A stretch of DNA of 64,000 nt. Origin: Stenotrophomonas maltophilia (GTDB lineage: Bacteria; Pseudomonadota; Gammaproteobacteria; Xanthomonadales; Xanthomonadaceae). Shown here piece by piece: positions 1-64,000 of this stretch (positions are counted from its first letter, which is position 1; each line of letters opens with the position of its first letter). A program made the translations under genes and the position numbers. Where the stretch lies: positions 2,984,750 to 3,048,749 of the forward strand of contig NZ_CP033877.1 in NCBI RefSeq assembly GCF_006970445.1, given 5' to 3'. Under the pieces are notes generated by a model. It made no database searches. It saw nothing but the letters and a program-made list of their open reading frames with translations, and had not been told where the DNA came from.

Positions 1-405
1 CTGCAGGCGCAGATCGCCATCGCCCGTGAAGCCGCCGGCCAGGCGCCCGATGCCGCGCCTGCAGCGCCACCGGCGCTGCTGCAGGTGCGCGTGCAGCTGC
101 CTGCGCTGAACGACGCCGAGTGGCCCGCCAGCACCCAGGTGTTCGTACTGGCGCGGGCCGTGGGTGGACCGCCGATGCCGGTGGCCGCACGCAAGCTGCC
201 GCTGAGCGGATTCCCGGACACGGTCGGGCTGGGCGACGGTGACAGCCCGATGCCGACCGCACCGCTGTCGGCCCATCGCGAAGTGGAAGTGCTGGCACGC
301 ATCTCGCGCACCGGCAGCGCCAATCGCGGTGAGGACGACCTGCAGAGCGTACCGGTGAAGGTAAGCCTGCCGCACCAGGGCGTGGTGGAGCTGCGGTTCC
401 CGTAG
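1..405 (+). CDS. ccmI: CcmI/CycH C-terminal part (cytochrome c biogenesis), 5' truncated by window edge
   Basis: The frame is open from the first base of the window and ends at a TAG, giving the last 134 residues. The visible part resembles the periplasmic C-terminal domain of CcmI/CycH: a short Ala/Pro linker, then a beta-rich segment with VFVLARAVGGPPMPVAARK, followed by LSAHREVEVLARISRTGSA. In this family the protein holds apocytochrome c for the haem lyase CcmF-CcmH in the periplasm. The N-terminal membrane and TPR parts lie outside the window. The stop codon is the TAG of a GTAG palindromic unit starting at 402, so the repeat supplies the end of the gene. Assignment rests on recalled family motifs. 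Confidence 0.75.
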   Translation: MQAQIAIAREAAGQAPDAAPAAPPALLQVRVQLPALNDAEWPASTQVFVLARAVGGPPMPVAARKLPLSGFPDTVGLGDGDSPMPTAPLSAHREVEVLARISRTGSANRGEDDLQSVPVKVSLPHQGVVELRFP

Positions 406-477
406 TGCCGGCCGCTGGCCGGCAACCACGCAGGCGCATCAGGATTCATGAGGTTGCCGGCCAACGGCCGGCACTAC
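402..477. repeat. SMAG (GTAG) palindromic pair
   Basis: Two head-to-head units lie at 402-426 and 453-477. Each has GTAGTGCCGGCC, a short loop and GGCCGGCA(AC), and they are inverted relative to each other with a 26-base spacer. This is the layout of the S. maltophilia SMAG/REP family. The first unit overlaps the stop codon of ccmI. Confidence 0.9.
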
Positions 478-540
478 CTGCATCGACGATGGAAACCAGC
501 GTGTCGCCAGCTCCACATGCGGCCCCGCTAGAATGCGTGC

Positions 541-1653
541 ATGACCGAATTCATCCCGCCCGGCACCCGCTTCCACGCCCTGCCCTCGCCCTTCCCGTTC
601 AAGCGCGGTGGCGCCCTGCATGGCGCACGGGTGGCCTACGAGACCTGGGGAACGCTGGCGGCTGACGCCAGCAATGCGATCCTGATCGTGACCGGCCTGT
701 CGCCGGATGCGCATGCGGCGGCCAACGAGGCCAATCCGGCACCGGGCTGGTGGGAAGCGATGGTTGGCCCCGGCAAACCCATCGATACCAACCGCTGGTT
801 CGTGGTGTGCGTGAATTCGCTGGGCAGCTGCAAGGGCTCGACCGGCCCCGCTTCGCTCAACCCCGCCAGCGGTGAGCCCTACCGCCTGGACTTCCCCGAG
901 CTGTCGATCGAAGACGGCGCTCGCGCCGCGATCGAAGTCGTGCGTGCGCTGGGCATCGGGCAGCTGGCCTGCGTGGTCGGCAATTCCATGGGCGGCATGA
1001 CCGCGCTGGCCGTCCTGATGCTGCACCCGGGCATTGCGCGCAGCCACGTCAACATTTCCGGCAGTGCGCAGGCGCTGCCATTCTCGATCGCGATCCGCTC
1101 GCTGCAGCGCGAGGCCATCCGTCTCGACCCGCGCTGGAATGGCGGCCACTACGACGATGCCGAGTACCCTGAGTCCGGCATGCGCATGGCGCGCAAGCTG
1201 GGCGTGATCACCTATCGCTCGGCCCTGGAGTGGGATGGCCGCTTCGGCCGCGTGCGGCTGGATTCGGACCAGGCCGACGACGATCCGTTCGGCCTCGAAT
1301 TCCAGGTGGAAAGCTACCTGGAAGGCCATGCACGGCGCTTCGTGCGCTTCTTCGATCCCAACTGCTATCTGTACCTGAGCCGCTCGATGGACTGGTTCGA
1401 CCTGGCCGAGTATGCCGACGGCGACGTGCTGGCCGGGCTGGCGAAGATCCGGGTGGAGAAGGCGCTGGCGATCGGCGCCAACACCGACATCCTGTTCCCC
1501 GTGCAGCAACAGCAACAGGTCGCCGACGGCCTGCGTGCCGGCGGTGCCGATGCGCACTTCATCGGCCTGGAATCGCCGCAGGGCCATGATGCCTTCCTCG
1601 TCGATTTCGAGCGTTTCGGCCCGGCCGTGCGCGGCTTCCTCGACACGCTGTAA
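541..1653 (+). CDS. metX: MetX-family homoserine/serine O-acyltransferase (probable serine O-succinyltransferase)
   Basis: 370 residues, an alpha/beta-hydrolase of the MetX family. The nucleophile elbow is GNSMGGM (about residue 150), and the C-terminal Asp and His lie in GANTDILFP and QGHDAF. Members transfer an acyl group from acyl-CoA to the hydroxyl of homoserine or serine. Published work on MetX-family specificity assigned xanthomonad members to serine O-succinylation, feeding cysteine synthesis rather than classical methionine synthesis. I infer the same here but cannot prove specificity by eye. The elbow reads GNSMGG where acetyltransferases usually have GGSMGG. The ATG start is the first after the repeat pair. 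A DUF1294 gene starts directly at the stop codon. Confidence 0.85.
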   Translation: MTEFIPPGTRFHALPSPFPFKRGGALHGARVAYETWGTLAADASNAILIVTGLSPDAHAAANEANPAPGWWEAMVGPGKPIDTNRWFVVCVNSLGSCKGSTGPASLNPASGEPYRLDFPELSIEDGARAAIEVVRALGIGQLACVVGNSMGGMTALAVLMLHPGIARSHVNISGSAQALPFSIAIRSLQREAIRLDPRWNGGHYDDAEYPESGMRMARKLGVITYRSALEWDGRFGRVRLDSDQADDDPFGLEFQVESYLEGHARRFVRFFDPNCYLYLSRSMDWFDLAEYADGDVLAGLAKIRVEKALAIGANTDILFPVQQQQQVADGLRAGGADAHFIGLESPQGHDAFLVDFERFGPAVRGFLDTL

Positions 1654-1998
1654 GTGGCCTGGCGGCGTAACCTCGCACTGGCCGCGTTCGGCGCGTTGAT
1701 CGCGCTGATGATCAGCGGCATGCTGCCGCTGTGGCTGGGCGGCTGGTGCCTGCTGGCCAGTGCGGTGTCGTTCGGCCTGTACGGCCATGACAAGCGCGCG
1801 GCGCAGCGCAAACAATGGCGGATTCCCGAGCGAACCCTGCAGCTGCTGGCCTTTGCCGGTGGTTGGCCGGGTGCACTTCTCGGCCAGGCGCTGTTCCGCC
1901 ACAAGCACCGCAAGGCCGCATTCCAGTGGGTGTTCTGGCTGTGCGTGCTGGCCAACGTGGCCTCGATCGCGGTGATGCTGCGCGAGTTCTCACGGTAA
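1654..1998 (+). CDS. DUF1294 small membrane protein
   Basis: 114 residues with a GTG start immediately after the upstream TAA (zero spacing), so translation is probably coupled to the acyltransferase gene. There are about three hydrophobic segments: near residues 6-24, 27-40 and 90-110. The motif YGHDKRAAQ, followed by RIPERTLQLLAFAGGWPGALLGQ and FRHKHRKAAFQ, is typical of DUF1294. The function of this family is unknown. Some relatives carry an N-terminal cold-shock domain, which is absent here. Nothing suggests a role beyond co-transcription. Confidence 0.75.
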   Translation: MAWRRNLALAAFGALIALMISGMLPLWLGGWCLLASAVSFGLYGHDKRAAQRKQWRIPERTLQLLAFAGGWPGALLGQALFRHKHRKAAFQWVFWLCVLANVASIAVMLREFSR

Positions 1999-2010
1999 CC
2001 ACCCGCTGAG

Positions 2011-2086
2011 GTAGTGCCGGCCGCTGGCCGGCAACGCCATGATGTTCGACGCGGATGCGTGGTTGCCGGCCAGCGGCCGGCACTAC
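2011..2086. repeat. SMAG (GTAG) palindromic pair
   Basis: Units at 2011-2035 and 2062-2086, inverted, differ from the first pair only in loop bases. They sit between the convergent ends of the DUF1294 gene and cydC and could serve as mRNA 3' end structures for both. Confidence 0.9.
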
Positions 2087-2089
2087 CAT

Positions 2090-3763
2090 TCACGCTTCGC
2101 GCACCAGAACCCCATCGCGCAACCGGTACTGCGCATCAACCACGCCTTCGGGCAGGTCGTCGTGGGTGATCATCAACAGGCTGCGCCCGTCCAGCAACCC
2201 GGAAAGGTCCTGCAACAGCGCGCGTGCGGTATCCACGTCGAGGCCTTCGGTTGGTTCGTCCAGCAACAGGATCGGCGCATTGCGCAGCAGTGCACGGGCC
2301 AGCGCCAACCGCCGCGCCTGGCCGGCCGACATCGTCGCGCCGTTCTCGCCCACCCAGGCCTGCAGGCCGCCGTTGCGCTCGGCCCATTCGCCCAGGCGCA
2401 CGCGGCGCAGCACCGCCCACAAGGCGGCGTCGCTGGCATCGGGATCACCCAACCGCAGGTTTTCCGCCACGCTGCCGGCAAACACCGGCGCGTTCTGTGG
2501 CAGCCACGCCAGCTGCCGGTGCCACTCGGCCTGGGCGAAATCACGCAGGTCGCGGCCACCATATGTCAGCCGTCCCTGCTGCGGATCCCATAACCGCAGC
2601 AGCAGGCTGGACAGGGTGGTCTTGCCACTGCCGCTGTCGCCGCGGATGGCGATGCGCTCGCCCGGCGCGAGGGTCAACTGCAAGCCGGACAACACCGGCC
2701 GCGCGGCACCCGGCCACTGGAAATGCACGTCATCCCAGTGAACGCGCGCGGCCTGCGGCACCGGCTGCGGCACCTGCGGATCGTCCACCGTCGGCGGTTG
2801 CTCGACGATCGCCTGCAACCGATCGGCGGCGATACGCCCGGACTGCAGCGACTGCCAGGCCAGGCCCATGCCGGCCCACAGCTCGATCAACGCCACGGTC
2901 AGGAACACCAACCCTGCGGCCATTTCCGGCGCAATGCGTTGCTGCTGGGCCGCGTGCAGGGCCAATGCCAGCATCGCCACCAGGCCCAGCCCGGCCACCA
3001 AGCCGTGCAGGGTCGAGGCCGCGATCAGGCGCCAGCGACGGCGGCGGTCGCGGGAGGCCAGCTGCTTGGCTGCCACGCGTACTTTCAACTGCCACGCCGC
3101 ATCGGCATGCAGCGCGGCCAGATCACCCGCCCCTTCCAGCCCTTCAAAGGCCGCGGTACGCAAAGCGGCGCGATGCGCGGCACGGTCCGCCTCTTCATCG
3201 TCGTGGCCACGCACGCCCAGCCACGGCACGCCGAAAGCGATCAGCAACGCGAGCACCGCCAGCAGCACCGCCGCCGCCGGCAGGATCAACGCCGCCGATA
3301 CAACTGCAACCAGCGACAGCGCGCCCAACGCCACCAGCGGCCCGATCGCGCGCACCAGCAGGCCATCCACTTCGCCGATGTCCCCCAGCAGCCGCGCCAG
3401 CAGCTCGCCGGTACGCGTAGCCCCCAACCGTGCCGGAGCAAGTGGCAGCGCGCGGCGGAAGAACCACACGCGCAGATCGCGGGCGATGCGCAGAGTGGCA
3501 TCGTGACCGACCAGCTTTTCGAAATAGCGCGACACGATGCGCGCCATGGTCAAGCCACGTATACCCGCCGATGGCGAGAAGAAATTGAAACCCTGCGCCA
3601 ACCCCGCCGCACCAGCCAGCGCGGCAGCGGTGAGGAAACCACCGGACAGGCCCAGCAATGCGGTGCCGGCCAGCATCGTGGTCCACAGCAGCAGCACGGT
3701 CAGCAACAGGCGCGGACGATGGCGCAGGAATACCGCGCGCAGCGAATCGGGCGAACGGTTCAT
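2090..3763 (-). CDS. cydC: CydC, ABC exporter subunit for cytochrome bd assembly
   Basis: 557 residues. An N-terminal six-helix exporter domain (to about residue 310) precedes an ATPase domain with Walker A GDSGSGKTT, signature MSAGQARRLALARALL and Walker B ILLLDEPTEGLD. CydDC is the inner-membrane heterodimer that exports thiols (glutathione/cysteine) and is needed to assemble cytochrome bd. The open frame extends further upstream, but the ATG at 3763 forms an ATGA overlap with the cydD stop and starts at MNRSPDSLRAV, so I use it. It is the second gene of a cydDC pair divergent from cydABX. Confidence 0.92.
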   Translation of the reverse strand: MNRSPDSLRAVFLRHRPRLLLTVLLLWTTMLAGTALLGLSGGFLTAAALAGAAGLAQGFNFFSPSAGIRGLTMARIVSRYFEKLVGHDATLRIARDLRVWFFRRALPLAPARLGATRTGELLARLLGDIGEVDGLLVRAIGPLVALGALSLVAVVSAALILPAAAVLLAVLALLIAFGVPWLGVRGHDDEEADRAAHRAALRTAAFEGLEGAGDLAALHADAAWQLKVRVAAKQLASRDRRRRWRLIAASTLHGLVAGLGLVAMLALALHAAQQQRIAPEMAAGLVFLTVALIELWAGMGLAWQSLQSGRIAADRLQAIVEQPPTVDDPQVPQPVPQAARVHWDDVHFQWPGAARPVLSGLQLTLAPGERIAIRGDSGSGKTTLSSLLLRLWDPQQGRLTYGGRDLRDFAQAEWHRQLAWLPQNAPVFAGSVAENLRLGDPDASDAALWAVLRRVRLGEWAERNGGLQAWVGENGATMSAGQARRLALARALLRNAPILLLDEPTEGLDVDTARALLQDLSGLLDGRSLLMITHDDLPEGVVDAQYRLRDGVLVREA

Positions 3764-5505
3764 GCGCGCACCGCCTGTGCCGGTTCCACCAAGCGGCCTT
3801 CCGGCAACAGCAGGCAGCGGTCGGCCCACGCGATCACCGCCGGGCTGTGGGTGGCAACCACCACGCTGCGGCCGCGTGCATAGGCGGCCAGGCTGCGCAG
3901 CAACGCCGCTTCGGTATCGGCATCGAGGAACGCGGTGGGTTCATCCAGCAGCAGTACCTGCGGGTCGCGCAGCAGCAGGCGGGCCAGGCCGATGCGCCGT
4001 GCTTCACCACCGGACAGGCCGAAACCACGCTCGCCGATCACGGTATCCAGTCCCTGCGGCAGGCGTTGCGCGAACTGCAGTACCTGCGAGGCCTCGGCGA
4101 CCGCGCGCAGGCGCGCATCGCTGGCACCGGGATCAGCCAGCCGCAGGTTGTCGGCGATGCTGCCGTGGAACAGGTACGGCCGCTGGCTGGCGTACGCCAC
4201 CTGCACGCCGGGCCGCAGCTGCAGCTTGCCGGCACGCGGCGGCAACCACCCCGCCAGCGCTTCCAGCAACGTGCTCTTGCCGGACCCGCTGGGACCGACC
4301 AGGGCCAGGCGCTGGCCCGGTTCCAGCAACACGTCCAGATCCTGCAGCACATCATGTGGCGCACCCAGCGGGCGCAGCACCAGACCCTGCGCCTGCAGCG
4401 GCGGCAGGGCAGCCTCGGCCGGTTCCACCGCCAGCGGAGCAACCTCGCTTTCGATCAAGCCCTGCTCCCCGGGCAGCGACTGCAGCAGGCGCTCTACTTC
4501 GGCGGCCGCGGCCAGTGCATTGGCGCGGTCGTGGTAGTGCGCGGCCAGCCGCCGCAGTGGCGCGTAGAATTCCGGCGCCAGCAGCAGGCAGAACAGGCCG
4601 GCGCCCAGCGTCGGCACCGCTGCATGCAGCGACATCAGGCCCAGATAGCTCAGGCCGAGGTACAGCGCGACCATCGCCACGCTCACCGAGGCGAAGAATT
4701 CCAGCACCGTGGACGACAGGAAGGCGATCCGCAGCACCTTCATCGTGCGCACGCGCACGCCTTCAGCGGCGGCCTCGATCCCTTCCAGTTCGGCCTCGCC
4801 GCGGCCATACAGGCGCAACAGGCCCAGGCCCTTGATGCGGTCGGCGAAGTGTCCGCTCATCCGCGCCAGCTCGCCCAACTGCGCGCGGCCGGCGGCTTCG
4901 GCGCCCCAGCCCACCAGCATCATGAAGAACGGCACCAGCGGTGCGGTGAACAGCAGGATCAACGCCACCACCCAGTCGACCCAGGCGACCGCGGCCAGGA
5001 TCAGCAGTGGCACCACCACCACTTCGGTGCGCACCGGCAGGAAGCCGCTGTAATAGCTTTCGATCGCATCGCCGTGATGCAGCATCAGTTCGCCCAGCTC
5101 GCCGGTGCGTCGCTGGCGCAGCCACAGCGGCCCATGGCCAAGCAGGCGCGCGAACACGCGTTCACGCAGGGCCAACCGCGCGGCATCGGCCACATCGCCG
5201 GCAGCCGCCTGGGTGGCGCTGCCCAGCAGCGTGCGCAGCACCAGGATCACGGCCAGTCCAGCGAGCACCGGCAGGCCTGCGGCCAGCGGCGCGCGCTCCA
5301 CCAGCACCGTCTGCACCAGCCAGGCAATGGCCGCTGCCTGGCCGATCAGCAGTGCACCAGACAGGCTGATGCACAGCGCCGCCAGCCGCTGGCGACCTCG
5401 AGCGGACCGCGCAAGATCGGCCAGCCAGGCAGTGCGGGCGCGCCGCTGGCGGGTCGTTTCGGCGTCCGGGGATTGGCCGTCAGGGGTCGTTTCGGCAGCG
5501 CTCAA
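3760..5505 (-). CDS. cydD: CydD, ABC exporter subunit for cytochrome bd assembly
   Basis: 581 residues. An exporter transmembrane domain is followed by an ATPase domain with Walker A GPSGSGKST, signature LSGGEARRIGLARLLL and Walker B VLLLDEPTAFLD. It pairs with CydC, whose start codon overlaps its stop. The frame begins with a TTG codon at 5505 and I see no ATG or GTG upstream in frame, so the start is tentative. It is transcribed away from cydA, and the 230-base space between them carries an Anr/FNR box that could serve both directions. Confidence 0.9.
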   Translation of the reverse strand: MSAAETTPDGQSPDAETTRQRRARTAWLADLARSARGRQRLAALCISLSGALLIGQAAAIAWLVQTVLVERAPLAAGLPVLAGLAVILVLRTLLGSATQAAAGDVADAARLALRERVFARLLGHGPLWLRQRRTGELGELMLHHGDAIESYYSGFLPVRTEVVVVPLLILAAVAWVDWVVALILLFTAPLVPFFMMLVGWGAEAAGRAQLGELARMSGHFADRIKGLGLLRLYGRGEAELEGIEAAAEGVRVRTMKVLRIAFLSSTVLEFFASVSVAMVALYLGLSYLGLMSLHAAVPTLGAGLFCLLLAPEFYAPLRRLAAHYHDRANALAAAAEVERLLQSLPGEQGLIESEVAPLAVEPAEAALPPLQAQGLVLRPLGAPHDVLQDLDVLLEPGQRLALVGPSGSGKSTLLEALAGWLPPRAGKLQLRPGVQVAYASQRPYLFHGSIADNLRLADPGASDARLRAVAEASQVLQFAQRLPQGLDTVIGERGFGLSGGEARRIGLARLLLRDPQVLLLDEPTAFLDADTEAALLRSLAAYARGRSVVVATHSPAVIAWADRCLLLPEGRLVEPAQAVRA

Positions 5506-5629
5506 GGGGTCTTCACAGGCAACGGGGGAGACACGGCATTGTAGGCGCAGGCAATAGCCGGCCTCTGCGGCCAGCGGTCGCAGTCTTCATCAGGTTGGCA
5601 TACGATCAACCGGGGCACCTGTTCATACA

Positions 5630-5643
5630 TTGATCTGGATCAA
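5630..5643 (+). promoter_or_regulatory. Perfect FNR/Anr box in the cydD-cydA control region
   Basis: TTGATCTGGATCAA matches the consensus TTGAT-N4-ATCAA without a mismatch. It lies about 90 bases before cydA and 124 bases before cydD. Anr/FNR-type regulators act under low oxygen, which fits a high-affinity terminal oxidase. With the centre at -41.5, the cydA start site would fall near 5678. I see no strong -10 hexamer there. Confidence 0.75.
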
Positions 5644-5733
5644 GGCTGTTTGAAGTAGTCGGTCACATCATTCACGTCGTAGACCACCCTTCCCGCCACC
5701 TGCAACGGCACTATCCAACGAGGTAGCCAGGCC

Positions 5734-7317
5734 ATGATTGATCAGACAGTCGTAGAACTGTCGCGGCTGCAATTCGCTCTGACCGCGATGTACCACTTCC
5801 TATTCGTCCCGCTCACGCTTGGCCTGTCCTTCATGGTGGCCATCATGGAGAGCGTGTACGTCATGACCCGCAAGCAGGTCTGGCGGCAGATGACCCTCTT
5901 CTGGGGCACCCTGTTCGGCATCAACTTCGCCATCGGCGTGGCCACCGGCCTGGTGATGGAATTCCAGTTCGGCATGAACTGGTCGTACTACAGCCACTAC
6001 GTGGGTGACATCTTCGGTGCGCCGCTGGCGATCGAAGGCCTGATGGCGTTCTTCCTGGAAGCGACCTTCATCGGCCTGTTCTTCTTCGGCTGGAAGCGCC
6101 TGAGCCCGGTCAAGCACCTCACCGTCACCTGGCTGATGGCGCTGGGCACCAACCTGTCGGCGGTGTGGATCCTGATCGCCAACGGCTGGATGCAGAACCC
6201 GACCGGTGCAGTGTTCAACCCGGAAACGATGCGCATGGAAGTGGTCGACTTCGCTGCGGTTCTGCTGAACCCGGTGGCGCAGGCCAAGTTCGTGCATACC
6301 GTCAGCGCCGGCTACGTGACCGGTGCGATCTTCGTGATGTCGATCAGCGCCCTGTACCTGCTGCGCAACAAGCATCGGGACATGGCCCGCCGCTCGTTCG
6401 CAGTGGCTGCCGCCTTCGGCCTGTTGTCGTCGCTGTCGGTGGTGGTGCTGGGTGACGAGAGCGGTTACGCCGCCAGCGAACACCAGAAGATGAAGCTGGC
6501 CGCGATCGAAGCGATGTGGGAAACCGAGCGTGCGCCGGCCGACTTCACCGCCTTCGGCATTCCCAACCAGGCCACCCACCAGAACGACTACGCGGTGAAG
6601 ATCCCGTACCTGATGGGCCTGATCGCCACCCGTTCGCTGGACCAGCCGATCCCGGGCATCCTGGAACTGGTGGAACGTGCCGAGCACCGCATCCGCGGTG
6701 GCCAGATCGCCTACGGCGCACTGGAACGCGTGAAGAAGGACCGCAACGACCTCGAAGCACGCGAGATGTTCGACCGCCACTGGCAGGATCTCGGCCATGG
6801 CCTGCTGCTGAAGCGCTACCGCGAAGACATCCTCAACGCGACGCCGGAGGAAATCTCCAAGGCTGCGATGGATACCGTGCCGCGCGTGGCCCCGCTGTTC
6901 TGGACCTTCCGCATCATGGCCGGCCTGGGCTTCTACCTGATCGCCTTCTTCGCGCTGGCGTTCTACTTCTCGTGCCGCAACAACTTCCAGGACAAGCGCT
7001 GGTTCCTCAAGCTGGCCGTGTGGTCGCTGCCGGCACCGTGGATCGCGATCGAATGCGGCTGGTTCGTCGCCGAGTACGGCCGCCAGCCGTGGGCGGTGGA
7101 TGGCGTGCTGCCCACCTTCTATGCGGCTTCGGGACTGGCACTGCATGAAATCCTGACCACGCTGGCCGTGTTCACCGGTTTGTACACGGTGCTGCTGGTC
7201 ATCGAGATCAAGCTGATGCTGAAGGCAGTCCGCAAGGGCCCGGATGACATCCTGCCCTCGCTGCAGGCTGACATCCGCCCAGTTTCCCCCACTGCCGTTG
7301 CCCCCGGCCAGGCCTGA
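5734..7317 (+). CDS. cydA: Cytochrome bd ubiquinol oxidase subunit I
   Basis: 527 residues. Visible landmarks are the haem b595 ligand His near residue 21 in YHFLFVPLTLG, the acidic helix GLMAFFLEATFIGLFFFGW, GDESGYAASEHQKMKLAAIEA at the start of the Q-loop, and GRQPWAVDGVLPT near the C-terminus. The long stretch between GDESGY and PRVAPLFWTFRI places it in the long-Q-loop (E. coli-like) class. The protein oxidises quinol and reduces oxygen in the inner membrane together with CydB and CydX. cydB follows after 15 bases with an AGGAG-type site. An Anr box lies upstream. Confidence 0.97.
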   Translation: MIDQTVVELSRLQFALTAMYHFLFVPLTLGLSFMVAIMESVYVMTRKQVWRQMTLFWGTLFGINFAIGVATGLVMEFQFGMNWSYYSHYVGDIFGAPLAIEGLMAFFLEATFIGLFFFGWKRLSPVKHLTVTWLMALGTNLSAVWILIANGWMQNPTGAVFNPETMRMEVVDFAAVLLNPVAQAKFVHTVSAGYVTGAIFVMSISALYLLRNKHRDMARRSFAVAAAFGLLSSLSVVVLGDESGYAASEHQKMKLAAIEAMWETERAPADFTAFGIPNQATHQNDYAVKIPYLMGLIATRSLDQPIPGILELVERAEHRIRGGQIAYGALERVKKDRNDLEAREMFDRHWQDLGHGLLLKRYREDILNATPEEISKAAMDTVPRVAPLFWTFRIMAGLGFYLIAFFALAFYFSCRNNFQDKRWFLKLAVWSLPAPWIAIECGWFVAEYGRQPWAVDGVLPTFYAASGLALHEILTTLAVFTGLYTVLLVIEIKLMLKAVRKGPDDILPSLQADIRPVSPTAVAPGQA

Positions 7318-7332
7318 GGCAGGAGAATCCAG

Positions 7333-8487
7333 ATGGAATTCATTGCACTTGATTACACCACGCTCCGCGTGATCTGGTGGCTGCTGCTCGGCATCCTGCT
7401 GATCGGCTGGGCCGTGATGGATGGTTTCGATCTTGGTGTCGGCACGCTGCTGCCGTTCGTGGCCAAGACCGATGAAGAACGCCGGCTGGTGATCAACACC
7501 GTCGGCCCGGTGTGGGAAGGCAACCAGGTCTGGCTGGTGCTGGGTGGCGGCGCGATCTTCGCCGCATGGCCGCCGCTGTATGCGGTCAGCTTCTCCGGCT
7601 TCTACCTGGCGGTGTTTGCGATGCTGTTCGGGCTGATCCTGCGCCCGGTCGGCTTCAAGTACCGCAGCAAGCTGCCGTCCAAGCGCTGGCGCGACAACTG
7701 GGACCGCGTGCTGTTCATCGGCGGCCTGCTGCCGGGCCTGATCGCCGGCGTCGCCGTCGGCAACGTGCTGCTGGGTGTGCCATTCCACTTCGATGACACC
7801 CTGCGCGTGACCTACACCGGTTCGTTCTTCGGCCTGCTCACGCCGTTCGCGCTCATCGCCGGCCTGATCAGCGTGGCCATGCTGGTATCGCATGGTGCGG
7901 CCATGCTGGTGATCAAGACCGACGGCCCGGTGGCCGAGCGTGCCGCGCGTTATGGCAGTGTCGCGGCCATCATCAGCTTCGTGCTGTTCGCCGTCGCCGG
8001 CGCCTGGGTGGCCTTCGGCCTGCCGGGTTATCAGATCACCTCGCAGGTGGTCACCGATGGCCCGACCAATCCGCTGCTGAAGACCGCCGAGCTGGGTACG
8101 GCGGCCGGTGGCTGGCTGCGCAACTACAGCACCATGCCGGCGACCCTGGTGTTCCCGGTGCTGGGCCTGCTGGGCGCACTGGCCAGCGCGGTGCTGCTGC
8201 GCGCACGTCGTGGTGGCCTGGCCTTCATCGCCTCGGGCGCGTCGATTGCCGGCATCATCCTGACCGTCGGCTTCGCCATCTTCCCGTTCCTGCTGCCGTC
8301 CTCCAGCCAGCCCACCTCCAGCCTGACCGTCTGGGACAGCTCGTCCAGCCATCTGACGCTGTGGGTCATGCTGCTGGCCACGGCCATCTTCCTGCCGATC
8401 ATCATCGCCTACACCACCTGGGTGTACCGCGTGCTGAAGGGCAAGACGACGGTCGAGGAAATGGGCGACAACCCCAACGCTTACTGA
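7333..8487 (+). CDS. cydB: Cytochrome bd ubiquinol oxidase subunit II
   Basis: 384 residues, multi-helix membrane protein. The N-terminal motif is WWLLLGILLIGWAVMDGFDLGVGTLLPF, and GPVWEGNQVWLVLGGGAIFAAWP follows; both are hallmarks of CydB. It is the structural partner of CydA. The ATG follows the cydA stop by 15 bases with GGCAGGAGAA upstream. The length agrees with the family (about 380). Confidence 0.97.
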   Translation: MEFIALDYTTLRVIWWLLLGILLIGWAVMDGFDLGVGTLLPFVAKTDEERRLVINTVGPVWEGNQVWLVLGGGAIFAAWPPLYAVSFSGFYLAVFAMLFGLILRPVGFKYRSKLPSKRWRDNWDRVLFIGGLLPGLIAGVAVGNVLLGVPFHFDDTLRVTYTGSFFGLLTPFALIAGLISVAMLVSHGAAMLVIKTDGPVAERAARYGSVAAIISFVLFAVAGAWVAFGLPGYQITSQVVTDGPTNPLLKTAELGTAAGGWLRNYSTMPATLVFPVLGLLGALASAVLLRARRGGLAFIASGASIAGIILTVGFAIFPFLLPSSSQPTSSLTVWDSSSSHLTLWVMLLATAIFLPIIIAYTTWVYRVLKGKTTVEEMGDNPNAY

Positions 8488-8541
8488 TTGCCGGTGTGCT
8501 GGCCCACGGCCGGCACACCCCCTGGACATAGGAGATTGACC

Positions 8542-8655
8542 ATGTGGTATTTCGCCTGGATTCTCGGTGCCGGACTGGCCTCGGTCGTGGCCATCCTCAA
8601 CGGGATGTGGTTCGAAGCGCGCGAAAGCGCCCGCACCGACAACAACGTGCATTGA
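8542..8655 (+). CDS. cydX: CydX, small subunit of cytochrome bd oxidase
   Basis: A 37-residue protein beginning MWYFAWILGAGLASVVAI and ending in a charged, polar tail. One transmembrane helix is followed by NGMWFEARESA, matching the CydX/YbgT pattern (MWYFAWILG... N..WYE). It stabilises the haems of cytochrome bd. The start has a GGAG site 8 bases upstream (ATAGGAGATTGACC). The stop lies 56 bases before the first tRNA-Pro gene, so the operon is cydABX. Confidence 0.95.
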   Translation: MWYFAWILGAGLASVVAILNGMWFEARESARTDNNVH

Positions 8656-8711
8656 AACTGTAAAAAAGGGTTGCCGACAGGGCCTTCACACGGTATCTTA
8701 GGCGGCTCCTT

Positions 8712-8788
<77 letters not shown>

Positions 8789-8805
8789 CTCAAGTGGTCG
8801 CATTG

Positions 8806-8834
8806 AAGCCTGGTGAAGTCGTCCAGGCTTTTTT
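8806..8834 (+). terminator. Intrinsic terminator after tRNA-Pro copy 1
   Basis: AAGCCTGG and CCAGGCTT form an 8-bp stem with a 9-base loop, followed by a T-run to 8834. Confidence 0.85.
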
Positions 8835-8928
8835 GTTCCCTGAAGTGGCACTGCTTCGGCAGTGTGAAGAAAACAGCATTCACCCCTTGCCGCCATCGGG
8901 GTGAATCGCTAGAATAGGCGGCTCCCTT

Positions 8929-9005
<77 letters not shown>

Positions 9006-9021
9006 CTTCGGTGGTCACCAA

Positions 9022-9058
9022 GAAGCCTGGAAGACATCACTGTCCTCCGGGTTTTTTT
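9022..9058 (+). terminator. Intrinsic terminator after tRNA-Pro copy 2
   Basis: An imperfect stem (CCTGGA...TCCTCCGGG) is followed by seven T. It shares the AAGCCTGG start of the first terminator, but the distal arm has diverged. Confidence 0.65.
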
Positions 9059-9226
9059 GTACCCAGTGCCAGGCCGCCCGCATGACGGGACCTTGCCGGA
9101 GCGCACACGTACAATGGCCGCGCTGCCGGCCCACCTGCAGCCACTCCCCCACCTGCCGCTTCGGCGTAGACCGATGCCGGCGCTGCATGCCATCGCCCCG
9201 GTGTGCGACACCTGCAAGGACCACCG

Positions 9227-10432
9227 ATGAGTTCCTCCACTTCCGATTCGCCGTCGCTGCTGCACGGGCGCGTGCTGGCTTTCACCGCCATCCTGCTGGC
9301 AGCGATCAACCTGCGCACTGCGGTTACCTCGATCACGCCGCTGCTGGATGTACTGGGCCAGCAGTTCGGCTTCGGTACCACCATGACCGGTGTGCTGGGC
9401 ATGCTGCCGACCGCCTCGTTCGCGCTGTTCGGCGTGGCCACGCCGGCACTGGCGCGCCGCCTGGGCCTGGAACGCACCACGCTGCTGGCGATGGTGATGG
9501 CGATGGCCGGCCTGCTGCTGCGTTCCAGCGCCGGCAACGTCGGCACGCTGCTGCTGGGTTCGGTGGTCGCGCTGGCCGGCATGGGCATCGGCAACGTGGT
9601 GGTGCCGCCACTGGTGAAGCGCTACTTCGCCAACAAGGTCGGCACCATGAGCACGCTCTATATCAGCGTGCTGCAGCTGGGTACGATGCTGCCGGCGCTG
9701 CTGGCGGTGCCGGTGGCCAACGCCGCAGGCTGGCGCGTGTCGCTGGGCATGTGGGCGCTGCTGGCGCTGGCTGCCGCGCTGCCGTGGCTGCTGCTGGCCA
9801 GGCGCGCACCGAAGCCGCAGGCCGACGCCACCGATCCCACCGCACAGCCGCACGGCAAGGTCTGGCGCACGACGCTGGGCTGGAGCATGACGCTGATGTT
9901 CGGCATGACCTCGTTGATGACCTATTCGATGTTCACCTGGCTGCCGCGCATCGTGGTCGAGGCCGGTGGCACGCCTGCGTTCGGTGGCGTGATGGTGGCG
10001 GTGTTCTCGGCGCTGGGCCTGCTGCCGTCACTGGTCATTCCGTCGATGGCGGTACGCATGCAGAACCCGTTCCCGCTGGTGCTGATCGGCTTCTTCTCGT
10101 TCGTGATCGCCTTCACCGGCCTGCTGCTGGCCCCCATGAAGGCGCCACTGCTGTGGGCCTGCCTGCTCGGCGTGGGTCCGTCCACCTTCCCGCTGGCACT
10201 GACCCTGATCAACCTGCGCACGCGCACCCCGACCGGCTCGGCCGCGCTGTCCGGCTTCATGCAGGGCGTGGGCTACAGCTTCAGCTGCCTGGGCCCGTTC
10301 CTGGTCGGCTGGCTGCACACGGTCAGCGACGGCTGGACCCTCCCGTTCAGCTTCCTGTTCGGCTGCGCCACCCTGATGCTGTGCGCCTCGTGGGTGGCCT
10401 GCAAACCGCGCAAGCTGGAAGACCTCTGGTAA
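9227..10432 (+). CDS. MFS transporter, CynX/NimT-like
   Basis: 401 residues with about twelve hydrophobic segments. The first helix region FTAILLAAINLRTAVTSITPLL is typical of the CynX/NimT (cyanate/nitroimidazole) branch of the major facilitator superfamily. I choose the ATG at 9227 because AAGGA precedes it by 6 bases; an upstream ATG in frame lacks such a site. The substrate cannot be read from sequence. It stands alone downstream of the tRNA pair. Confidence 0.8.
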   Translation: MSSSTSDSPSLLHGRVLAFTAILLAAINLRTAVTSITPLLDVLGQQFGFGTTMTGVLGMLPTASFALFGVATPALARRLGLERTTLLAMVMAMAGLLLRSSAGNVGTLLLGSVVALAGMGIGNVVVPPLVKRYFANKVGTMSTLYISVLQLGTMLPALLAVPVANAAGWRVSLGMWALLALAAALPWLLLARRAPKPQADATDPTAQPHGKVWRTTLGWSMTLMFGMTSLMTYSMFTWLPRIVVEAGGTPAFGGVMVAVFSALGLLPSLVIPSMAVRMQNPFPLVLIGFFSFVIAFTGLLLAPMKAPLLWACLLGVGPSTFPLALTLINLRTRTPTGSAALSGFMQGVGYSFSCLGPFLVGWLHTVSDGWTLPFSFLFGCATLMLCASWVACKPRKLEDLW

Positions 10433-10773
10433 CCGGCCGGGGCCGCCTGCCGGCCTCGACGACCCGCCATCCGTCTTCACGCGTATCTTGACGCCGGACT
10501 GACAATTCCGGGCGGATAGTGCCGGTGAATGCCCATCCTTGCCGCGTGCCGGCATCGGGCATGGGGGCGGCATCGCCGCCCGGAACACCACTCGGTGTGC
10601 GGGGGACTCTCGTTTCAGACAAGACATTGCAGGTCGCTGTCCTGGTTCCGCCCATCCCTGCTGGATGGGAGTTCGCGAGGGGAGTGACGCAGGCCACGGC
10701 CACCCCAAAATCTGGCATGTGATGTGCGTCACATTTTTCAGGTTGTCTGGTTCGGAAGCCAAGGGGGTCCCCA
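10433..10773. other. 341-base intergenic region before pgaA
   Basis: No convincing gene. It holds a perfect 7-bp hairpin GGGCGGC-ATC-GCCGCCC at 10565-10581 and a CRP/Clp-type palindrome at 10718-10733. A GTG-initiated 67-codon frame (10519-10722) has no recognisable features and I leave it out. Confidence 0.6.
10718..10733 (+). promoter_or_regulatory. CRP/Clp-type operator upstream of pgaABCD
   Basis: TGTGATGTGCGTCACA is a perfect TGTGA-N6-TCACA palindrome centred 48 bases before the pgaA ATG. Xanthomonads carry the CRP-like protein Clp, whose DNA binding in Xanthomonas is inhibited by c-di-GMP. A class II activator position would put the start site almost on the ATG, so the site may instead act as a repressor operator or serve an unusually short leader. 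Confidence 0.7.
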
Positions 10774-12801
10774 ATGGTTGTCCACCGCCGGCTGGCGCTC
10801 TGCGTCGGCCTTGCCTGCACCGCCCTGGCCTGGGCCAGCAGCGCTGCCCCGCCCGACCGCGAGGCGGCCCTGACCGAGATCGGCCGCTACCGCGACCAGG
10901 CCCGCTGGCTGGATGCCCTGGGCGCGATCGAGCGCGCCAGCCAGCAGCAGCCCAACGACGACCTGCTGTTCAAGCTGCGCGTGCTGACCCTGGGCGACAT
11001 CGGCAACGCCTGGCGCGCGTGGGAGCTTTACCAGCAGCGCCCGCAACTGTTCGACGATGCCCAGAAGCAGCGACTGGAAGGCGACTACCTGGCCAAGCTG
11101 GTGGTCTGGAGCCTGGCCTACAGCAGCAGCGAGGACAGCCGCCTGGCAGAAGCCGAATCGACCCTGGCCCGCATGCAGCGTTACCTCGGCGGCGAAGGCA
11201 CCCCACCCTCGCAGGCACCACTGCGCATCCGCATGGACCGGCTGATCCTGCTCAACCGGCTGGGCCGCCATGCGCAGGTCCGCGAGGAAGCACGGGCACT
11301 GCAGGCCGAAGGCCATGCCCTGCCTGACTATGTGCTGCCCGCAGTGGGCGATTCGTTGATGGGCACCCTGCACCCGGAAGAAGCCATTCCGGTGCTGCAG
11401 GCAGCGGTCGCAGGCGACCCGACGCGCGACGCTTCGCATTCGGAACTGGCCTACGCCTACCTGGAAAGCGAGCAGCAGGAAAAGGCGATCGACCTGCTGC
11501 AGGCATGGCGCGACAAGGAACCGGCCTGGCGCTGGAGCAACGGCAAATCACCGTACGCGAACTGGTCGCGCTACGAGGCCGATCTCAACCTGGCGATGGT
11601 GCGCGCCTACAGCGGCGACCTGGGCACCGCGCAGCACGACCTGGAGTCGATGGTGGACATCGCACCCGGCAACGGAGGACTGCAGAGTGCGCTGGGCAGC
11701 GTCTACATGATGCGCGGCTGGCCACGCATGGCACTGCAGCGACAGCAGATGGCACACGCGCTGGACCCGCGTGACATCGAACCGCGGCTGGGCATGGAAG
11801 AGGCCTACGTCGCCCTGCAGCGCGATGATCTGGCGCGGCCGCTGCACGATGATCTGATCGCGCGCTACCCCACCCAACCGGCAGTCGAACGCATGGACCA
11901 GGCCTGGCGCGCGCATCGCGGCTGGCAGCTGAAGGCATGGACCGACATCGGCCGCAGCTCCGGGGGCGGTGGTACCTCGCCGCTGGGCAACAACGATCGC
12001 CACTACGGCGTGGAAGTGGAGACACCGATCCTCGACGACCGCTGGCGGTTGTTCGCCTTCGCCGACCGGCGCTCGACCGACTTCCAGGACCAGCGCATCG
12101 ATCCGCTGTGGCTCGGTGCGGGCGTGCGTTACCGCTTCGGGCAGCTGGATGCAGAAGCAGCGGTGCTGCGCGCCAACGACCACATCGGCGATACCGGGCT
12201 GCGTGCCGGCGTCGGCTGGCAGTTCAACGATTACTGGCATGCCGGCGTGGTGGCCGTGCGCAATGATCCGGAAGCCTCGATGCAGGCGCGCGCGGCCGGC
12301 ATCACCGCCGACAGCGTGAGCGCACAGGTGGACTACCGGCGCAGCGAGCTCACCCACTGGATGTTCGGCGCCAGCCGCTTCCGCTACGACGATGGCAACC
12401 ATCGCGAGCTGTTCAGCACCGGCCTTGAACAGCGCCTGCTGACCCGTCCACGCTGGCTGATCGATGGCCTCGCCAGTGCCTACACCAGTCGCGGCAGCCG
12501 CGATGATGCGCCCTACTTCAACCCGAAGCGCGACCGCTTGGTCGAGATCGGCCTGCGCATCGACCAGCAGCTGTGGCGACATTACGAGCGCCACTTCCGG
12601 CACCGGCTGACCGTTTCGCTGGGCGACTACTGGCAGGATGGCTTCGGCAGTGCACTGGTGCCGTCGGTGTCCTACATGCACGAGTGGCAGCTGGGCCCCG
12701 GCCGCGTGTTCGAGTATGGCGTGCGCTGGTCGCGGCCGGTCTACGACGGCCATCGTGAGCGCCATATCGGCTTCGAAGCCGCACTGCGCTGGGGAGACTG
12801 A
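10774..12801 (+). CDS. pgaA: PgaA, outer-membrane porin for poly-beta-1,6-GlcNAc export
   Basis: 675 residues. A signal peptide (cleavage near ASSA, residue 25) precedes a long alpha-helical TPR-like part, roughly residues 28-390, for example HSELAYAYLESEQQEKAIDLL. A C-terminal beta-barrel domain (about 390-675) is rich in alternating hydrophobic residues and ends in AALRWGD. This is the PgaA layout: periplasmic superhelix plus 16-stranded barrel. It is shorter than E. coli PgaA (807), mainly in the helical part. The pgaB ATG follows one base after the stop. An AAGGGGG site precedes the start. Confidence 0.88.
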   Translation: MVVHRRLALCVGLACTALAWASSAAPPDREAALTEIGRYRDQARWLDALGAIERASQQQPNDDLLFKLRVLTLGDIGNAWRAWELYQQRPQLFDDAQKQRLEGDYLAKLVVWSLAYSSSEDSRLAEAESTLARMQRYLGGEGTPPSQAPLRIRMDRLILLNRLGRHAQVREEARALQAEGHALPDYVLPAVGDSLMGTLHPEEAIPVLQAAVAGDPTRDASHSELAYAYLESEQQEKAIDLLQAWRDKEPAWRWSNGKSPYANWSRYEADLNLAMVRAYSGDLGTAQHDLESMVDIAPGNGGLQSALGSVYMMRGWPRMALQRQQMAHALDPRDIEPRLGMEEAYVALQRDDLARPLHDDLIARYPTQPAVERMDQAWRAHRGWQLKAWTDIGRSSGGGGTSPLGNNDRHYGVEVETPILDDRWRLFAFADRRSTDFQDQRIDPLWLGAGVRYRFGQLDAEAAVLRANDHIGDTGLRAGVGWQFNDYWHAGVVAVRNDPEASMQARAAGITADSVSAQVDYRRSELTHWMFGASRFRYDDGNHRELFSTGLEQRLLTRPRWLIDGLASAYTSRGSRDDAPYFNPKRDRLVEIGLRIDQQLWRHYERHFRHRLTVSLGDYWQDGFGSALVPSVSYMHEWQLGPGRVFEYGVRWSRPVYDGHRERHIGFEAALRWGD

Positions 12802-12802
12802 C

Positions 12803-14689
12803 ATGGCCCGCATACTGCGACTGATCGTGCTCCTGCTGCTGGCCTGCGTGCCAACGGCGTTCGCGCAGCAGCCCCTGCATCTTGATGCGATCGACAACGG
12901 CCTGCTGATCCTCAGCTACCACGACATCCGCGATCAGGTGGCCGCCAAGGGCGATGCCGATACCTATGCGGTGAGCACACAGAACTTCGCCGCGCACCTG
13001 GACTGGCTGGGCGCGCATGGGTATCACCCGGTCTCGCTGTCACAGTTGATCGAAGCCTCCCAGGGCCGTTCGACGCTGCCACCGAAACCGGTGCTGCTGA
13101 CCTTCGACGATGGCCTGCGCAGCGTCTACGACAAGGCCTTCCCGCTGCTTCAGGCCTACCACTACCCGGCCCTGGTGGCGGTAATCACCGACTACGTGGA
13201 CATGGCACCGGGCCGAACCATCGACTACGGCTACCGTCCGTTCGGCCACGATGACTTCGTCACCTGGGCGCAGCTGAAGCAGATGCATGACAGCGGCCTG
13301 ATCGAAGTGGCCAGCCACACCGACGACCTGCACCACGGCGTGCCCGCCAACCCACAGGGCAATTCCACGCCTGCCGTGGTCACCCGCATCTACAGCCCGG
13401 CCACGCACAGCTACGAGACTGAAGCGCAGTATGAGCAGCGCCTGCGCGCCGATCTCGCGCGCAGCGTGCAGCGCATCGAGCAGCACCTGGGCGTGCGCCC
13501 GCGCGCCATCGTCTGGCCATACGCTGCCTACAACCAGTTGAGCAACGACATCGCCGAGCAGCTGGGCATGCCGGTCTCGTTCGACCTGGAAGGCCGCAGC
13601 ACCCCGGTGGCCAGCGACCTGCACGGGCTGGCGCGGTTGCTGGTGAGCGACAACCCGACGGTGGAAGGCCTGGCCTATGAACTGCGCCGTGACGTGGCGC
13701 TCGATGGCATCCGCGCCCTGCAGATCGACCTGGATGATGTGTACGACCCGGATCCGGCACAGCAGGCACGCAACCTCGATGCGCTGGTCGAGCGGGTCAA
13801 GCGCATCGCCCCGACCCATGTCTATCTGCAGGCCTTCGCCGACCCGGACGGCAACAACACCGCCGATGCGCTGTATTTCCCGAACCGGCACATGCCGATG
13901 CGCGCGGACCTGTTCAGCCGCGTCGCCTGGCAACTGAAATCCCGCGCCGGGGTGAAGGTCTACGCGTGGCTGCCGGTGCTCGGCTTCGAGCTGCCCGACC
14001 CGGTGCAGCGCAAGGCGCTGGCGATCCGCAACGGTGATGCCGACGGCATGTACCGGTTGGATTTCACCAACCCGAAGGCCAGGCAGATCATGCTCGACAT
14101 CTACGAGGACCTGGCGGTCAATTCCTACTTCGAAGGCCTGCTGTTCCATGACGACGGCTACCTGCGCGACACCGAGCTGCCCGCTCTGGCGGCCGGCGAG
14201 GAGGGCAGCGCACGTACCCAGGCGCTGATCGACTTCACCCTGGCCCTGCGCGACAGCGCGCAGCGCTGGCGGCCGAAACTGGCAACGGTGCGCAACCTGT
14301 ATGCCGAGCCGGTACTCCGCCCGCAGAGCGAAGCCTGGTTCGCGCAGCGCCTGGACCTGTTCAACAAGGCCTACGACCAGACCGCGCTGATGGCAATGCC
14401 GTGGATGGAAGGCAGCAGGCACCCCGAGCGCTGGCTCGACCAGTTGCTGGCCGCGGTGCGCGCGCACGACCCGCAGCTGCAGCACACGCTGTTCGAGCTG
14501 CAGACCGTCGATTGGCGCAAGGGGCAGCCAATTCCCGCCGAGCGCCTGCGCGCGCAGATCCGCCAGTTGCAGGCGCAGGGCGTGCACCACTTCGCCTGGT
14601 ACCCGGACGACTTCATCGCCGACCAGCCCTCCACCCGCGATGCCCGCGCGGCGATGTCCGCCGGCAACTTCCCGTACCCGGAGAAGTGA
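12803..14689 (+). CDS. pgaB: PgaB, poly-beta-1,6-N-acetylglucosamine N-deacetylase
   Basis: 628 residues. The N-terminal half is a polysaccharide deacetylase domain, with SYHDIRD near residue 35 and TFDDG near residue 100 (metal-binding Asp). The C-terminal half is the glycoside-hydrolase-like domain with LQIDLDDVYD and FEGLLFHDDGYLRD. The hydrophobic N-terminus ends in LLLLAC, which could be a lipobox, but a signal peptidase I site (AFA/QQ) fits equally well. The enzyme partially deacetylates the polymer in the periplasm before export by PgaA. The ATG was chosen at one base from the pgaA stop; the longer upstream frame lies inside pgaA. Confidence 0.92.
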   Translation: MARILRLIVLLLLACVPTAFAQQPLHLDAIDNGLLILSYHDIRDQVAAKGDADTYAVSTQNFAAHLDWLGAHGYHPVSLSQLIEASQGRSTLPPKPVLLTFDDGLRSVYDKAFPLLQAYHYPALVAVITDYVDMAPGRTIDYGYRPFGHDDFVTWAQLKQMHDSGLIEVASHTDDLHHGVPANPQGNSTPAVVTRIYSPATHSYETEAQYEQRLRADLARSVQRIEQHLGVRPRAIVWPYAAYNQLSNDIAEQLGMPVSFDLEGRSTPVASDLHGLARLLVSDNPTVEGLAYELRRDVALDGIRALQIDLDDVYDPDPAQQARNLDALVERVKRIAPTHVYLQAFADPDGNNTADALYFPNRHMPMRADLFSRVAWQLKSRAGVKVYAWLPVLGFELPDPVQRKALAIRNGDADGMYRLDFTNPKARQIMLDIYEDLAVNSYFEGLLFHDDGYLRDTELPALAAGEEGSARTQALIDFTLALRDSAQRWRPKLATVRNLYAEPVLRPQSEAWFAQRLDLFNKAYDQTALMAMPWMEGSRHPERWLDQLLAAVRAHDPQLQHTLFELQTVDWRKGQPIPAERLRAQIRQLQAQGVHHFAWYPDDFIADQPSTRDARAAMSAGNFPYPEK

Positions 14690-14690
14690 C

Positions 14691-15947
14691 ATGGACATGC
14701 ATCCGCTGCTGCAGGTCCTGTTCCAGTTCGCCTTCTACTACCCGATGGTGATGGCGTTCTTCTGGATGTCGGGTGGCCTCTATTACTACTACCGGCGCGA
14801 ACGCCACTCGCGCCCGCGCAACGATCCTCCATTGATGATCGATCCCCCCTTCGCGAGCCTGCTGGTGCCCTGCCACAACGAGGCAGAGAACCTGGATGAC
14901 ACGCTCACTGCGGCGCTGGCCCAGCGTTACCCCGCCGACTTCGAAGTGATCGCCATCGATGATGGCAGCAGCGATGACACCGGCGCTCGGCTGGATGCGC
15001 TGGCGGCAAAGCACCCACGACTGCGCGTGCTGCACCTGGATCGCAACCTGGGCAAGGCCAATGCGCTGCGCATGGGCGCGTTGGCCGCACGCTCGGAGTA
15101 CCTGGTGTGCATCGACGGCGATGCAATGCTGGAAGAACATGCGCTGCACTGGATGGTCTGGCACCTGGTCAGCGGCAACCGGGTCGGTGCGGTCACCGGC
15201 AACCCACGCATCCGCAACCGCTCCACCCTGCTCGGCCGCCTGCAGGTGGCCGAGTTTTCCTCGATCATCGGCATGATCAAGCGCGCGCAGCGGGTATACG
15301 GGCGCATCTTCACCATCTCCGGGGTGATCGCCGGCTTCCGCCGTACCGCCCTGCACCAGGTTGGCTGGTGGTCGGATGACATGGTGACCGAGGACATCGA
15401 TATCAGCTGGCGCCTGCAGCGTGCGCACTGGGACATCCGCTACGAACCTAATGCGCTGTGCTTCATCCTGATGCCGGAGACGCTCAAGGGCCTGTGGCGG
15501 CAGCGCCTGCGCTGGGCCCAGGGGGGCGTGGAGGTGATGCTGCGCCACGCACGCTCGCTGCTGCACTGGAAAGAGCGGCGCATGTGGGGCGTGCTGCTGG
15601 AGTACGTGCTGAGTGTGATCTGGGCCTACACCATGTTGTTCATCGTGCTGCTGTGGGCGCTGGGCAAGTTCATCGAGCTGCCGCCGCAGCTGCATATCGC
15701 CAGCCTGCTGCCGGAATGGCATGGCGTAATCCTGGCGATGGTCTGCCTGCTGCAGTTCGCCAGCAGCCTGATCATCGACCGGCGTTATGAAACACAGATT
15801 GGACGCAACTACTTCTGGGTCATCTGGTACCCGATGGCGTACTGGCTGATCAGCCTTTCCACCACCCTGGTGGCGCTGCCGAAGACGCTGCTGCGCCGTC
15901 GCAGCAAGCGCGCCACCTGGACCAGCCCTGACCGGGGGATCCGATGA
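14691..15947 (+). CDS. pgaC: PgaC, poly-GlcNAc synthase (GT2 family)
   Basis: 418 residues. Membrane helices at the N-terminus flank a GT2 catalytic domain with VPCHNEAEN, AIDDGSSDDTGA, CIDGDAML, TEDIDISWRLQ (catalytic-base TED) and QRLRWAQGG (QxxRW). Two or three further helices lie at the C-terminus. It polymerises UDP-GlcNAc into beta-1,6 chains at the inner membrane. In E. coli, PgaC and PgaD together form a c-di-GMP receptor. The start lies one base after the pgaB stop. pgaD overlaps its end by four bases. Confidence 0.93.
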   Translation: MDMHPLLQVLFQFAFYYPMVMAFFWMSGGLYYYYRRERHSRPRNDPPLMIDPPFASLLVPCHNEAENLDDTLTAALAQRYPADFEVIAIDDGSSDDTGARLDALAAKHPRLRVLHLDRNLGKANALRMGALAARSEYLVCIDGDAMLEEHALHWMVWHLVSGNRVGAVTGNPRIRNRSTLLGRLQVAEFSSIIGMIKRAQRVYGRIFTISGVIAGFRRTALHQVGWWSDDMVTEDIDISWRLQRAHWDIRYEPNALCFILMPETLKGLWRQRLRWAQGGVEVMLRHARSLLHWKERRMWGVLLEYVLSVIWAYTMLFIVLLWALGKFIELPPQLHIASLLPEWHGVILAMVCLLQFASSLIIDRRYETQIGRNYFWVIWYPMAYWLISLSTTLVALPKTLLRRRSKRATWTSPDRGIR

Positions 15948-16414
15948 ACGCGCAACGCCCGTCCAACCGCTTCGACTCGCGGATGATCCGCAAGCCGCAC
16001 CGCCAGCCGCGCTTCCAGCGTACCGCCTGGGGATTCGTCACCCTGGCGTTCTGGGGCTTCTACTTCTACCTGTGGGCGCCACTGGTGACCCTGCTGTCGT
16101 GGCTGATCGGCGGCCAGCTGGCCTGGCGGCAGCTGTACGAACGGCAGAACCAGTTCGACCCGTACGTGCTGGTGGCGCTGCCGCTGATGCTGCTGTGCGC
16201 CAGCGTGCTGCTGATCGCCTGGGCCGAGTACAACCGTGCCCGCTTCCGTGGCCGCGAGCGGCGCCTGCCGCGGCCGCTGGCCAGCCTCAACGAAGTGGCC
16301 GCCGATCTGGGCGCCAGCACCGGGCTGGCCGAACGCCTGATGGGCTGCAAGGCCGCCACGCTGCACATGGATGATCACGCGCGGCCGGTCGGCATCCGCC
16401 GCGAGGTGGTGTAG
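15944..16414 (+). CDS. pgaD: PgaD, poly-GlcNAc synthase accessory subunit
   Basis: 156 residues, ATGA overlap with pgaC. Two hydrophobic helices lie near residues 28-55 and 72-92, with a charged cytoplasmic C-terminal part. The size, two-helix topology and position as last gene after pgaC match PgaD, a poorly conserved family; the assignment leans on context. The TAG stop falls just before a run of GTAG-type repeats. Confidence 0.8.
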   Translation: MNAQRPSNRFDSRMIRKPHRQPRFQRTAWGFVTLAFWGFYFYLWAPLVTLLSWLIGGQLAWRQLYERQNQFDPYVLVALPLMLLCASVLLIAWAEYNRARFRGRERRLPRPLASLNEVAADLGASTGLAERLMGCKAATLHMDDHARPVGIRREVV

Positions 16415-16426
16415 CCCGACAGGCTG

Positions 16427-16555
16427 GTAACTGCCGACCTTGGTCGGCGCTTGCTTTGGTAGCTGCCGACCTTGGTCGGCGCTTTGGCCTGGTGGGTGCC
16501 GACCTTGGTCGGCACCGGGGTCTACCGCGAAGAGCATCCACGCATGGCGTGGATC
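16427..16555. repeat. Three tandem GTAG-type palindromes plus a GATCCACGC unit
   Basis: Units at 16427-16450, 16459-16482 and 16492-16515 share TGCCGACCTTGGTCGGC, all in the same direction at 32-33-base steps. They are followed by an ATCCACGC-ATG-GCGTGGAT palindrome at 16534-16555. They separate the convergent ends of pgaD and proA. Most other pairs in this window are inverted rather than tandem. Confidence 0.8.
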
Positions 16556-16558
16556 AAT

Positions 16559-17806
16559 TCATGTGCGCGTCTGCCCTTCACCGCGCACGACAAATCGTTC
16601 GACGGTGAGTGCTTCCAGGCCCATCGGGCCATACGCATGCAGGCGCGTGGTGGAAATGCCGATCTCGCTGCCCAGGCCCAGCTGGCCACCATCGGAGAAG
16701 CGCGATGAGGCATTGACCATCACTACCGCCGAGCGCAGCGCAGTGACGAAGCGCTCGGCATGGCCAGCATCTTCGGTCGTGATCACTTCGGTGTGGTCGG
16801 AGGTATAGCGGCGGATGTGCGCGATGGCCGCATCGAGATCGTCGACCACGCGCACGGCCAGCACCAGGTCGAGGAACTCGGCAGCGTAATCCTCCTCGGT
16901 CGCCGCCGTGCTGCCCGGCAGCAGCGCCTGCGCCTGCGCATCGGCGCGCAACTGCACGCCGCGCTCGCCGAGCGCCTGCGCCACGCGAGGCAGGAACGCT
17001 TCGGCCACGTCGCGGTGCACCAGTAACGTCTCCAGCGAATTGCAGGCCGCCGGCCGGCTGCACTTGCCATCCACCAGCAGGTCGATGGCTTTGCCGAGGT
17101 CGGCACTGGCATCCACGAACAGGTGGCAGACCCCCTTGTAGTGCTTGATCACCGGCACCCGCGCGTGTTCGGCGACGAAGCGGATCAGGCCTTCGCCGCC
17201 ACGCGGAATGGCCAGGTCGATCAGCTCATGCAGCTGCAGCAGTTCCAGCATCGCTTCGCGGCGCAGGTCGGTCAGCACGGTCACCGCCGCCGGTGGCACG
17301 CCATTGGCCTTGAGTGCCCCGGCCAGCGCCTGAGCGATGGCGGTGTTGGAATGGATCGCTTCGGAACCACCGCGCAGGATCACGCCATTGCCCGCCTTCA
17401 GGCACAATGCGGCGGCTTCGGCGGTCACGTTCGGGCGTGCCTCGTAGATCATCGCGATCACGCCCAGCGGCACGCGTACCTTCTGCACCCGGATCCCGTT
17501 TGGACGCACATCGTCGCGGGTGATCTGGCCGACCGGATCGGGCAGCGCGGCGACCTCACGCACGGCTTCGGCCATCGCGAACAGGCGTGCCGGGTCCAGC
17601 GCCAGTCGGTCGAGCATGGCACTGCCAACGCCCTTGTCACGCGCGGCAGCAAGGTCACGCGCATTGCCGGCCAGGATCAGCCCGGCATTCACTTCCAGTG
17701 CCTGGGCCATTGCCAGCAGCAGCGTGCGGCGCGCCGCACCGTCGAGGCCGGCAACGATCTGGGCCGCGTCACGGCAGGCACGCGCCTGCACTTCGATTTC
17801 GCTCAT
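16559..17806 (-). CDS. proA: Gamma-glutamyl phosphate reductase
   Basis: 415 residues. An aldehyde-dehydrogenase-like fold with the catalytic cysteine in [17 protein letters not shown], preceded by [16 protein letters not shown]. It makes glutamate-5-semialdehyde for proline synthesis. I use the ATG at 17806 because AAGGA lies 7 bases upstream. A second ATG at 17830 would overlap the proB stop as ATGA and add eight residues. It is the last gene of the arginine-proline run. Confidence 0.94.
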
Positions 17807-17826
17807 CGGGGAGTCCTTCAAACCGG

Positions 17827-18984
17827 TCATGGCAACACCAGATCGTCGCGATGGACGACACTGCCACCGTAGTTGTAGCCCAGCACGGCCTCGATGTCGC
17901 GCGAATGGCGCCCGGCGATCCGGCGCACATCATCTGAAGCGTACTGGCTGACGCCGCGCGCCACGCAGACACGGCCCTGTGGCGCGTTCCAGCACACCTG
18001 CACCATGTCGCCACGGCGGAACACGCCCTCCGCACCGGTGATGCCACCGGGCAGCAGCGAGGCGCCCTTCTCACGCATGGCCTGCGCCGCGCCGGCATCG
18101 ATCACGATCGCACCCTCGACCAGCGGTGCGTGCCGCAGCCAGTGCTTGCGGGCCGCCTCACGACTGCGCGCGGCGTGGATACGGGTACCGAACAGGCGGT
18201 CCTGGGCCAGCGCGCGCACCACGTCACCGCTGCGGCCATTGAACAGATAGGTTTCGATGCCGAGGCGACCGGCCTTCGCCGCCGCTTCCAGCTTGGTGCG
18301 CATGCCGCCGGTACCGGCGCGCGAGCCGGCGCCACCGGCCATCGCCAGCACCTCGTCACTCAGTTCCGGCACGTCGTGCAACGGCCGCGCATCGGCCGCG
18401 GTGCGCGGGTCGGCGCTGTACAGGCCGTCGATATCGGTGGCGATGAACAGTGCATCGGCATCGACCAGCGCCGCCACGGTGGCGGCCAGGTTGTCGTTGT
18501 CGCCAAGCTTGAGCTCGTCCACCGACACGGTGTCGTTCTCGTTGACCACCGGCAACGCCCCCAGGCGCAGCAGTTCGTTCAGCGTGGCGCGTGCGTTGAG
18601 GTAGCGGCGGCGGTTGCGCAGGTCGTCGTGGGTCAGCAGCACCTGCGCCACCGGGCGCTCGAAGAAGCGTTGCCAGAGCCCGATCAGCTGGGCCTGGCCG
18701 AGCGCGGCCAGCGCCTGCCGCGCCGCCATCGCCGCGCCGGGCTCGTCGGCCCGCGGCAGGATCGCGCGCCCGGCAGCGACCGCGCCGGACGACACGATCA
18801 CCACCTCTCGCCCGGCCAGCACATTGGCCGAGACGAACTGTGCCAGGCCCAGCGCGTGACGTGGCGACAAGCCGCCGCCATCGGCGGCCAGCAGGCTGCT
18901 GCCGACCTTCAGCACCGCGCGCCGCCATGGCGGCAGCGCCTGTTCCAGGAACGGCGAGGCGACGGTGGCGGCGTGCTGGGTCAT
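17827..18984 (-). CDS. proB: Glutamate 5-kinase
   Basis: 385 residues. An amino-acid kinase domain ([48 protein letters not shown]) is followed by a C-terminal PUA domain ([26 protein letters not shown]). It phosphorylates glutamate as the first step to proline, and its end overlaps proA. It lies inside a run otherwise devoted to arginine, so the two glutamate-derived pathways appear to be expressed together. Confidence 0.95.
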
Positions 18985-18995
18985 CGGTCAGGCTC

Positions 18996-19259
18996 TCAGC
19001 GGGTGTTCCATTCGTGCACGGTCAGGTCGGAGGCCTGCATCGTCACCAGCGGATCGGTGGCGATGATGGCCTGCGCCTGCGCCAGGCTCTCGACATTGCA
19101 CAGCACATAGGCGCCACCACTGCCGTCGGCGAAACCGCCGGTCAGCTGCAGCTTGCCCTGCGCCTGCAACGCATCGAGAAAATCGCGATGCGGCTGCACC
19201 GCTGCATCGTTGAAGTCCGGCCGGCGCATCGCCATCACCAGGTAGACGGTGCCCGCCAT
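18996..19259 (-). CDS. YciI-like small protein
   Basis: 87 residues with the start codon overlapping the argH stop (TGATG), and proB follows after 11 bases. The pattern [16 protein letters not shown]...HRDFLDALQAQGKLQLTGGF, then DPLVTMQASDLTVHEW, matches the YciI-like ferredoxin-fold family. This family is usually of unknown enzymatic role. Its place between argH and proB suggests co-expression, but I cannot name a reaction. Confidence 0.75.
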   Translation of the reverse strand: MAGTVYLVMAMRRPDFNDAAVQPHRDFLDALQAQGKLQLTGGFADGSGGAYVLCNVESLAQAQAIIATDPLVTMQASDLTVHEWNTR

Positions 19260-20554
19260 CAGGACAGCGCCTGCCAGCGCGCGCGCAGTTCGTCCAGGCG
19301 CAGGTCGGCGGCCGAACCCGGCGACACGCGCGCGGCGAGGCTGCCTTCCGGGGTACGCCCCTGCCCTGCGCTGTCGGCACCGGCCGCAGCGGTCTTGTAG
19401 GCCTCACGGAACGGCACGCCGGCCACGGCCGCTTCCACCGCCACGTCGGTGGCATACATGCCCGAATCGATGGCCGCACGCAGCTTGTCGTCGCGCCATT
19501 CCAGGTTGGCCAGCAGCGCCGGCAGCAGCTCCAGCGCTGCCAGGCCACGGCCGAAGCCGTGGAAGATAGCGCCCTTGGACGACTGCAGGTCGCGGTGGTA
19601 GCCCGACGGCAGCGACAGCAACTGCTCGATCTCGGTGCGCGCGGCGGCGACGCTGGCGTGGGTGGCGCGCATCAGCTCGATCACATCCGGATTGCGCTTG
19701 TTGGGCATGATCGAACTGCCGGTGGTGTACTGCGCCGGCAGCGCGACGAAGCCGAACTCGGCACTGGTGAACAACGACAGGTCCCAGGCGATGCGGCGCA
19801 GATCCAGCGTGGCGCCACCGAGCGCCTCCAGCGCGGCCAGTTCGAACTTGCCGCGCGACAGCTGTGCATAGATCGGCGAGATCTGCATGCGCGCAAAACC
19901 GAGCGCCGCCGTGGTGTGCTCTCGGTCCAGCGGCAGGTTCACGCCGTAGCCGGCGGCGGTGCCGAGCGGATTGGCATCGACCAATGCATGGGTGTCGTGC
20001 GCGCGGATGGCGTTGTCGATGAAGGCCTCGGCCCAGCCGGCCCACCACATCCCGGCCGAGGACACCACGGCACGCTGGATGTGGGTATAGCCGGGAATCG
20101 GCAGATCCTTCTCGGCCTGCGCGCGGTCCAGCGCGACCTTGGCCACGTCGGCGCTGAGCTGGGCCACGCGCAGCAGCTTCTCCTTCAGCCACAAGCGGGT
20201 GGCGACCAGGATCTGGTCGTTGCGGCTGCGGCCGGTGTGGATCTTGCGGCCCGCATCGCCGAGGCGTTCGGTCAGCCGCGCTTCGATCGCCGAGTGACCA
20301 TCTTCGTACTGGGTATCCAGCACGAAGCGGCCTTCGCGGAAGTCCTGCGCCAGGATATCCAGTTCGCGCAGCAGGCCAGCCAGTTCATCGGCGCTGAGGA
20401 TGCCGATGTGCTGCAGTCCCTGCGCATGCGCGGCGCTGGCGGCGATGTCGTGCAGGAAAAACTCGCGATCGAGGATCACGTCATCGCCGGCGAGGAAGGT
20501 CTGGATCTGTGCGTCGACAGCGACGCCGGGCTTCTGCCAAAGAAGGTCTGCCAT
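19259..20554 (-). CDS. argH: Argininosuccinate lyase
   Basis: 431 residues. The fumarase/aspartase superfamily signature [13 protein letters not shown] is present, as are HTGRSRNDQ and [10 protein letters not shown]. It splits argininosuccinate into arginine and fumarate. The ATG at 20554 (MADLLWQK) sits 20 bases after the argC stop; the longer upstream frame is inside argC. It is somewhat shorter than the E. coli enzyme. Confidence 0.95.
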
Positions 20555-20574
20555 GGGGGCTCCGGAATACGTGT

Positions 20575-21528
20575 TCAGTGCGGGATCGACGTCAGTTCGT
20601 CGATGCCCAGCGCGAGGTTGAGGTTCTGCATGGCCTGGGTGGCCGCACCCTTGAGCAGGTTGTCCAGGGTCGCCACCACGACGACCCGCTTGCCGCCCGG
20701 GGCGAGCGTGAAGCCACCGACCTGGGCACCGTGGCGACCGGCGATGCGGCTGACCCACGGCGCTTCATCCACCACTTCGATCAGGGGTTCGCCAGCGTAG
20801 GCCTGCTGGAAGCGCTCGACGATCTGTTCGCGGGTCTGCACGCGGTTCAGCCACAGGTTGGCGGTGAGCGTGATGCCCCGGAAATGCGGCGCGACGTGCG
20901 GCATGAATTCAACAGCCACGCCCAGCTGCACCGACACCTCGCGCTCGTGCACGTGGTTGGTCAGCGCATATGGCATCAGATTGTCGGCCAGCAGCTCGAC
21001 GTTGTTCTTGTCCGACGGCGTGGTACCGGCACCGGAGTAGCCGGACACACCGAAGCACTGCGGTGGGCCGGCCAGCAGGTCCAGCAGCGGATGCACCGCC
21101 AGCTGCATCGCCGTGGCATAGCAGCCCGGGTTGCTGATGTGCTTCTGGCCGTTGTAGCGGCCACGGGTCAGCTCCGGCAGGCCGTAGTACCAGCTGTTGT
21201 CGAAACGGTAGTCGGCCGAGAGATCGACGATGACGGTGTCCGGCTTCGCCGCTTCCAGCGCAGCCACGAACGGCGCGGCCAGGCCATTGGGCAGGGCCAG
21301 GATCACCGCGTCCACACCCTTGGCGGCAACCGCGTCGGCGTCCAGGTTCTCGTACTGCAGCTCGCCCTGGAATTCCGGATGGTGGTCGGACAGGCGCTGC
21401 CCGGCGCGCTCGCGCGAAGAGACAAAGGCCAGTTTCAGCCGCGGGTGCGCGGCCACCAGCTTGATCAGCTCGGCGCCGGTATGGCCGCGGGCACCGACGA
21501 TGCCAAGGGTAAAGGTCGAATCGTTCAT
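20575..21528 (-). CDS. argC: N-acetyl-gamma-glutamyl-phosphate reductase
   Basis: 317 residues. An N-terminal NAD(P)-binding loop [14 protein letters not shown] and the catalytic cysteine in [14 protein letters not shown]. It reduces acetylglutamyl phosphate to the semialdehyde in arginine synthesis. The ATG at 21528 overlaps the stop of the GNAT gene as ATGA, and this decides the start over a 16-residue longer reading. Confidence 0.95.
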
Positions 21529-22124
21529 GCGTGACTGTCCAGGCGGTACTGCAGGTGGCGCTTCACGCCCTGCCATTCCGCATCGATGATGGAGAAGATG
21601 ACGGTGTCACGCGGCGTGCCATCGGCGTGCCGCCTATGGTTGCGCAGCACGCCATCCTGCTTGGCGCCCAACCGCGCGATGGCCGTGCGCGATGCGAAGT
21701 TGAACCAGCTGGTTTCGAACACCACGCTCAGGCACTCCAGCCGCTCGAAGGCATGGCTGAGCAGCATCAGCTTGCTCTCCGAATTGACCCCGGTGCGCTG
21801 CACCGATTCGTCATACCAGGTGTAGCCGATGCTCAGGCGCGGCACGTCCGGCTGCAGATCGTAGTAGCGGGTGGTGCCGACGATCTGGTCGTTGGCATCG
21901 AACACCACGAACGGCAGCACCTTGCCTTCGGCCTGCGCCTGCAGCGCTGCCTGCACGTAGCCGGTCATGGTTTTGGCATCCGGAACCTGGGTATACCAGA
22001 GCTTTGACAACGAACCGTCGCCCAATGCCCCGCGCAGGCCATCGATATGGCTCATCTGCAGCGGCTCCAGCCGCGCATGCGCGCCAGCCAGCGTGGGAAC
22101 CCGTGTCCAATCAGCATGATTCAT
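21525..22124 (-). CDS. GNAT N-acetyltransferase, RimJ/RimL-like, in the arginine run
   Basis: 199 residues. [14 protein letters not shown] at the N-terminus, [32 protein letters not shown] and [26 protein letters not shown] are the usual blocks of RimJ/RimL-type acetyltransferases. It lies five bases after argBA and overlaps argC, so it is embedded in the operon. Its substrate is unknown. The argBA product already carries an acetylglutamate synthase domain, so this gene is not obviously needed for that step. Confidence 0.8.
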
Positions 22125-22129
22125 CGCGC

Positions 22130-23458
22130 TCAGCCCTCCAGGCTCGGCGCTCGCACGCCGCAGTGGTCGACATAGGTCCTGATGCGGTCGATGCCATCGG
22201 CACCGTACCAGAACACTTTCCAGTGACCCTGCTTGTAGCAGCCATCGGATTCGGCGTAGTAGAAATGGTTGATCGGATTGCCGTTGCGCGAACGCCAGAA
22301 CAGCTGCGGGGTTTCCTCGCGCATCACATTCCAGACCGCACGCCCCAGGCCCTCGCCCTGCGCATCATCAAGCACCGCGAACTTGTCCAGGTACACACCC
22401 TCGGCCTCGTCGGTAAGGATCACCGCAGTGCGGTAGTTCTCGCTGACGTAGGCGCGCAGCAGCGTGGTCTTCTCGAAATAGTCCGGCACCAGGGTGCGGC
22501 CGAAGCTCGATTCGATCAGCTGCTTCAAGCGCGGCAGGTCCAGTTGCTCCCATGCCGTGGCGCGCAGCACTTTCTCACCCTTGCGCACCAGCGTGCCCGA
22601 GCCCTTGTGGGTGAACAGTTCCTTGGCCAGGTCGGCCGGGCGCGTGATCGACACCGACGATTCCAGCGGCAGGCGGTCGAGCAGATCCTTGATCTGTTCG
22701 ATCTTCACCTTCATGCCACCGTGGATCCACGGCTGCGCGATCAGGTGGTCATACTCGGTGGACAGGTTGATCGAATCGATCACGTTGCCCTGCTCGTCCA
22801 GCAGGCCGCCGGTGCCGGTCAGGAAGATGATCTTGTACGGTTGCAGCTCCTGCACGAGCTCGTTGGCGGCGAAGTCGGCGTTGACGTTGAGGATCTGGCC
22901 TCCGGCGGTTTCGCCCAGGCTGGTGATGACCGGGATCGAACCGGCGCGCAGGCTGGCCTCGATCGGTGCCAGGTTGACCTTCTTCACCTCGCCGACCAGG
23001 CCGTAGGTATCCACGTCCAGATACTCGGCCTCGAACACGCCGCCGGTGATCGAGGTGGCGCGCGCACCGTTCTGCTGCAGCGCCTCGACCAGGCGCAGGT
23101 TGGACTGCTGGAACACCCGGCGCACGATCGCCAGCGCTTCCGGCGAAGTCACGCGCAGGCCGTTGACGGTCTGCTTCTCGATGCCGGCGGCCGACAGTTC
23201 AGCATCCAGCTGTGGGCCGGCGCCGTGCAGCACGATCGGGGTCAGCCCGACCTCCTGCAGGAACGACAGCGAAGAGGTCAGCGCGTCGAGGTCGTCGCGC
23301 AGCACTGCGCCGCCGACCTTGACCACGGCGAAGCGCTTGGCGTCCAGCTGCGAGAAGCGCTTGAGGTACTGGCTGATCTCCTTCGCGCTGGCCATGCTGG
23401 AAAGCAGGCGCACGATGGTCTGGCGGGTCTGGCGGTGGGGCTGGAGGGCAGGAGACAT
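22130..23458 (-). CDS. argB: Bifunctional N-acetylglutamate synthase / N-acetylglutamate kinase
   Basis: 442 residues. The N-terminal two thirds are an amino-acid kinase domain ([44 protein letters not shown]). The C-terminal part, from about residue 290, is a NAT/DUF619 acetyltransferase domain ([51 protein letters not shown]). Such fusions were characterised in Xanthomonas as carrying both first steps of arginine synthesis; they resemble vertebrate NAGS. Start: the ATG at 23458 is used, and a second Met at residue 22 is possible. Confidence 0.92.
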
Positions 23459-23533
23459 TTCGGTTTCGTCACAGGCGGCGGTCGCCGCGTTGCAGTTCCA
23501 CCCGGCCTGGGCCGGGCGGCGTTGTGGGGTCGA

Positions 23534-24622
23534 TCAGGCGCCGGCGGCGATGATCCGGTGTACGGCGTCGGTGTAGCGCTGCAGCTGGTCCAGGGTCACG
23601 AACTCATCGGCGGTATGGGCCTGGGCGATGTCGCCCGGGCCGAACACCAGCGTGGTGTAGCCACCGGCGGAGAACAGCGACGCCTCGGTCCAGAAGTCCA
23701 CCGCGTTGCCGATCGGCAGTTCCAGCGCATCGGCCACGTCGCGCGCCAGCAGGCGGCGGTTCTCGGCTTCGGCGATGTCACCAGCCGGCAGGCTTGGGCC
23801 ACGGAAGGTCTCGGTGAACACGGCGGCTTCCGGTTCGGCGAAACCGGCGAAGGTCGCCAGCAGGCCATCGATGTCCATCGACGGCAGCGGACGGAACCCG
23901 AAACGCACTTCGGCAGCCGGTGCGATCATGTTGGCCTTGATCCCACCTTCGACGCGTCCGATGTTGAAACGCAGGCCGGTCAGTCCGCCAAAGCGGGCCG
24001 AGGCCAGCGATTCCACATGGTCCAGCGCGCGGTTGCCCCAGCGCATGGCCTGGTGCAGCGCACTGGCGGCCGCATCCTGCTTGCCCGACGCGTGCCCGGC
24101 GCGGCCGGCGAACTGCATCAGCACCGAACTGATGCCACGATGCGCGAGCACGGCCTCGCTCATGGTCGGCTCGGCCACCAGCACCGCTTCATACGGCAGG
24201 CCACGCGCCAGGAACGCGGCGATGCAGCGCGGATCGTTGGCTTCCTCGTCGCTGGAGAACAGGAACGCAGCATCGCCATCGCTGGCATTGGCCGCGGCAA
24301 CCAGCGCAGCGGCGGCGCCCTTGATGTCACACACGCCCAGGCCGACCACGCGGTCGTCCAGCCGGCGCATCACATGCGGGTCGGCACTCCAGTGCGGCGA
24401 GTCGGGCACGGTATCCAGGTGCACGTTGAACAGGTACTTCGGCGTCCCACGCACGGCGTACAGGCTGACCGCACCCGCGCCATGGTCGATCACCTCGACG
24501 TTGAAGCCGGGCAGGTTCGCGCGCAGGTAATCGAAGATGCCACCGGTGGTGATCGCACGCGGCGGGTTGCGGGTGTCGAAGGACACCAGGGCCTGCAGGT
24601 GATCGAGCGTCTGTTCAAGCAT
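23534..24622 (-). CDS. argE': N-acetyl-L-citrulline deacetylase (argE')
   Basis: 362 residues of the M20 metallopeptidase family. Metal ligands are visible in FNVHLDTVPDS, GVCDIKGAAAAL, FSSDEEANDP and GPGDIAQAHTADEFV. In xanthomonads this enzyme removes acetate from acetylcitrulline rather than from acetylornithine. I assign it here because it sits directly beside the acetylornithine carbamoyltransferase and argG. Without that context it could be called acetylornithine deacetylase. Confidence 0.88.
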   Translation of the reverse strand: MLEQTLDHLQALVSFDTRNPPRAITTGGIFDYLRANLPGFNVEVIDHGAGAVSLYAVRGTPKYLFNVHLDTVPDSPHWSADPHVMRRLDDRVVGLGVCDIKGAAAALVAAANASDGDAAFLFSSDEEANDPRCIAAFLARGLPYEAVLVAEPTMSEAVLAHRGISSVLMQFAGRAGHASGKQDAAASALHQAMRWGNRALDHVESLASARFGGLTGLRFNIGRVEGGIKANMIAPAAEVRFGFRPLPSMDIDGLLATFAGFAEPEAAVFTETFRGPSLPAGDIAEAENRRLLARDVADALELPIGNAVDFWTEASLFSAGGYTTLVFGPGDIAQAHTADEFVTLDQLQRYTDAVHRIIAAGA

Positions 24623-24637
24623 GAATCAACAATCCTG

Positions 24638-24700
24638 GTAGTGCCGGCCGCTGGCCGGCAACGATGTCGGTGGTGAGTGCCGGCCAGCGGCCGGCACTAC
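24638..24700. repeat. SMAG palindromic pair between argG and argE'
   Basis: Inverted GTAG units at 24638-24662 and 24676-24700 lie inside the arginine run. They could stabilise or separate segments of a long mRNA. Confidence 0.9.
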
Positions 24701-24709
24701 CGTCACAGG

Positions 24710-25906
24710 TCAACCGCGGTTCACCTGTGCATACAGGGTGGAGCTCATGCCGAACAGCTTGATGAAGCCTTCGGCCTCCTCCACGCCCCAGTCGGCCGAC
24801 TGCGCGTAGGTGGCGCCCTTGGTGTTGAGCAGGTGCGGCGACTTCACCGCCACCGCATCGACGCGGCCACCACGGGTTTCCAGCACCACTTCGCCGTTGA
24901 CCTTGGCCTGCGAGGACTTCAGGAACGCCTCGATGTCGGTCTTCAGCGGGTCGTGGTAGAAGCCTTCGTACACCAGCTCCACCCACTTGCGCGCCACGTC
25001 CGGCTTGAAGCGGTTCTGCTGCTTGGTCAGCACGGCATCTTCCAGCGCGCGGTGTGCAGCCAGCAGCGAGACCAGGCCCGGGGCCTCGAACACGATGCGG
25101 CCCTTCAGGCCGATCACGGTGTCGCCGGTGTAGACGCCGCGGCCAACGCCATACGGGGCGAACAGCTTGTTGAGCTGGGCCAGGATCTGGTCGCCCGGCA
25201 GCGCCTTGCCGTTCAGTTCAACCGCTTCGCCTTCGACGAACTTCAGGGTCACGCTCAGCGCCTGTTCCGGCCACTCGCTGCGCGGTGCGCACCAGCCACG
25301 TGCGCCTTCGCCCGGGGCTTCCCAACGGTCGATCTCGCCGCCGGACATGGTCAGGCCCAGCAGGTTTTCGTTGATGGTGTAGGCCTGCTGCTTGGCACGC
25401 ACGCCGAAGCCACGCTCTTCCAGGTACTTCTGCTCGTAGGCGCGGGTCTGGGTGTGTTCCTTCTGGATCTCGCGGATCGGCGCGATGATCTGGTAGTCGC
25501 CCAGCGCCTTCACGGCCAGGTCGAAGCGGACCTGGTCGTTGCCCATGCCGGTGCAGCCGTGGGCGATGATGTTGGTGCCCAGCTCGGCAGCACGCTTCAG
25601 TGCGGCATCGACGATCAGGTAGCGGTCCGAGACCAGCAGCGGGTACTGGCCCTGGTAGCCTTCGCCGGCCCACACGAACGGCTTGACGAAGCCTTCCCAG
25701 ATGGCCGGGCCACCATTGACGGTGACATGGCTGGCCACGCCCAGCTCGGCGGCGCGCTTCTCGATGAAATCGCGCTCTTCATCATCCACGCCGCCGGTGT
25801 CGGCGAACACGGTGTGCACGTTGTAGCCACGCTCCTGCAGGTACGGCACGCAGAAGCTGGTATCCAGGCCGCCGGAGAAGGCGAGAACGACGTCTTTGTT
25901 GCTCAT
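24710..25906 (-). CDS. argG: Argininosuccinate synthase
   Basis: 398 residues. The ATP-pyrophosphatase P-loop [16 protein letters not shown] is near the N-terminus, with [15 protein letters not shown] following. It condenses citrulline and aspartate. In this pathway the citrulline comes from acetylcitrulline via argE'. The ATG at 25906 ([13 protein letters not shown]) is used; the frame extends upstream into a repeat. It lies between two palindromic pairs. Confidence 0.96.
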
Positions 25907-25938
25907 GGGGGTCAGGTCCACTTGGGGATGGGAATTCG

Positions 25939-26012
25939 GTAGAGCCGACCGCTGGTCGGCTGGAATGTTGGATGCACCGCTGCGGGAGCTGCCGACCAAC
26001 GGTCGGCGCTAC
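25939..26012. repeat. GTAG palindromic pair between argF' and argG
   Basis: GTAGAGCCGACC-GCT-GGTCGGCT at 25939-25962 is inverted against AGCTGCCGACC-AAC-GGTCGGCGCTAC at 25987-26012. Confidence 0.85.
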
Positions 26013-26024
26013 CCCTTTTTCGAT

Positions 26025-27035
26025 CTAGCGCCCGGCAACCGCGGCCATGATCGCCTTCTGCACGTGCAGTCGGTTCTCGGCTTCGTTGATGGCGATGCAC
26101 TGCGGCGAATCCATCACCGCATCTGTGGCCTTCACGTTGCGGCGCAGCGGCAGGCAGTGGCTGAACACACCGTTGTTGGTCAGCGCCATCTTCCGTTCGT
26201 CGACGATGAAGTGCTTGAACTGGTCGCGGATCGGCTTTTCCGGTTCCCAGTTGCCGAAGAACGGCAGCGCGCCCCAGCTCTTTGCGTAGACCACGTCGGC
26301 GCCGGCGTAGGCGCTGTCGATGTCATGGCTGATCTTCAGCGAGCCACCGCTCTCGGCCACGTTCTGCTCGGCCCAACCCATGTAGCGGTCGTCGAGGATG
26401 TAGTCGGCGGTCGGGCACAGCAGGGTCACGTCCATGCCCATGCGGGTGGCGATGGTCAGCGCCGAATTGGCAACGGCGGTGTTCAGCGGCTTGGGGTGGT
26501 AGGTCCAGGTCAGCACGTACTTCTTGCCACGCAGGTCCTGGGTACCGAAGTGCTCCTGCAGGGCCATGATGTGGGCCAGCTCCTGGCACGGGTGGGTGAT
26601 GGTCTCCATGTTGATGACCGGCACCGGCGAGTACTTGGCGAAGCTGTTGAGGACGATGTCCTGGCGGTCGTAGGCCCAGTCGATGAACTTGGGGAACGCA
26701 CGCACGGCGATGATGTCGCAGTAACGGCCCAGCACCTTGGCCACTTCAGCGATGTGCTCTTCGGTGTCGCCGTCCATCACCGTGCCGAGGTTGAACTCGA
26801 TCGGCCACGCATCCTTGCCCGGCTGCAGCACCACCGCGTGGGCGCCAAGCTGGAACGCGCCCAGCTCGAAGCTGGTGCGGGTGCGCATGGACGGGTTGAA
26901 GAACACCAGCGCGATCGACTTGCCCTTGAGCTGGTCGCCGAGCTTGTTGCGCTTGAACAGCGCGGCCTGGGTCAGCAGCGCGTCGAGATCGCTGCGGCTC
27001 CAGTCCTGGGTGTTCAGGAAGTGCTTGGGGGACAT
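26025..27035 (-). CDS. argF': N-acetyl-L-ornithine carbamoyltransferase (argF')
   Basis: 336 residues. Carbamoyl-phosphate binding motif FFNPSMRTRTSFE (about residues 45-57) and ITHPCQELAHIMALQEHFG. The family proline-rich loop seen in the xanthomonad acetylornithine enzyme appears as WTYHPKPLNTAVANS. The reaction is acetylornithine plus carbamoyl phosphate to acetylcitrulline. Two adjacent ATGs occur; the second, at 27035, is 6 bases from AAGGA and is used. It is the first structural gene of the arginine-proline run and follows the leader with the attenuator. Confidence 0.93.
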   Translation of the reverse strand: MSPKHFLNTQDWSRSDLDALLTQAALFKRNKLGDQLKGKSIALVFFNPSMRTRTSFELGAFQLGAHAVVLQPGKDAWPIEFNLGTVMDGDTEEHIAEVAKVLGRYCDIIAVRAFPKFIDWAYDRQDIVLNSFAKYSPVPVINMETITHPCQELAHIMALQEHFGTQDLRGKKYVLTWTYHPKPLNTAVANSALTIATRMGMDVTLLCPTADYILDDRYMGWAEQNVAESGGSLKISHDIDSAYAGADVVYAKSWGALPFFGNWEPEKPIRDQFKHFIVDERKMALTNNGVFSHCLPLRRNVKATDAVMDSPQCIAINEAENRLHVQKAIMAAVAGR

Positions 27036-27142
27036 CATCTTTCCTTGCGAGGCGGCGCCGGGTTCGACGCAGTGGAAGGGAAAAGCAGGAACCAAAGGTG
27101 GAGCGAAAAGGTTGCAGTTGCAGCTTTCAGAACGCAGAAACG

Positions 27143-27173
27143 AAAAAACCCAGCCGGCGGGCTGGGTTTTTTT
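27143..27173 (-). terminator. Intrinsic terminator in the argF' leader (attenuator stem 3:4)
   Basis: On the minus strand ACCCAGCC (27167-27160), loop CGCC, GGCTGGGT (27155-27148) form a perfect 8-bp stem. Six T follow (27148-27143 region) and six to seven A precede it. It stands about 110 bases before the argF' start codon, so it would stop transcription before the operon. The flanking A and T tracts make it able to work in both directions. Confidence 0.88.
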
Positions 27174-27224
27174 CGGACGAACAGCAAAAAGCTCCGGTTA
27201 CCCAGCGAGGATGTGGGGTTCCGG
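27143..27224 (-). promoter_or_regulatory. Candidate arginine attenuator with three alternative hairpins
   Basis: On the minus strand four segments are seen. Segment 1 is CCGGAACCC (27224-27216). Segment 2 is GCTGGGTAACCGG (27206-27194). Segment 3 is ACCCAGCC (27167-27160). Segment 4 is GGCTGGGT (27155-27148). Segment 1 pairs with GGGTAACCGG of segment 2 (8 bp with a small internal loop). Segment 2 GCTGGGT pairs perfectly with segment 3 ACCCAGC (7 bp). Segment 3 pairs with segment 4 as the terminator. Segment 1 begins directly after the codons for Arg-Ala-Arg-Arg of the leader peptide. Structures were read by eye; no folding was computed. Confidence 0.75.
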
Positions 27225-27299
27225 TCGACGCGCACGCGAGGTCATGCCAGACGCCTGTCGGGCTGCGCTGCTGTCGTGCTGGAAGTCGGTGAGCTTCAT
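27198..27299 (-). CDS. Putative arginine leader peptide of the argF'-proA run
   Basis: A 33-residue frame, ATG at 27299 and TAA at 27200-27198. It has four arginines, three in the cluster RARR (residues 22-25, codons CGT GCG CGT CGA). None uses CGC, the codon I would expect to be most common in this GC-rich genome. The stop codon falls inside attenuator segment 2. I see no Shine-Dalgarno site, but GATATT at 27310-27305 could be a -10 box placing the start site on the ATG, that is, a leaderless message. The inferred role is to sense arginyl-tRNA by ribosome stalling. Not confirmed. Confidence 0.7.
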   Translation of the reverse strand: MKLTDFQHDSSAARQASGMTSRARRPEPHILAG

Positions 27300-27354
27300 G
27301 GTCAAATATCTTTGCATGCGCCCGGGGCCGGCGCAAGGGGCCGGGGTCGCAGAA

Positions 27355-27918
27355 TCAGGGATTGCTGGCAGTGCCCTGCTCGGGGCCGACCCAGGGAGTG
27401 ATCGACACCCGGATCTTGAGCCGGTTGCCGGGGTCTTCCGGCAGCCGCGAGCGGTACTTGGTGCCCTTGTAGACGTAATCCACGTCGTAGGCGATGGGCC
27501 GGCGGAATTCACGCCCGACCGGCACGATGCGGCAGTCACGGGTCAGCATCGGGCCATTGTTGGCCGGCGCCGGAGCCGGCGTCTCGGTTCCGACCTCCTC
27601 AACGGCCTCCTCATCGCTGCGCTTGAACATCGAGCGCACCGAATCCCAGAAGCGGCTGATCCGGCCCTTGTCCTCAACCGGCTCCTCGCCGGTCACGTTG
27701 ACCGGGGCCAGGGTCCGGGTCGAGACCGGCTCGCAGTGCTCTTCGGTGCGGGTCGCGCGCAGGGTCTGGAACACCGGCTCAACGTTCAGCACCTGGGCGT
27801 AATCGAACTTCACGTTCTCCACGATCACCACCCGGTTGCGGGGCTCGGCCTCCTGGGCCAGCACCACGGCGGGCAGCGCCGACAGGCAGGCCAGGGTCAG
27901 CAACGCGGTGGATTTCAT
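27355..27918 (-). CDS. Putative periplasmic protein with a 17-kDa-antigen-like C-terminus
   Basis: 187 residues. A clear signal peptide ends at VVLAQ (residue 22). The C-terminal block VGREFRRPIAYDVDYVYKGTKYRSRLPEDPGNRLKIRV resembles the last part of glycine-zipper 17-kDa surface-antigen proteins. The glycine zipper itself is replaced by an acidic stretch around residues 80-115. No function can be assigned. The ATG at 27918 is preferred over a long upstream frame because it starts the signal peptide. Its stop is 55 bases from the arginine leader peptide. Confidence 0.65.
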   Translation of the reverse strand: MKSTALLTLACLSALPAVVLAQEAEPRNRVVIVENVKFDYAQVLNVEPVFQTLRATRTEEHCEPVSTRTLAPVNVTGEEPVEDKGRISRFWDSVRSMFKRSDEEAVEEVGTETPAPAPANNGPMLTRDCRIVPVGREFRRPIAYDVDYVYKGTKYRSRLPEDPGNRLKIRVSITPWVGPEQGTASNP

Positions 27919-28105
27919 TGGCGACGGGAGCAAGGACACGGCAATAGTGTAGGCAGTGACGAGCGCAAGGGGCTGAACATTACCCGTCCGCGCTGCTCCT
28001 GCCCACCCCACCTTGGGAGAACCGGCGTCCACCGGTGGCAGCCAGTGCCCCCAAAGGGGGCCGACACGTTCTAAAATCACAGGCTTGTCCCCCAGCCACA
28101 GCCCC

Positions 28106-29482
28106 ATGACCCTGCGCCTGCACAACAACCTGACTCGCCAGCTCGAACCGTTCACTCCGCTCGACCCGGCCTGTCCGACCCTGTATGTGTGCGGCCCGAC
28201 GGTCTACAACTACGTGCACATCGGCAACGCCCGTGGCCCGGTGGTGTTCGGGGTGCTGGCCGACCTGCTGCGGCGCCGTTTCGGTGGCCTGCGCTACGCG
28301 CGCAACATCACCGACGTGGACGACAAGATCAACACCGCCGCGCGTGAGCAAGGCGTGCCGATCAGCACCATCACCGACAAGTTCGCCGCCGCCTACCGTG
28401 AAGACATGGCCGCGCTGGGCGTGGTGCCGCCGGATATCGAGCCGGAGGTGACCGCGCACATTCCGCAGATCATCACCATGATCGAGCAGCTGATCGCCAA
28501 CGGGCATGCCTATGCCGCCGAGGGCCACGTGCTGTTCGCAGTGGCCAGCTTCGATGGCTACGGCAAGCTCTCGCGCCGCGACCCCGACGAAATGCTGGCC
28601 GGCGCGCGCGTCGACGTGGCCCCGTACAAGCGCGACCCGGGCGATTTCGTACTGTGGAAGCCGTCCAGCGACGACCTGCCCGGCTGGGAATCGCCGTGGG
28701 GCCGGGGCCGTCCGGGCTGGCATATCGAATGCTCGGCGATGGCCGCCGCCCACCTGGGCGAGACCATCGACATCCACGCCGGCGGCGTCGACCTGCAGTT
28801 CCCGCACCACGAGAACGAGCTTGCGCAGAGCGAATGCGCCCACGGCGGCAAGATCTTCGCCCGTTTCTGGCTGCACAACGGCATGCTCAACTTCGGCGGC
28901 GCCAAGATGAGCAAGTCGCTGGGCAACATCGAACGCGTGCACGACCTGGTGCGCCAGCATCCGCCGGAAGCGCTGCGCCTGGCCCTGCTGTCGGCCCATT
29001 ACCGGCAGCCGCTGGACTGGTCCGATGGCCTGATCGAGCAATCGGTGCGCACCCTGGACCGCCTGTACGGCACCCTGCGCGAACTGTCATCGGTCGAGGC
29101 GGTCGTGGCGATCCCGGCCACGGTCGAGGCGACCCTGGACGACGACTTGAACACCCCGCAGGCGCTGGCCGAAGTGGCCCGCATCGCCGCCGATGCACGC
29201 CGAGCTACCGACCCGGCCGAACAGGCACGCCTGAAGGGCGAGCTGCTCGGTGCCGGCCTGGCCCTGGGCCTGCTGCAGGCCGACCCGGCACAGTGGTTCG
29301 GCACCGCCGCCGGCGATGACGGCGACGATGCCCGTATCCAGGGCCTGATCGACGAGCGGGCCGCCGCCAAGAAGGCCCGCGACTTCGCCCGTTCCGATGC
29401 CATCCGCGACCAGCTGGCCGCCGAAGGCATCGTGCTGGAAGACACCCCGCAGGGCGTGCGCTGGTCGCGCAAGCGCGGCTGA
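28106..29482 (+). CDS. cysS: Cysteinyl-tRNA synthetase
   Basis: 458 residues, class I synthetase. Motifs seen are [17 protein letters not shown] (HIGH-type signature as HIGN, with the first zinc ligand Cys), [18 protein letters not shown] and KMSKSLGN. It charges tRNA-Cys. The frame extends upstream, but the ATG at 28106 begins the usual [12 protein letters not shown] plausible -10 box TAAAAT lies at 28072-28077. Confidence 0.96.
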
Positions 29483-29536
29483 CCCGCCCTGCCCCGTGGC
29501 CGGTCCGCCGGCCACGCCCCCACTGTAGAGACTGTT

Positions 29537-29989
29537 GTGACCGACTCCCCGTTCCCGCTTGAACCCACCGCCGCCGAGGCCCAGACCGCCATCGCCGAGG
29601 AATTCGGCTTCTTCGGCGACTGGTCCGAGCGCTACCAGTACCTGATCGACCTCGGCCGCAAGCTGCCGGCCTTCCCGGAAGAATGGAAGACCGAAGAGCA
29701 TCGCCTGCTTGGCTGCCAGTCGATGGTCTGGATCGTGCCCGAGGGCAACGCACAGTCGCTGCGCTTCCACGCCATCAGCGATTCGGCGATTGTCTCCGGC
29801 CTGATCTTCCTGGCCCTGCGCGTGTACTCCGGGCGCTCGGCGCAGGAGATCCTGGCCACCGAACCGAGCTATATCCAGGACATCGGCCTGGCCCGCCACC
29901 TCTCGCCCACCCGCAGCAATGGCGTGGCGGCGATGCTGGCGTTCATCCGTGAGACCGCGCAGGCGCAACTGCAGCGCGACCCGTCGTGA
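29537..29989 (+). CDS. sufE: SufE-family sulfur acceptor protein
   Basis: 150 residues with a GTG start. The active-site cysteine is in RLLGCQSMVWI (about residue 60). FFGDWSERYQYLIDLGRKLP and LSPTRSNGVAAML are family blocks. SufE receives persulfide sulfur from a SufS-type desulfurase for Fe-S cluster assembly. No suf operon is present here; the next gene, a transporter, overlaps its stop (GTGA). Confidence 0.9.
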   Translation: MTDSPFPLEPTAAEAQTAIAEEFGFFGDWSERYQYLIDLGRKLPAFPEEWKTEEHRLLGCQSMVWIVPEGNAQSLRFHAISDSAIVSGLIFLALRVYSGRSAQEILATEPSYIQDIGLARHLSPTRSNGVAAMLAFIRETAQAQLQRDPS

Positions 29990-31233
29990 GCGAACCTGCC
30001 ACAGCCGAAGACAGCGCACTGGGCCTGCTGTCCCGGCCCGGTTTCGCCAGGCTGCTGGCCTACCGCATCTTCGCGATGCTGTCCTACCAGGTGGTCGCGG
30101 TCACCGTCGGCTGGCACATCTACGAAGTCACCCGCAATCCGTTCTCGCTGGGCCTGATCGGCCTGGCCGAGGTCGTACCGTTCTTCTGCGTGGCGCCGTT
30201 CGCCGGTTACCTGGTGGATCACCTGCCGCGCCGTCGGCTGGGGATGGCCGCCTGTTGCGGGCTGATCGCCACCGCACTGGTATTGACCAGCGTGGCCATG
30301 GGCTGGCTGCCGATTGACGGCGTGTGGCCGATCTATGCGGCCATCGCGCTGACCGGCATGGTCCGCGCCTTCCTGTCGCCGATCTACAACGCCTTGTTCG
30401 CCCGCGTACTGGCCCGTGACCAGTTCGCCCGTGGCGCTGGCCTGGGCGCCGTGGTGTTCCAGGCCGGCATGATCGCCGGCCCGGCACTCGGTGGCGTGCT
30501 GGTCGGCTTCGGCGGCAAGGGCCTGTCCTACGCGGTGGCCACCGCCTTCGCGCTGGTGGCGATGGCCTGCCTGGCCACCTTGAAGGTGGAAGAGCCGGTG
30601 CATGCCGGCCCGGCCGCGCCGATCTTCAAGAGCATCGCTGAAGGCGCACGCTTCGTGGTCGGCAACCGGATCATGGTCGGCGCGATGGCGCTGGACATGT
30701 TCTCGGTGCTGCTGGGCGGCGTGGTGGCGATGCTGCCGGCGTTCCTGCACGAGATCCTGCACCACGGCCCGGAAGGCCTGGGCATCCTGCGCGCGATGCC
30801 GGCGCTGGGCTCGGTGTGCGTGGGCCTGTGGCTGGCCCGCCACCCGCTGCACCGCAATGCCGGCCGCGTGCTGCTGTTCGCGGTGGCCGGTTTCGGCCTG
30901 TGCGTGATCAGCTTCGGGCTGTCGCAGCACTTCTGGCTGTCGGCGCTGATCCTGCTGTTCTACGGCGCCTTCGATGGCGTCTCGGTGGTGATCCGGTCGA
31001 CCATCCTGCAGTTGGCCACGCCGGAAGAAATGCGCGGTCGCGTATCGTCGATCAACGGCATCTTCATCAGTTCGTCCAACGAGCTGGGCGCGTTCTATGC
31101 CGGCACGATGGCGAAGCTGCTCGGCCTGGTACCGGCAGTGGTGCTGGGCGGGTTCGCGGTGCTGAGCGTGGCCGGGATCACGGCGTGGAAGAACCCGACG
31201 CTGCGGAAACTGAATCTGCGTGATCTGCAGTGA
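29986..31233 (+). CDS. MFS transporter, EntS/MFS_3-like
   Basis: 415 residues with about eleven to twelve hydrophobic segments. The GTG start overlaps the sufE stop. LGLIGLAEVVPFFCVAPFAGYLVDHLPRRRLG contains the inter-helix 2-3 loop motif. Membership in the MFS_3 (EntS-like) group is suggested by FARGAGLGAVVFQAGMIAGPALGGVLVG. The substrate is unknown. The ATG-poor start and overlap indicate translational coupling with sufE. Confidence 0.78.
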   Translation: MSEPATAEDSALGLLSRPGFARLLAYRIFAMLSYQVVAVTVGWHIYEVTRNPFSLGLIGLAEVVPFFCVAPFAGYLVDHLPRRRLGMAACCGLIATALVLTSVAMGWLPIDGVWPIYAAIALTGMVRAFLSPIYNALFARVLARDQFARGAGLGAVVFQAGMIAGPALGGVLVGFGGKGLSYAVATAFALVAMACLATLKVEEPVHAGPAAPIFKSIAEGARFVVGNRIMVGAMALDMFSVLLGGVVAMLPAFLHEILHHGPEGLGILRAMPALGSVCVGLWLARHPLHRNAGRVLLFAVAGFGLCVISFGLSQHFWLSALILLFYGAFDGVSVVIRSTILQLATPEEMRGRVSSINGIFISSSNELGAFYAGTMAKLLGLVPAVVLGGFAVLSVAGITAWKNPTLRKLNLRDLQ

Positions 31234-31305
31234 CCCCGCGGAGAGCGCGTTCGGCGGCGCCGGGCGTTTGACTGGCCACGTCACTTTCCCTCGATGAATG
31301 GGTTT

Positions 31306-31494
31306 GTCACTTTCTTTGCGCGCGCAAAGAAAGTAACCAAAGAAACGCGCCGCCATCCGCGAGCCGGCGCTGCGCGCCGGTACCCTGCGCTCCTCGGCGA
31401 ATCAGGGGACGGCGCCGAACTCGCTGCGCTCAAACAGCGGCGCCTCTTCGCCCCTGATTCCCCTGCGGTGCTCGGCTCGCTACAAGGCGGACCC
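31306..31494. repeat. Long intergenic repeat, copy A
   Basis: It begins with a perfect terminal palindrome GTCACTTTCTTTGCGCGC / GCGCAAAGAAAGTAAC (31306-31337). It continues through CCTGCGCTCCTCGG, ACTCGCTGCGCTCA, CTCTTCGCCC and CGGTGCTCGGCTCGCT. The same ordered blocks recur at 46.19-46.37 kb and, inverted, at 46.45-46.71 kb. No protein-coding signal. Together with the next repeats it fills the 523-base gap between the MFS gene and dksA. Confidence 0.75.
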
Positions 31495-31526
31495 AACAGC
31501 CGCGAGCGCACGCATGACCGCCCTTG

Positions 31527-31614
31527 GTAGAGCCAAGCCATGCTTGGCTGCTTTTGCTTTTGCTCTTCCTTGCCCTCCGGCTTCGGCCTGAGCCGAGCAT
31601 GGGCTCGGCTTTAC
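31527..31614. repeat. GTAG palindromic pair (divergent sequence types)
   Basis: GTAGAGCCAAGCC-ATG-CTTGGCTGC at 31527-31551 and the inverted AGCCGAGC-ATGG-GCTCGGCTTTAC at 31591-31614. The two stems differ in sequence, unlike most pairs in the window. Confidence 0.75.
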
Positions 31615-31704
31615 AGCAACCGCGCACGCAGGAAACCGTCGAGAGCCTGCGGGTGGGTCCGATACCCGGAAGGCGCCGTTCTACCCAGCCAACCACCTCC
31701 CAAC

Positions 31705-31731
31705 AAAAAACCCGGCCGAGGCCGGGTTTTT
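31705..31731. terminator. Bidirectional intrinsic terminator after dksA
   Basis: AAAAAACCCGGCC-GA-GGCCGGGTTTTT lies 26 bases downstream of the dksA stop (minus strand). It can also end transcription coming from the plus-strand side. Confidence 0.85.
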
Positions 31732-31756
31732 CGCATGACCATACAACGATCAGGAA

Positions 31757-32986
31757 TCAGTCGCCCTGCTGCTTCTGCAGGTGCTCCCAACGCTCCTGGG
31801 CGTCGATGGTGCGCTCGGCGGTCAGGCGCGCTTCGAGGCGCTCCAGGCCGATTTCTTCGCCGGTGTCGACGCAGTAACCGTAGTCGCCGGCTTCCAGGCG
31901 CTTCAGGGTGCTGTCGATCTTGCCGATCAGCTTGCGGTAGCGGTCGCGGGTACGCAGTTCCAGCGAGTTCTCGGTCTCGCGGGTCGCGCGCTCGGCTTCG
32001 TCGCCGATATCACGCACTTCCTCGCGCAGGTTCTCGATGGTCTGCTTGGACTCTTCGACCAGGTCCGCGCGCCAGTTCTGCAGACGCTGGCGGAAATACT
32101 CCTGCTGCAGCGAGCTCATGTATTCCTCTTCCGAGGACGGCTTGTAGCCAGCGGGCAGGATCGGGCGGCCAGTGGCCTCGTCGGTCTTGTATTCGACCAC
32201 CTTGTACTTGCTGCGCGGGGCCGGTGCCGCCGAGCGGGCGGCGACGGCCACGGCAACCTTGCCGACAGGGCGCGACACGGTCTTCGGGGCGGAATCGGAT
32301 TTCACGGCGGTTTTGGCAGGCGATTTCGAAACGGGCACGGGATTCTTGGATTGCGGGGCCTTCGAAGCAACAGGAGCGGCGGCCGGGGCCGGCTTGGAAG
32401 CCGGTTGGGCTGCTGCCACTGCCACGGTCTTGGCCGGGACAGGCTTGGCCGGAGCCGGCTTGGCGGCAGGCTTCGGTGCGGACTTCACTACAGGGGCCGG
32501 GGTCGGCTTTACGGCCGGCGCGGCAACATTCTTGGCAACCTTCTTTACAGCGGCAGGCGTGGCGACCGGCTTGGCCGCAGCGACCTTCTTTGCCGCCGGT
32601 TTTGCGACCGGCTTGGCTGCAGCCTTCTTCACCACCGCCTTCGGCGCCGGCTTGGCTGCTGCCTTCTTGACCACCGGCTTGGCGGCGGCCTTTTTCACCG
32701 GCGCAGCCTTGCTGACGGCTTTCTTCACCACCGGCGCCTTCTTGCTGGCAGCGGCTGGCTTGGCCTTGGCGGGCGCAGCGGCCTTCTTCGCCACCGGCTT
32801 GGTCGCCTTGACCGGCGTTTTCTTTGCGGTGGCCTTCCTGGCCGCCGGTTGCGAGGACGCTGCCTTGGTCGCCGGCTTGCTGGCCGGTTTCTTGGCAACG
32901 GGCTTTGCCGCCAACTTCTTCACAACAGGCTTGGCGGTTTTCTTGGCGGCCGTTGCGGCCTTCTTTGCAGTTTTTTTAGCAGCCAC
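31757..32986 (-). CDS. dksA: DksA/TraR-family regulator with a long Lys/Ala/Pro histone-H1-like N-terminal tail
   Basis: 409 residues. Residues 1 to about 260 are low-complexity Lys/Ala/Pro repeats (KKAAAKPV-type), like bacterial histone-H1 proteins. The last 150 residues are a DksA domain: coiled coil with tip DIGDEA (matching the D..D.A tip that enters RNA polymerase), then LELRTRDRYRKLIGKID. In the zinc-finger region only the first of four cysteines is present (YCVDTGEEIGLERLEAR...TIDAQ), so zinc binding is unlikely. DksA works with ppGpp at the polymerase secondary channel. The tail probably binds nucleic acid. No second dksA is in the window. Confidence 0.88.
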   Translation of the reverse strand: MAAKKTAKKAATAAKKTAKPVVKKLAAKPVAKKPASKPATKAASSQPAARKATAKKTPVKATKPVAKKAAAPAKAKPAAASKKAPVVKKAVSKAAPVKKAAAKPVVKKAAAKPAPKAVVKKAAAKPVAKPAAKKVAAAKPVATPAAVKKVAKNVAAPAVKPTPAPVVKSAPKPAAKPAPAKPVPAKTVAVAAAQPASKPAPAAAPVASKAPQSKNPVPVSKSPAKTAVKSDSAPKTVSRPVGKVAVAVAARSAAPAPRSKYKVVEYKTDEATGRPILPAGYKPSSEEEYMSSLQQEYFRQRLQNWRADLVEESKQTIENLREEVRDIGDEAERATRETENSLELRTRDRYRKLIGKIDSTLKRLEAGDYGYCVDTGEEIGLERLEARLTAERTIDAQERWEHLQKQQGD

Positions 32987-33059
32987 GAAACGCTCTTCCT
33001 TGGATTCCCCGGGGCCCGGGAAAGCGGGCCTTTATAGCCTACCCGACCCGCAGCAGCAA

Positions 33060-33096
33060 CCTTGACCCCCTGCTCCATTCAGTCCTGGAGTCAAGG
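33060..33096. other. Hairpin upstream of yidD
   Basis: Nested arms CCTTGA..CTCCA and TGGAG.TCAAGG form an imperfect hairpin in the 272-base gap between dksA and yidD. No T-run follows. Otherwise I see nothing in this gap except a possible -10 box (TAAGAT, 33247-33252) placing a start site on the yidD GTG. Confidence 0.45.
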
Positions 33097-33258
33097 CGCC
33101 CTTGGAGGCAGTCCGACGAACACGGACCGCCTTGCGCGGTACGGAACCTGGCCAGCGCCCGAAGGTGCTGGTACCGGTCGCAGGCCATCGGCGACATGCG
33201 ACCAACGGCCCATCCTGCACAAATGCGGCCTTCATGCCAACTGGCATAAGATGACTGG

Positions 33259-33513
33259 GTGATCTCGCGCCTGCTCATCGCCCTGCTGCGCTTCTACAAG
33301 CGCTTCATCAGCCCCCTGCTGGGGCCACGCTGCCGTTTCGTGCCGAGCTGTTCTGAATACGCGATGGAGGCCATCTCGCGGCACGGCCCGCTGCGCGGCA
33401 GCTGGCTGGCTGCGCGCAGGCTGGGCCGCTGCCACCCGTTCCATCCCGGCGGCTTCGACCCCGTGCCCGAGTCCCCCAACGCCCCCTCTTGCCGTTGCAC
33501 AGGAAAACACTGA
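33259..33513 (+). CDS. yidD: YidD, membrane protein insertion efficiency factor
   Basis: 84 residues with a GTG start. The family core is complete: [34 protein letters not shown], then [13 protein letters not shown]. YidD is a small amphipathic protein that assists YidC-dependent membrane insertion. It usually sits with rnpA and yidC near the origin; here it is next to dihydroorotase. The pyrC ATG follows its stop by one base. Confidence 0.93.
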
Positions 33514-33514
33514 C

Positions 33515-34861
33515 ATGTCCTCCACCCTCATCACCAACGCCCGCATGGTCAACGAAGGCCGCACCTTCGACGGCGACCTGCGCATCGAGAACGGCCGCAT
33601 CGCGCAGATCGGCAGCGGGCTGGCGCCTCGCGACGGCGAGCAGGTGGTGGACGCAGCCGGGCGCTGGCTGCTGCCCGGCATGATCGACGACCAGGTGCAC
33701 TTCCGCGAACCGGGCCTGACCCACAAGGGCGATATCGCCAGCGAATCGGCCGCGGCCGTGGCCGGTGGCCTGACCAGCTTCATGGACATGCCCAACACCA
33801 ACCCGCCGACGCTGGATTCGACCATCCTGGAAGCCAAGTACGAGCTCGCGCGCGGCCGCGCCTGGGCCAACTACGGCTTCTACCACGGCGCCAGCAATGA
33901 CAACCTCGACGCGATCCGCGCCCTGGACCCGAAGAAGGCCCCGGGCGTGAAGGTGTTCATGGGTGCATCGACCGGCAACATGCTGGTCGACAACCCGGAA
34001 ACGCTGGACGCGATCTTCCGCGAATGCCCGACCCCGATCATCACGCACTGCGAAGACACGCCGATGATCGATGCCAACCTGAAGGCCTTCCAGGAGAAAT
34101 ACGGCGACGCGCTGACCCCGGACATGCACCCGGACATCCGCTCGCGCGAAGCCTGCATCAAGTCGACCCACCTGGCGATGTCGCTGGCGCGCAAGCACGG
34201 CACCCGCCTGCACGTGCTGCATATCTCCACCGCCGATGAGCTGGCGCTGTTCGAGAAGGGCCCGCTGATCCGCGCCGACGGCAGCCGCAAGCAGATCACT
34301 GCTGAAACCTGCGTGCACTTCCTGCACTTCGCGCGCCCGGACTATGCGACCAAGGGCAATCTGATCAAGTGCAACCCGGCGATCAAGGAAGTGTCCGACC
34401 GCGAGGCGATCACCGCTGCGCTGGCCGACGACGTGCTGGACGTGCTGGCCACCGACCATGCGCCGCACACCTGGGAAGAGAAGCAGAAGCCCTACGCGCA
34501 GGCGCCGTCGGGCCTGCCGCTGGTGCAGTACGCGCTGGTGGCCGCGCTGGAGCGCGTGCACGAAGGCAAGCTGACCCGCGAACAGGTGGTGCAGAAGTTC
34601 GCGCATGCCCCGGCGCAGCTGTTCGACGTCGAGGAGCGCGGCTTCCTGCGCGAGGGCTACTTCGCCGATCTTGTCCTGGTCGAAGACGTGCCGTTCACGG
34701 TCAAGCGCGAGGACGTGCTGTCCAAGTGCGGTTGGTCGCCGTTTGAAGGCACCACCTTCCGTTCGCGCGTGGCCTCCACCTGGGTGAATGGCCAGCTGGT
34801 GTGGGACGGCAGCAAACTGGTCGGCGAACCGGCCGGTCAGCGCATGACCTACGACCGCTGA
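33515..34861 (+). CDS. pyrC: Dihydroorotase (class I-like amidohydrolase)
   Basis: 448 residues. Metal-site blocks are PGMIDDQVHFREPG, GVKVFMGASTGNM (carboxylated Lys), ITHCEDTPM, LHVLHISTADE and LATDHAPH. It closes carbamoyl-aspartate to dihydroorotate in pyrimidine synthesis. The first metal motif reads Q-V-H instead of the usual H-x-H, so one expected zinc ligand is glutamine; all other ligands are in place. The M23 gene start overlaps the stop (TGATG). Confidence 0.9.
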   Translation: MSSTLITNARMVNEGRTFDGDLRIENGRIAQIGSGLAPRDGEQVVDAAGRWLLPGMIDDQVHFREPGLTHKGDIASESAAAVAGGLTSFMDMPNTNPPTLDSTILEAKYELARGRAWANYGFYHGASNDNLDAIRALDPKKAPGVKVFMGASTGNMLVDNPETLDAIFRECPTPIITHCEDTPMIDANLKAFQEKYGDALTPDMHPDIRSREACIKSTHLAMSLARKHGTRLHVLHISTADELALFEKGPLIRADGSRKQITAETCVHFLHFARPDYATKGNLIKCNPAIKEVSDREAITAALADDVLDVLATDHAPHTWEEKQKPYAQAPSGLPLVQYALVAALERVHEGKLTREQVVQKFAHAPAQLFDVEERGFLREGYFADLVLVEDVPFTVKREDVLSKCGWSPFEGTTFRSRVASTWVNGQLVWDGSKLVGEPAGQRMTYDR

Positions 34862-35709
34862 TGCGTTCGGCACTGATGATCGGGGCGCTGCTGCTGGCCG
34901 CGCCCCTGCTCACCGCACCGGCAGCCCAGGCGCAGGATGGCATCGGCAGCCTGATCGACAGCCGCGTAGTGTTCCCGGCCAGCGCGTCGCAGGGCGCGCT
35001 GGTGATCGGCAAGGTTCCCGCCGGCAGCCGCGTGCAGTACGCCGGCCGCCAGCTGCGGGTGAGCGGCTATGGCAGCGTGGTGTTCGGCATTGGCCGCGAC
35101 GAGAAGGGCCCGCTGCGCGTGCAGGTGCAACGCCCCGATGGTGGCAGCGAGACGGCAACCATCACGGTGACGCCGCGCGAATGGCCCACCGAGCGGGTCA
35201 ACGGCGTGCCGCCGAAGACGGTCAATCCGCCGCCGGCGATTGCCGAGCGGATCAAGCGCGAACAGGCGCAGGTGACTGCCGCACGCGCCCGCGATGACGA
35301 CCGTACCGATTTCACGCAGACCTTCATCTGGCCGGTACAGGGCCGCATCAGCGGTCGCTTCGGTAATGCGCGTGTGTACAACGGGCAGCCCGGTGCCGGT
35401 CATTCCGGCATGGACATCGCGGTACCGACCGGCACGCCGGTCAAGGCACCGGCCGCCGGCATCGTCACCTTCGCCGGCCCGGACCTGTACCTGACCGGTG
35501 GCACGCTGCTGCTCGACCACGGTTTCGGGGTCAGTTCCAACTTCCTGCACCTGTCGCGCATCGACGTGAAGGTCGGCGACCGGGTGGAACAGGGCCAGGT
35601 GATCGCCGCGGTCGGCGCCACCGGCCGCGCCACCGGCCCGCACCTGCACTGGGGCATGAACTGGTTCGATACCCGTATCGACCCGTTGCTGGTGCTGGAA
35701 CGCAAATAA
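34861..35709 (+). CDS. M23 (LytM-type) peptidase, secreted
   Basis: 282 residues. The signal peptide ends at AAQAQ (about residue 23). The C-terminal LytM/M23 domain has the first zinc pair in GHSGMDIAVPTG and the active-site HLHW near residue 260 (TGPHLHWGMNWFD). These proteins cut peptidoglycan cross-links or activate amidases at the cell envelope. All four catalytic ligands appear present, so it is probably an active endopeptidase. The start is fixed by the one-base overlap with pyrC. Confidence 0.9.
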   Translation: MRSALMIGALLLAAPLLTAPAAQAQDGIGSLIDSRVVFPASASQGALVIGKVPAGSRVQYAGRQLRVSGYGSVVFGIGRDEKGPLRVQVQRPDGGSETATITVTPREWPTERVNGVPPKTVNPPPAIAERIKREQAQVTAARARDDDRTDFTQTFIWPVQGRISGRFGNARVYNGQPGAGHSGMDIAVPTGTPVKAPAAGIVTFAGPDLYLTGGTLLLDHGFGVSSNFLHLSRIDVKVGDRVEQGQVIAAVGATGRATGPHLHWGMNWFDTRIDPLLVLERK

Positions 35710-35711
35710 CG

Positions 35712-35785
35712 GTAGTGCCGGCCGCTGGCCGGCAACCTCATCCTCTTCGGCGCCCTGCTGGATGCCGGCCAGCGGCCGGCACTAC
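35712..35785. repeat. SMAG palindromic pair
   Basis: Inverted units at 35712-35736 and 35762-35785 between the convergent M23 gene and the squalene-synthase-like gene. Confidence 0.9.
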
Positions 35786-35798
35786 CAGATACGTTGGA

Positions 35799-36503
35799 TC
35801 AACCGCGCGCGGCCCACCACACGCGCAGCAGGGTGCGCACCGGTGTAGCTTCAATCGGCTTGCCTGCGGCCTGCGCGGCCACGCGGGCGCGCGCGAGGCT
35901 GGACCACACACGGCGCGGGCGCGGGCCGGGCACACGGGTGCCCCACCCCTTCAACAGATGCTGCGCCCAGCGCTGCGCGGCAGTGCTGGCATCACCGTCC
36001 AGCAAGCTGCGCGGCACACCGGCCACGCCGGCATCCTGCAGGCGCTGGGCCAGGGTCTGCAGCTGCACCGCACGACCGGCGCCGGTGCGCGGCTTGTCCG
36101 CGAACAAGGCCGCCTCCACCGCGGCAACGGCCTCGGCGTAGTTGGCCAGCGCACGCTCGGCACCGGCCGCATCCAGCGCGACGGTACGCGCTTCAACCAG
36201 ATCCGGCAGCGCTTCGCCCAACTGGGCCCACGGCGCGCGCACCGGCTCCAGCAGACGGCCCAGCGGATGGCGCGAACGATGCGCGGCCCAGCTGCGCAGT
36301 TCCTCGCCCCACCATGCCAGCTTGGCGTCGGCGGGCAACGGATCGCCGCTGGTGTTGAGCATGTCGTCGAACTCCTGCAGCAGCGCAAACCACGCCACTG
36401 CAAGCTCGCGTTGCGATTCGGCCACGAACGGGGCGGCCACGGACCATTCCGGCCAACGGCTGCGCCACTTGTCGAGGAAACTGTCCAGCGCGGTACTGCT
36501 CAC
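35799..36503 (-). CDS. Squalene/phytoene synthase-like protein
   Basis: 234 residues. AFVALLQEFDDML-like and LAWWGEELRSWAAHRSRHPLGRLLEP blocks match the trans-isoprenyl-diphosphate synthase fold (helix with LAWW.EEL..., then HP..R.L). It is shorter than true squalene or phytoene synthases (about 280-350), and I do not see both Asp-rich catalytic motifs. It may therefore be a non-catalytic relative. I use the GTG at 36503 because AAGGA lies 8 bases upstream. gph is 11 bases away. Confidence 0.6.
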   Translation of the reverse strand: MSSTALDSFLDKWRSRWPEWSVAAPFVAESQRELAVAWFALLQEFDDMLNTSGDPLPADAKLAWWGEELRSWAAHRSRHPLGRLLEPVRAPWAQLGEALPDLVEARTVALDAAGAERALANYAEAVAAVEAALFADKPRTGAGRAVQLQTLAQRLQDAGVAGVPRSLLDGDASTAAQRWAQHLLKGWGTRVPGPRPRRVWSSLARARVAAQAAGKPIEATPVRTLLRVWWAARG

Positions 36504-36514
36504 TACGTGATTCC

Positions 36515-37210
36515 TTACGGCTGGGCCGGGGCTGCCGGCCGGGTCGGCCACAGACTGGCCAGTTGCAGAAGTTCGGCGGTCTCGACCAGCACGTCGGCCT
36601 GCCAGGCCAGCGGATCGTCGCTGTGCAGGCGGTAGCCCCACAGTGCCGCCACCGACGGCATGGCGGCGGCACGTGCCGCGATGATGTCGCGCTCGTCGTC
36701 GCCCACGTACACGCAGTCTTCGGCGGCAACGGCAATCGCCTGCGCGGCGTGCAGCAGCGGCAGCGGGTGCGGCTTGCGCTCGGCCAGGCTGTCACCACCG
36801 ACCAGTACCGCGCAGCGCTGCTGCCAGCCGTGCTGCGGCAGGATCAAGCGCGCCAGGTACTCGGGCTTGTTGGTGACGATGCCCCACACGGTGCCGGCGT
36901 CATCCAGCGCGGCAAGCATGCCGGCCACGCCATCGAACAGTACCGCGTGCTGGCCGATCAACGCTTCGTAGCGCTGCAGGAATTCCGGAATCAGCGCATC
37001 GCGTGCGGCAACATCCAGTTCCGGGAAGGCGGCGCTCACCATTGCACGCGAACCCTTGGAGACCACCGGACGCAACATTGCCGGATCGATCGGCGCGCGA
37101 CCGCGCTCGGCCAGCATCGCGTCGCAGGTGGCGACGAAGTCCGGTGCGCTGTCCAGCAGCGTGCCATCCAGGTCGAACAGCACCGCGCGCGGGAAGCGGG
37201 CCGCGGTCAT
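36515..37210 (-). CDS. gph: HAD phosphatase, Gph/MupP-like
   Basis: 231 residues. HAD motif [16 protein letters not shown], motif II IVTNKP, motif III KPHPLP and motif [14 protein letters not shown]. It is generally annotated as phosphoglycolate phosphatase. In Pseudomonas the homologue directly next to ubiG is MupP, the N-acetylmuramic acid 6-phosphate phosphatase of cell-wall recycling. The same neighbour here makes that role plausible. The start overlaps the ubiG stop (ATGA). Confidence 0.85.
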
Positions 37211-37923
37211 GCCGGCTTGACCGCGTAGGCCAGGTAGTTGATGTCGGTACGGCTGCTCAGGCGGGCATGGTTGCGCCACGGCTCGTAGGCCATGCCGCTG
37301 ACATCCACCAGCTGGACGTCGGCCTCGCGCAGCCAGCGTGCCAGCTCGGCCGGCTTGATGAATTCCTGGTAGTGGTGGGTGCCCTTGGGCAGCAGGCGCG
37401 CCACGTACTCGGCGCCGACAATCGCCACCGCGAAGGCGGCAGCGGTGCGGTTGATGGTCGACAGGAACAGGTGGCCGCCCGGCTTCAGCAGGCGCTTGCA
37501 GGCTTCGATGATCGCGCCCGGGTCCGGTACGTGCTCGAGCATTTCCATGCAGGTGACCACGTCGAAACTGCCCGGCTGCTCGGCAGCCAGGTCCTCGGCG
37601 GCCTGCACGCGGTAGTCGACCTTCGCGCCGCTTTCCAGCGCATGCAGGCGCGCGACCTTGACCAGTTCCGGAGCCAGGTCGATGGCGGTGACGTCGGCGC
37701 CGGCCTGCGCCAGCGCTTCGCTCAACAGGCCACCACCACAACCGATGTCGAGCACGCGTGCGCCGCGCAGCGACACACGGTCGGCCACGTACTGCAGGCG
37801 CACCGGATTCAGCGCATGCAGCGGCTTCTGCGGGCCATCAGCATCCCACCAGCGGTTGGCCAGCGCGGCGAACTTGTCCAGCTCGGCCTGATCGAAATTG
37901 GAGGAAGCGTGGGGGGCAGTCAT
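37207..37923 (-). CDS. ubiG: UbiG, ubiquinone biosynthesis O-methyltransferase
   Basis: 238 residues. SAM-binding motif [16 protein letters not shown], then [15 protein letters not shown] and LFLSTINRT, as in UbiG. It makes both O-methylations of ubiquinone synthesis. The ATG at 37923 has AAGGA 7 bases upstream. The N-terminus [22 protein letters not shown] is the family signature. Confidence 0.95.
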
Positions 37924-37948
37924 GAGGGGGTCCTTGCGGCGCCGGGAT

Positions 37949-39292
37949 TCAGGCGCGGATATGGCGGATGCGCTCGCGCCACTGGCGCGCGTTGGCGATG
38001 ATGCCCGGCAGGTCCATGCCGACCAGTTCGCGCTGCACCAGCTTCGGCTTGCCGGCGATCCAGACGTCGCTGACCTGCTGGCGGCCGGTGGCGTACACCA
38101 GCTGCGACAGCACGTTGTGCAGCGGCTGGGTTTCCAGTGCGGACAGGTCGACGCAGACCAGGTCGGCCTGCTTGCCGACTTCGATCGAACCGATGCGCTC
38201 GCCGAAGCCCAGCGCGCGGGCACCGCCCAGCGTGGACGCGCGCAGCGTGGTCGCCGCGTCCAGTGCAGTGGCATCGTCGGCCACGGCCTTGGCCAGGATC
38301 GCCGCGGTGCGGTTCTCGCTGAACATGTCCAGGTCGTTGTTGCTGGCGCAGCCGTCGGTGCCGATCGCCAGGTTCACGCCGGCACGCTGCAGGGCGCAGG
38401 CCGGGCAGAAACCGGAGGCCAGCTTCAGGTTCGATTCCGGGCAATGCACCACGCTGACGCCACGCTCGGCGCACAGGTGGATTTCCGCATCGGTCAGCTG
38501 GGTCATGTGCACCGCGATCAGGCGGTCGTTGACCAGGCCGAGCCGATCCAGCCGCGCCAGCGGGCGCTGGCCGTGCAGCTTGATCGAATCGTTGATCTCC
38601 TGCGCGGTCTCGTGGGTGTGCAGGTGCACCTGCATGTCGAGCTGGTCGGACAGCATCCGCACCCGCTCGAAGTTGGCATCGTTGACCGTGTACGGCGCAT
38701 GCGGCGCGAACGCGGTGCCGATCAGCGGATCGGTGCGCCACTGGTCGTGCAGTTCACCGGCCTTGGCGAAGTACTCGTCATCGGTCTTGGCCCAGGCGGT
38801 GGGGAAATCGATGATGACCGCGCCGACCAGCGCGCGGAAACCATGCTTCTTGTAGACCGCGGCCTGCACGTCGCCGAAGAAGTAGTTCTCGTTGGCGCAG
38901 GTGGTGCCGCCGCGCAGCATCTCGGCAATGGCCAGAGTGGTGCCGTCGGCAACGAATTCGGGTCCGATCACCGCCGCTTCCACCGGCCAGATGTGCTGCT
39001 GCAGCCAGGTCATCAGCGGCAGGTCGTCGGCGACGCCGCGCAGCAGGGTCATCGGGTTGTGCGTGTGCGCGTTGACCAGGCCCGGCATCAGCGCAGCCTC
39101 GGGGCGGCTGACCACCTGCGTGGCGCGGAACCGTGCGCGCGCCTCGGCACGCGGCAGGATGGCCACGATCTCGCTGCCACGCACGGCAACGGCATGGTCT
39201 TCCAGCACCACCGCGTGCGGCTCGATCGGAACGACGTAACCGGCTTCGATGAGCAGGTCGCAGGCTTCGGGGAGGTGCGGGCTATCGCTCAT
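37949..39292 (-). CDS. mtaD: TRZ/ATZ amidohydrolase, probable methylthioadenosine/SAH deaminase
   Basis: 447 residues. Metal ligands in [39 protein letters not shown] and [14 protein letters not shown]. The sequence matches the MtaD/TRZ-ATZ family; a relative beside ubiG in Pseudomonas deaminates 5'-methylthioadenosine. SAH produced by UbiG is a sensible substrate, but that link is inference. A run of ten G (plus strand) stands 15 bases before its start codon. Confidence 0.85.
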
Positions 39293-39307
39293 GCGGGCTC
39301 ACTGGCT

Positions 39308-39317
39308 GGGGGGGGGG
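39308..39317. repeat. Homopolymer of ten G/C upstream of the mtaD-like gene
   Basis: Ten consecutive G on the plus strand, 16-25 bases before the ATG at 39292. Its length makes it prone to slippage, and it lies between the likely promoter and the ribosome binding region. Confidence 0.8.
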
Positions 39318-39341
39318 CGGCGAGATACTTCTGGGGGACAC

Positions 39342-39500
39342 GCCCCTGAGTCAGGGGCTGCCGCGAAGCGGCGGGGTCTGGAGACCCGTGAAGCGGGGCC
39401 CATGATCTGCCGAAGCAGATCATGGGAGCGCCAGCGCGAATGCGATGGCGCGTACCCGGCCAGCGGCCGGCACTACCGTAATCCGGCTGCGCCGGATTAC
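39342..39500. repeat. Ladder of stacked perfect hairpins
   Basis: In order: GCCCCTGA-G-TCAGGGGC (39342-39358), GCCGC-GAA-GCGGC (39360-39372), GGGTCT-GG-AGACCC (39374-39387), a 12-bp stem with CGAA loop around CATGATCTGC (39399-39426), a single SMAG unit (39452-39476) and GTAATCCGG-CTGCG-CCGGATTAC (39478-39500). The last overlaps the efp stop codon. There is no T-run, so these are not classical terminators. Confidence 0.8.
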
Positions 39501-40063
39501 TTGACGCGTGCGGAGTATTCGCCCGAACGGGTGTCGACGCGGATCACTTCTTCCTGGTTGACGAACAGCGGCACGCGGACCACGGCACCGGTTTCCAGGG
39601 TGGCCGGCTTGCCGCCGCCGCCCGAGGTGTCGCCACGGACGCCCGGATCGGTTTCGGTGATCTTCAGTTCGACGAAGTTCGGCGGCTGCACGAAGATCGG
39701 CTCACCGTTCCACAGGGTGACCACGCAGGACTCTTCGCCCTTCAGCCACTTCTCGGCACCGCCCATGCCAGCCTTGGTGGCCTGGACCTGCTCGAAGGAT
39801 TCCGGATCCATGAAGTGCCAGTACTCGCCGTCGCTGTACATGAAGTTCATGTCGGTATCGACGACGTCGGCTGCATCCAGCGAGTCGGTCGACTTCATGG
39901 TGACTTCCTGGGTACGGCCGTCCTTGATCAGGCGGTACTTCACGCGGGTGAAGGCCTGGCCCTTGCCCGGCTTGACGTATTCGGTGTCGATGATGACGGC
40001 CGGTTGGTTGTTGACCAGGATCTTCATCCCGTTCTTGACGTCGTTCATGCCGTAGCTGGCCAT
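39497..40063 (-). CDS. efp: Translation elongation factor P
   Basis: 188 residues. The modification loop VKPGKGQAF carries lysine 34, the residue beta-lysylated in E. coli EF-P. The protein relieves ribosome stalling at polyproline. The ATG at 40063 ([15 protein letters not shown]) gives the usual length. epmB, which makes the beta-lysine used for this lysine, is divergent 96 bases away. Confidence 0.96.
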
Positions 40064-40120
40064 GCGTAAACTCCTGAGTGGCAAAAACGCCGCGGGTGCG
40101 GCGAGCCGTTAGAATGGAAA

Positions 40121-40151
40121 GCCCACCGGATGCCGGTGGGCGACTGTTTTT
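40121..40151 (+). other. Hairpin with T-run in the epmB leader
   Basis: GCCCACCGG-ATG-CCGGTGGGC is a perfect 9-bp stem. Five T begin five bases after it (40147-40151), just before the epmB ATG. It could be an inefficient terminator or a block to the ribosome site. A smaller CGCCGC/GCGGCG hairpin lies at 40088-40103. Confidence 0.5.
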
Positions 40152-40159
40152 CTGCCCCC

Positions 40160-41200
40160 ATGATAACCGCAGGCCCCCTCTCCATGCAGCTTTCCGCCTT
40201 CCCCCGGCCCCAGTCGCCAGGCGCGCCCGCGCGCTGGCAGCAGCTCTGGCGCCAGGCGCTGCGCGACCCGCACGCCCTGCTGGCCCGGCTGCAGCTGGAC
40301 CCGGCCGCGCTGGGTGTCTCGGAGGCGGCCATGGCCCAGTTCGCGCTGCGGGTGCCGGAAGGCTTCGTGGCCCGCATGCGCACGGGTGATGCGGCCGACC
40401 CGCTGCTGCGCCAGGTGCTGCCGATCGACGAGGAAATGCGCCCGGCTCCCGGGTTCAGCTTCGATGCGGTGGGCGATGGTGCCGCCAAGAAGGCCACCGG
40501 CGTCATCCAGAAATACCGCGGTCGCGCCCTGCTGGTCGCCACCGGCAGCTGCGCAATCAACTGCCGCTACTGTTTCCGTCGCCACTTCGACTATGGCGCG
40601 GAGAACGCCGCCAAGGGCGGTTGGCAGGAGGCCGTAGCCGCCATCGCGGCCGATCCAGACATCGACGAGGTGATCCTGTCCGGCGGCGACCCGCTGTCCC
40701 TGGCCACCCACAAGCTGGTCGAGCTGACCGACGCCCTGCGCGCGATCCCGCATATCCGCCGACTGCGCATCCATACCCGGCTGCCGATCGTGCTGCCGGA
40801 GCGCGTGGACGATGAACTGGTCTCGTGGCTGGGCAGCCTGCCCTGGCCGCTGGCGATCGTGGTCCACGCCAATCACGCCAATGAATTCGACGCCAACGTG
40901 GACGCAGCGATGGCTCGCCTGCGCGGGATCGGCGCCCAGCTGCTGAACCAGGCGGTATTACTGCGCGGGGTCAATGACAGCGTGCAGGCCCTGCAGGACC
41001 TGAGCGAGCGCAGCTTCGCCGCCGGCGTGCTGCCCTACTACCTGCACCAGTTGGACCGGGTCGAGGGCGTGGCCCACTTCGAAGTGGACGATGCCCAGGC
41101 CAAGGCGCTGATTGCCGGCCTGACCGCGCGCCTGTCCGGTTACCTGATCCCCAAGCTGGTGCGCGAACTGCCCGGCGACCCGAGCAAGCGCCCGCTGTAA
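40160..41200 (+). CDS. epmB: EpmB, EF-P lysine 2,3-aminomutase (radical SAM)
   Basis: 346 residues. The radical-SAM cluster motif is CAINCRYCFRRHF, followed by DEVILSGGDPLSL and RLRIHTRLPIVLPERV. It converts lysine to beta-lysine for EF-P modification. The start at 40160 is chosen; a Met at 40184 is also possible. The pairing with efp across a shared control region supports the role. Confidence 0.93.
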   Translation: MITAGPLSMQLSAFPRPQSPGAPARWQQLWRQALRDPHALLARLQLDPAALGVSEAAMAQFALRVPEGFVARMRTGDAADPLLRQVLPIDEEMRPAPGFSFDAVGDGAAKKATGVIQKYRGRALLVATGSCAINCRYCFRRHFDYGAENAAKGGWQEAVAAIAADPDIDEVILSGGDPLSLATHKLVELTDALRAIPHIRRLRIHTRLPIVLPERVDDELVSWLGSLPWPLAIVVHANHANEFDANVDAAMARLRGIGAQLLNQAVLLRGVNDSVQALQDLSERSFAAGVLPYYLHQLDRVEGVAHFEVDDAQAKALIAGLTARLSGYLIPKLVRELPGDPSKRPL

Positions 41201-41201
41201 C

Positions 41202-41268
41202 AAAAAAGGGGACGGAGGGAATTAAGTCGTTTATGCATTTGCGACTTAATTCCCTCCGTCCCTTTTTT
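41202..41268. repeat. Long inverted repeat between convergent epmB and the GGDEF-EAL gene
   Basis: Arms of 27-28 bases (AAAAAAGGGGACGGAGGGA... and the complement ending in TTTTTT) pair perfectly apart from one bulged G, around a 12-base loop. The A/T ends make it a strong terminator in both directions. The sequence type differs from the SMAG units. Confidence 0.88.
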
Positions 41269-41271
41269 GGG

Positions 41272-43398
41272 TCAGAGGCCTGATTCGATCATCCGCACCA
41301 CTTCGGTGGCGGTCACCGGGTGGCTCAGCCAGTAGCCTTGGCCGAGGTCGCAGCCGCGCTGGGCCAGCAGCTCGTACTGCGCCTGCTGCTCGATGCCCTC
41401 GGCCACCACCGTGATGCCGAGCGCGTGGGCCATGGCGATGATTGCCGTGGTCAGCGCCAAATCATCGGGATCGCGCTGCATGTCGGCCACGAAGCTCTTG
41501 TCGATCTTCACGCCGTCCACCGGCACCTGACGCAGGTGGCTGAGCCCGGAGAAACCGGTTCCGAAATCATCCAGCCAGACCTTCACGCCGGTGCGGTGCA
41601 GCTTGTCCAGCAGCTGCGCGGCAACCATCTCATCGCCGATCACCGCGGTTTCGGTCAGCTCCAGGTGCAGCCGCGAGGCCGGTAGGCCTGACTCGTGCAG
41701 GCACTGCGCAACCAGTGCCGGCAGTTCACCACCGCGCAGCTGCCGCGGCGACACGTTCACCGACACGAACAGATCATCGCCACCGGCCCCGCGGGGCCAC
41801 TGCGAGGCTTCCATGCAGGCCGCACGCAGCACCTTCGGACCGATGATCTCGATCAGCCCGCTCTGCTCGGCCACTTCGATGAACACCGACGGCGGAATCG
41901 TACCCAGGGTCGGATGCTGCCAGCGCAGCAGCACTTCGACGCCGACCATGCGGCGGTCACGCATGCGGAAGATCGGCTGGTAGGCCAGGCGCAGTTCGCC
42001 GCGCTCCCAGGCCCCGCGCAGTTCCTGCTCCATGTGCACGCGGCGCTCGACCGCATGGTCCATTGCCCGGCTGTAGTAGCGATAGCAGTTCTTGCCGGCC
42101 ATCTTCGCCTGGTACATGGCGATGTCGCCGTTCTTCAACAGCGTGGTCGCATCGGCGGCATCGTCCGGGAACAGGGTCACGCCGATCGAGGTCCCCAGGA
42201 ACAGCTCCCTGCCCTGCACCACCAGCGGCTTGCCCAGCTCGCGCACCAGCACCTCGGCCAGCAGCCGCGCGTTCGCGGCCACGTCGCCATCGCCGACCAG
42301 GATCACGAACTCGTCGCCGCCGAAGCGGGCCAGCAGGGCCTCATCGCCACCAGCCTCGGTAACCGCACGACCGATGCGCTGTGCGAACTGCAACAGTGCT
42401 TCGTCCCCGGCCTCATGGCCGAGGGTGTCGTTGACGCGCTTGAAATCGTCGATATCGGCGAACAGCAGGCCCAGCCGATGATTGGATGCACGCGCGGCCA
42501 TCAGCCGATGGTCCAGTGCTTCGCGGAACGCCAGGCGGTTGGTCAGCCCGGTCAGCGCATCGGTATAGGCCATGCGCCGCACCTCGCGGTCATGGCGGGC
42601 GATGGAATCGCGCATGCGGGCGAAGCCGCGCACCAGCTCGCCGACCTCGTCGTCGCGGGTGTTCTCGGCCAGCGGCGCCTGGTAGTCACCGGCCTCGATG
42701 CGCCGCGCCGCGGCGGCCAGGTCACGGATCGGCGCCACCAAGGTGCGTTGCACGTACAGGATCACCACCACGCCGATCACCACCAGCAGGCCCAGCATCA
42801 GCAGCAGCCAGCCCAGGTGGCGGCTGCCAACCTGCTGCAGGCGCTCGCCGAGTGTGGCGTTGGCAGCCTGTTCGCGCTGCTGCACTTCGTCCAGCGCCAT
42901 GCCGACGCGGACGCCGCCGATGCGCTGGTTGCCGACCATGATCGGCATGGTGTTGTCGAGCACCTTGGGCGACTCCTGCACCACCAGCGCCTGCGCCACC
43001 GCGGCCTTGGGGGCCAGCGGGTCGGCCATCGGCTGGCCGAAGCCGGACACCTCGATCGAGCCGTCATGCACCAGCCGGCCGCGTTCGTCGAACACCAGCA
43101 CATAGCGCACGACCGGCTGCCGTGCGGTGCTGCGCACCAGCGCACCGACCTGGTCCAGGTCACGGTAGTACAACGGGTTGGCCAGCGCGTCGGACAGCTC
43201 GCGCGCCATCGCTTCACCGCGGCTGCGCACGCTGCGATCGAACAGTTCATGGATGACGCCACCACTGAGGTTGCGCACCTCGCCCTGCATCGCCGCCTGC
43301 CGCCCCAGCAACACTGCCAGGATCGCCACCACCACGACCATCGCCCCGCCCATCGCGAGCAGGAACCGGGCCTGCATTCCCGAGCCGAGCCACTTCAT
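41272..43398 (-). CDS. Membrane GGDEF-EAL c-di-GMP enzyme with HAMP domain
   Basis: 708 residues. TM1 is near residues 10-32, a periplasmic sensor region spans to about 190, TM2 lies near 195-215, then HAMP, GGDEF (ARFGGDEFVIL) and EAL domains. The EAL motif reads EVLLRW, and LTETAV, DDFGTGFSGLSHL, KIDKSFV and VVAEGIE are intact, so phosphodiesterase activity is plausible. The GGDEF core is intact, but the RxxD inhibitory site upstream is replaced by DEAL. The start overlaps the stop of the PhnD-like gene, which may supply a periplasmic ligand sensor. Confidence 0.92.
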   Translation of the reverse strand: MKWLGSGMQARFLLAMGGAMVVVVAILAVLLGRQAAMQGEVRNLSGGVIHELFDRSVRSRGEAMARELSDALANPLYYRDLDQVGALVRSTARQPVVRYVLVFDERGRLVHDGSIEVSGFGQPMADPLAPKAAVAQALVVQESPKVLDNTMPIMVGNQRIGGVRVGMALDEVQQREQAANATLGERLQQVGSRHLGWLLLMLGLLVVIGVVVILYVQRTLVAPIRDLAAAARRIEAGDYQAPLAENTRDDEVGELVRGFARMRDSIARHDREVRRMAYTDALTGLTNRLAFREALDHRLMAARASNHRLGLLFADIDDFKRVNDTLGHEAGDEALLQFAQRIGRAVTEAGGDEALLARFGGDEFVILVGDGDVAANARLLAEVLVRELGKPLVVQGRELFLGTSIGVTLFPDDAADATTLLKNGDIAMYQAKMAGKNCYRYYSRAMDHAVERRVHMEQELRGAWERGELRLAYQPIFRMRDRRMVGVEVLLRWQHPTLGTIPPSVFIEVAEQSGLIEIIGPKVLRAACMEASQWPRGAGGDDLFVSVNVSPRQLRGGELPALVAQCLHESGLPASRLHLELTETAVIGDEMVAAQLLDKLHRTGVKVWLDDFGTGFSGLSHLRQVPVDGVKIDKSFVADMQRDPDDLALTTAIIAMAHALGITVVAEGIEQQAQYELLAQRGCDLGQGYWLSHPVTATEVVRMIESGL

Positions 43399-44327
43399 TC
43401 CACTTCCATCCGCACGCGCGTCAATCCTTGTTTCAATTCATCCAGCCGCTGCTGCGCATGCGCATCGACGCGGTGGAAACCGGAAGTGCCGAAAAAACGA
43501 TGCAACGCCCCCTGCGCCTGCGGGTCACTGGCCGCCTGCAGCAGGACGTCCTGCAGCCGGTCACGCACCCGCGGGTCGAGGTCGGCGCGCACCATCTCCA
43601 CCGCCCGTGGGTAGGGTTCGGTGCGCAGCAGCTCGCGGAAGTCGCGCCGGAATGCCGCTGGCACCCGTCGCTCGTCGTTCCAGTCCACGCTGCTCACCGC
43701 CCCCACCTCGACCACGCCCTTGTGCACGAACGTAGCGATGTTCAACTCGCTGCGCGCGAACACATACCCCACGCTGTCCCGGCCCGGCATGTCCCACGTA
43801 CCCGCCAGGATCTGCGGTGACAACCCTTCCTGCAGCAGCGTCATCACCGGCACCAGGTAGGCACTGGTGGACGCCGTGTTCTGCAGCGCCAGGCGATGCC
43901 CGCGCAGGTCCTGGATCCGTTGGATCGGACTGTCGCGGCGCACGAAGAACACGGTCTGGTACTCACGAACGCCGTTGCGCTCGGTCAACAGCAGCGGGCG
44001 CGCACCACTGCGCTGGCCCAGTGCCACCGCCGTACCCGACGTTTCCGTGACCCAGTCGACCCGCCCCCGCCGCAGATAGCTGGCCATCTGCTGCGGGTCG
44101 CGCGCCATCAGGATCCGCCCCTCCTTGATGCCGACGTCGTGCATGCGTGCCACCACATAATCCAGCAACGGTTGCAGCTGCTCGTAATGGGCCTTGGGGT
44201 CATCGCTGATCCGGCCCAGCACCAGCACCGGGTCCGGTGCTGCATGCACTGCCCCGGCCAGCAGGATCATGACCAGGCTCAGCAGTCCCCTCTGCACTGC
44301 CCTTCGCAGACCCGACACAGGCTTCAT
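43395..44327 (-). CDS. PhnD-like periplasmic substrate-binding protein
   Basis: 310 residues. The signal peptide ends at AVHAA (residue 30). A phosphate/phosphonate-type binding fold follows: LGRISDDPKAHYEQLQPLLDYV, RGRVDWVTETSGTAV, FFVRRDSPIQRIQDLRGHRLALQNTASTSAYLVP and AVSSVDWND. No ABC permease or ATPase is adjacent. Instead the gene overlaps the membrane GGDEF-EAL gene, so it more likely presents a ligand to that sensor than feeds a transporter. The ATG at 44327 begins the signal peptide; the longer frame lies inside trmJ. Confidence 0.85.
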   Translation of the reverse strand: MKPVSGLRRAVQRGLLSLVMILLAGAVHAAPDPVLVLGRISDDPKAHYEQLQPLLDYVVARMHDVGIKEGRILMARDPQQMASYLRRGRVDWVTETSGTAVALGQRSGARPLLLTERNGVREYQTVFFVRRDSPIQRIQDLRGHRLALQNTASTSAYLVPVMTLLQEGLSPQILAGTWDMPGRDSVGYVFARSELNIATFVHKGVVEVGAVSSVDWNDERRVPAAFRRDFRELLRTEPYPRAVEMVRADLDPRVRDRLQDVLLQAASDPQAQGALHRFFGTSGFHRVDAHAQQRLDELKQGLTRVRMEVE

Positions 44328-44373
44328 CCCTCCTGGGTATCCAGACAGACTACCCGAAAAAATGAGAACGTCG

Positions 44374-45144
44374 TCAGCTGTCCTTGCTGCCCGCTTGCGC
44401 CAGTCGCGCCATGCGCTGGGTGTCGGCGAGGATGCCGCGCAACAGGCGCACCTCCTGCTCGCTCGGCTCGCTGCGCAGGAACAGGCGGCGCAGCTTGCGC
44501 ATCGCCGATTCCGGTGCGCGGCCCTTGTGGAAATCGATCTCGTCCAGGGTGTCGCCGAGCTGGGCGAAGAAGCTCTCCATCTGCTCATGGCTGGCCGCCT
44601 GTTCCCGGAACCCCGGTTCGGCGTCGGCGGCCGGCTGCGCGCCCAGCAGCTGCATGCGCGTTTCATAGGCCAGCACCTGCACCGCGGCAGCCAGGTTGAG
44701 CGAGCTGAACTCCGGGTCGGACGGAATATGCACCGCCGCATGGCAGAGCTGCAGTTCCTCGTTGGTCAGGCCGGTGCGCTCGCGGCCGAACACCAGCGCC
44801 ACCTCGGCGCCCTCGCCCGCCTTGCCCACTGCTCTGGCGGCGGCATCGGCCGGCAGATACTCCTCCAGCTGCACGCGGCGGGCACGGGCGGTGCAGCCCA
44901 GCACCAGGCGGCAATCAGCAACGGCCTCGGCCAGGGTGGCCACCACCGGGGCCTCCCCCAGCACGTCTTCGGCACCGGCCGAGCGGCGGAAGGCCTCCTC
45001 GTCCAGTGGTTTTTCGGGGGCGACCAGCACCAGGCGGGCCAGGCCCATGGTCTTCAGGGCGCGGGCAGCGGCCCCCATGTTGCCGGGGTGCTGGGTACCG
45101 ACCAGGACGAATCGGAGGCGGGTGGCGGCGGGAAACTGGGACAT
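44374..45144 (-). CDS. trmJ: TrmJ, tRNA (Cm32/Um32) 2'-O-methyltransferase
   Basis: 256 residues. SPOUT-family motifs FVLVGTQHPGNMGAAARALKTMGL, ALVFGRERTGLTNEEL and SLNLAAAVQVLAYE. It methylates ribose 32 in the anticodon loop. The ATG at 45144 gives the family length; the upstream frame overlaps suhB antisense. It is divergent from suhB. Confidence 0.93.
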   Translation of the reverse strand: MSQFPAATRLRFVLVGTQHPGNMGAAARALKTMGLARLVLVAPEKPLDEEAFRRSAGAEDVLGEAPVVATLAEAVADCRLVLGCTARARRVQLEEYLPADAAARAVGKAGEGAEVALVFGRERTGLTNEELQLCHAAVHIPSDPEFSSLNLAAAVQVLAYETRMQLLGAQPAADAEPGFREQAASHEQMESFFAQLGDTLDEIDFHKGRAPESAMRKLRRLFLRSEPSEQEVRLLRGILADTQRMARLAQAGSKDS

Positions 45145-45264
45145 GAACAGGGAAAAGGTCGAGCTGGACGATGACCAATGGTAAACTGTGCGGCCGGCCA
45201 CTGCGCCGGACCCGCTCTTTTCCCCCGCCAGTCCATCTCTTCTGCCTTTCCGGGAGCCCACGCC

Positions 45265-46092
45265 ATGCAGAAACCCGCCGTAACCGTCATGGTCAAGGCC
45301 GCCCGCCTCGCCGGCAACGTCCTGTTGCGCAACATCAACAAGCTCGAGGCACTGAACGTGGTGCAGAAGGGCCGGATGGACTACGCCAGCGAAGTGGATG
45401 CGGACGCGGAAAAGGTCATCGTCAAGGAACTCAAGCGCGCTTACCCGGACTACGGCATCTTCGGTGAAGAAGGTGGCGTGCAGGGCGAGCGCCGCCAGAT
45501 GTGGGTCATCGACCCGCTGGACGGCACCAGCAACTACCTGCGCGGCGTGCCGCACTACTGCGTGTCGATCGCCCTGGTCGAGAACGGCGAGCCGACCGAC
45601 GCGGTCATCTTCGACCCGCTGCGCAATGAACTGTTCACCGCCAGCCGTGGCGCGGGCGCCGTGCTGAACGACCGTCGCATCCGCGTGGCCGACCGCAAGG
45701 ACCTGGAAGGCACGATGATCCACACCGGCTTTGCCCCGCGCGAGCGCAGCCGTACCAGTGCCCAGCTGAAGGCGGTCGACGCCCTGCTGGTGCACGGCGA
45801 GGACATCCGCCGCACCGGTTCGGCGGCACTGGACCTGGCCTACGTGGCCTGCGGCCGTGCCGACGCCTACTTCGAAGCCGGCGTGAAGGCATGGGACATC
45901 GCCGCCGGCCTGCTGCTGGTCCGCGAGGCGGGCGGCAAGGTCTGCGACTTCAAGGGCGCGACCCTGGGCCGCATGGACAACCGTGGCCCGGACACCCATC
46001 AGATCGTGGCCGGCAACCTGAAGGTGGCCGAGTCGCTGCAGAAGGTGCTGGTCAACACCGGCTACGCCGCCGAGTTCGACGCGAAGTTCTGA
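45265..46092 (+). CDS. suhB: SuhB, inositol-1-monophosphatase family
   Basis: 275 residues. Metal-binding motifs [20 protein letters not shown] and [17 protein letters not shown] are intact. In E. coli SuhB also joins rRNA antitermination complexes. The ATG at 45265 is used; a possible -10 box TAAACT lies at 45182-45187. A terminator follows. Confidence 0.94.
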
Positions 46093-46118
46093 TCTGCGCG
46101 TAGACGCGGTTCATGGAG

Positions 46119-46143
46119 ACGGCACCTGCGAAGGTGCCGTTTT
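46119..46143 (+). terminator. Intrinsic terminator after suhB
   Basis: ACGGCACCT-GCGA-AGGTGCCGT followed by four T, 26 bases after the stop codon. Confidence 0.85.
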
Positions 46144-46167
46144 CGTTTGTGCGCACGGAGATTCGTT

Positions 46168-46733
46168 TCCGCGACCGCGGGGGGGGGTGTCACTTTCTTT
46201 GCGCGCAAAGAAAGTAACCAAAGAAACGCTCCGCCAGGGCGCGAGCCGTCGCTACGCGACGGTTCCCTGCGCTCCTCGGCCCGTCGAGGGACGGTACGGG
46301 AACTCGCTGCGCTCAGACACCCGCACCTCTTCGCCCTCGCCGGACCTGCGGTGCTCGGCTCGCTCAAGGCGGACTGGAAAATCAAGATCAAGGGCAACAG
46401 CATCCACGCATGGCGTGGATCTACTGGGTGCAGCTGTGGCAATTGACCTTGGGTCCGCCTTGAGCGAGCCGAGCATCGCAGGGGAATCAGGGGCGAAGAG
46501 GCGCCGATGTTTGAGCGAAGCGAGTTCGGCGCCGCCCCCTGATTCACCGAGAAGCGCAGGGAACCGTCGCGTAGCGACGGCTCGCGCCCCGGCGGCGTGT
46601 TTCTTTGGTTACTTTCTTGATGGCGCACATCCATGTGCGCCACCCTACGGGCCGGCTACGCCGTTCCACGCTGCTCCTGCAGCGCGGTGCACGAGCAAAG
46701 AAAGTAACACCCCTCCGCGGTCGCGGAAATGAC
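46168..46733. repeat. Composite inverted repeat (long repeat copies B and C)
   Basis: It fills most of the 742-base gap between suhB and htpX. Left arm: TTTCCGCGACCGCGG, nine G, then the palindrome GTCACTTTCTTTGCGC/GCAAAGAAAGTAAC (46189-46218) and the blocks of copy A to about 46373. The right arm is the inverse from 46454 to 46733. A centre of 80 bases holds an ATCCACGC palindrome (46401-46424). In the right arm the terminal palindrome is split by 76 bases (46619-46694), which include another GTAG-type palindrome (46621-46648). No coding evidence. Confidence 0.8.
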
Positions 46734-46834
46734 TCTCGCCGGGTCGTCCCCGGCGCCACCGATGCGTCGGCGCGCAAACAAAAACGCCCGGCGCGAGGCC
46801 AGGCGTTCCTGCACTACCGTGGAAGCATGGAGGC

Positions 46835-47701
46835 TTACGCCACCGTCGATGCCCGCAGCGCCGCGATGCGCTCTTCCAGCGGCGGGTGGCTCATGAACAG
46901 CTTCTTCGCCGTCGAACCGGCAATACCGAACGCCGCGATCTGGGTCGGCAGCGTGCTCTGGCCGTGGTTGAGCTGCAGGCGCTCCAGCGCGGCGATCATC
47001 TTCTGGCGACCGGCCAGCGAGGCACCACCCGCATCGGCGCGGAATTCGCGGTGGCGCGAGAACCACATCGAGATCATGGTGGCGAACAGGCCGAACACCA
47101 TCTCCAGCACGAACACGATGATGAAATAGGCGAAGCCGCGGCCGCCACCTTCACGGTTGCCCGACAGCGCGCTGTCGATGACGCCGCCGACCACGCGCGC
47201 CAGCACGATCACGAAGGTGTTCAGCACGCCCTGCAGCAGTGCCATGGTGATCATGTCACCGTTGGCAACGTGGGCGATTTCGTGGCCCAGCACCGCTTCG
47301 GCCTCGTCTTCGCTCATGTTGTGCAGCAGGCCGGTGGACACCGCCACCAGCGCGTTGTTGCGGTTGGCACCGGTGGCGAAGGCATTGATCTCCGGGCCGT
47401 CATAGACCGCCACTTCCGGCATGCCGATGCCGGCCGCCTTGGCCTGGCGCTCGACCGTGGCCAGCAGCCAGCGCTCGGTCTGGTTGCGCGGCTCCGTGAT
47501 CACCACCGCACCCGTGGAACGCTTGGCCATCCACTTGGACAGCAGCAGCGAGATGAAGGAGCCACCGAAACCGAAGATGCCGGCCATGACCAGCAGGCCG
47601 CTCATCGAACGCGAGTCCACGCCCAGGATCGACATGACGATGCCGGCCAGGATCAGGACCGCGAGGTTGGTCGCCAGGAACAGGGCAATACGGGTAAACA
47701 T
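46835..47701 (-). CDS. htpX: HtpX membrane zinc protease
   Basis: 288 residues. Two N-terminal transmembrane helices, the zinc motif [14 protein letters not shown] (HExxH), two further helices and the third ligand in [12 protein letters not shown]. It degrades misfolded membrane proteins together with FtsH. It is divergent from gluQRS; the perfect palindrome CTTGAATTCAAG (47755-47766) lies between them. Confidence 0.95.
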
Positions 47702-47794
47702 GGGAAAATCCGGCTCGGAAGGGGTCGATATCCGTCAATTTGCGGTGCGCTCAGCTTGAATTCAAGCGCCAACCTGACCGACGATTCAGCCTGC

Positions 47795-48715
47795 ATGACC
47801 GCCATTGTTCCCTGCGGCCGCTTCGCGCCCTCGCCGACCGGCCTGCTCCACCCCGGATCCCTGCTTGCCGCCTTCGGCAGCTGGCTGCTTGCCCGCCATC
47901 ATGGCGGCCTGTGGCGGCTGCGCATCGAAGACGTCGATCCGCCGCGCACGGTGCCTGGCGCCGCGGAGGCACAACTGCAGGCGCTGGCCGCCTTCGGCCT
48001 GGCCCACGACGGCCCGGTCCTGTGGCAGAGCGCCCGTGGCGAGGCCTATCAGGCCGCGCTGGATGTGTTGCTGGCCAGTGACCTGGCCTTCATCTGCCAC
48101 TGCAGCCGCAGCGAACTGGCCGCCAGCGGCGGTATCCACCACCGCTGCGTTGCGCGGCAGCCGCGACCGGACCCTGCCGTCCGCTTCCGCGTACCGCCCG
48201 GCAGCGTGGTCCGCTTCGACGATGGCCTGCGTGGCCCGCAGCAGCAGAACGTGCACGCCGAGGTCGGCGACTTCGTGCTGCGCCGTGCCGACGGCTGCTG
48301 GGCGTACCAATTGGCCGTGGTGGTTGATGACGCCGCGCAGGGCGTGACCGAAGTGGTGCGCGGGGCCGACCTGCTCGATTCCACCGCGCGGCAGATCCTG
48401 CTGCAGCAGGCGCTGGGCCTGGCAGTGCCGCGCTACTGGCATCTGCCGCTGCTGCTCGATGCCCCGGGGCACAAACTGTCCAAGTCGCTGGCGTCGCTGC
48501 CGGTGGACAGCACGCGGCCGGTGCCGGTACTGCGTGCGCTGTGGCAGCTGCTGGGCCAGGCGCCTGCCGCACTGGACGGCGCCGATGACCGGGATGCGCT
48601 GCTGGACGCGGCGCAACGGGCGTTCGACCCCTCGCAGCTGCCGCGTACCGACATCCTGTTGCCGGCCGGCGCACTTTCCGCGCCGATGTTGCAGAATCCC
48701 CCCTCCCCCACCTGA
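47795..48715 (+). CDS. gluQ: Glutamyl-Q tRNA(Asp) synthetase
   Basis: 306 residues. A truncated glutamyl-tRNA synthetase: GRFAPSPTGLLHPGSLLAAFGSW (HIGH region), LWRLRIEDVDPPRTV and KLSKSLAS (KMSKS region), without an anticodon-binding domain. It attaches glutamate to queuosine in tRNA-Asp. queG, the last step of queuosine synthesis, lies at 57.8 kb. The ATG at 47795 begins the family N-terminus. Confidence 0.93.
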   Translation: MTAIVPCGRFAPSPTGLLHPGSLLAAFGSWLLARHHGGLWRLRIEDVDPPRTVPGAAEAQLQALAAFGLAHDGPVLWQSARGEAYQAALDVLLASDLAFICHCSRSELAASGGIHHRCVARQPRPDPAVRFRVPPGSVVRFDDGLRGPQQQNVHAEVGDFVLRRADGCWAYQLAVVVDDAAQGVTEVVRGADLLDSTARQILLQQALGLAVPRYWHLPLLLDAPGHKLSKSLASLPVDSTRPVPVLRALWQLLGQAPAALDGADDRDALLDAAQRAFDPSQLPRTDILLPAGALSAPMLQNPPSPT

Positions 48716-48732
48716 TTCCCGGACAGCACTCC

Positions 48733-49473
48733 ATGACATCTCGCGTCGCACTGGTCACCGGTGGAACCGGCGGCATCGGTACCGCCATCTGCCAACGCCT
48801 GGCCGACCAGGGCCACCGGGTCGCCACCAATTACCGCGACGAGGCCAAGGCCCGCGCCTGGCAGCAGGCGATGACCGAGCGCGGCTACAGCGTGTCGATC
48901 TTCCCGGGCGATGTCTCTGATCCAGGCAGCGCCGAGGCGCTGGTGCGTGCGGTCGAGGCCGAACTGGGCCCAGTCGAGATCCTGGTCAACAACGCCGGCA
49001 TCACCCGCGACACGACGTTCCACCGCATGCGCGCGGACCAGTGGCACGATGTGATCAACACCAACCTCAACTCGGTGTTCAACGTCACCCGCCCGGTCAT
49101 CGAGGGCATGCGCCGCCGCGGCTGGGGCCGGGTCATCCAGATCAGCTCGATCAACGGCCTGAAGGGCCAGTACGGCCAGGCCAACTATGCTGCGGCCAAG
49201 GCCGGCATGCACGGTTTCACCATCTCGTTGGCCCGCGAGAACGCCGGCTTCGGCATCACCGTGAACACCATTTCGCCCGGCTACGTCGCCACCGACATGG
49301 TGATGGCGGTTCCGGAGGACGTGCGCGCGAAGATCATCGCCGACATCCCCACCGGGCGCCTCGGCAAGCCGGAAGAAATCGCCTATGGCGTGTCCTTCCT
49401 GGTGGCCGAGGAAGCCTCATGGATCACCGGCAGCAACCTGGACATCAACGGCGGCCACCACATGGGCTGGTAA
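48733..49473 (+). CDS. phbB: Acetoacetyl-CoA reductase (short-chain dehydrogenase)
   Basis: 246 residues. Rossmann motif VTGGTGGIGTAIC, LVNNAGITRD and the catalytic YAAAK in QANYAAAKAGMHG. The C-terminal GGHHMGW and the phaR gene directly downstream favour acetoacetyl-CoA reductase of polyhydroxybutyrate metabolism over FabG. No polymerase or thiolase gene is in the window. Confidence 0.88.
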   Translation: MTSRVALVTGGTGGIGTAICQRLADQGHRVATNYRDEAKARAWQQAMTERGYSVSIFPGDVSDPGSAEALVRAVEAELGPVEILVNNAGITRDTTFHRMRADQWHDVINTNLNSVFNVTRPVIEGMRRRGWGRVIQISSINGLKGQYGQANYAAAKAGMHGFTISLARENAGFGITVNTISPGYVATDMVMAVPEDVRAKIIADIPTGRLGKPEEIAYGVSFLVAEEASWITGSNLDINGGHHMGW

Positions 49474-49524
49474 GCCGCGCAGGGGGTCGCTGCGGCATGC
49501 GCAGGCGGCCCCTGCCGATGGTCA

Positions 49525-49558
49525 TGCTGCGCAGCACGCAAACCCTTGTTGCGCAACA
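49525..49558. promoter_or_regulatory. Two TGC-type palindromes upstream of phaR (candidate PhaR operators)
   Basis: TGCTGCGCAGCA (49525-49536) and TGTTGCGCAACA (49547-49558) are perfect 12-base palindromes whose centres are 22 bases apart, about two helical turns. PhaR proteins of other bacteria bind TGC-rich palindromes near phaP/phaR. Further TGC repeats occur up to 49630. Confidence 0.5.
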
Positions 49559-49656
49559 TGATCGCCCCTGAAAGCCAAGCCTGGCGGGGGCTGGGGCGGT
49601 TGCAACCGCTGCTGCACTGCGCCATGCTGCGCGTCTACTGTGACGAGTACCGCTTC

Positions 49657-50196
49657 ATGGCTGCGACCCGCATCATCAAGAAGTATCCGAACCGCCGTCT
49701 CTACGACACCGAGATCTCCAGCTACATCACCATCGAGGACGTGCGCCAGCTGATCCTGGACGGTGAAGACTTCGAAGTCCGCGACGCCAAGAGCGGCGAC
49801 GACCTCACTCGATCGGTCCTGCTGCAGATCATTGCCGACCAGGAACAGGACGGCGAACCGATGCTGTCCACCCAGCTGCTGAGCCAGCTGATCCGCTTCT
49901 ACGGCGATTCCCTGCAGGGCTTCATGGGCAATTACCTGGAGCGCAGCATGCAGGTCTTCCTCGACCAGCAGCAGCAGTTCCGCCAGCAGATGGGCAACCT
50001 GCTGGGCCAGACCCCGTGGGCGATGATGAACCAGCTGACCGAGCGCAACCTGGAACTGTGGCAGGAATTCCAGCGCAACATGGGCGGCGGCTTCGGTGGC
50101 CCGCGCCCGGGTGGCACCGGAACGGGAACCGGCACCGGCAACAAGCCCGGCGAACCGGGCACCGGTACCGGTACCGGCGGCAAGACCCGCCGCTGA
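49657..50196 (+). CDS. phaR: PhaR, polyhydroxyalkanoate synthesis repressor
   Basis: 179 residues. The N-terminal DNA-binding domain IIKKYPNRRLYDTEISSYITIEDVRQLI and the following GEDFEVRDAKSGDDLTRSVLLQII are characteristic. A Gln-rich middle (QQQQFRQQMG) precedes a Gly/Thr/Pro-rich tail with GTGTGTG repeats. The repressor senses polyhydroxybutyrate and controls phasin genes. The ATG at 49657 starts at the conserved N-terminus; the frame runs further upstream without family similarity. Confidence 0.93.
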   Translation: MAATRIIKKYPNRRLYDTEISSYITIEDVRQLILDGEDFEVRDAKSGDDLTRSVLLQIIADQEQDGEPMLSTQLLSQLIRFYGDSLQGFMGNYLERSMQVFLDQQQQFRQQMGNLLGQTPWAMMNQLTERNLELWQEFQRNMGGGFGGPRPGGTGTGTGTGNKPGEPGTGTGTGGKTRR

Positions 50197-50220
50197 GCTG
50201 CAGCAACGGCTGAAAACGAA

Positions 50221-50245
50221 AACGGCGCGCCCCTGGCGCGCCGTT
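50221..50245. terminator. Hairpin between convergent phaR and traB-like gene
   Basis: AACGGCGCGCC-CCT-GGCGCGCCGTT, 11-bp perfect stem with a weak T-rich tail on the plus strand. Confidence 0.65.
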
Positions 50246-50271
50246 CTGTTTGGAATCGCGGCAGCGATGCG

Positions 50272-51234
50272 TCAGCGTTTCGCCTTGCACCCCGTGCACA
50301 CGCGCTCGACCTTGTAGCCCTTCGCCTTCAGCTTCTCGACCACGCCATCACTGCCCAGCAGGTGCAGCGTGCCGACCACCACCAGCGTACCGCCCTGCCC
50401 GGCCTGCAGGTACGGCTGCAGCTTCGGCACCCAGGCATCGTTGCGCCCGGTATTGATGCGCTGATACAGCTGCGGATACTGCTGGCGCATCTCCGCCGCC
50501 ATCTTGGTCCACAGCAGGCGCTCGTCGCCGCGGCGCCATGCATCATGCAGCAGCCGCGCCTGCTCATCGGCCTTGCCGGCCTGGTCCAGCGCTTCGGCCA
50601 GCATCTGCCGTTGCTCCTGCACCGTCATCCCGTCCAGCATGCCGATCTGGGTATCGATGTCCTCCAGGCCCGCCGTCTTGCGGCCGGTCTTCTGCGCGCG
50701 CTCCATGAAGTGGCGGTCCAACCCCAGCGCCGGGTCCAGGCCCAGCTTCTGCATCTGCCCGACCGAAATGCTCAGGCCGACGAACCAGGGCTTCATGCCC
50801 TGCATCTGTGCCAGCGGCAGCTGGTTCTCGGCAGCGAACGCCTGCAGCTTCTGCCAGGTCGCTGCATCCAGGTCACGCTTCAACTCGCTGCCATCGGTGC
50901 GGGTGGCGGCCTGCACCATGCGGCTGGCCAGCTGCGGCGATTGCATGTCTTCCGGCGACAGTTCGAACACCACCCGCTGCGAGGCCTCGAACGCCTGCTC
51001 GACATCGGGCGACAGGGGGTAGTCCTGCGGCTTCAGCAGATGGAACGATCCCAGCAGGTACACGCGTGCATCGCCCGGGCCGGTGACTTTCCACAACAGC
51101 GGGACGGGCGGCTTGGCCGCCGTTGTGGTCGTGGCCGCAGCAGGGGTAGCCTGGGCATCGCGGGCCGTGGCCAGAGGTGCCACCGCGCAGGCCATCAGCA
51201 ACAGCGCGGTACGGAACAGGTGTTTGATCGGCAT
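50272..51234 (-). CDS. TraB/GumN family protein
   Basis: 320 residues. The signal peptide ends at LATARD (residue 25). The conserved blocks LLWKVTGPGDARVYLLGSFHLLKPQDYPL (GS.H motif), LDRHFMERAQKTGRKTAGLED and GGTLVVVGTLHLLGSDGVVEKL match the TraB/GumN fold, which has been linked to metal-dependent proteolysis. The C-terminus ends in CTGCKAKR. The precise role is unknown. Two bases separate it from the DUF1684 lipoprotein gene. Confidence 0.85.
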   Translation of the reverse strand: MPIKHLFRTALLLMACAVAPLATARDAQATPAAATTTTAAKPPVPLLWKVTGPGDARVYLLGSFHLLKPQDYPLSPDVEQAFEASQRVVFELSPEDMQSPQLASRMVQAATRTDGSELKRDLDAATWQKLQAFAAENQLPLAQMQGMKPWFVGLSISVGQMQKLGLDPALGLDRHFMERAQKTGRKTAGLEDIDTQIGMLDGMTVQEQRQMLAEALDQAGKADEQARLLHDAWRRGDERLLWTKMAAEMRQQYPQLYQRINTGRNDAWVPKLQPYLQAGQGGTLVVVGTLHLLGSDGVVEKLKAKGYKVERVCTGCKAKR

Positions 51235-51236
51235 GG

Positions 51237-52166
51237 TCAGCCTTCTCCTTCAGGCAGGTGGTAGGCCTTCTCGCCCGCTTCCACGCGCAGGTCCAGCCGG
51301 TTTTCCGGCGGCGCCAGCGGACAGGTTGCGTAGGCGGTGAACGCGCACGGTGGGTTGTAGGCATGGTTGAAATCGATGCGCACCGTGCCGTCTGCAGCGG
51401 GGGCGTCGGTATCCAGATAGCGCCCGGCCGGATAGCTGCCGCGTCCGCTGGTGCGGTCGGCGAAGATCAGGAACAGTGGCTGCCCGGGCGCACCAATCGC
51501 TTCCAGGCGCCAGCTGCGACCATCACGTTCGAACTCCACCGCACCGGCATTGGGCATCTCGGTGGTCAGGCCAGTGATGTCGACGATGGGCAGGGTCTTG
51601 CCCGGCGGATGCGCGACGAAGCGCGCCTGCACCTGCCAGTCCGCGCCGCCCGGCCAGTATTGCAGGCCGGCGAAATCACGCCGCGCAGGTGCATCGGCAT
51701 GCTTGACCCGCAGTGCATCACGCGGCCCCCGGCGGATGATGCTGAGCTGCCCCTTGCCGCCATCGAAGGCCAGCAGCGTCGGCTGCGCGTCCTTGTCGGT
51801 GTCGACGCGGATGCGGCCACGCACCGGCTGGCCGTCGTGGCTGACATCGACACCGGCTTCAGGCGTGAACCACCACTGCGTTCCTTCGCGGCGCAGCAGG
51901 CCCAGCTTGTCCGGGCCGACCGTCAGGCGGATGCCGTTGGTGGCGCCGCTGCCGACGAAGTGGAATTTGTTCTGCAGCCAGTGCAGGCCCACCAAGGCCG
52001 TCCAGCCATCGGGCCGGGTCAGGTCCTGGTAGCGCGCCACACGCCATTGCTGCTGCGCGGCCGCATAGGCCGGATCTTCAGCGGCCGTCGGCGCCGGCGG
52101 TGTTGCCGGGCTGCAGGCGGCCAACACCACGGCGGCCAGCAGGCCCGCCACTCCCCGATAACGCAT
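51237..52166 (-). CDS. DUF1684 lipoprotein
   Basis: 309 residues. The lipobox VVLAAC gives a lipid-modified Cys near residue 18. The C-terminal part RIDFNHAYNPPCAFTAYATCPLAPPENRLDLRVEAGEKAY is the DUF1684 hallmark. The family is of unknown function. It lies 11 bases after mutL. The ATG at 52166 begins the signal peptide. Confidence 0.85.
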   Translation of the reverse strand: MRYRGVAGLLAAVVLAACSPATPPAPTAAEDPAYAAAQQQWRVARYQDLTRPDGWTALVGLHWLQNKFHFVGSGATNGIRLTVGPDKLGLLRREGTQWWFTPEAGVDVSHDGQPVRGRIRVDTDKDAQPTLLAFDGGKGQLSIIRRGPRDALRVKHADAPARRDFAGLQYWPGGADWQVQARFVAHPPGKTLPIVDITGLTTEMPNAGAVEFERDGRSWRLEAIGAPGQPLFLIFADRTSGRGSYPAGRYLDTDAPAADGTVRIDFNHAYNPPCAFTAYATCPLAPPENRLDLRVEAGEKAYHLPEGEG

Positions 52167-52177
52167 CGATGCTCCCC

Positions 52178-54079
52178 TCAACGTCCGCGCAGGAACCAGC
52201 GGTCGATCTCCGCCAGCGAAAAACGGGCCCAGGTCGGTCGGCCGTGGTTGCACTGGCCGGACCGTTCGGTGATTTCCATGTCGCGCAGCAGCGCGTTCAT
52301 TTCCGGCACGGTCAGGCGCCGGTTGGCACGCACCGCGCCATGGCAGGCCATGGTCGACAGCAGCTCGTCACGGGCGCTGGCCACGCGGCGGCTCTGGCCG
52401 TGCTCGCGCAGGTCGGTCAGCACGTCGCGCAGCAGCCCTTCCGGTTCGGCATGCGCCAGCAGTGCAGGAATGCTGCGCACGTGCAGCGAACCGGGGCCGG
52501 CGCGGGTCACCTCGAAGCCGAGCGCCGCCAGTGTGTCAGCTTCGCTTTCGGCGGTGTCGGCCTCGCGCTCGCCCACCGCCAGCGTGATCGGCACCAGCAA
52601 CGGCTGCGATTGCAGGCCGATGCCATCGTGCGCATTCTTCAGGCGCTCGTAGCCGATGCGTTCGTGGGCCGCATGCATGTCGACCACGATCAGGCCTTCG
52701 GCGTTCTCGGCCAGGATGTAGATGCCATGCAGCTGCGCGATCGCATACCCCAGCGGCGGCACGCCCGCGTCGGCGCTGGTCACCGGCAGCCCGTTCTCGG
52801 TCGGCATCGGTGGCAGTGCCACCCCGCGTTCGGCACCGGCCGGCGCGGCATACAGCGCAGCATAGGCGGCCGGTGCATCGGCCACCTGCAGGCCCAGCGG
52901 CTGCTGCGGTCGCCACCCGGAGAACCCCCCACCACCGCCGGAGCCGCCACCGGGTGCCGGACCGCGCACCAGCCCGAAACCGGAGGCGCCCGCGCTCGAT
53001 GCCATCGGTGCAGCCACGGCATCTGCCGGATGCACGGGACCGGCACCGATCTCCTGCGCCGACACGCCGGCACGGGTATCGGCCAGCGCATCCTTCAGCG
53101 TGCGATAGACGAAATCATGGACCAGCCGCGAATCGCGGAAGCGCACCTCATGCTTGGCAGGGTGCACGTTGACGTCGACGCGGGTCGGATCCAGTTCGAG
53201 GAACAGCACATAGGCCGGCTGGCGGCCGTGGTACAGCACATCGCCGTAGGCCATCTTCACCGCATGGGCAACGCTGCGGTCACGCACCGAACGGCCGTTG
53301 ACGTACAGGTATTGCTGGTCGGCGCTGGCCCGTGAATAGTGCGGCTGTGCGATCCAGCCATGCAGGCGCAGGCCGGCACCGCTGTGGTCCACGCGCACCG
53401 CCTGGTTGGCGAAATCCTCGCCCAGCGTTTCGGCAAGGCGCGCATCGGAATACAGATCGCCCGGCTTGTAGCGGCGCGAGGCCTTGCCGTTGTGCGATAC
53501 GCGCAGCTCGACATCCGGCCGTGCCAGCGCCAGCGAACGCAGCCACTCTTCGATATGGCCCAGTTCGGTGCGCTCCGCGCGCAGGAACTTGCGCCGCGCC
53601 GGCACGTTGTAGAACAGCTCGCGCACTTCCACCGTGGTACCCGGCGCATGCGCGCGCGGGGTCACCTCGCCGATCTTGCCGCCTTCGATCTGCAGTGCCG
53701 AACCGTGCTCGTCGTGCGCGCGGCGCGAGGACAGGGTGAAGCGGCTGACCGACGCGATCGACGGCAGCGCCTCACCCCGGAAACCAAGGGTGGCCACCGA
53801 TTCGAGATCGTCCAGATCGGCGATCTTGCTGGTCGCATGCCGCGACACCGCCAGGGGCAACTGTTCGGGCGCGATGCCACTGCCGTTGTCGCGGATGCGG
53901 ATCAGGCGTACACCGCCCTCTTCCAGGTCGATGTCGACACGGCTGGCGCCGGCGTCGATCGCGTTCTCGACCAGTTCCTTGACCACCGACGCGGGCCGTT
54001 CGACCACTTCGCCAGCGGCGATCTGGTTGATCAGGATGTCCGGCAACGGCCGGATCGGGCGCGGACCGGGCGCGCTCAT
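52178..54079 (-). CDS. mutL: DNA mismatch repair protein MutL, endonuclease type
   Basis: 633 residues. The N-terminal GHKL ATPase has [34 protein letters not shown] and [15 protein letters not shown] Pro/Gly-rich linker (about 350-430) leads to the dimerisation domain. The C-terminal endonuclease motif reads [12 protein letters not shown] (consensus DQHA..E....E, with Met for Gln) and the Zn motif QCNHGRPT is present. This fits bacteria without MutH. The start at 54079 gives the usual N-terminus. amiC and tsaE upstream repeat the common mutL neighbourhood. Confidence 0.94.
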
Positions 54080-54132
54080 GGGAGGTGATGGGCAGCAGAC
54101 TTCATGGGTCGATGATAGCGGAGCGGCAGGTC

Positions 54133-54155
54133 CGCCGGGCATGGCCCGGCGCTAC
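54133..54155. repeat. Single GTAG-type palindrome between mutL and amiC
   Basis: CGCCGGGC-ATG-GCCCGGCGCTAC, an unpaired unit. Confidence 0.7.
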
Positions 54156-54177
54156 CCTACGCAATGCGTATCACGGG

Positions 54178-55740
54178 TTACTTGCTGCCGCCGGCCATGG
54201 TGCCGGCCGCGTCGATCTCGGCCTGGGCGCGGGCGGCATACAACGTGCCCGGCGGCGGCTGGCGGCTGAAGAAGGTGTGCACACCGTCCAGTACGGCGCC
54301 AGCGACCTTGCGCTGGTAAGCCGGGTCCATCAGGCGGCGCTCTTCATCCGGATTGGAGATGAACGCGGTTTCCACCAGCATCGCCGGCATGTCCGAGGTA
54401 CGCAGCACCGCGAAGTTGGCGCGTTCGATGTTCGGCTTGTGGTTGTTGCCGATCCGCTTCAGGCCGCCCAGCACGTGGCCGGCCGCGTCTTCAGACGCTT
54501 TCATGTAGCCGCTCTGCGCCAGATCCAGCAGCACGTTGGCCAGGGTGCCTTCGGTCTGCTGCAGGCGCACGCCGCCGACCAGGTCGGCCGCGTTTTCCTT
54601 GTCCGCCAGCCAGCGGGCACGCTGCGAAGAGGCGCCCTTGGTCGACAGCACGTAGACCGACGAGCCCGTGGCCGAACGGTTTTCAGCCGCGTCGGCATGG
54701 ATCGAGATGAAGATGTCCGCCTTGTTCGCACGTGCCTTCTGCGCACGCATCGGCAGCGGAATGAACACGTCGCTGTCGCGCGTCAGGTAGGCCTTCAGGC
54801 CCGGCGTCGCATTGACCTGGCGGGCCAGCTCACGCGCCACCGCCAGGGTGACATCCTTCTCGCGCTTGCCGGTCGGGCCGATCGCACCCGGGTCCTGGCC
54901 ACCGTGACCGGGATCGATTGCTACCACCAGGTGGCGCATGCCGGCCTGCATGCGGATGCGCGATGCATCGCTGGGCATGGCCGGACGCGGCGATTCGGCC
55001 GGCGTCGGCGCCGGTGCGGGAACCGTGGCCGGCGGCGTGGTCACCACTGCGGCGGTGCGCTGGCCGGCGAGGATCGCAGCCGGCGAAGACGAAGGCGTGC
55101 TGCTGGCCGCGACGCCTGCCGCAGCGACCTGGGCTGGCGCGGTGGTCGGTGCCGGGGTCGGCGTGGCCGGTGCGGCGGCGCTGGCGCTGGCCTGCTGCTG
55201 CACCTGTGCGGTCAGCAGGGCCGTGGCACGCGCGGCATCGGTGCGCGACTGCGCGTTCTCGGCCGGCGTGGGTGCAGGCGAAGCACCCGCCGCGGATGCA
55301 GGCGGCTGAACAGCCGGCGCCGGGCGGCTGGTGGCCACGGCCGGGCCATCACCCGGCCATTCGATCACCAGCTTGGATTCATTGCCCTCGCGCTGCATCT
55401 GCGGGCGGAACGGCGCCACCGATTCGGCGAGGTCGAAGACGACACGGAAAGTGCCCGGGACCGGCTGTCCGGTACGCACCGCCGTCACCACGCCCTTCGC
55501 GGCCGGCATTTTCAGGTTGCGTATCGCGCTGGAGTCGGGGAAATCGACCACCAGACGGTTCGGGCCCGCCAGCGAGAGGGTCTTGTAACCGCCACTGCCG
55601 ACCAGCGAGATCTCGGCACGGGTGCCGGTAGCGCCGGTGTTCAGCAGGACCTGGCGGACTTCACCCGCCCACGCACTGACGCTCGCCAGACCCAGTCCGA
55701 CGGCGGCACAGATGGCGATGAGACGGTTCCCCAGGCGCAT
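54178..55740 (-). CDS. amiC: N-acetylmuramoyl-L-alanine amidase (AmiB/AmiC type)
   Basis: 520 residues. A signal peptide (ends SAWA) precedes an AMIN domain (about 28-135) for septal targeting and an unusually long Ala/Pro/Ser/Thr linker (about 135-270). The amidase_3 domain has zinc motifs AIDPGHGGQDPGAIG, ISIHADAAENRSATGSSVYV and LVETAFISNPDEE. It cleaves septal peptidoglycan during division. The position between tsaE and mutL matches amiB of E. coli. Confidence 0.93.
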   Translation of the reverse strand: MRLGNRLIAICAAVGLGLASVSAWAGEVRQVLLNTGATGTRAEISLVGSGGYKTLSLAGPNRLVVDFPDSSAIRNLKMPAAKGVVTAVRTGQPVPGTFRVVFDLAESVAPFRPQMQREGNESKLVIEWPGDGPAVATSRPAPAVQPPASAAGASPAPTPAENAQSRTDAARATALLTAQVQQQASASAAAPATPTPAPTTAPAQVAAAGVAASSTPSSSPAAILAGQRTAAVVTTPPATVPAPAPTPAESPRPAMPSDASRIRMQAGMRHLVVAIDPGHGGQDPGAIGPTGKREKDVTLAVARELARQVNATPGLKAYLTRDSDVFIPLPMRAQKARANKADIFISIHADAAENRSATGSSVYVLSTKGASSQRARWLADKENAADLVGGVRLQQTEGTLANVLLDLAQSGYMKASEDAAGHVLGGLKRIGNNHKPNIERANFAVLRTSDMPAMLVETAFISNPDEERRLMDPAYQRKVAGAVLDGVHTFFSRQPPPGTLYAARAQAEIDAAGTMAGGSK

Positions 55741-55822
55741 GGCTCAGGATTCAATCACCGCGCTGAACGGAATGCAACACCTTTTTCCTTAATAATCCGT
55801 AACCTGCCGGTCTTTGTTCTCG

Positions 55823-56305
55823 TCAGCCGACAGAAATGGCCTGCAAGTCGCCCCCTTGCGGCAGCCGTTTCAGCCATTCATGTCCAACGTCGCTGGCCCC
55901 GGTGAGACGGACGCGACGCCCCTGCCCCTCGATCTCCAGCGCCACCACCAGGTCGGTCGGTGGCAGCGCGCCGGCGCCCCGTTCCGGCCATTCGACCAGC
56001 CACAAGACCGCGCTGCCCTCGTCCAGGCCGAGGAAATCCAGCTCACCGGCCTGGCCGATGCGGTACAGGTCCAGGTGCCACGCTTCACCGCCACTGGCCA
56101 GCGGATAGCGCTCGACCAGGGTGTAGGTGGGGCTGCGGATCGCGCCCTGCACGCCCAACGCGCGCAGCAGCGCGCGGGCCGTGGTGGACTTGCCGGCACC
56201 CAGGTCGCCGCGCAGTTCGATCAGCGCCTGCGGCGGCCGGGTGGCCGCCAGCCACTGCCCGAGCAGTTCGGTGGCGTCGCTGTCGGCAAGGAGGAAATCG
56301 GTCAT
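55823..56305 (-). CDS. tsaE: TsaE, tRNA t6A synthesis ATPase
   Basis: 160 residues. Walker A in LRGDLGAGKSTTARALL, then RSPTYTLVERYPL and HLDLYRI. It is part of the TsaBCDE system that makes t6A37 in tRNA. The start overlaps the nnr stop (ATGA). Confidence 0.94.
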   Translation of the reverse strand: MTDFLLADSDATELLGQWLAATRPPQALIELRGDLGAGKSTTARALLRALGVQGAIRSPTYTLVERYPLASGGEAWHLDLYRIGQAGELDFLGLDEGSAVLWLVEWPERGAGALPPTDLVVALEIEGQGRRVRLTGASDVGHEWLKRLPQGGDLQAISVG

Positions 56306-57786
56306 GGAGAGAGTTCCGGGTTGGCCAGTCGCCGCAACGGCGCCAGCAGATCAGTAGGAAGCAGGCCGCGCGCGCCGTCAGCGGCAGCCGCGTCGCCGGC
56401 CAGCGCATGCAGCAACGCGCCCGCCGCCGCGGCATCGAAGGCCGCAAGGCCCTGCGCGCGCAGGCCGGCGATGATGCCCGTGAGCAGGTCGCCCATGCCC
56501 CCCACGGCCATCCCGGGATTGCCGGCAGCGATCAACCGGGGCGTTTGCCCCGGCGCTGCCACGATACTGCCGGCGCCCTTCAAGACCACCACCGCATGGA
56601 AACGCTCGGCCAGCGTCTGCGCACAGGCGTAGCGATCAGCCTGGATGTCGCTGGTGCTGCAGCCGAGCAGTCGTGCGGCCTCACCCGGGTGCGGCGTGAG
56701 GACGGCGCCGGGCAAGGCACGCGGATCCTGCGCCAGCAGGTTCAGGGCGTCAGCATCAACCACCAGTGGTTTGGTGCTGGCCAGCACCCGCGCAAACAAG
56801 GCGCGTGCCCATTCGTCCTGGCCCAGACCGGGCCCGATCGCCACCACCTTTGCCTTGTCCAGCAACGCCGGCAGCGCATCGCCGTCTTCCAATGCGTGGG
56901 TCATCGCCTCCGGCAGCCGAGCCAGCAGTGGACCGACGTGGTCGCGGCGGGTGCCCAGGCTCAACAGCCCTGCACCTGCGCGCAACGCGGCTTCGGCCGC
57001 CATCGCGATGGCACCGCCGCTGCCATGGTTGCCACCGACGCACAGCACGTGCCCGGATTCACCCTTGTGGGTGTTGGCGCGGCGCGGTGGCAGCAGTGCC
57101 GGCAAGCGAGCCTGCGTCCAGCGCTCTGCAGCGGGTGCCACGCCCTGCCATGCGGCCGCGGGTAGCTGCAGCGGCGCCAGCGTCTTCTGGCCACAATGAT
57201 CCAGCGCGTCGCCGGTATACAGCCCGCGATGCGGCACGATGAACTGCAGGGTCAAAGCGGCCTTCACGGCCACGCCCGGTACGGCACCGCGATCGGCATC
57301 GACGCCACTGGGCACGTCCAGCGCCAGCACCGGTGCCACCTGCGCATTGAGCGCAATGATCAGTGCCTGCGCCGCACCCTCCGGCGCGCGATCGAAGCCC
57401 AGCCCGAACAGGGCATCGACCCAGATGTCGGCCTCGCGCAGCGTGCCGTCGAAATCGGCAGTGGTGCCGCCTGCGGACCTGAACTCCGATGCGGCACGCT
57501 GTGCCAGCGAGGTCGACGGCGGCCTGCCCGGCAGGGCGATCACCACCACCTCGCGCCCGGCCTGCAGCGCGTGACGGGCCAGCACATGGCCATCGCCCCC
57601 GTTGTTGCCCGTGCCGACCGCCACGCCGATCCGCCGCGCCTGCGGCCACTGCTGCAGCAGGCACTGCCAGGCGGCCTGGCCGGCCTGCGCCATCAGTTCC
57701 CAGCCAGCATCTCCCGCCAGGCTGGACGCCTGGGCATCAAGCGCACGCGCGGCAGCGGAATCGAACAGATCGGCAAGGTTGGCCAT
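56302..57786 (-). CDS. nnr: Bifunctional NAD(P)H-hydrate epimerase/dehydratase
   Basis: 494 residues. The N-terminal YjeF_N epimerase domain has GTGNNGGDGHVLARHAL and DVPSGVDADRG. The C-terminal carbohydrate-kinase-like dehydratase has TPHPGEAARLLG, VLKGAGSIVA and GNPGMAVGGMGDLLTGIIAGL. It repairs hydrated nicotinamide cofactors. First gene of nnr-tsaE, divergent from queG with 23 bases between start codons. Confidence 0.95.
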   Translation of the reverse strand: MANLADLFDSAAARALDAQASSLAGDAGWELMAQAGQAAWQCLLQQWPQARRIGVAVGTGNNGGDGHVLARHALQAGREVVVIALPGRPPSTSLAQRAASEFRSAGGTTADFDGTLREADIWVDALFGLGFDRAPEGAAQALIIALNAQVAPVLALDVPSGVDADRGAVPGVAVKAALTLQFIVPHRGLYTGDALDHCGQKTLAPLQLPAAAWQGVAPAAERWTQARLPALLPPRRANTHKGESGHVLCVGGNHGSGGAIAMAAEAALRAGAGLLSLGTRRDHVGPLLARLPEAMTHALEDGDALPALLDKAKVVAIGPGLGQDEWARALFARVLASTKPLVVDADALNLLAQDPRALPGAVLTPHPGEAARLLGCSTSDIQADRYACAQTLAERFHAVVVLKGAGSIVAAPGQTPRLIAAGNPGMAVGGMGDLLTGIIAGLRAQGLAAFDAAAAGALLHALAGDAAAADGARGLLPTDLLAPLRRLANPELSP

Positions 57787-57796
57787 GCAGGGATTT

Positions 57797-57802
57797 TATA
57801 CT
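57797..57802 (+). promoter_or_regulatory. Possible -10 box of queG, suggesting a leaderless mRNA
   Basis: TATACT lies 7 bases before the queG ATG at 57810, so the start site would fall on or beside the ATG. No clear -35 hexamer is seen, and the nnr start codon is only 11 bases away on the other strand. Confidence 0.4.
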
Positions 57803-57809
57803 GGTGCAC

Positions 57810-58877
57810 ATGTTCCCCGCCCCTACCCCTGTCGATCCGGCCCAGGCCGTGCAGCGCATCCGCGAACTGGCCCGTGCGCATGGCTTCCAACGCTGCGGCA
57901 TCGCCGGTATCGAACTGGGCGAGGATGAAGCACACCTGGCCGACTGGCTGGGCCAGGGCCTGTACGGCACGATGGACTGGATGGCGCGCCACGGCACCTT
58001 GCGCGCACGACCGGCCGAACTGCTGCCAGGCACCGTGCGGGTGATCTCGGTGGGCATGGATTACAGCCACAAGGACGACACCGAAGCCTGGGCGACCCTG
58101 GCCGATCCCGGCCGCGCCTACGTGGCGCGCTACGCGCTGGGCCGCGACTACCACAAGCTGATGCGCAACCGCCTGCAGAAGCTGGCCACGCAGATCAATG
58201 ATGAAGTGGCACCGCTGGGCTATCGCGTGTTCGTCGATTCGGCACCGGTGCTGGAACGCGCACTGGCGCGCAATGCCGGGCTCGGCTGGATCGGCAAGCA
58301 CACCTGCCTGATCGACCGCCATGGCGGTTCCTGGTTCTTCATCGGCGAGATCTACATCGATATCCCGTTGCCGATCGATACACCGGCCACGGCGCACTGC
58401 GGTACCTGTACGCGCTGCATCGATGTCTGCCCGACCCAGGCCATCACCGGCCCGCAGCGGCTGGACGCACGGCGCTGTATTTCCTACCTGACCATCGAGC
58501 ACGATGGCGCCATTCCCGAAGAGATGCGCCCGTTGATCGGCAACCGCATCTACGGCTGCGACGACTGCCAGCTGGTCTGCCCCTGGAACAAGTTCGCCAA
58601 GCGCACCGACGAAGCCGATTTCCGCGCACGCAACAACCTCGATACCGCGCAGCTGGACCAGCTGTTCGCCTGGGATGAAGCCGAGTTCCTGCGCCGCACC
58701 GAAGGCAGCCCGATCCGGCGCAGCGGCCATGAGCGATGGTTGCGCAACATCGCCGTGGCGCTGGGCAATGCACCGTCTTCGGCCGAAGCGCTGGCCGCCC
58801 TGCAGACCCGCATCGACGATCCCTCGCCGCTGGTGCGTGAACACGTGCAGTGGGCGCTGCAGCAACATGCCGGCTGA
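57810..58877 (+). CDS. queG: QueG, epoxyqueuosine reductase
   Basis: 355 residues. Two Fe-S cluster motifs CGTCTRCIDVCPTQA and CDDCQLVCPWN, plus the cobalamin-binding type N-terminal domain (FVDSAPVLERALARNAGLGWIGKHTCL). It makes queuosine in tRNA. The ATG at 57810 is chosen; a GTG two codons upstream is possible. A CPCC gene overlaps or follows its end. Confidence 0.94.
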   Translation: MFPAPTPVDPAQAVQRIRELARAHGFQRCGIAGIELGEDEAHLADWLGQGLYGTMDWMARHGTLRARPAELLPGTVRVISVGMDYSHKDDTEAWATLADPGRAYVARYALGRDYHKLMRNRLQKLATQINDEVAPLGYRVFVDSAPVLERALARNAGLGWIGKHTCLIDRHGGSWFFIGEIYIDIPLPIDTPATAHCGTCTRCIDVCPTQAITGPQRLDARRCISYLTIEHDGAIPEEMRPLIGNRIYGCDDCQLVCPWNKFAKRTDEADFRARNNLDTAQLDQLFAWDEAEFLRRTEGSPIRRSGHERWLRNIAVALGNAPSSAEALAALQTRIDDPSPLVREHVQWALQQHAG

Positions 58878-58902
58878 GGCTCCCGCCCCCGGGCATGCGA
58901 GC

Positions 58903-59388
58903 ATGCCGATTGAACTCCGCTACGCGGATGTCATCGACTTCCTGCGCACCCACGCACTGCTGGGCATGACAGCCGAGCAGCGGGCGCAATCGCTTGTCGA
59001 GCTCGGCCTGATCGAGGAACCGGATCCCGCAGTGGCGATACGCGCGGAATTCAACGCGGCACTGCGCGATACACTGGCGTTCAGCCCCTTGATCAGGAAT
59101 GCTCATTGGGAGCGCACCATTGCTGCGCTCACCGGAGCTGCGATACGGATCACCGACCACGCCGATGCATCACTCGTCGGCCTCTGCTGCCCTGCGTGCA
59201 CGTGTCTGGTATTCACGGATGAAGAAGACGCCTTCTTCGAAATCTGCCCGGTCTGCCTCTGGCAGAACGACGGCACCGCCGGCGACGAGTACAGCGGCTG
59301 CAACCACGTCACGATGAGTGCATTCAGAACCAGTGCGGACTTCGCCAGCCGGGTGCAGGCAGGCACCCTTCTGTACCTTCAGCCGTAG
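58903..59388 (+). CDS. CPCC-type cysteine-rich protein
   Basis: 161 residues. The N-terminal 90 residues are helical and unremarkable. The C-terminal part [31 protein letters not shown]...[10 protein letters not shown] matches the CPCC (PF14206-type) motif, a probable metal-binding knuckle. An alternative ATG at 58867 inside queG would add 12 residues. GC looks lower than the neighbours in the middle of the gene. The function of this family is unknown. Confidence 0.75.
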
Positions 59389-59500
59389 CCGCGGCCTGCG
59401 GCGTCACCCACATTGCAGTGACCGGATTTCCAGTGGGCGTGATCCCTGCGCGCTGACGTGCGATCCTGAGCCCCCGTTCCGCCCGCAGCACGCCGTTCCC

Positions 59501-60832
59501 ATGCAGCCACGCAACAACGACATCCTCACCCCCAGCCAGCTCAACACCCTGGCCCGCGACCTGCTGGAAGGCAGCTTCCCGGCAATCTGGGTCGAGGCCG
59601 AGCTGGGCAGCGTGGCGCGTCCTGCCTCCGGGCATCTGTATTTCACCCTGAAGGACGCGCGTGCGCAGCTGCGTGCCGCAATGTTCCGGATGAAGGCGCA
59701 GTACCTGAAGTTCGTGCCGCGCGAAGGCATGCGCGTGCTGGTGCGCGGCAAGGTGACCCTGTACGACGCCCGTGGCGAGTACCAGATGGTGCTGGACCAC
59801 ATGGAGGAGGCCGGCGAAGGCGCGCTGCGCCGCGCGTTCGAGGAACTGAAGGCACGCCTGGAGGCCGAAGGCCTGTTCGACCCGGCACGCAAGCGGCCGC
59901 TGCCGGCACACGTGCAGCGCCTGGCGGTGATCACCTCGCCCACCGGCGCCGCCGTGCGCGACGTGCTGAGCGTGCTCGGCCGCCGCTTCCCGCTGTTGGA
60001 AGTGGACCTGTTGCCGACCCTGGTGCAGGGCAGCAGCGCCGCGGCACAGATCACCCGGCTGCTGCAGTCTGCCGACGCCAGTGGCCGCTACGACGTGATC
60101 CTGTTGACCCGCGGCGGCGGTTCGCTGGAAGACCTGTGGGCATTCAATGACGAAGCGCTCGCCCGTGCGATCGCTGCCAGTCGCACCCCGGTGGTGTCGG
60201 CGGTGGGCCACGAGACCGACTTCAGCCTCAGCGACTTCGCCGCCGACCTGCGCGCGCCAACGCCATCGGTGGCGGCCGAGCTGCTGGTCCCGGACCAGCG
60301 CGAACTGGCGCTGCGCCTGCGCCGCACGGCCGCGCGCATGGTGCAGCTGCAACGGCATGCGATGCAGCAGGCGATGCAGCGCGCCGACCGCGCCCTGTTG
60401 CGCCTGAACGCCCAGAGCCCGCAGGCACGACTGGATCTGCTGCGTCGACGCCAGCTCGATCTGGGCCGGCGCCTGCATGCCGCGTTCAACCAGCAGCAGG
60501 AGCGCCGTGCTGCGCGCCTGCGCCATGCGGCGGCGATCCTGCGCGGGCACCATCCGCAGCGCCAGCTCGACACGATGCAGCGCCGTCTGGCCGCCCTCCG
60601 TGGGCGGCCGCAGGCCGCGATGCAGCGTCTGCTGGAGCGCGATGCACTGCGCCTGCGCGGTCTGGCGCGCTCACTGGAAGCGGTCAGCCCGCTGGCCACC
60701 GTGGCGCGTGGCTACAGCATCCTGACCCGCAGCGATGACGGTACCCTGGTGCGGAAGGTCGACCAGGTACAGCCCGGTGACGCCCTGCAGGCCCGCGTCG
60801 GCGACGGCGTGATCGACGTGCAGGTCAAGTAA
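59501..60832 (+). CDS. xseA: Exodeoxyribonuclease VII large subunit
   Basis: 443 residues. The N-terminal OB fold has [24 protein letters not shown]. The catalytic region has [27 protein letters not shown] and [22 protein letters not shown] long coiled coil (about 275-385) and the C-terminal VARGYSIL follow. It forms the single-strand exonuclease with XseB. The ATG at 59501 gives the family N-terminus. Confidence 0.95.
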
Positions 60833-60867
60833 AAGGGGGTTCGGCAGGGCTGCGCCCTGCACCCACG

Positions 60868-60892
60868 GTAGTGCCGGCCGCTGGCCGGCAAC
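60868..60892. repeat. Single SMAG unit
   Basis: GTAGTGCCGGCC-GCT-GGCCGGCAAC, unpaired, inside the mirrored array. Confidence 0.85.
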
Positions 60893-61063
60893 CTCAACAG
60901 CAACAGCCAAAGCGGCTCTGGATTGCTGATGGTTTGGCGGGGCGGTGTGGCTGTGCAGGACACGCCGTAAACCCATCCCTGGGGGCTCGATGGCGCCATC
61001 CATGGCGCCAACGGTCCTGCGCAGCCACACCGCCCCACCTCTGACAGATTCCGGAGGCTGTTG

Positions 61064-61111
61064 GTAGGTGTCGACCTTGGTCGACACGGTAGATCCACGC
61101 CGTGCGTGGAT
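61064..61111. repeat. Two adjacent GTAG-type palindromes
   Basis: GTAGGTGTCGACC-TT-GGTCGACAC (61064-61087) and GTAGATCCACGC-CGT-GCGTGGAT (61089-61111), same direction. Confidence 0.75.
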
Positions 61112-61139
61112 GAATCTCTGTCAGATATCGAATCAATTC

Positions 61140-61180
61140 GGGGTCAGATCCGTTTTCCGCAGGAAAACGGATCTGACCCC
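61140..61180. repeat. Perfect 19-bp inverted repeat, GGGGTCAGATCC type
   Basis: Arms GGGGTCAGATCCGTTTTCC and the complement around a 3-base loop. This is the centre of the mirrored array and a different family from SMAG. Confidence 0.85.
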
Positions 61181-61332
61181 ACGCCATTCCGACAGATCGC
61201 GAGAATCTGTCGAAGGCGGGGTGGGTCCGGTTGCGGGAGTGTCCGCGGCATGGATGCCGCGGCCAAGCCCCCAGGGACGGGTTTACGGCGTCTCCCGCAA
61301 CCGGACCCACCCCGCCATCCCACGGAATGCAC

Positions 61333-61377
<45 letters not shown>

Positions 61378-61411
61378 TCGGCAGGTGCAGGGCGCAGCCC
61401 TGCCGCCCACC

Positions 61412-62308
61412 CTACTTTGCCTGCTCGCAGAATTTCTGCCGGTACTCGAGCGCCTTCGGCATCAGTGCCTGCAGGTTCTGGATGCGGGTGCCCGGGTTCG
61501 GGTGGGTGGAAGCGAACTCCGGCGGCGCCTGGCCGCCACCGGCCTGGCCCATGCGCTGCCACAGCGGCACCGCCTCGCGGGGATCGAAGCAGGCCGCTGC
61601 GGCCAGCATCAGCCCCACTTCATCGGCCTGCGTCTCGTGGCTGCGCGCATAGGGCAACAGATACCCATAGCCCATCGCCGACATCATCATCTGTTGCTGC
61701 TGCGCATCCATGCCGCTGGCGGCACCGGCCATCTGCCCGATCTGGGTCAGCTTCTGCTGCGCCATCCGCTGTGCACCATGGCGTAGAAGCGCATGGGCGA
61801 TCTCATGGCCCATCACCACCGCCATCGCGTCACGCGTACGCGCCACCGGCACCAGGCCGGTGTAAACCGCCATCTTGCCGCCCGGCAGGCAGAACGCATT
61901 GGCCTGCTCGGACGGGATCACATTCACTTCCCACTGGAAATCCCGCGCGAAATGCGCCGGCTGCACGCCGTGCTCCTGTGCCAGCGCGGTCTCCACCACG
62001 TCCACCTTGGCAATCAGGCGCTGCGCGATGTCGCGCACATCGCGCGCGATCGGCGCACTCGGATCCATCGGCCGTTCCTGCGACAGGATCTGCTGGTAGG
62101 CCTGCAGCCCGAGCGCGGTCTCCTGGCGCGCGTCCAGGCTGCTGTCGATCATCACCTTCTCCCCGGTGTAAGGATCGACAGTGCGATTGGAGAACCAGTA
62201 GAACACCGCATAACCTGCGGCCAGCAACAGCACCCACCAGCGGATGTTGCCGAACAGGCCGCGCCGCTGCGGGCCTTGCGGCGAGCGGGAAAAGGGATCG
62301 TTGCGCAT
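61412..62308 (-). CDS. M48-family metallopeptidase (LoiP/YggG-like)
   Basis: 298 residues. One N-terminal transmembrane helix (about 18-38), zinc motif VVMGHEIAHALLRHG and third ligand in SHETQADEVGL. The C-terminal ASTHPNPGTRIQNL is typical of Oma1/LoiP-type proteases. It faces the periplasm. The ATG at 62308 is preferred; a 15-residue longer reading is Arg/Pro rich. Confidence 0.9.
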   Translation of the reverse strand: MRNDPFSRSPQGPQRRGLFGNIRWWVLLLAAGYAVFYWFSNRTVDPYTGEKVMIDSSLDARQETALGLQAYQQILSQERPMDPSAPIARDVRDIAQRLIAKVDVVETALAQEHGVQPAHFARDFQWEVNVIPSEQANAFCLPGGKMAVYTGLVPVARTRDAMAVVMGHEIAHALLRHGAQRMAQQKLTQIGQMAGAASGMDAQQQQMMMSAMGYGYLLPYARSHETQADEVGLMLAAAACFDPREAVPLWQRMGQAGGGQAPPEFASTHPNPGTRIQNLQALMPKALEYRQKFCEQAK

Positions 62309-62396
62309 CGGTGGTCTTCCAGCAGGCCCCGCCGGCCGGCGGGCACGGCGCAATCTTAGTGCGCGGACGCCAGTAGCGGGTGAAGCCCGATGCCGC

Positions 62397-64000
62397 TCAG
62401 ATGCCCCGCACCAGCCGGAAGCCGATGCGCGCGTTGGTGGTATCCGAGTCCTGCGACTGCCGCCAGGCCGCGCGGGTCTGCTCGGGCGCGTTGGCCCAGT
62501 TGCCGCCCCGGATCACCCGCGACCGGCAGCCCGGGTTGAACCAGGCGGCACCATCGGACGGCGCACGCCGGTAGCTGGCATGCCAGCAGTCGGCCACCCA
62601 TTCGCTGAGATTGCCGGCCATATCGTGCAAGCCGAAGGCATTGGCCTGGAAGCTGGCCACTGGCGCTGGCCCCCACCAGCCATCGCCATAGCCAATGAAG
62701 GCGTTGTGCCAGTGCCGCCCCGAGGGAGAAACATCCTTGCTGCCGGTGAAGTTACCGGTTCCGGGCGGCGGCGTGCCGGCGTCGCCCCACGGATAACGGC
62801 CACTGCTGCCAGCACGCAGCGCATACTCGAATTCGGCCTCGCTGGGCAGCCGGTAGCTGCGTCCCGTCTGCTCGGACAGCCACGCCGCATAGTTCTCGGC
62901 ATCACGCACACTCACATGCATTACCGGCGAGTTGCCCAGTGCGCGCGCGCCATCGTAATCGGAACGCCAGTCCACACCGCTGCGGCGGATGAAATTGCCG
63001 CTGCGCTCGTCATAGACCACAGAGTGGCCGCGCCGGGTCGCACGCGGCCGTGCATTGGTCGACTTCACATAGCGCTCGAAATCGCCGACGGTGACCTCGG
63101 TGATCGACATCGCGAAGCCGCGGTCAAAGCGCACGTAATGCGAGGGCCGCTCGGCATCGGTGGAACCGGGCTCGGTGTCACCGGCCCCCATCTGGAAGCC
63201 ACCATGCGGCACCACCACCATCTGCGGACCGCGCCCACCATCGCGCATCGCGTCGCTGAACACCTGCCCGGGGCGGAAGCTGCCGTAGTGGGTGGCCAGG
63301 TCGATGCGCTCGCGCAACTGGGCCACCACCGCATCGCCCGGCAAGGCGATGCGCAGGGCCTCGGCCAGCTTTTCGCGCGCCGGCTTCAGGCCCTGCGGCG
63401 TCGCCAGCTCGCGCAGGCCATCGTCGCGCAGCTGCAGCAGTGCGGCCGCACGGATCTGTTCGATGCGCTCGAAGGCATCGGCAATGGTCGGTGACGAGTC
63501 ACGGACCTTGCTGGCTTCGGCCAGCCAGGTGCCCGCGCTGGCGAAGTCACGCGCGCGCGCCGCGTCCTCGGCGCGGCGGATCAGGCCACTCTCGGCCGCC
63601 GCCAAGCCTTGCCGCGCCCGGCGGTTGTGTTCATCCAAGGCCAGCGCTTCACGGAAGTTGCCGATCGCACCGTCACCGTCCTCACCGATCCGTCCCGAAC
63701 GCAGGTCTTCCTCGCCGGCACGGTTGTAGGCCACCACGCGCTGGGCGAGCTCCACCCGGCCCTGCAGCGCGCGCACCTTCTCATCCTTCGGCGCCAGGGT
63801 CAGCAGCACCAGCGCCTGGCGGCTGGCCTCGGCCAGTGCCTCGCGCTGCTGCAGCGGCCGAACCAGCAGGGCGTCGGCCTGCTGCTGCAGGCGCTGGCGT
63901 GCGCGCTGCAGGCCGTTGCGGGCCTGGCGGTCATCCGGGTCTTCTTCCTGCACCGCCAGCCACAGCGGAACCGCCGCGTCGGCGTCCTCGTACAGGCGCC
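62397..64000 (-). CDS. SUMF1/FGE-sulfatase-domain protein, 5' truncated by window edge
   Basis: About 534 residues are visible; the frame stays open to the right edge (…RLYEDADAAVPLWLAVQEEDPD). The first 260 are helical with TPR-like repeats (LAPKDEKVRALQGRVELAQRVV). From about residue 265 a formylglycine-generating-enzyme-type domain follows: MVVVPHGGFQMGAGD, YRLPSEAEFEYALRAG, GLHDMAGNLSEWVADCW, RVIRGGNWAN and NARIGFRLV. The two catalytic cysteines of true FGE, expected shortly before GFR, are absent. It is probably a structural or ligand-binding relative. Confidence 0.85.
   Translation of the reverse strand, partial: RLYEDADAAVPLWLAVQEEDPDDRQARNGLQRARQRLQQQADALLVRPLQQREALAEASRQALVLLTLAPKDEKVRALQGRVELAQRVVAYNRAGEEDLRSGRIGEDGDGAIGNFREALALDEHNRRARQGLAAAESGLIRRAEDAARARDFASAGTWLAEASKVRDSSPTIADAFERIEQIRAAALLQLRDDGLRELATPQGLKPAREKLAEALRIALPGDAVVAQLRERIDLATHYGSFRPGQVFSDAMRDGGRGPQMVVVPHGGFQMGAGDTEPGSTDAERPSHYVRFDRGFAMSITEVTVGDFERYVKSTNARPRATRRGHSVVYDERSGNFIRRSGVDWRSDYDGARALGNSPVMHVSVRDAENYAAWLSEQTGRSYRLPSEAEFEYALRAGSSGRYPWGDAGTPPPGTGNFTGSKDVSPSGRHWHNAFIGYGDGWWGPAPVASFQANAFGLHDMAGNLSEWVADCWHASYRRAPSDGAAWFNPGCRSRVIRGGNWANAPEQTRAAWRQSQDSDTTNARIGFRLVRGI

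What the first reader, a model, noticed from the sequence alone, without database searches (positions are those of the whole stretch)
27036..27354. Arginine-codon leader peptide plus a three-way hairpin switch ahead of the argF'-to-proA run
Sequence shows a 33-codon frame (27299-27198, minus) with Arg-Ala-Arg-Arg. CCGGAACCC begins at the very next base after the last Arg codon. The stop codon lies inside GCTGGGTAACCGG, and an 8-bp intrinsic terminator sits 30 bases further on. Segment 2 (GCTGGGT) is fully complementary to the terminator's first arm (ACCCAGC) and also pairs with segment 1. This is the geometry of E. coli trp attenuation. A ribosome stalled on Arg codons would cover segment 1 and free segment 2 to block the terminator. 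A ribosome reaching the stop would cover segment 2 and let the terminator form. I know of classical attenuators for his, trp, leu, ilv, thr and phe in Gram-negatives, but not an established arginine one.
Basis: partly seen in the sequence, partly recalled or inferred. Interest (0 to 1): 0.92.

Follow-up and report, generated by a model that had tools for sequence, protein, structure and literature searches.

The report
Arginine leader-peptide attenuator before argF'
A tiny 33-codon gene with a fixed arginine-rich ending, followed by a switchable stop-hairpin, sits in front of the arginine-making genes of Stenotrophomonas and its relatives and very probably turns those genes on only when the ribosome runs short of arginine.

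Summary
All 171 family argF' upstream regions fetched (of 193 family genomes with argF') and 40 leaders from three further families carry a leader ORF with a near-invariant core, A-x-M-A-[AS]-G-M-T-S-R-A-R-R. Its last Arg codon is CGA in 194 of 201 distinct leaders, against 12 of 1,023 Arg codons in downstream argF' frames. A terminator follows in 212 of 212 (shuffles 9%). The stop-codon segment is complementary to the terminator's first arm over 7 bp or more in 169 of 201, with compensatory change at one pair. Deeper families have plain Arg-rich leaders there instead: 17 of 20. The ArgR C-domain was found in 0 of 60 family genomes.

The region is Rfam 'Xoo5', mapped as an sRNA of unknown function. 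I read it as a ribosome-mediated, arginine-responsive transcription attenuator on a nearly leaderless message. The conserved peptide (core pN/pS 0.22 against 1.17 upstream) suggests nascent-chain help in stalling.

No direct test was found. The mapped Xoo5 RNA (124 nt) is shorter than the predicted terminated RNA (159 nt).

The parts
27331..27336 (-). -35-like element TTGCGC
   Evidence: TTGC at about this distance from the ATG is the most common upstream signal in the leaders (T 57-59% at -38/-37); read by eye, consensus match only
27308..27313 (-). -10-like element AAAGAT, 17 nt after the -35
   Evidence: read by eye; same place as GAGGAT/GAGCAT in relatives; its end lies 7 nt before the Xoo5 5' end
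27178..27301 (-). Rfam RF02242 Xoo5 match (whole model, 102.5 bits); 27301 corresponds to the 5'-RACE end of Xoo5, 2 nt before the ATG
   Evidence: 5' RACE from Liang et al. 2011 Table 2; equating model position 1 with the RACE end is an inference from the equal length, 124 nt
27198..27299 (-). leader ORF, 33 codons, (near-)leaderless
   Evidence: nearest ATG 20 or 21 codons before the core Ser in 163 of 201 distinct leaders
27225..27263 (-). conserved peptide core (here A-R-Q-A-S-G-M-T-S-R-A-R-R)
   Evidence: pN/pS 0.22 against 1.17 (N-terminal part) and 0.94 (C-terminal part)
27225..27227 (-). last Arg codon, CGA; proposed stall codon (A site)
   Evidence: CGA in 194 of 201 distinct leaders against 12 of 1,023 Arg codons in argF' frames of 54 loci; 80 of 80 named close relatives
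27216..27224 (-). segment 1 (CCGGAACCC)
   Evidence: 1:2 duplex better than the mean of swapped partners in 120 of 161; contiguous-helix test not above shuffles
27194..27206 (-). segment 2 (GCTGGGTAACCGG), contains the stop codon
27160..27167 (-). segment 3: 5' arm of terminator (ACCCAGCC)
27148..27155 (-). segment 4: 3' arm of terminator (GGCTGGGT)
   Evidence: terminator detected in 212 of 212 leaders, 9% of shuffles
27143..27148 (-). U tract (the T at 27148 is also the last base of the 3' arm), predicted termination point
26025..27038 (-). argF' N-acetylornithine carbamoyltransferase, first gene of the controlled operon
   Evidence: NF003384, 640.6 bits
16559..25930 (-). rest of the run: argG, argE, argB, GNAT gene, argC, argH, proB, proA
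   Evidence: NCBIfam

Best explanation
A ribosome-mediated transcription attenuator that senses arginine supply for the argF'-argG-argE-argB-argC-argH(-proB-proA) operon. RNA polymerase starts about 2 nt before the leader ATG, and a ribosome follows on this nearly leaderless message. If charged tRNA-Arg is scarce, the ribosome waits at the RARR codons, above all at the slow CGA, and covers segment 1. Segment 2 then pairs with segment 3, the terminator cannot form, and the arginine genes are made. If arginine is plentiful, the ribosome runs to the stop codon, covers segment 2, the 3:4 terminator forms, and transcription ends near 27143, leaving a short RNA (the likely source of 'Xoo5'). In this clade the fixed GMTSRAR peptide probably acts in the exit tunnel to make the ribosome more prone to wait at the last Arg codon. 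Shown by sequence: ORF, core, CGA, the pairings and their covariation, terminator, operon, no ArgR C-domain found. Inferred: direction of the response, stall site, slowness of CGA, role of the peptide, termination in vivo.
For: Anatomy to the base. Motif in 171 of 171 family argF' upstreams fetched, of which 119 were picked by argF' alone, and in front of argF' in three more families. 80 of 80 named close relatives. CGA in 194 of 201. 2:3 pairing of 7 bp or more in 169 of 201, with T-A/C-G/T-G replacement at one pair. Own partners beat the mean of swapped ones for 1:2 in 120 of 161 and for 2:3 in 92 of 161 leaders (own also better on average), but for the 1:3 control in only 41 of 161. In folds with a ribosome at the last Arg codon, 2:3 forms in 171 of 199; with a ribosome at the stop, the terminator forms in 198 of 199. 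Deeper families have Arg-rich leaders at the same place: 17 of 20 by scan, mean 4.0 Arg per 6 codons against 1.43 in chain-sampled sequence. ArgR C-domain in 0 of 60 family genomes, and in 7 of 8 genomes of another family (f11) whose argF is a distant type. In X. oryzae a short RNA from this region was seen on Northern blots, with a RACE 5' end that I place 2 nt before the ATG.
Against: No arginine-response data found. Xoo5 was mapped as 124 nt (Northern ~130 and ~100 nt), whereas the predicted terminated RNA is 159 nt (27301-27143), so its mapped 3' end lies before the terminator. The window leader's fold is not stronger than shuffles (z -1.08). Without a ribosome the folds are mixed: 2:3 in 108 and 1:2 (5 or more pairs) in 70 of 199, so segment 1 is a weak protector in many species. 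A contiguous 1:2 helix was, if anything, rarer than in shuffles (5 bp or more: 135 of 201, 67%, against 71%; 6 bp or more: 27% against 37%). Only three Arg codons in the core. The deep-family leaders are uneven: singly, only 8 of 17 reach p < 0.05. The one f5 genome and one of five f9 genomes lack the arrangement.
Confidence: 0.86

Rival explanations
1. Ligand-sensing arrest peptide: the conserved peptide, not tRNA-Arg supply, is the sensor. Free arginine or a pathway intermediate binds the nascent GMTSRARR chain in the tunnel and stalls the ribosome, as tryptophan does on TnaC.
For: Amino-acid-level conservation of a 13-codon core with free third positions (pN/pS 0.22, or 0.11 on ten codons). 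Chain length of 25-26 residues at the last Arg in 163 of 201. Other leaders combine Arg codons and a conserved peptide (Salmonella orf34/speF).
Against: A stall at RARR masks segment 1 and would switch the genes ON, the wrong sign if the ligand is the end product arginine. Deeper relatives use unrelated peptides rich in Arg, which fits codon sensing. The rare CGA codon would not need to be fixed.
Confidence: 0.15
2. Xoo5 is mainly a trans-acting small RNA (or the peptide acts in trans), and the position before argF' is incidental.
For: Detected as a discrete RNA of about 130 and 100 nt changing with growth phase. S. meliloti rnTrpL/peTrpL shows that attenuator products can act in trans. The 3' end does not coincide with the terminator.
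Against: In the family loci examined the leader lies before argF' in 171 of 171; the motif occurs once in the own genome, and the off-target matches that were fetched are pieces of other frames. Conservation is coding-type, and Arg-rich leaders take its place in deeper families. A trans role would be in addition to the cis role.
Confidence: 0.08
3. Ordinary terminator of the upstream gene plus a chance ORF; no regulation.
For: Terminators between genes are common; the upstream gene (27355-27900, minus) runs the same way.
Against: Leader core in 171 of 171, CGA nearly fixed, start codon in near-fixed register with a promoter-like element, 2:3 complementarity with compensatory change.
Confidence: 0.02

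Closest known systems
Classical amino-acid attenuators (trp, his, leu, thr, ilv, pheA leaders of enterobacteria)
   Same: Leader ORF with codons of the end-product amino acid; segments 1-4; stop codon in segment 2; intrinsic terminator; biosynthetic operon downstream. A rare control codon is recalled for leu (CUA), comparable with CGA here.
   Different: Amino acid is arginine; nearly leaderless message; peptide around the control codons conserved at amino-acid level; only three control codons in this clade. The features of trp, leu and ilv are recalled; (passages) names his, thr and phe attenuators and lists arginine under T-boxes.
Rfam RF02242 Xoo5 (sRNA-Xoo5, Liang et al. 2011)
   Same: It is the same region: full-length match, 102.5 bits.
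   Different: Described as a non-coding sRNA of unknown role; 0 mentions of arginine or ornithine in the main text. It contains a leader ORF, and the model stops short of the terminator.
Sinorhizobium meliloti trpL / rnTrpL / peTrpL
   Same: Leaderless leader ORF whose terminated transcript is a small RNA; control by attenuation alone (passages).
   Different: Tryptophan, not arginine; trans functions shown there, none shown here.
Salmonella orf34 (speFL) upstream of speF
   Same: uORF with consecutive Arg codons in a conserved peptide; ribosome pausing at them under low arginine changes the RNA fold (passages).
   Different: Catabolic gene; works through Rho, RNase G and access to the ribosome-binding site, not an intrinsic terminator with trp-like segments; unrelated peptide (HIRRT).
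SecM and related arrest peptides (RAG/P, RAPP)
   Same: Short conserved run with Arg-Ala near the proposed stall, followed mostly by Pro.
   Different: Pro after RARR is not required (P in 144 of 163 distinct family leaders; otherwise R, L, V, M; also C, T, N). No arrest shown. SecM needs Pro (passages).
Pseudomonas aeruginosa carAB leader
   Same: Leader peptide and possible attenuation in an arginine/pyrimidine pathway (passages of a paper citing it).
   Different: Attenuation there is attributed to pyrimidines; other gene; whether the peptide resembles this core was not tested.

Membership tests
Ribosome-mediated (trp-type) transcription attenuator | short translated leader ORF with codons for the pathway's end product | tested here: met
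   motif in 171 of 171 family loci; RAR in 163 of 163 and RARR in 162 of 163 distinct ones; Arg-rich leaders in deeper families; coding-type conservation. Translation itself not measured.
Ribosome-mediated (trp-type) transcription attenuator | intrinsic terminator between leader and first structural gene | tested here: met
   212 of 212; 9% of shuffled regions
Ribosome-mediated (trp-type) transcription attenuator | antiterminator pairing (2:3) exclusive with terminator (3:4), conserved with covariation | tested here: met
   7 bp or more in 169 of 201; compensatory change at one pair
Ribosome-mediated (trp-type) transcription attenuator | protector hairpin 1:2 beside the control codons | tested here: inconclusive
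   duplex swap test favours it in 120 of 161; contiguous-helix test does not beat shuffles; MFE shows 1:2 of 5 or more pairs in 70 of 199
Ribosome-mediated (trp-type) transcription attenuator | expression rises when the charged cognate tRNA is scarce | not testable with these tools
   needs reporter, Northern or Term-seq data
Rfam Xoo5 | covariance-model match above gathering score (50 bits) | tested here: met
   102.5 bits
Rfam Xoo5 | non-coding sRNA | tested here: not met
   leader ORF under coding-type selection; the 'non-coding' part of the label does not hold
Arrest peptide (nascent-chain stalling) | amino-acid-level conservation of the peptide near the stall site | tested here: met
   core pN/pS 0.22 against 1.17 and 0.94
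Arrest peptide (nascent-chain stalling) | ribosome stalls depending on peptide sequence | not testable with these tools
   needs toeprinting
SecM/RAPP-type arrest peptide | Pro in the A site at the arrest point | tested here: not met
   residue after RARR is P in 144 of 163 distinct family leaders, otherwise R, L, V, M; C, T, N elsewhere

The most novel reading that the evidence does not exclude
The arginine attenuator of this bacterial order has evolved into a nascent-chain-assisted sensor. The fixed GMTSRAR chain conditions the ribosome so that decoding of one rare CGA codon becomes a sharp gauge of Arg-tRNA (or of arginine itself). This replaces both the Arg-rich runs of deeper relatives and the ArgR repressor, on a leaderless message.
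Probability: 0.45. Interest if true: 0.86.

Novelty: new variant of a known kind. Interest (0 to 1): 0.76.

Why it matters
Arginine pathways are usually described as controlled by the ArgR protein or, in Firmicutes, by T-boxes (recalled; T-boxes also). The listings showed no established arginine-specific trp-type attenuator; most subscription-journal texts are not in that library. This would be one that covers several families, would explain an Rfam 'sRNA' of unknown function, suggests how a large clade lives without ArgR, and offers a natural series from plain Arg-rich leaders to a fixed peptide core. That makes the question of when codon sensing turns into nascent-chain sensing directly testable.

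Tried and rejected
Window fold on its own: no better than shuffles. The Rfam Xoo5 model as the only anchor: it missed many genomes. 31 of the 119 argF'-anchored genomes (L031-L149) had no match at E <= 0.001 (recounted), yet all 119 hold the motif. Contiguous 1:2 helix statistic: not above shuffles; the duplex swap test was then used, and both are reported. Second motif copies in other places: L218-L223 are pieces of other frames without argF'; further second matches were not fetched. Matches elsewhere in the class: 12 of 321 genomes, 4 of them family members; of the 9 matches in the other 8 genomes only one codes Ser at the key place, and none has argF' on its fetched stretch. One of them (L206) has an argC-like frame 517 nt downstream, but the stretch between shows no leader or terminator to my eye, so I take it as chance. 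PDB relatives of the peptide: none. Which tRNA reads CGA: 30 of 65 tRNA matches were fetched; the only Arg tRNA seen is TCT, so this is undecided. First deep-family scan missed terminators whose A/T arms ran on; replaced. First motif script had an overlap fault; replaced.

Rows left out of counts: family upstreams fetched from 171 of the 193 genomes with argF' (22 not fetched at that step). One search used 155 of 201 leaders (stop 13 codons after Ser and a CC[CT][AG]GC terminator; 149 distinct); one search used 161 of 201; one search used 199 of 201. L139 has no in-frame stop for 46 codons after the Ser and is an exception. The 41 'remote' leaders include one family member (L217), so 40 are from f2, f3 and f12. 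The p treats related loci as independent and is too small.

Full report
What is there. On the minus strand between an uncharacterised gene (ends 27355) and argF' (starts 27038) lies a 33-codon ORF, 27299-27198, followed after 30 bases by an intrinsic terminator (stem 27167-27160 / 27155-27148, Ts to 27143). The coordinates and pairings in the finding are right. The genes downstream are argF' (N-acetylornithine carbamoyltransferase, NF003384), argG, argE, argB, a GNAT-type gene, argC, argH, proB and proA. The window belongs to a Stenotrophomonas close to S. maltophilia: named Stenotrophomonas records have an argF' 100% identical over the match.

It has been seen as an RNA. Bases 27301-27178 match Rfam RF02242 'Xoo5' from end to end, 102.5 bits. 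Xoo5 comes from Liang et al. 2011 (PMC3039613). I read section 6 in full and term-search passages; the main text has 0 occurrences of arginine or ornithine. Northern bands of about 130 and 100 nt, a 5' end by RACE and a cloned 3' end give 124 nt. Since the Rfam model is also 124 nt long, its first position is taken to be the RACE 5' end, which falls 2 nt before the leader ATG. By eye, a -10-like AAAGAT ends 7 nt before that point, with TTGCGC 17 nt further up. In relatives a TTGC and a '-10' ending in AT sit at about the same distance from the ATG, and no purine-rich Shine-Dalgarno position shows in the column frequencies. So the leader message is probably leaderless or nearly so. The predicted terminated RNA here is 159 nt, longer than the mapped 124 nt; processing or an incomplete clone could explain this, but it is not shown.

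Conservation. I fetched argF' upstream regions from the window's family: 30 loci brought in by the Xoo5 model, 119 by the position of argF' alone (L031-L149) and 21 more by Xoo5 (L150-L170); with the window these are 171 of the 193 family genomes with argF'. All 171 hold the core. Of 163 distinct sequences in that call: Ala(-8) 163, Met(-6) 151, Ala(-5) 163, Gly 160, Met(-2) 162, Thr 162, Ser 163, Arg 163, Ala 163, Arg 163, last Arg 162. Codons vary synonymously (Ala(-5) GCG 88 / GCC 66 / GCT 8 / GCA 1; Gly GGC 111 / GGG 36 / GGA 8 / GGT 5), while the residues before the core are free. Across 201 distinct leaders (161 family, 40 from three other families), pN/pS is 0.22 in the core (0.11 on ten codons that leave out the Ser and the last Arg among others), 1.17 in the preceding codons and 0.94 in the following ones. 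In 80 of 80 named close relatives (Stenotrophomonas, Xanthomonas, Pseudoxanthomonas, Lysobacter, Luteimonas and others; the best 80 of 565 confirmed stretches) the SRARR core is present with CGA as the last Arg codon. Eight of the 80 differ just before it: six have Ser for Gly, one Val for Gly, one Ile for Met.

CGA. The last Arg codon is CGA in 194 of 201 distinct leaders; the first two are CGC or CGT in all but one leader each. In 54 loci with enough argF' sequence, CGA is 12 of 1,023 Arg codons. That CGA is a slow codon read by inosine tRNA is recalled; the tRNA set of this genome could not be completed.

The switch. A terminator was found in 212 of 212 leaders, against 9% of shuffled regions with the same scan. 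The stop region and the terminator's first arm share a contiguous complement of 6 bp or more in 174 and 7 bp or more in 169 of 201, against 12% and 2.8% for shuffled stop regions and 1 and 0 of 201 for another window of the leader. Pair classes change together: GCTGGGT/ACCCAGC 59, GCTGGGT/GCCCAGC 51, GCCGGGT/ACCCGGC 27. In 149 distinct gap-free rows it is the only listed helix with a two-sided change, at one pair: T-A 99, C-G 27, T-G 15. Duplex energies: 1:2 own -14.94, swapped -13.44, shuffled -11.04; 2:3 own -15.36, swapped -14.33, shuffled -8.31; control 1:3 own -4.35, swapped -4.83, shuffled -4.75; own better than the swapped mean in 120, 92 and 41 of 161. Against this, a contiguous 1:2 helix of 5 or more was seen in 135 of 201 (67%; shuffles 71%) and of 6 or more in 54 (27%; shuffles 37%), so segment 1 is the weakest part. 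Folds with a ribosome edge placed for the last Arg codon in the A site give 2:3 in 171 of 199; with the ribosome at the stop, the terminator in 198 of 199; with no ribosome, 2:3 in 108 and 1:2 of 5 or more pairs in 70. In the window, a ribosome with R24 in the P site would reach about 27215 (recalled footprint), just past segment 1.

Where it occurs. The DNA pattern of the core occurs once in the own genome. In the order (250 genomes; hand counts by family) it is present in 119: 54 of 54 of the window's family, 51 of 51 of f12, 3 of 3 of f2, 8 of 10 of f3, and 3 genomes of f8 and f9. The f8 and f9 matches were fetched and have no argF'. Of the f12 genomes 29 were fetched at the argF' place. 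In 27 loci of f3 and f12 the core lies 115-240 nt before argF' on the same strand, and the three f2 loci show the same arrangement, with unrelated N- and C-terminal residues (for example ...AYQAAGMTSRARRCCSA*...ARLASGMTSRARRPG*). Deeper families have an argF' of mostly 61-67% identity and, as far as the stretches reach, the order argF'-argG-argE-argB-argC, but not the core. In 20 such upstream regions (f4-f10), 18 have a terminator and 17 an Arg-rich leader by scan (mean 4.0 Arg in 6 codons against 1.43 in chain-sampled sequence). Combined p is 2e-11, though the loci are related, and singly 8 of 17 reach p < 0.05. Examples are PRRRRV, LRRRRRS, RRNRRR and RRRSRRP; the weakest are some of f7 (LRRSW). 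CGA is 26 of 117 Arg codons there, and 11 of 17 have a 2:3 complement of 6 bp or more. One more (L253) shows an RRRR frame by eye. The single f5 region (L237) and one f9 region (L249) lack the arrangement. Family names other than the window's are not given by the tool, and I do not name them.

The regulator gap. The ArgR C-terminal domain (PF02863) is in 0 of 60 family genomes, 0 of the 20 genomes of f2, f3 and f12, and 7 of the 40 other genomes of the order searched. All 7 are in f11 (8 genomes), about 1.4-1.5 kb from a distant argF (37-42% identity). The same search finds it in 8 of 14 control genomes. Other kinds of arginine regulator, such as the AraC-type ArgR of Pseudomonas (recalled), were not tested.

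How it works, and what is inferred. The arrangement fits ribosome-mediated attenuation: waiting at the last Arg codons frees segment 2 to block the terminator; reaching the stop covers segment 2. The deeper Arg-rich leaders argue that Arg codons are the sensor. The conserved GMTS residues argue that in this clade the nascent chain contributes, because codon sensing alone does not conserve neighbouring amino acids. Pro after RARR is common but not required, which speaks against a SecM-type arrest. Salmonella orf34/speF (PMC6386406, passages) shows that Arg codons within a conserved leader peptide can sense arginine; S. meliloti rnTrpL/peTrpL (PMC7298713, passages) shows that a leaderless attenuator can yield a small RNA and act in trans.

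Literature. Listings on arginine with leader peptides, attenuation and Xanthomonas showed no paper describing this attenuator. Naville and Gautheret 2010 (PMC2965389, passages) has 0 occurrences of arginine in its main text; the Actinobacteria survey (PMC1262725, passages) lists his, thr and phe attenuators and arginine T-boxes. The 2004 proteobacterial attenuation survey cited there (Vitreschak et al.) I did not see, so novelty is limited to what could be searched.

Unexplained. The core Ser is TCG in all 41 leaders of the remote set and in 154 of 163 of the family, against about 40% (341 of 856) of Ser codons in argF'. The first Arg codon is CGT in 78 of 201, against 96 of 1,023 in argF'. 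Both suggest an RNA-level constraint I could not assign. The 3' end of Xoo5 before the terminator is also unexplained.

Noticed in passing
L297 (JAHREJ010000037.1): A record titled Bacillus subtilis subsp. subtilis SK7B5 carries a Stenotrophomonas-like argF' region (93% identity) with its leader; probably mislabelled or contaminated.
   Followed up: no
f11 genomes, e.g. G207:C17:19494-22038: In one family of the order, ArgR lies about 1.4-1.5 kb from a distant argF (37-42% identity) in 7 of 8 genomes, and the GMTSRARR pattern is absent: an apparent exchange of regulator and argF type.
   Followed up: partly
G201 (f5), L237 and L263: argF' operon present but leader and terminator both absent; apparent loss of the attenuator.
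   Followed up: partly
window 21525-22124 (-): GNAT-type acetyltransferase gene between argB and argC within the arginine operon; only weak NCBIfam matches, role unknown.
   Followed up: no
window 27355-27900 (-): Uncharacterised gene upstream of the leader, same strand; a relative lies upstream of the leader in many of the loci.
   Followed up: no
window 8712-8788 and 8929-9005 (+): Two tRNA-Pro(cgg) genes close together; their anticodon is the one for the CCG that usually follows the CGA in the leader. No link shown.
   Followed up: no
window 27237-27239 (-) and relatives: The core Ser is almost always TCG, and the first Arg codon is enriched for CGT, beyond codon usage in argF'; cause unknown.
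   Followed up: partly
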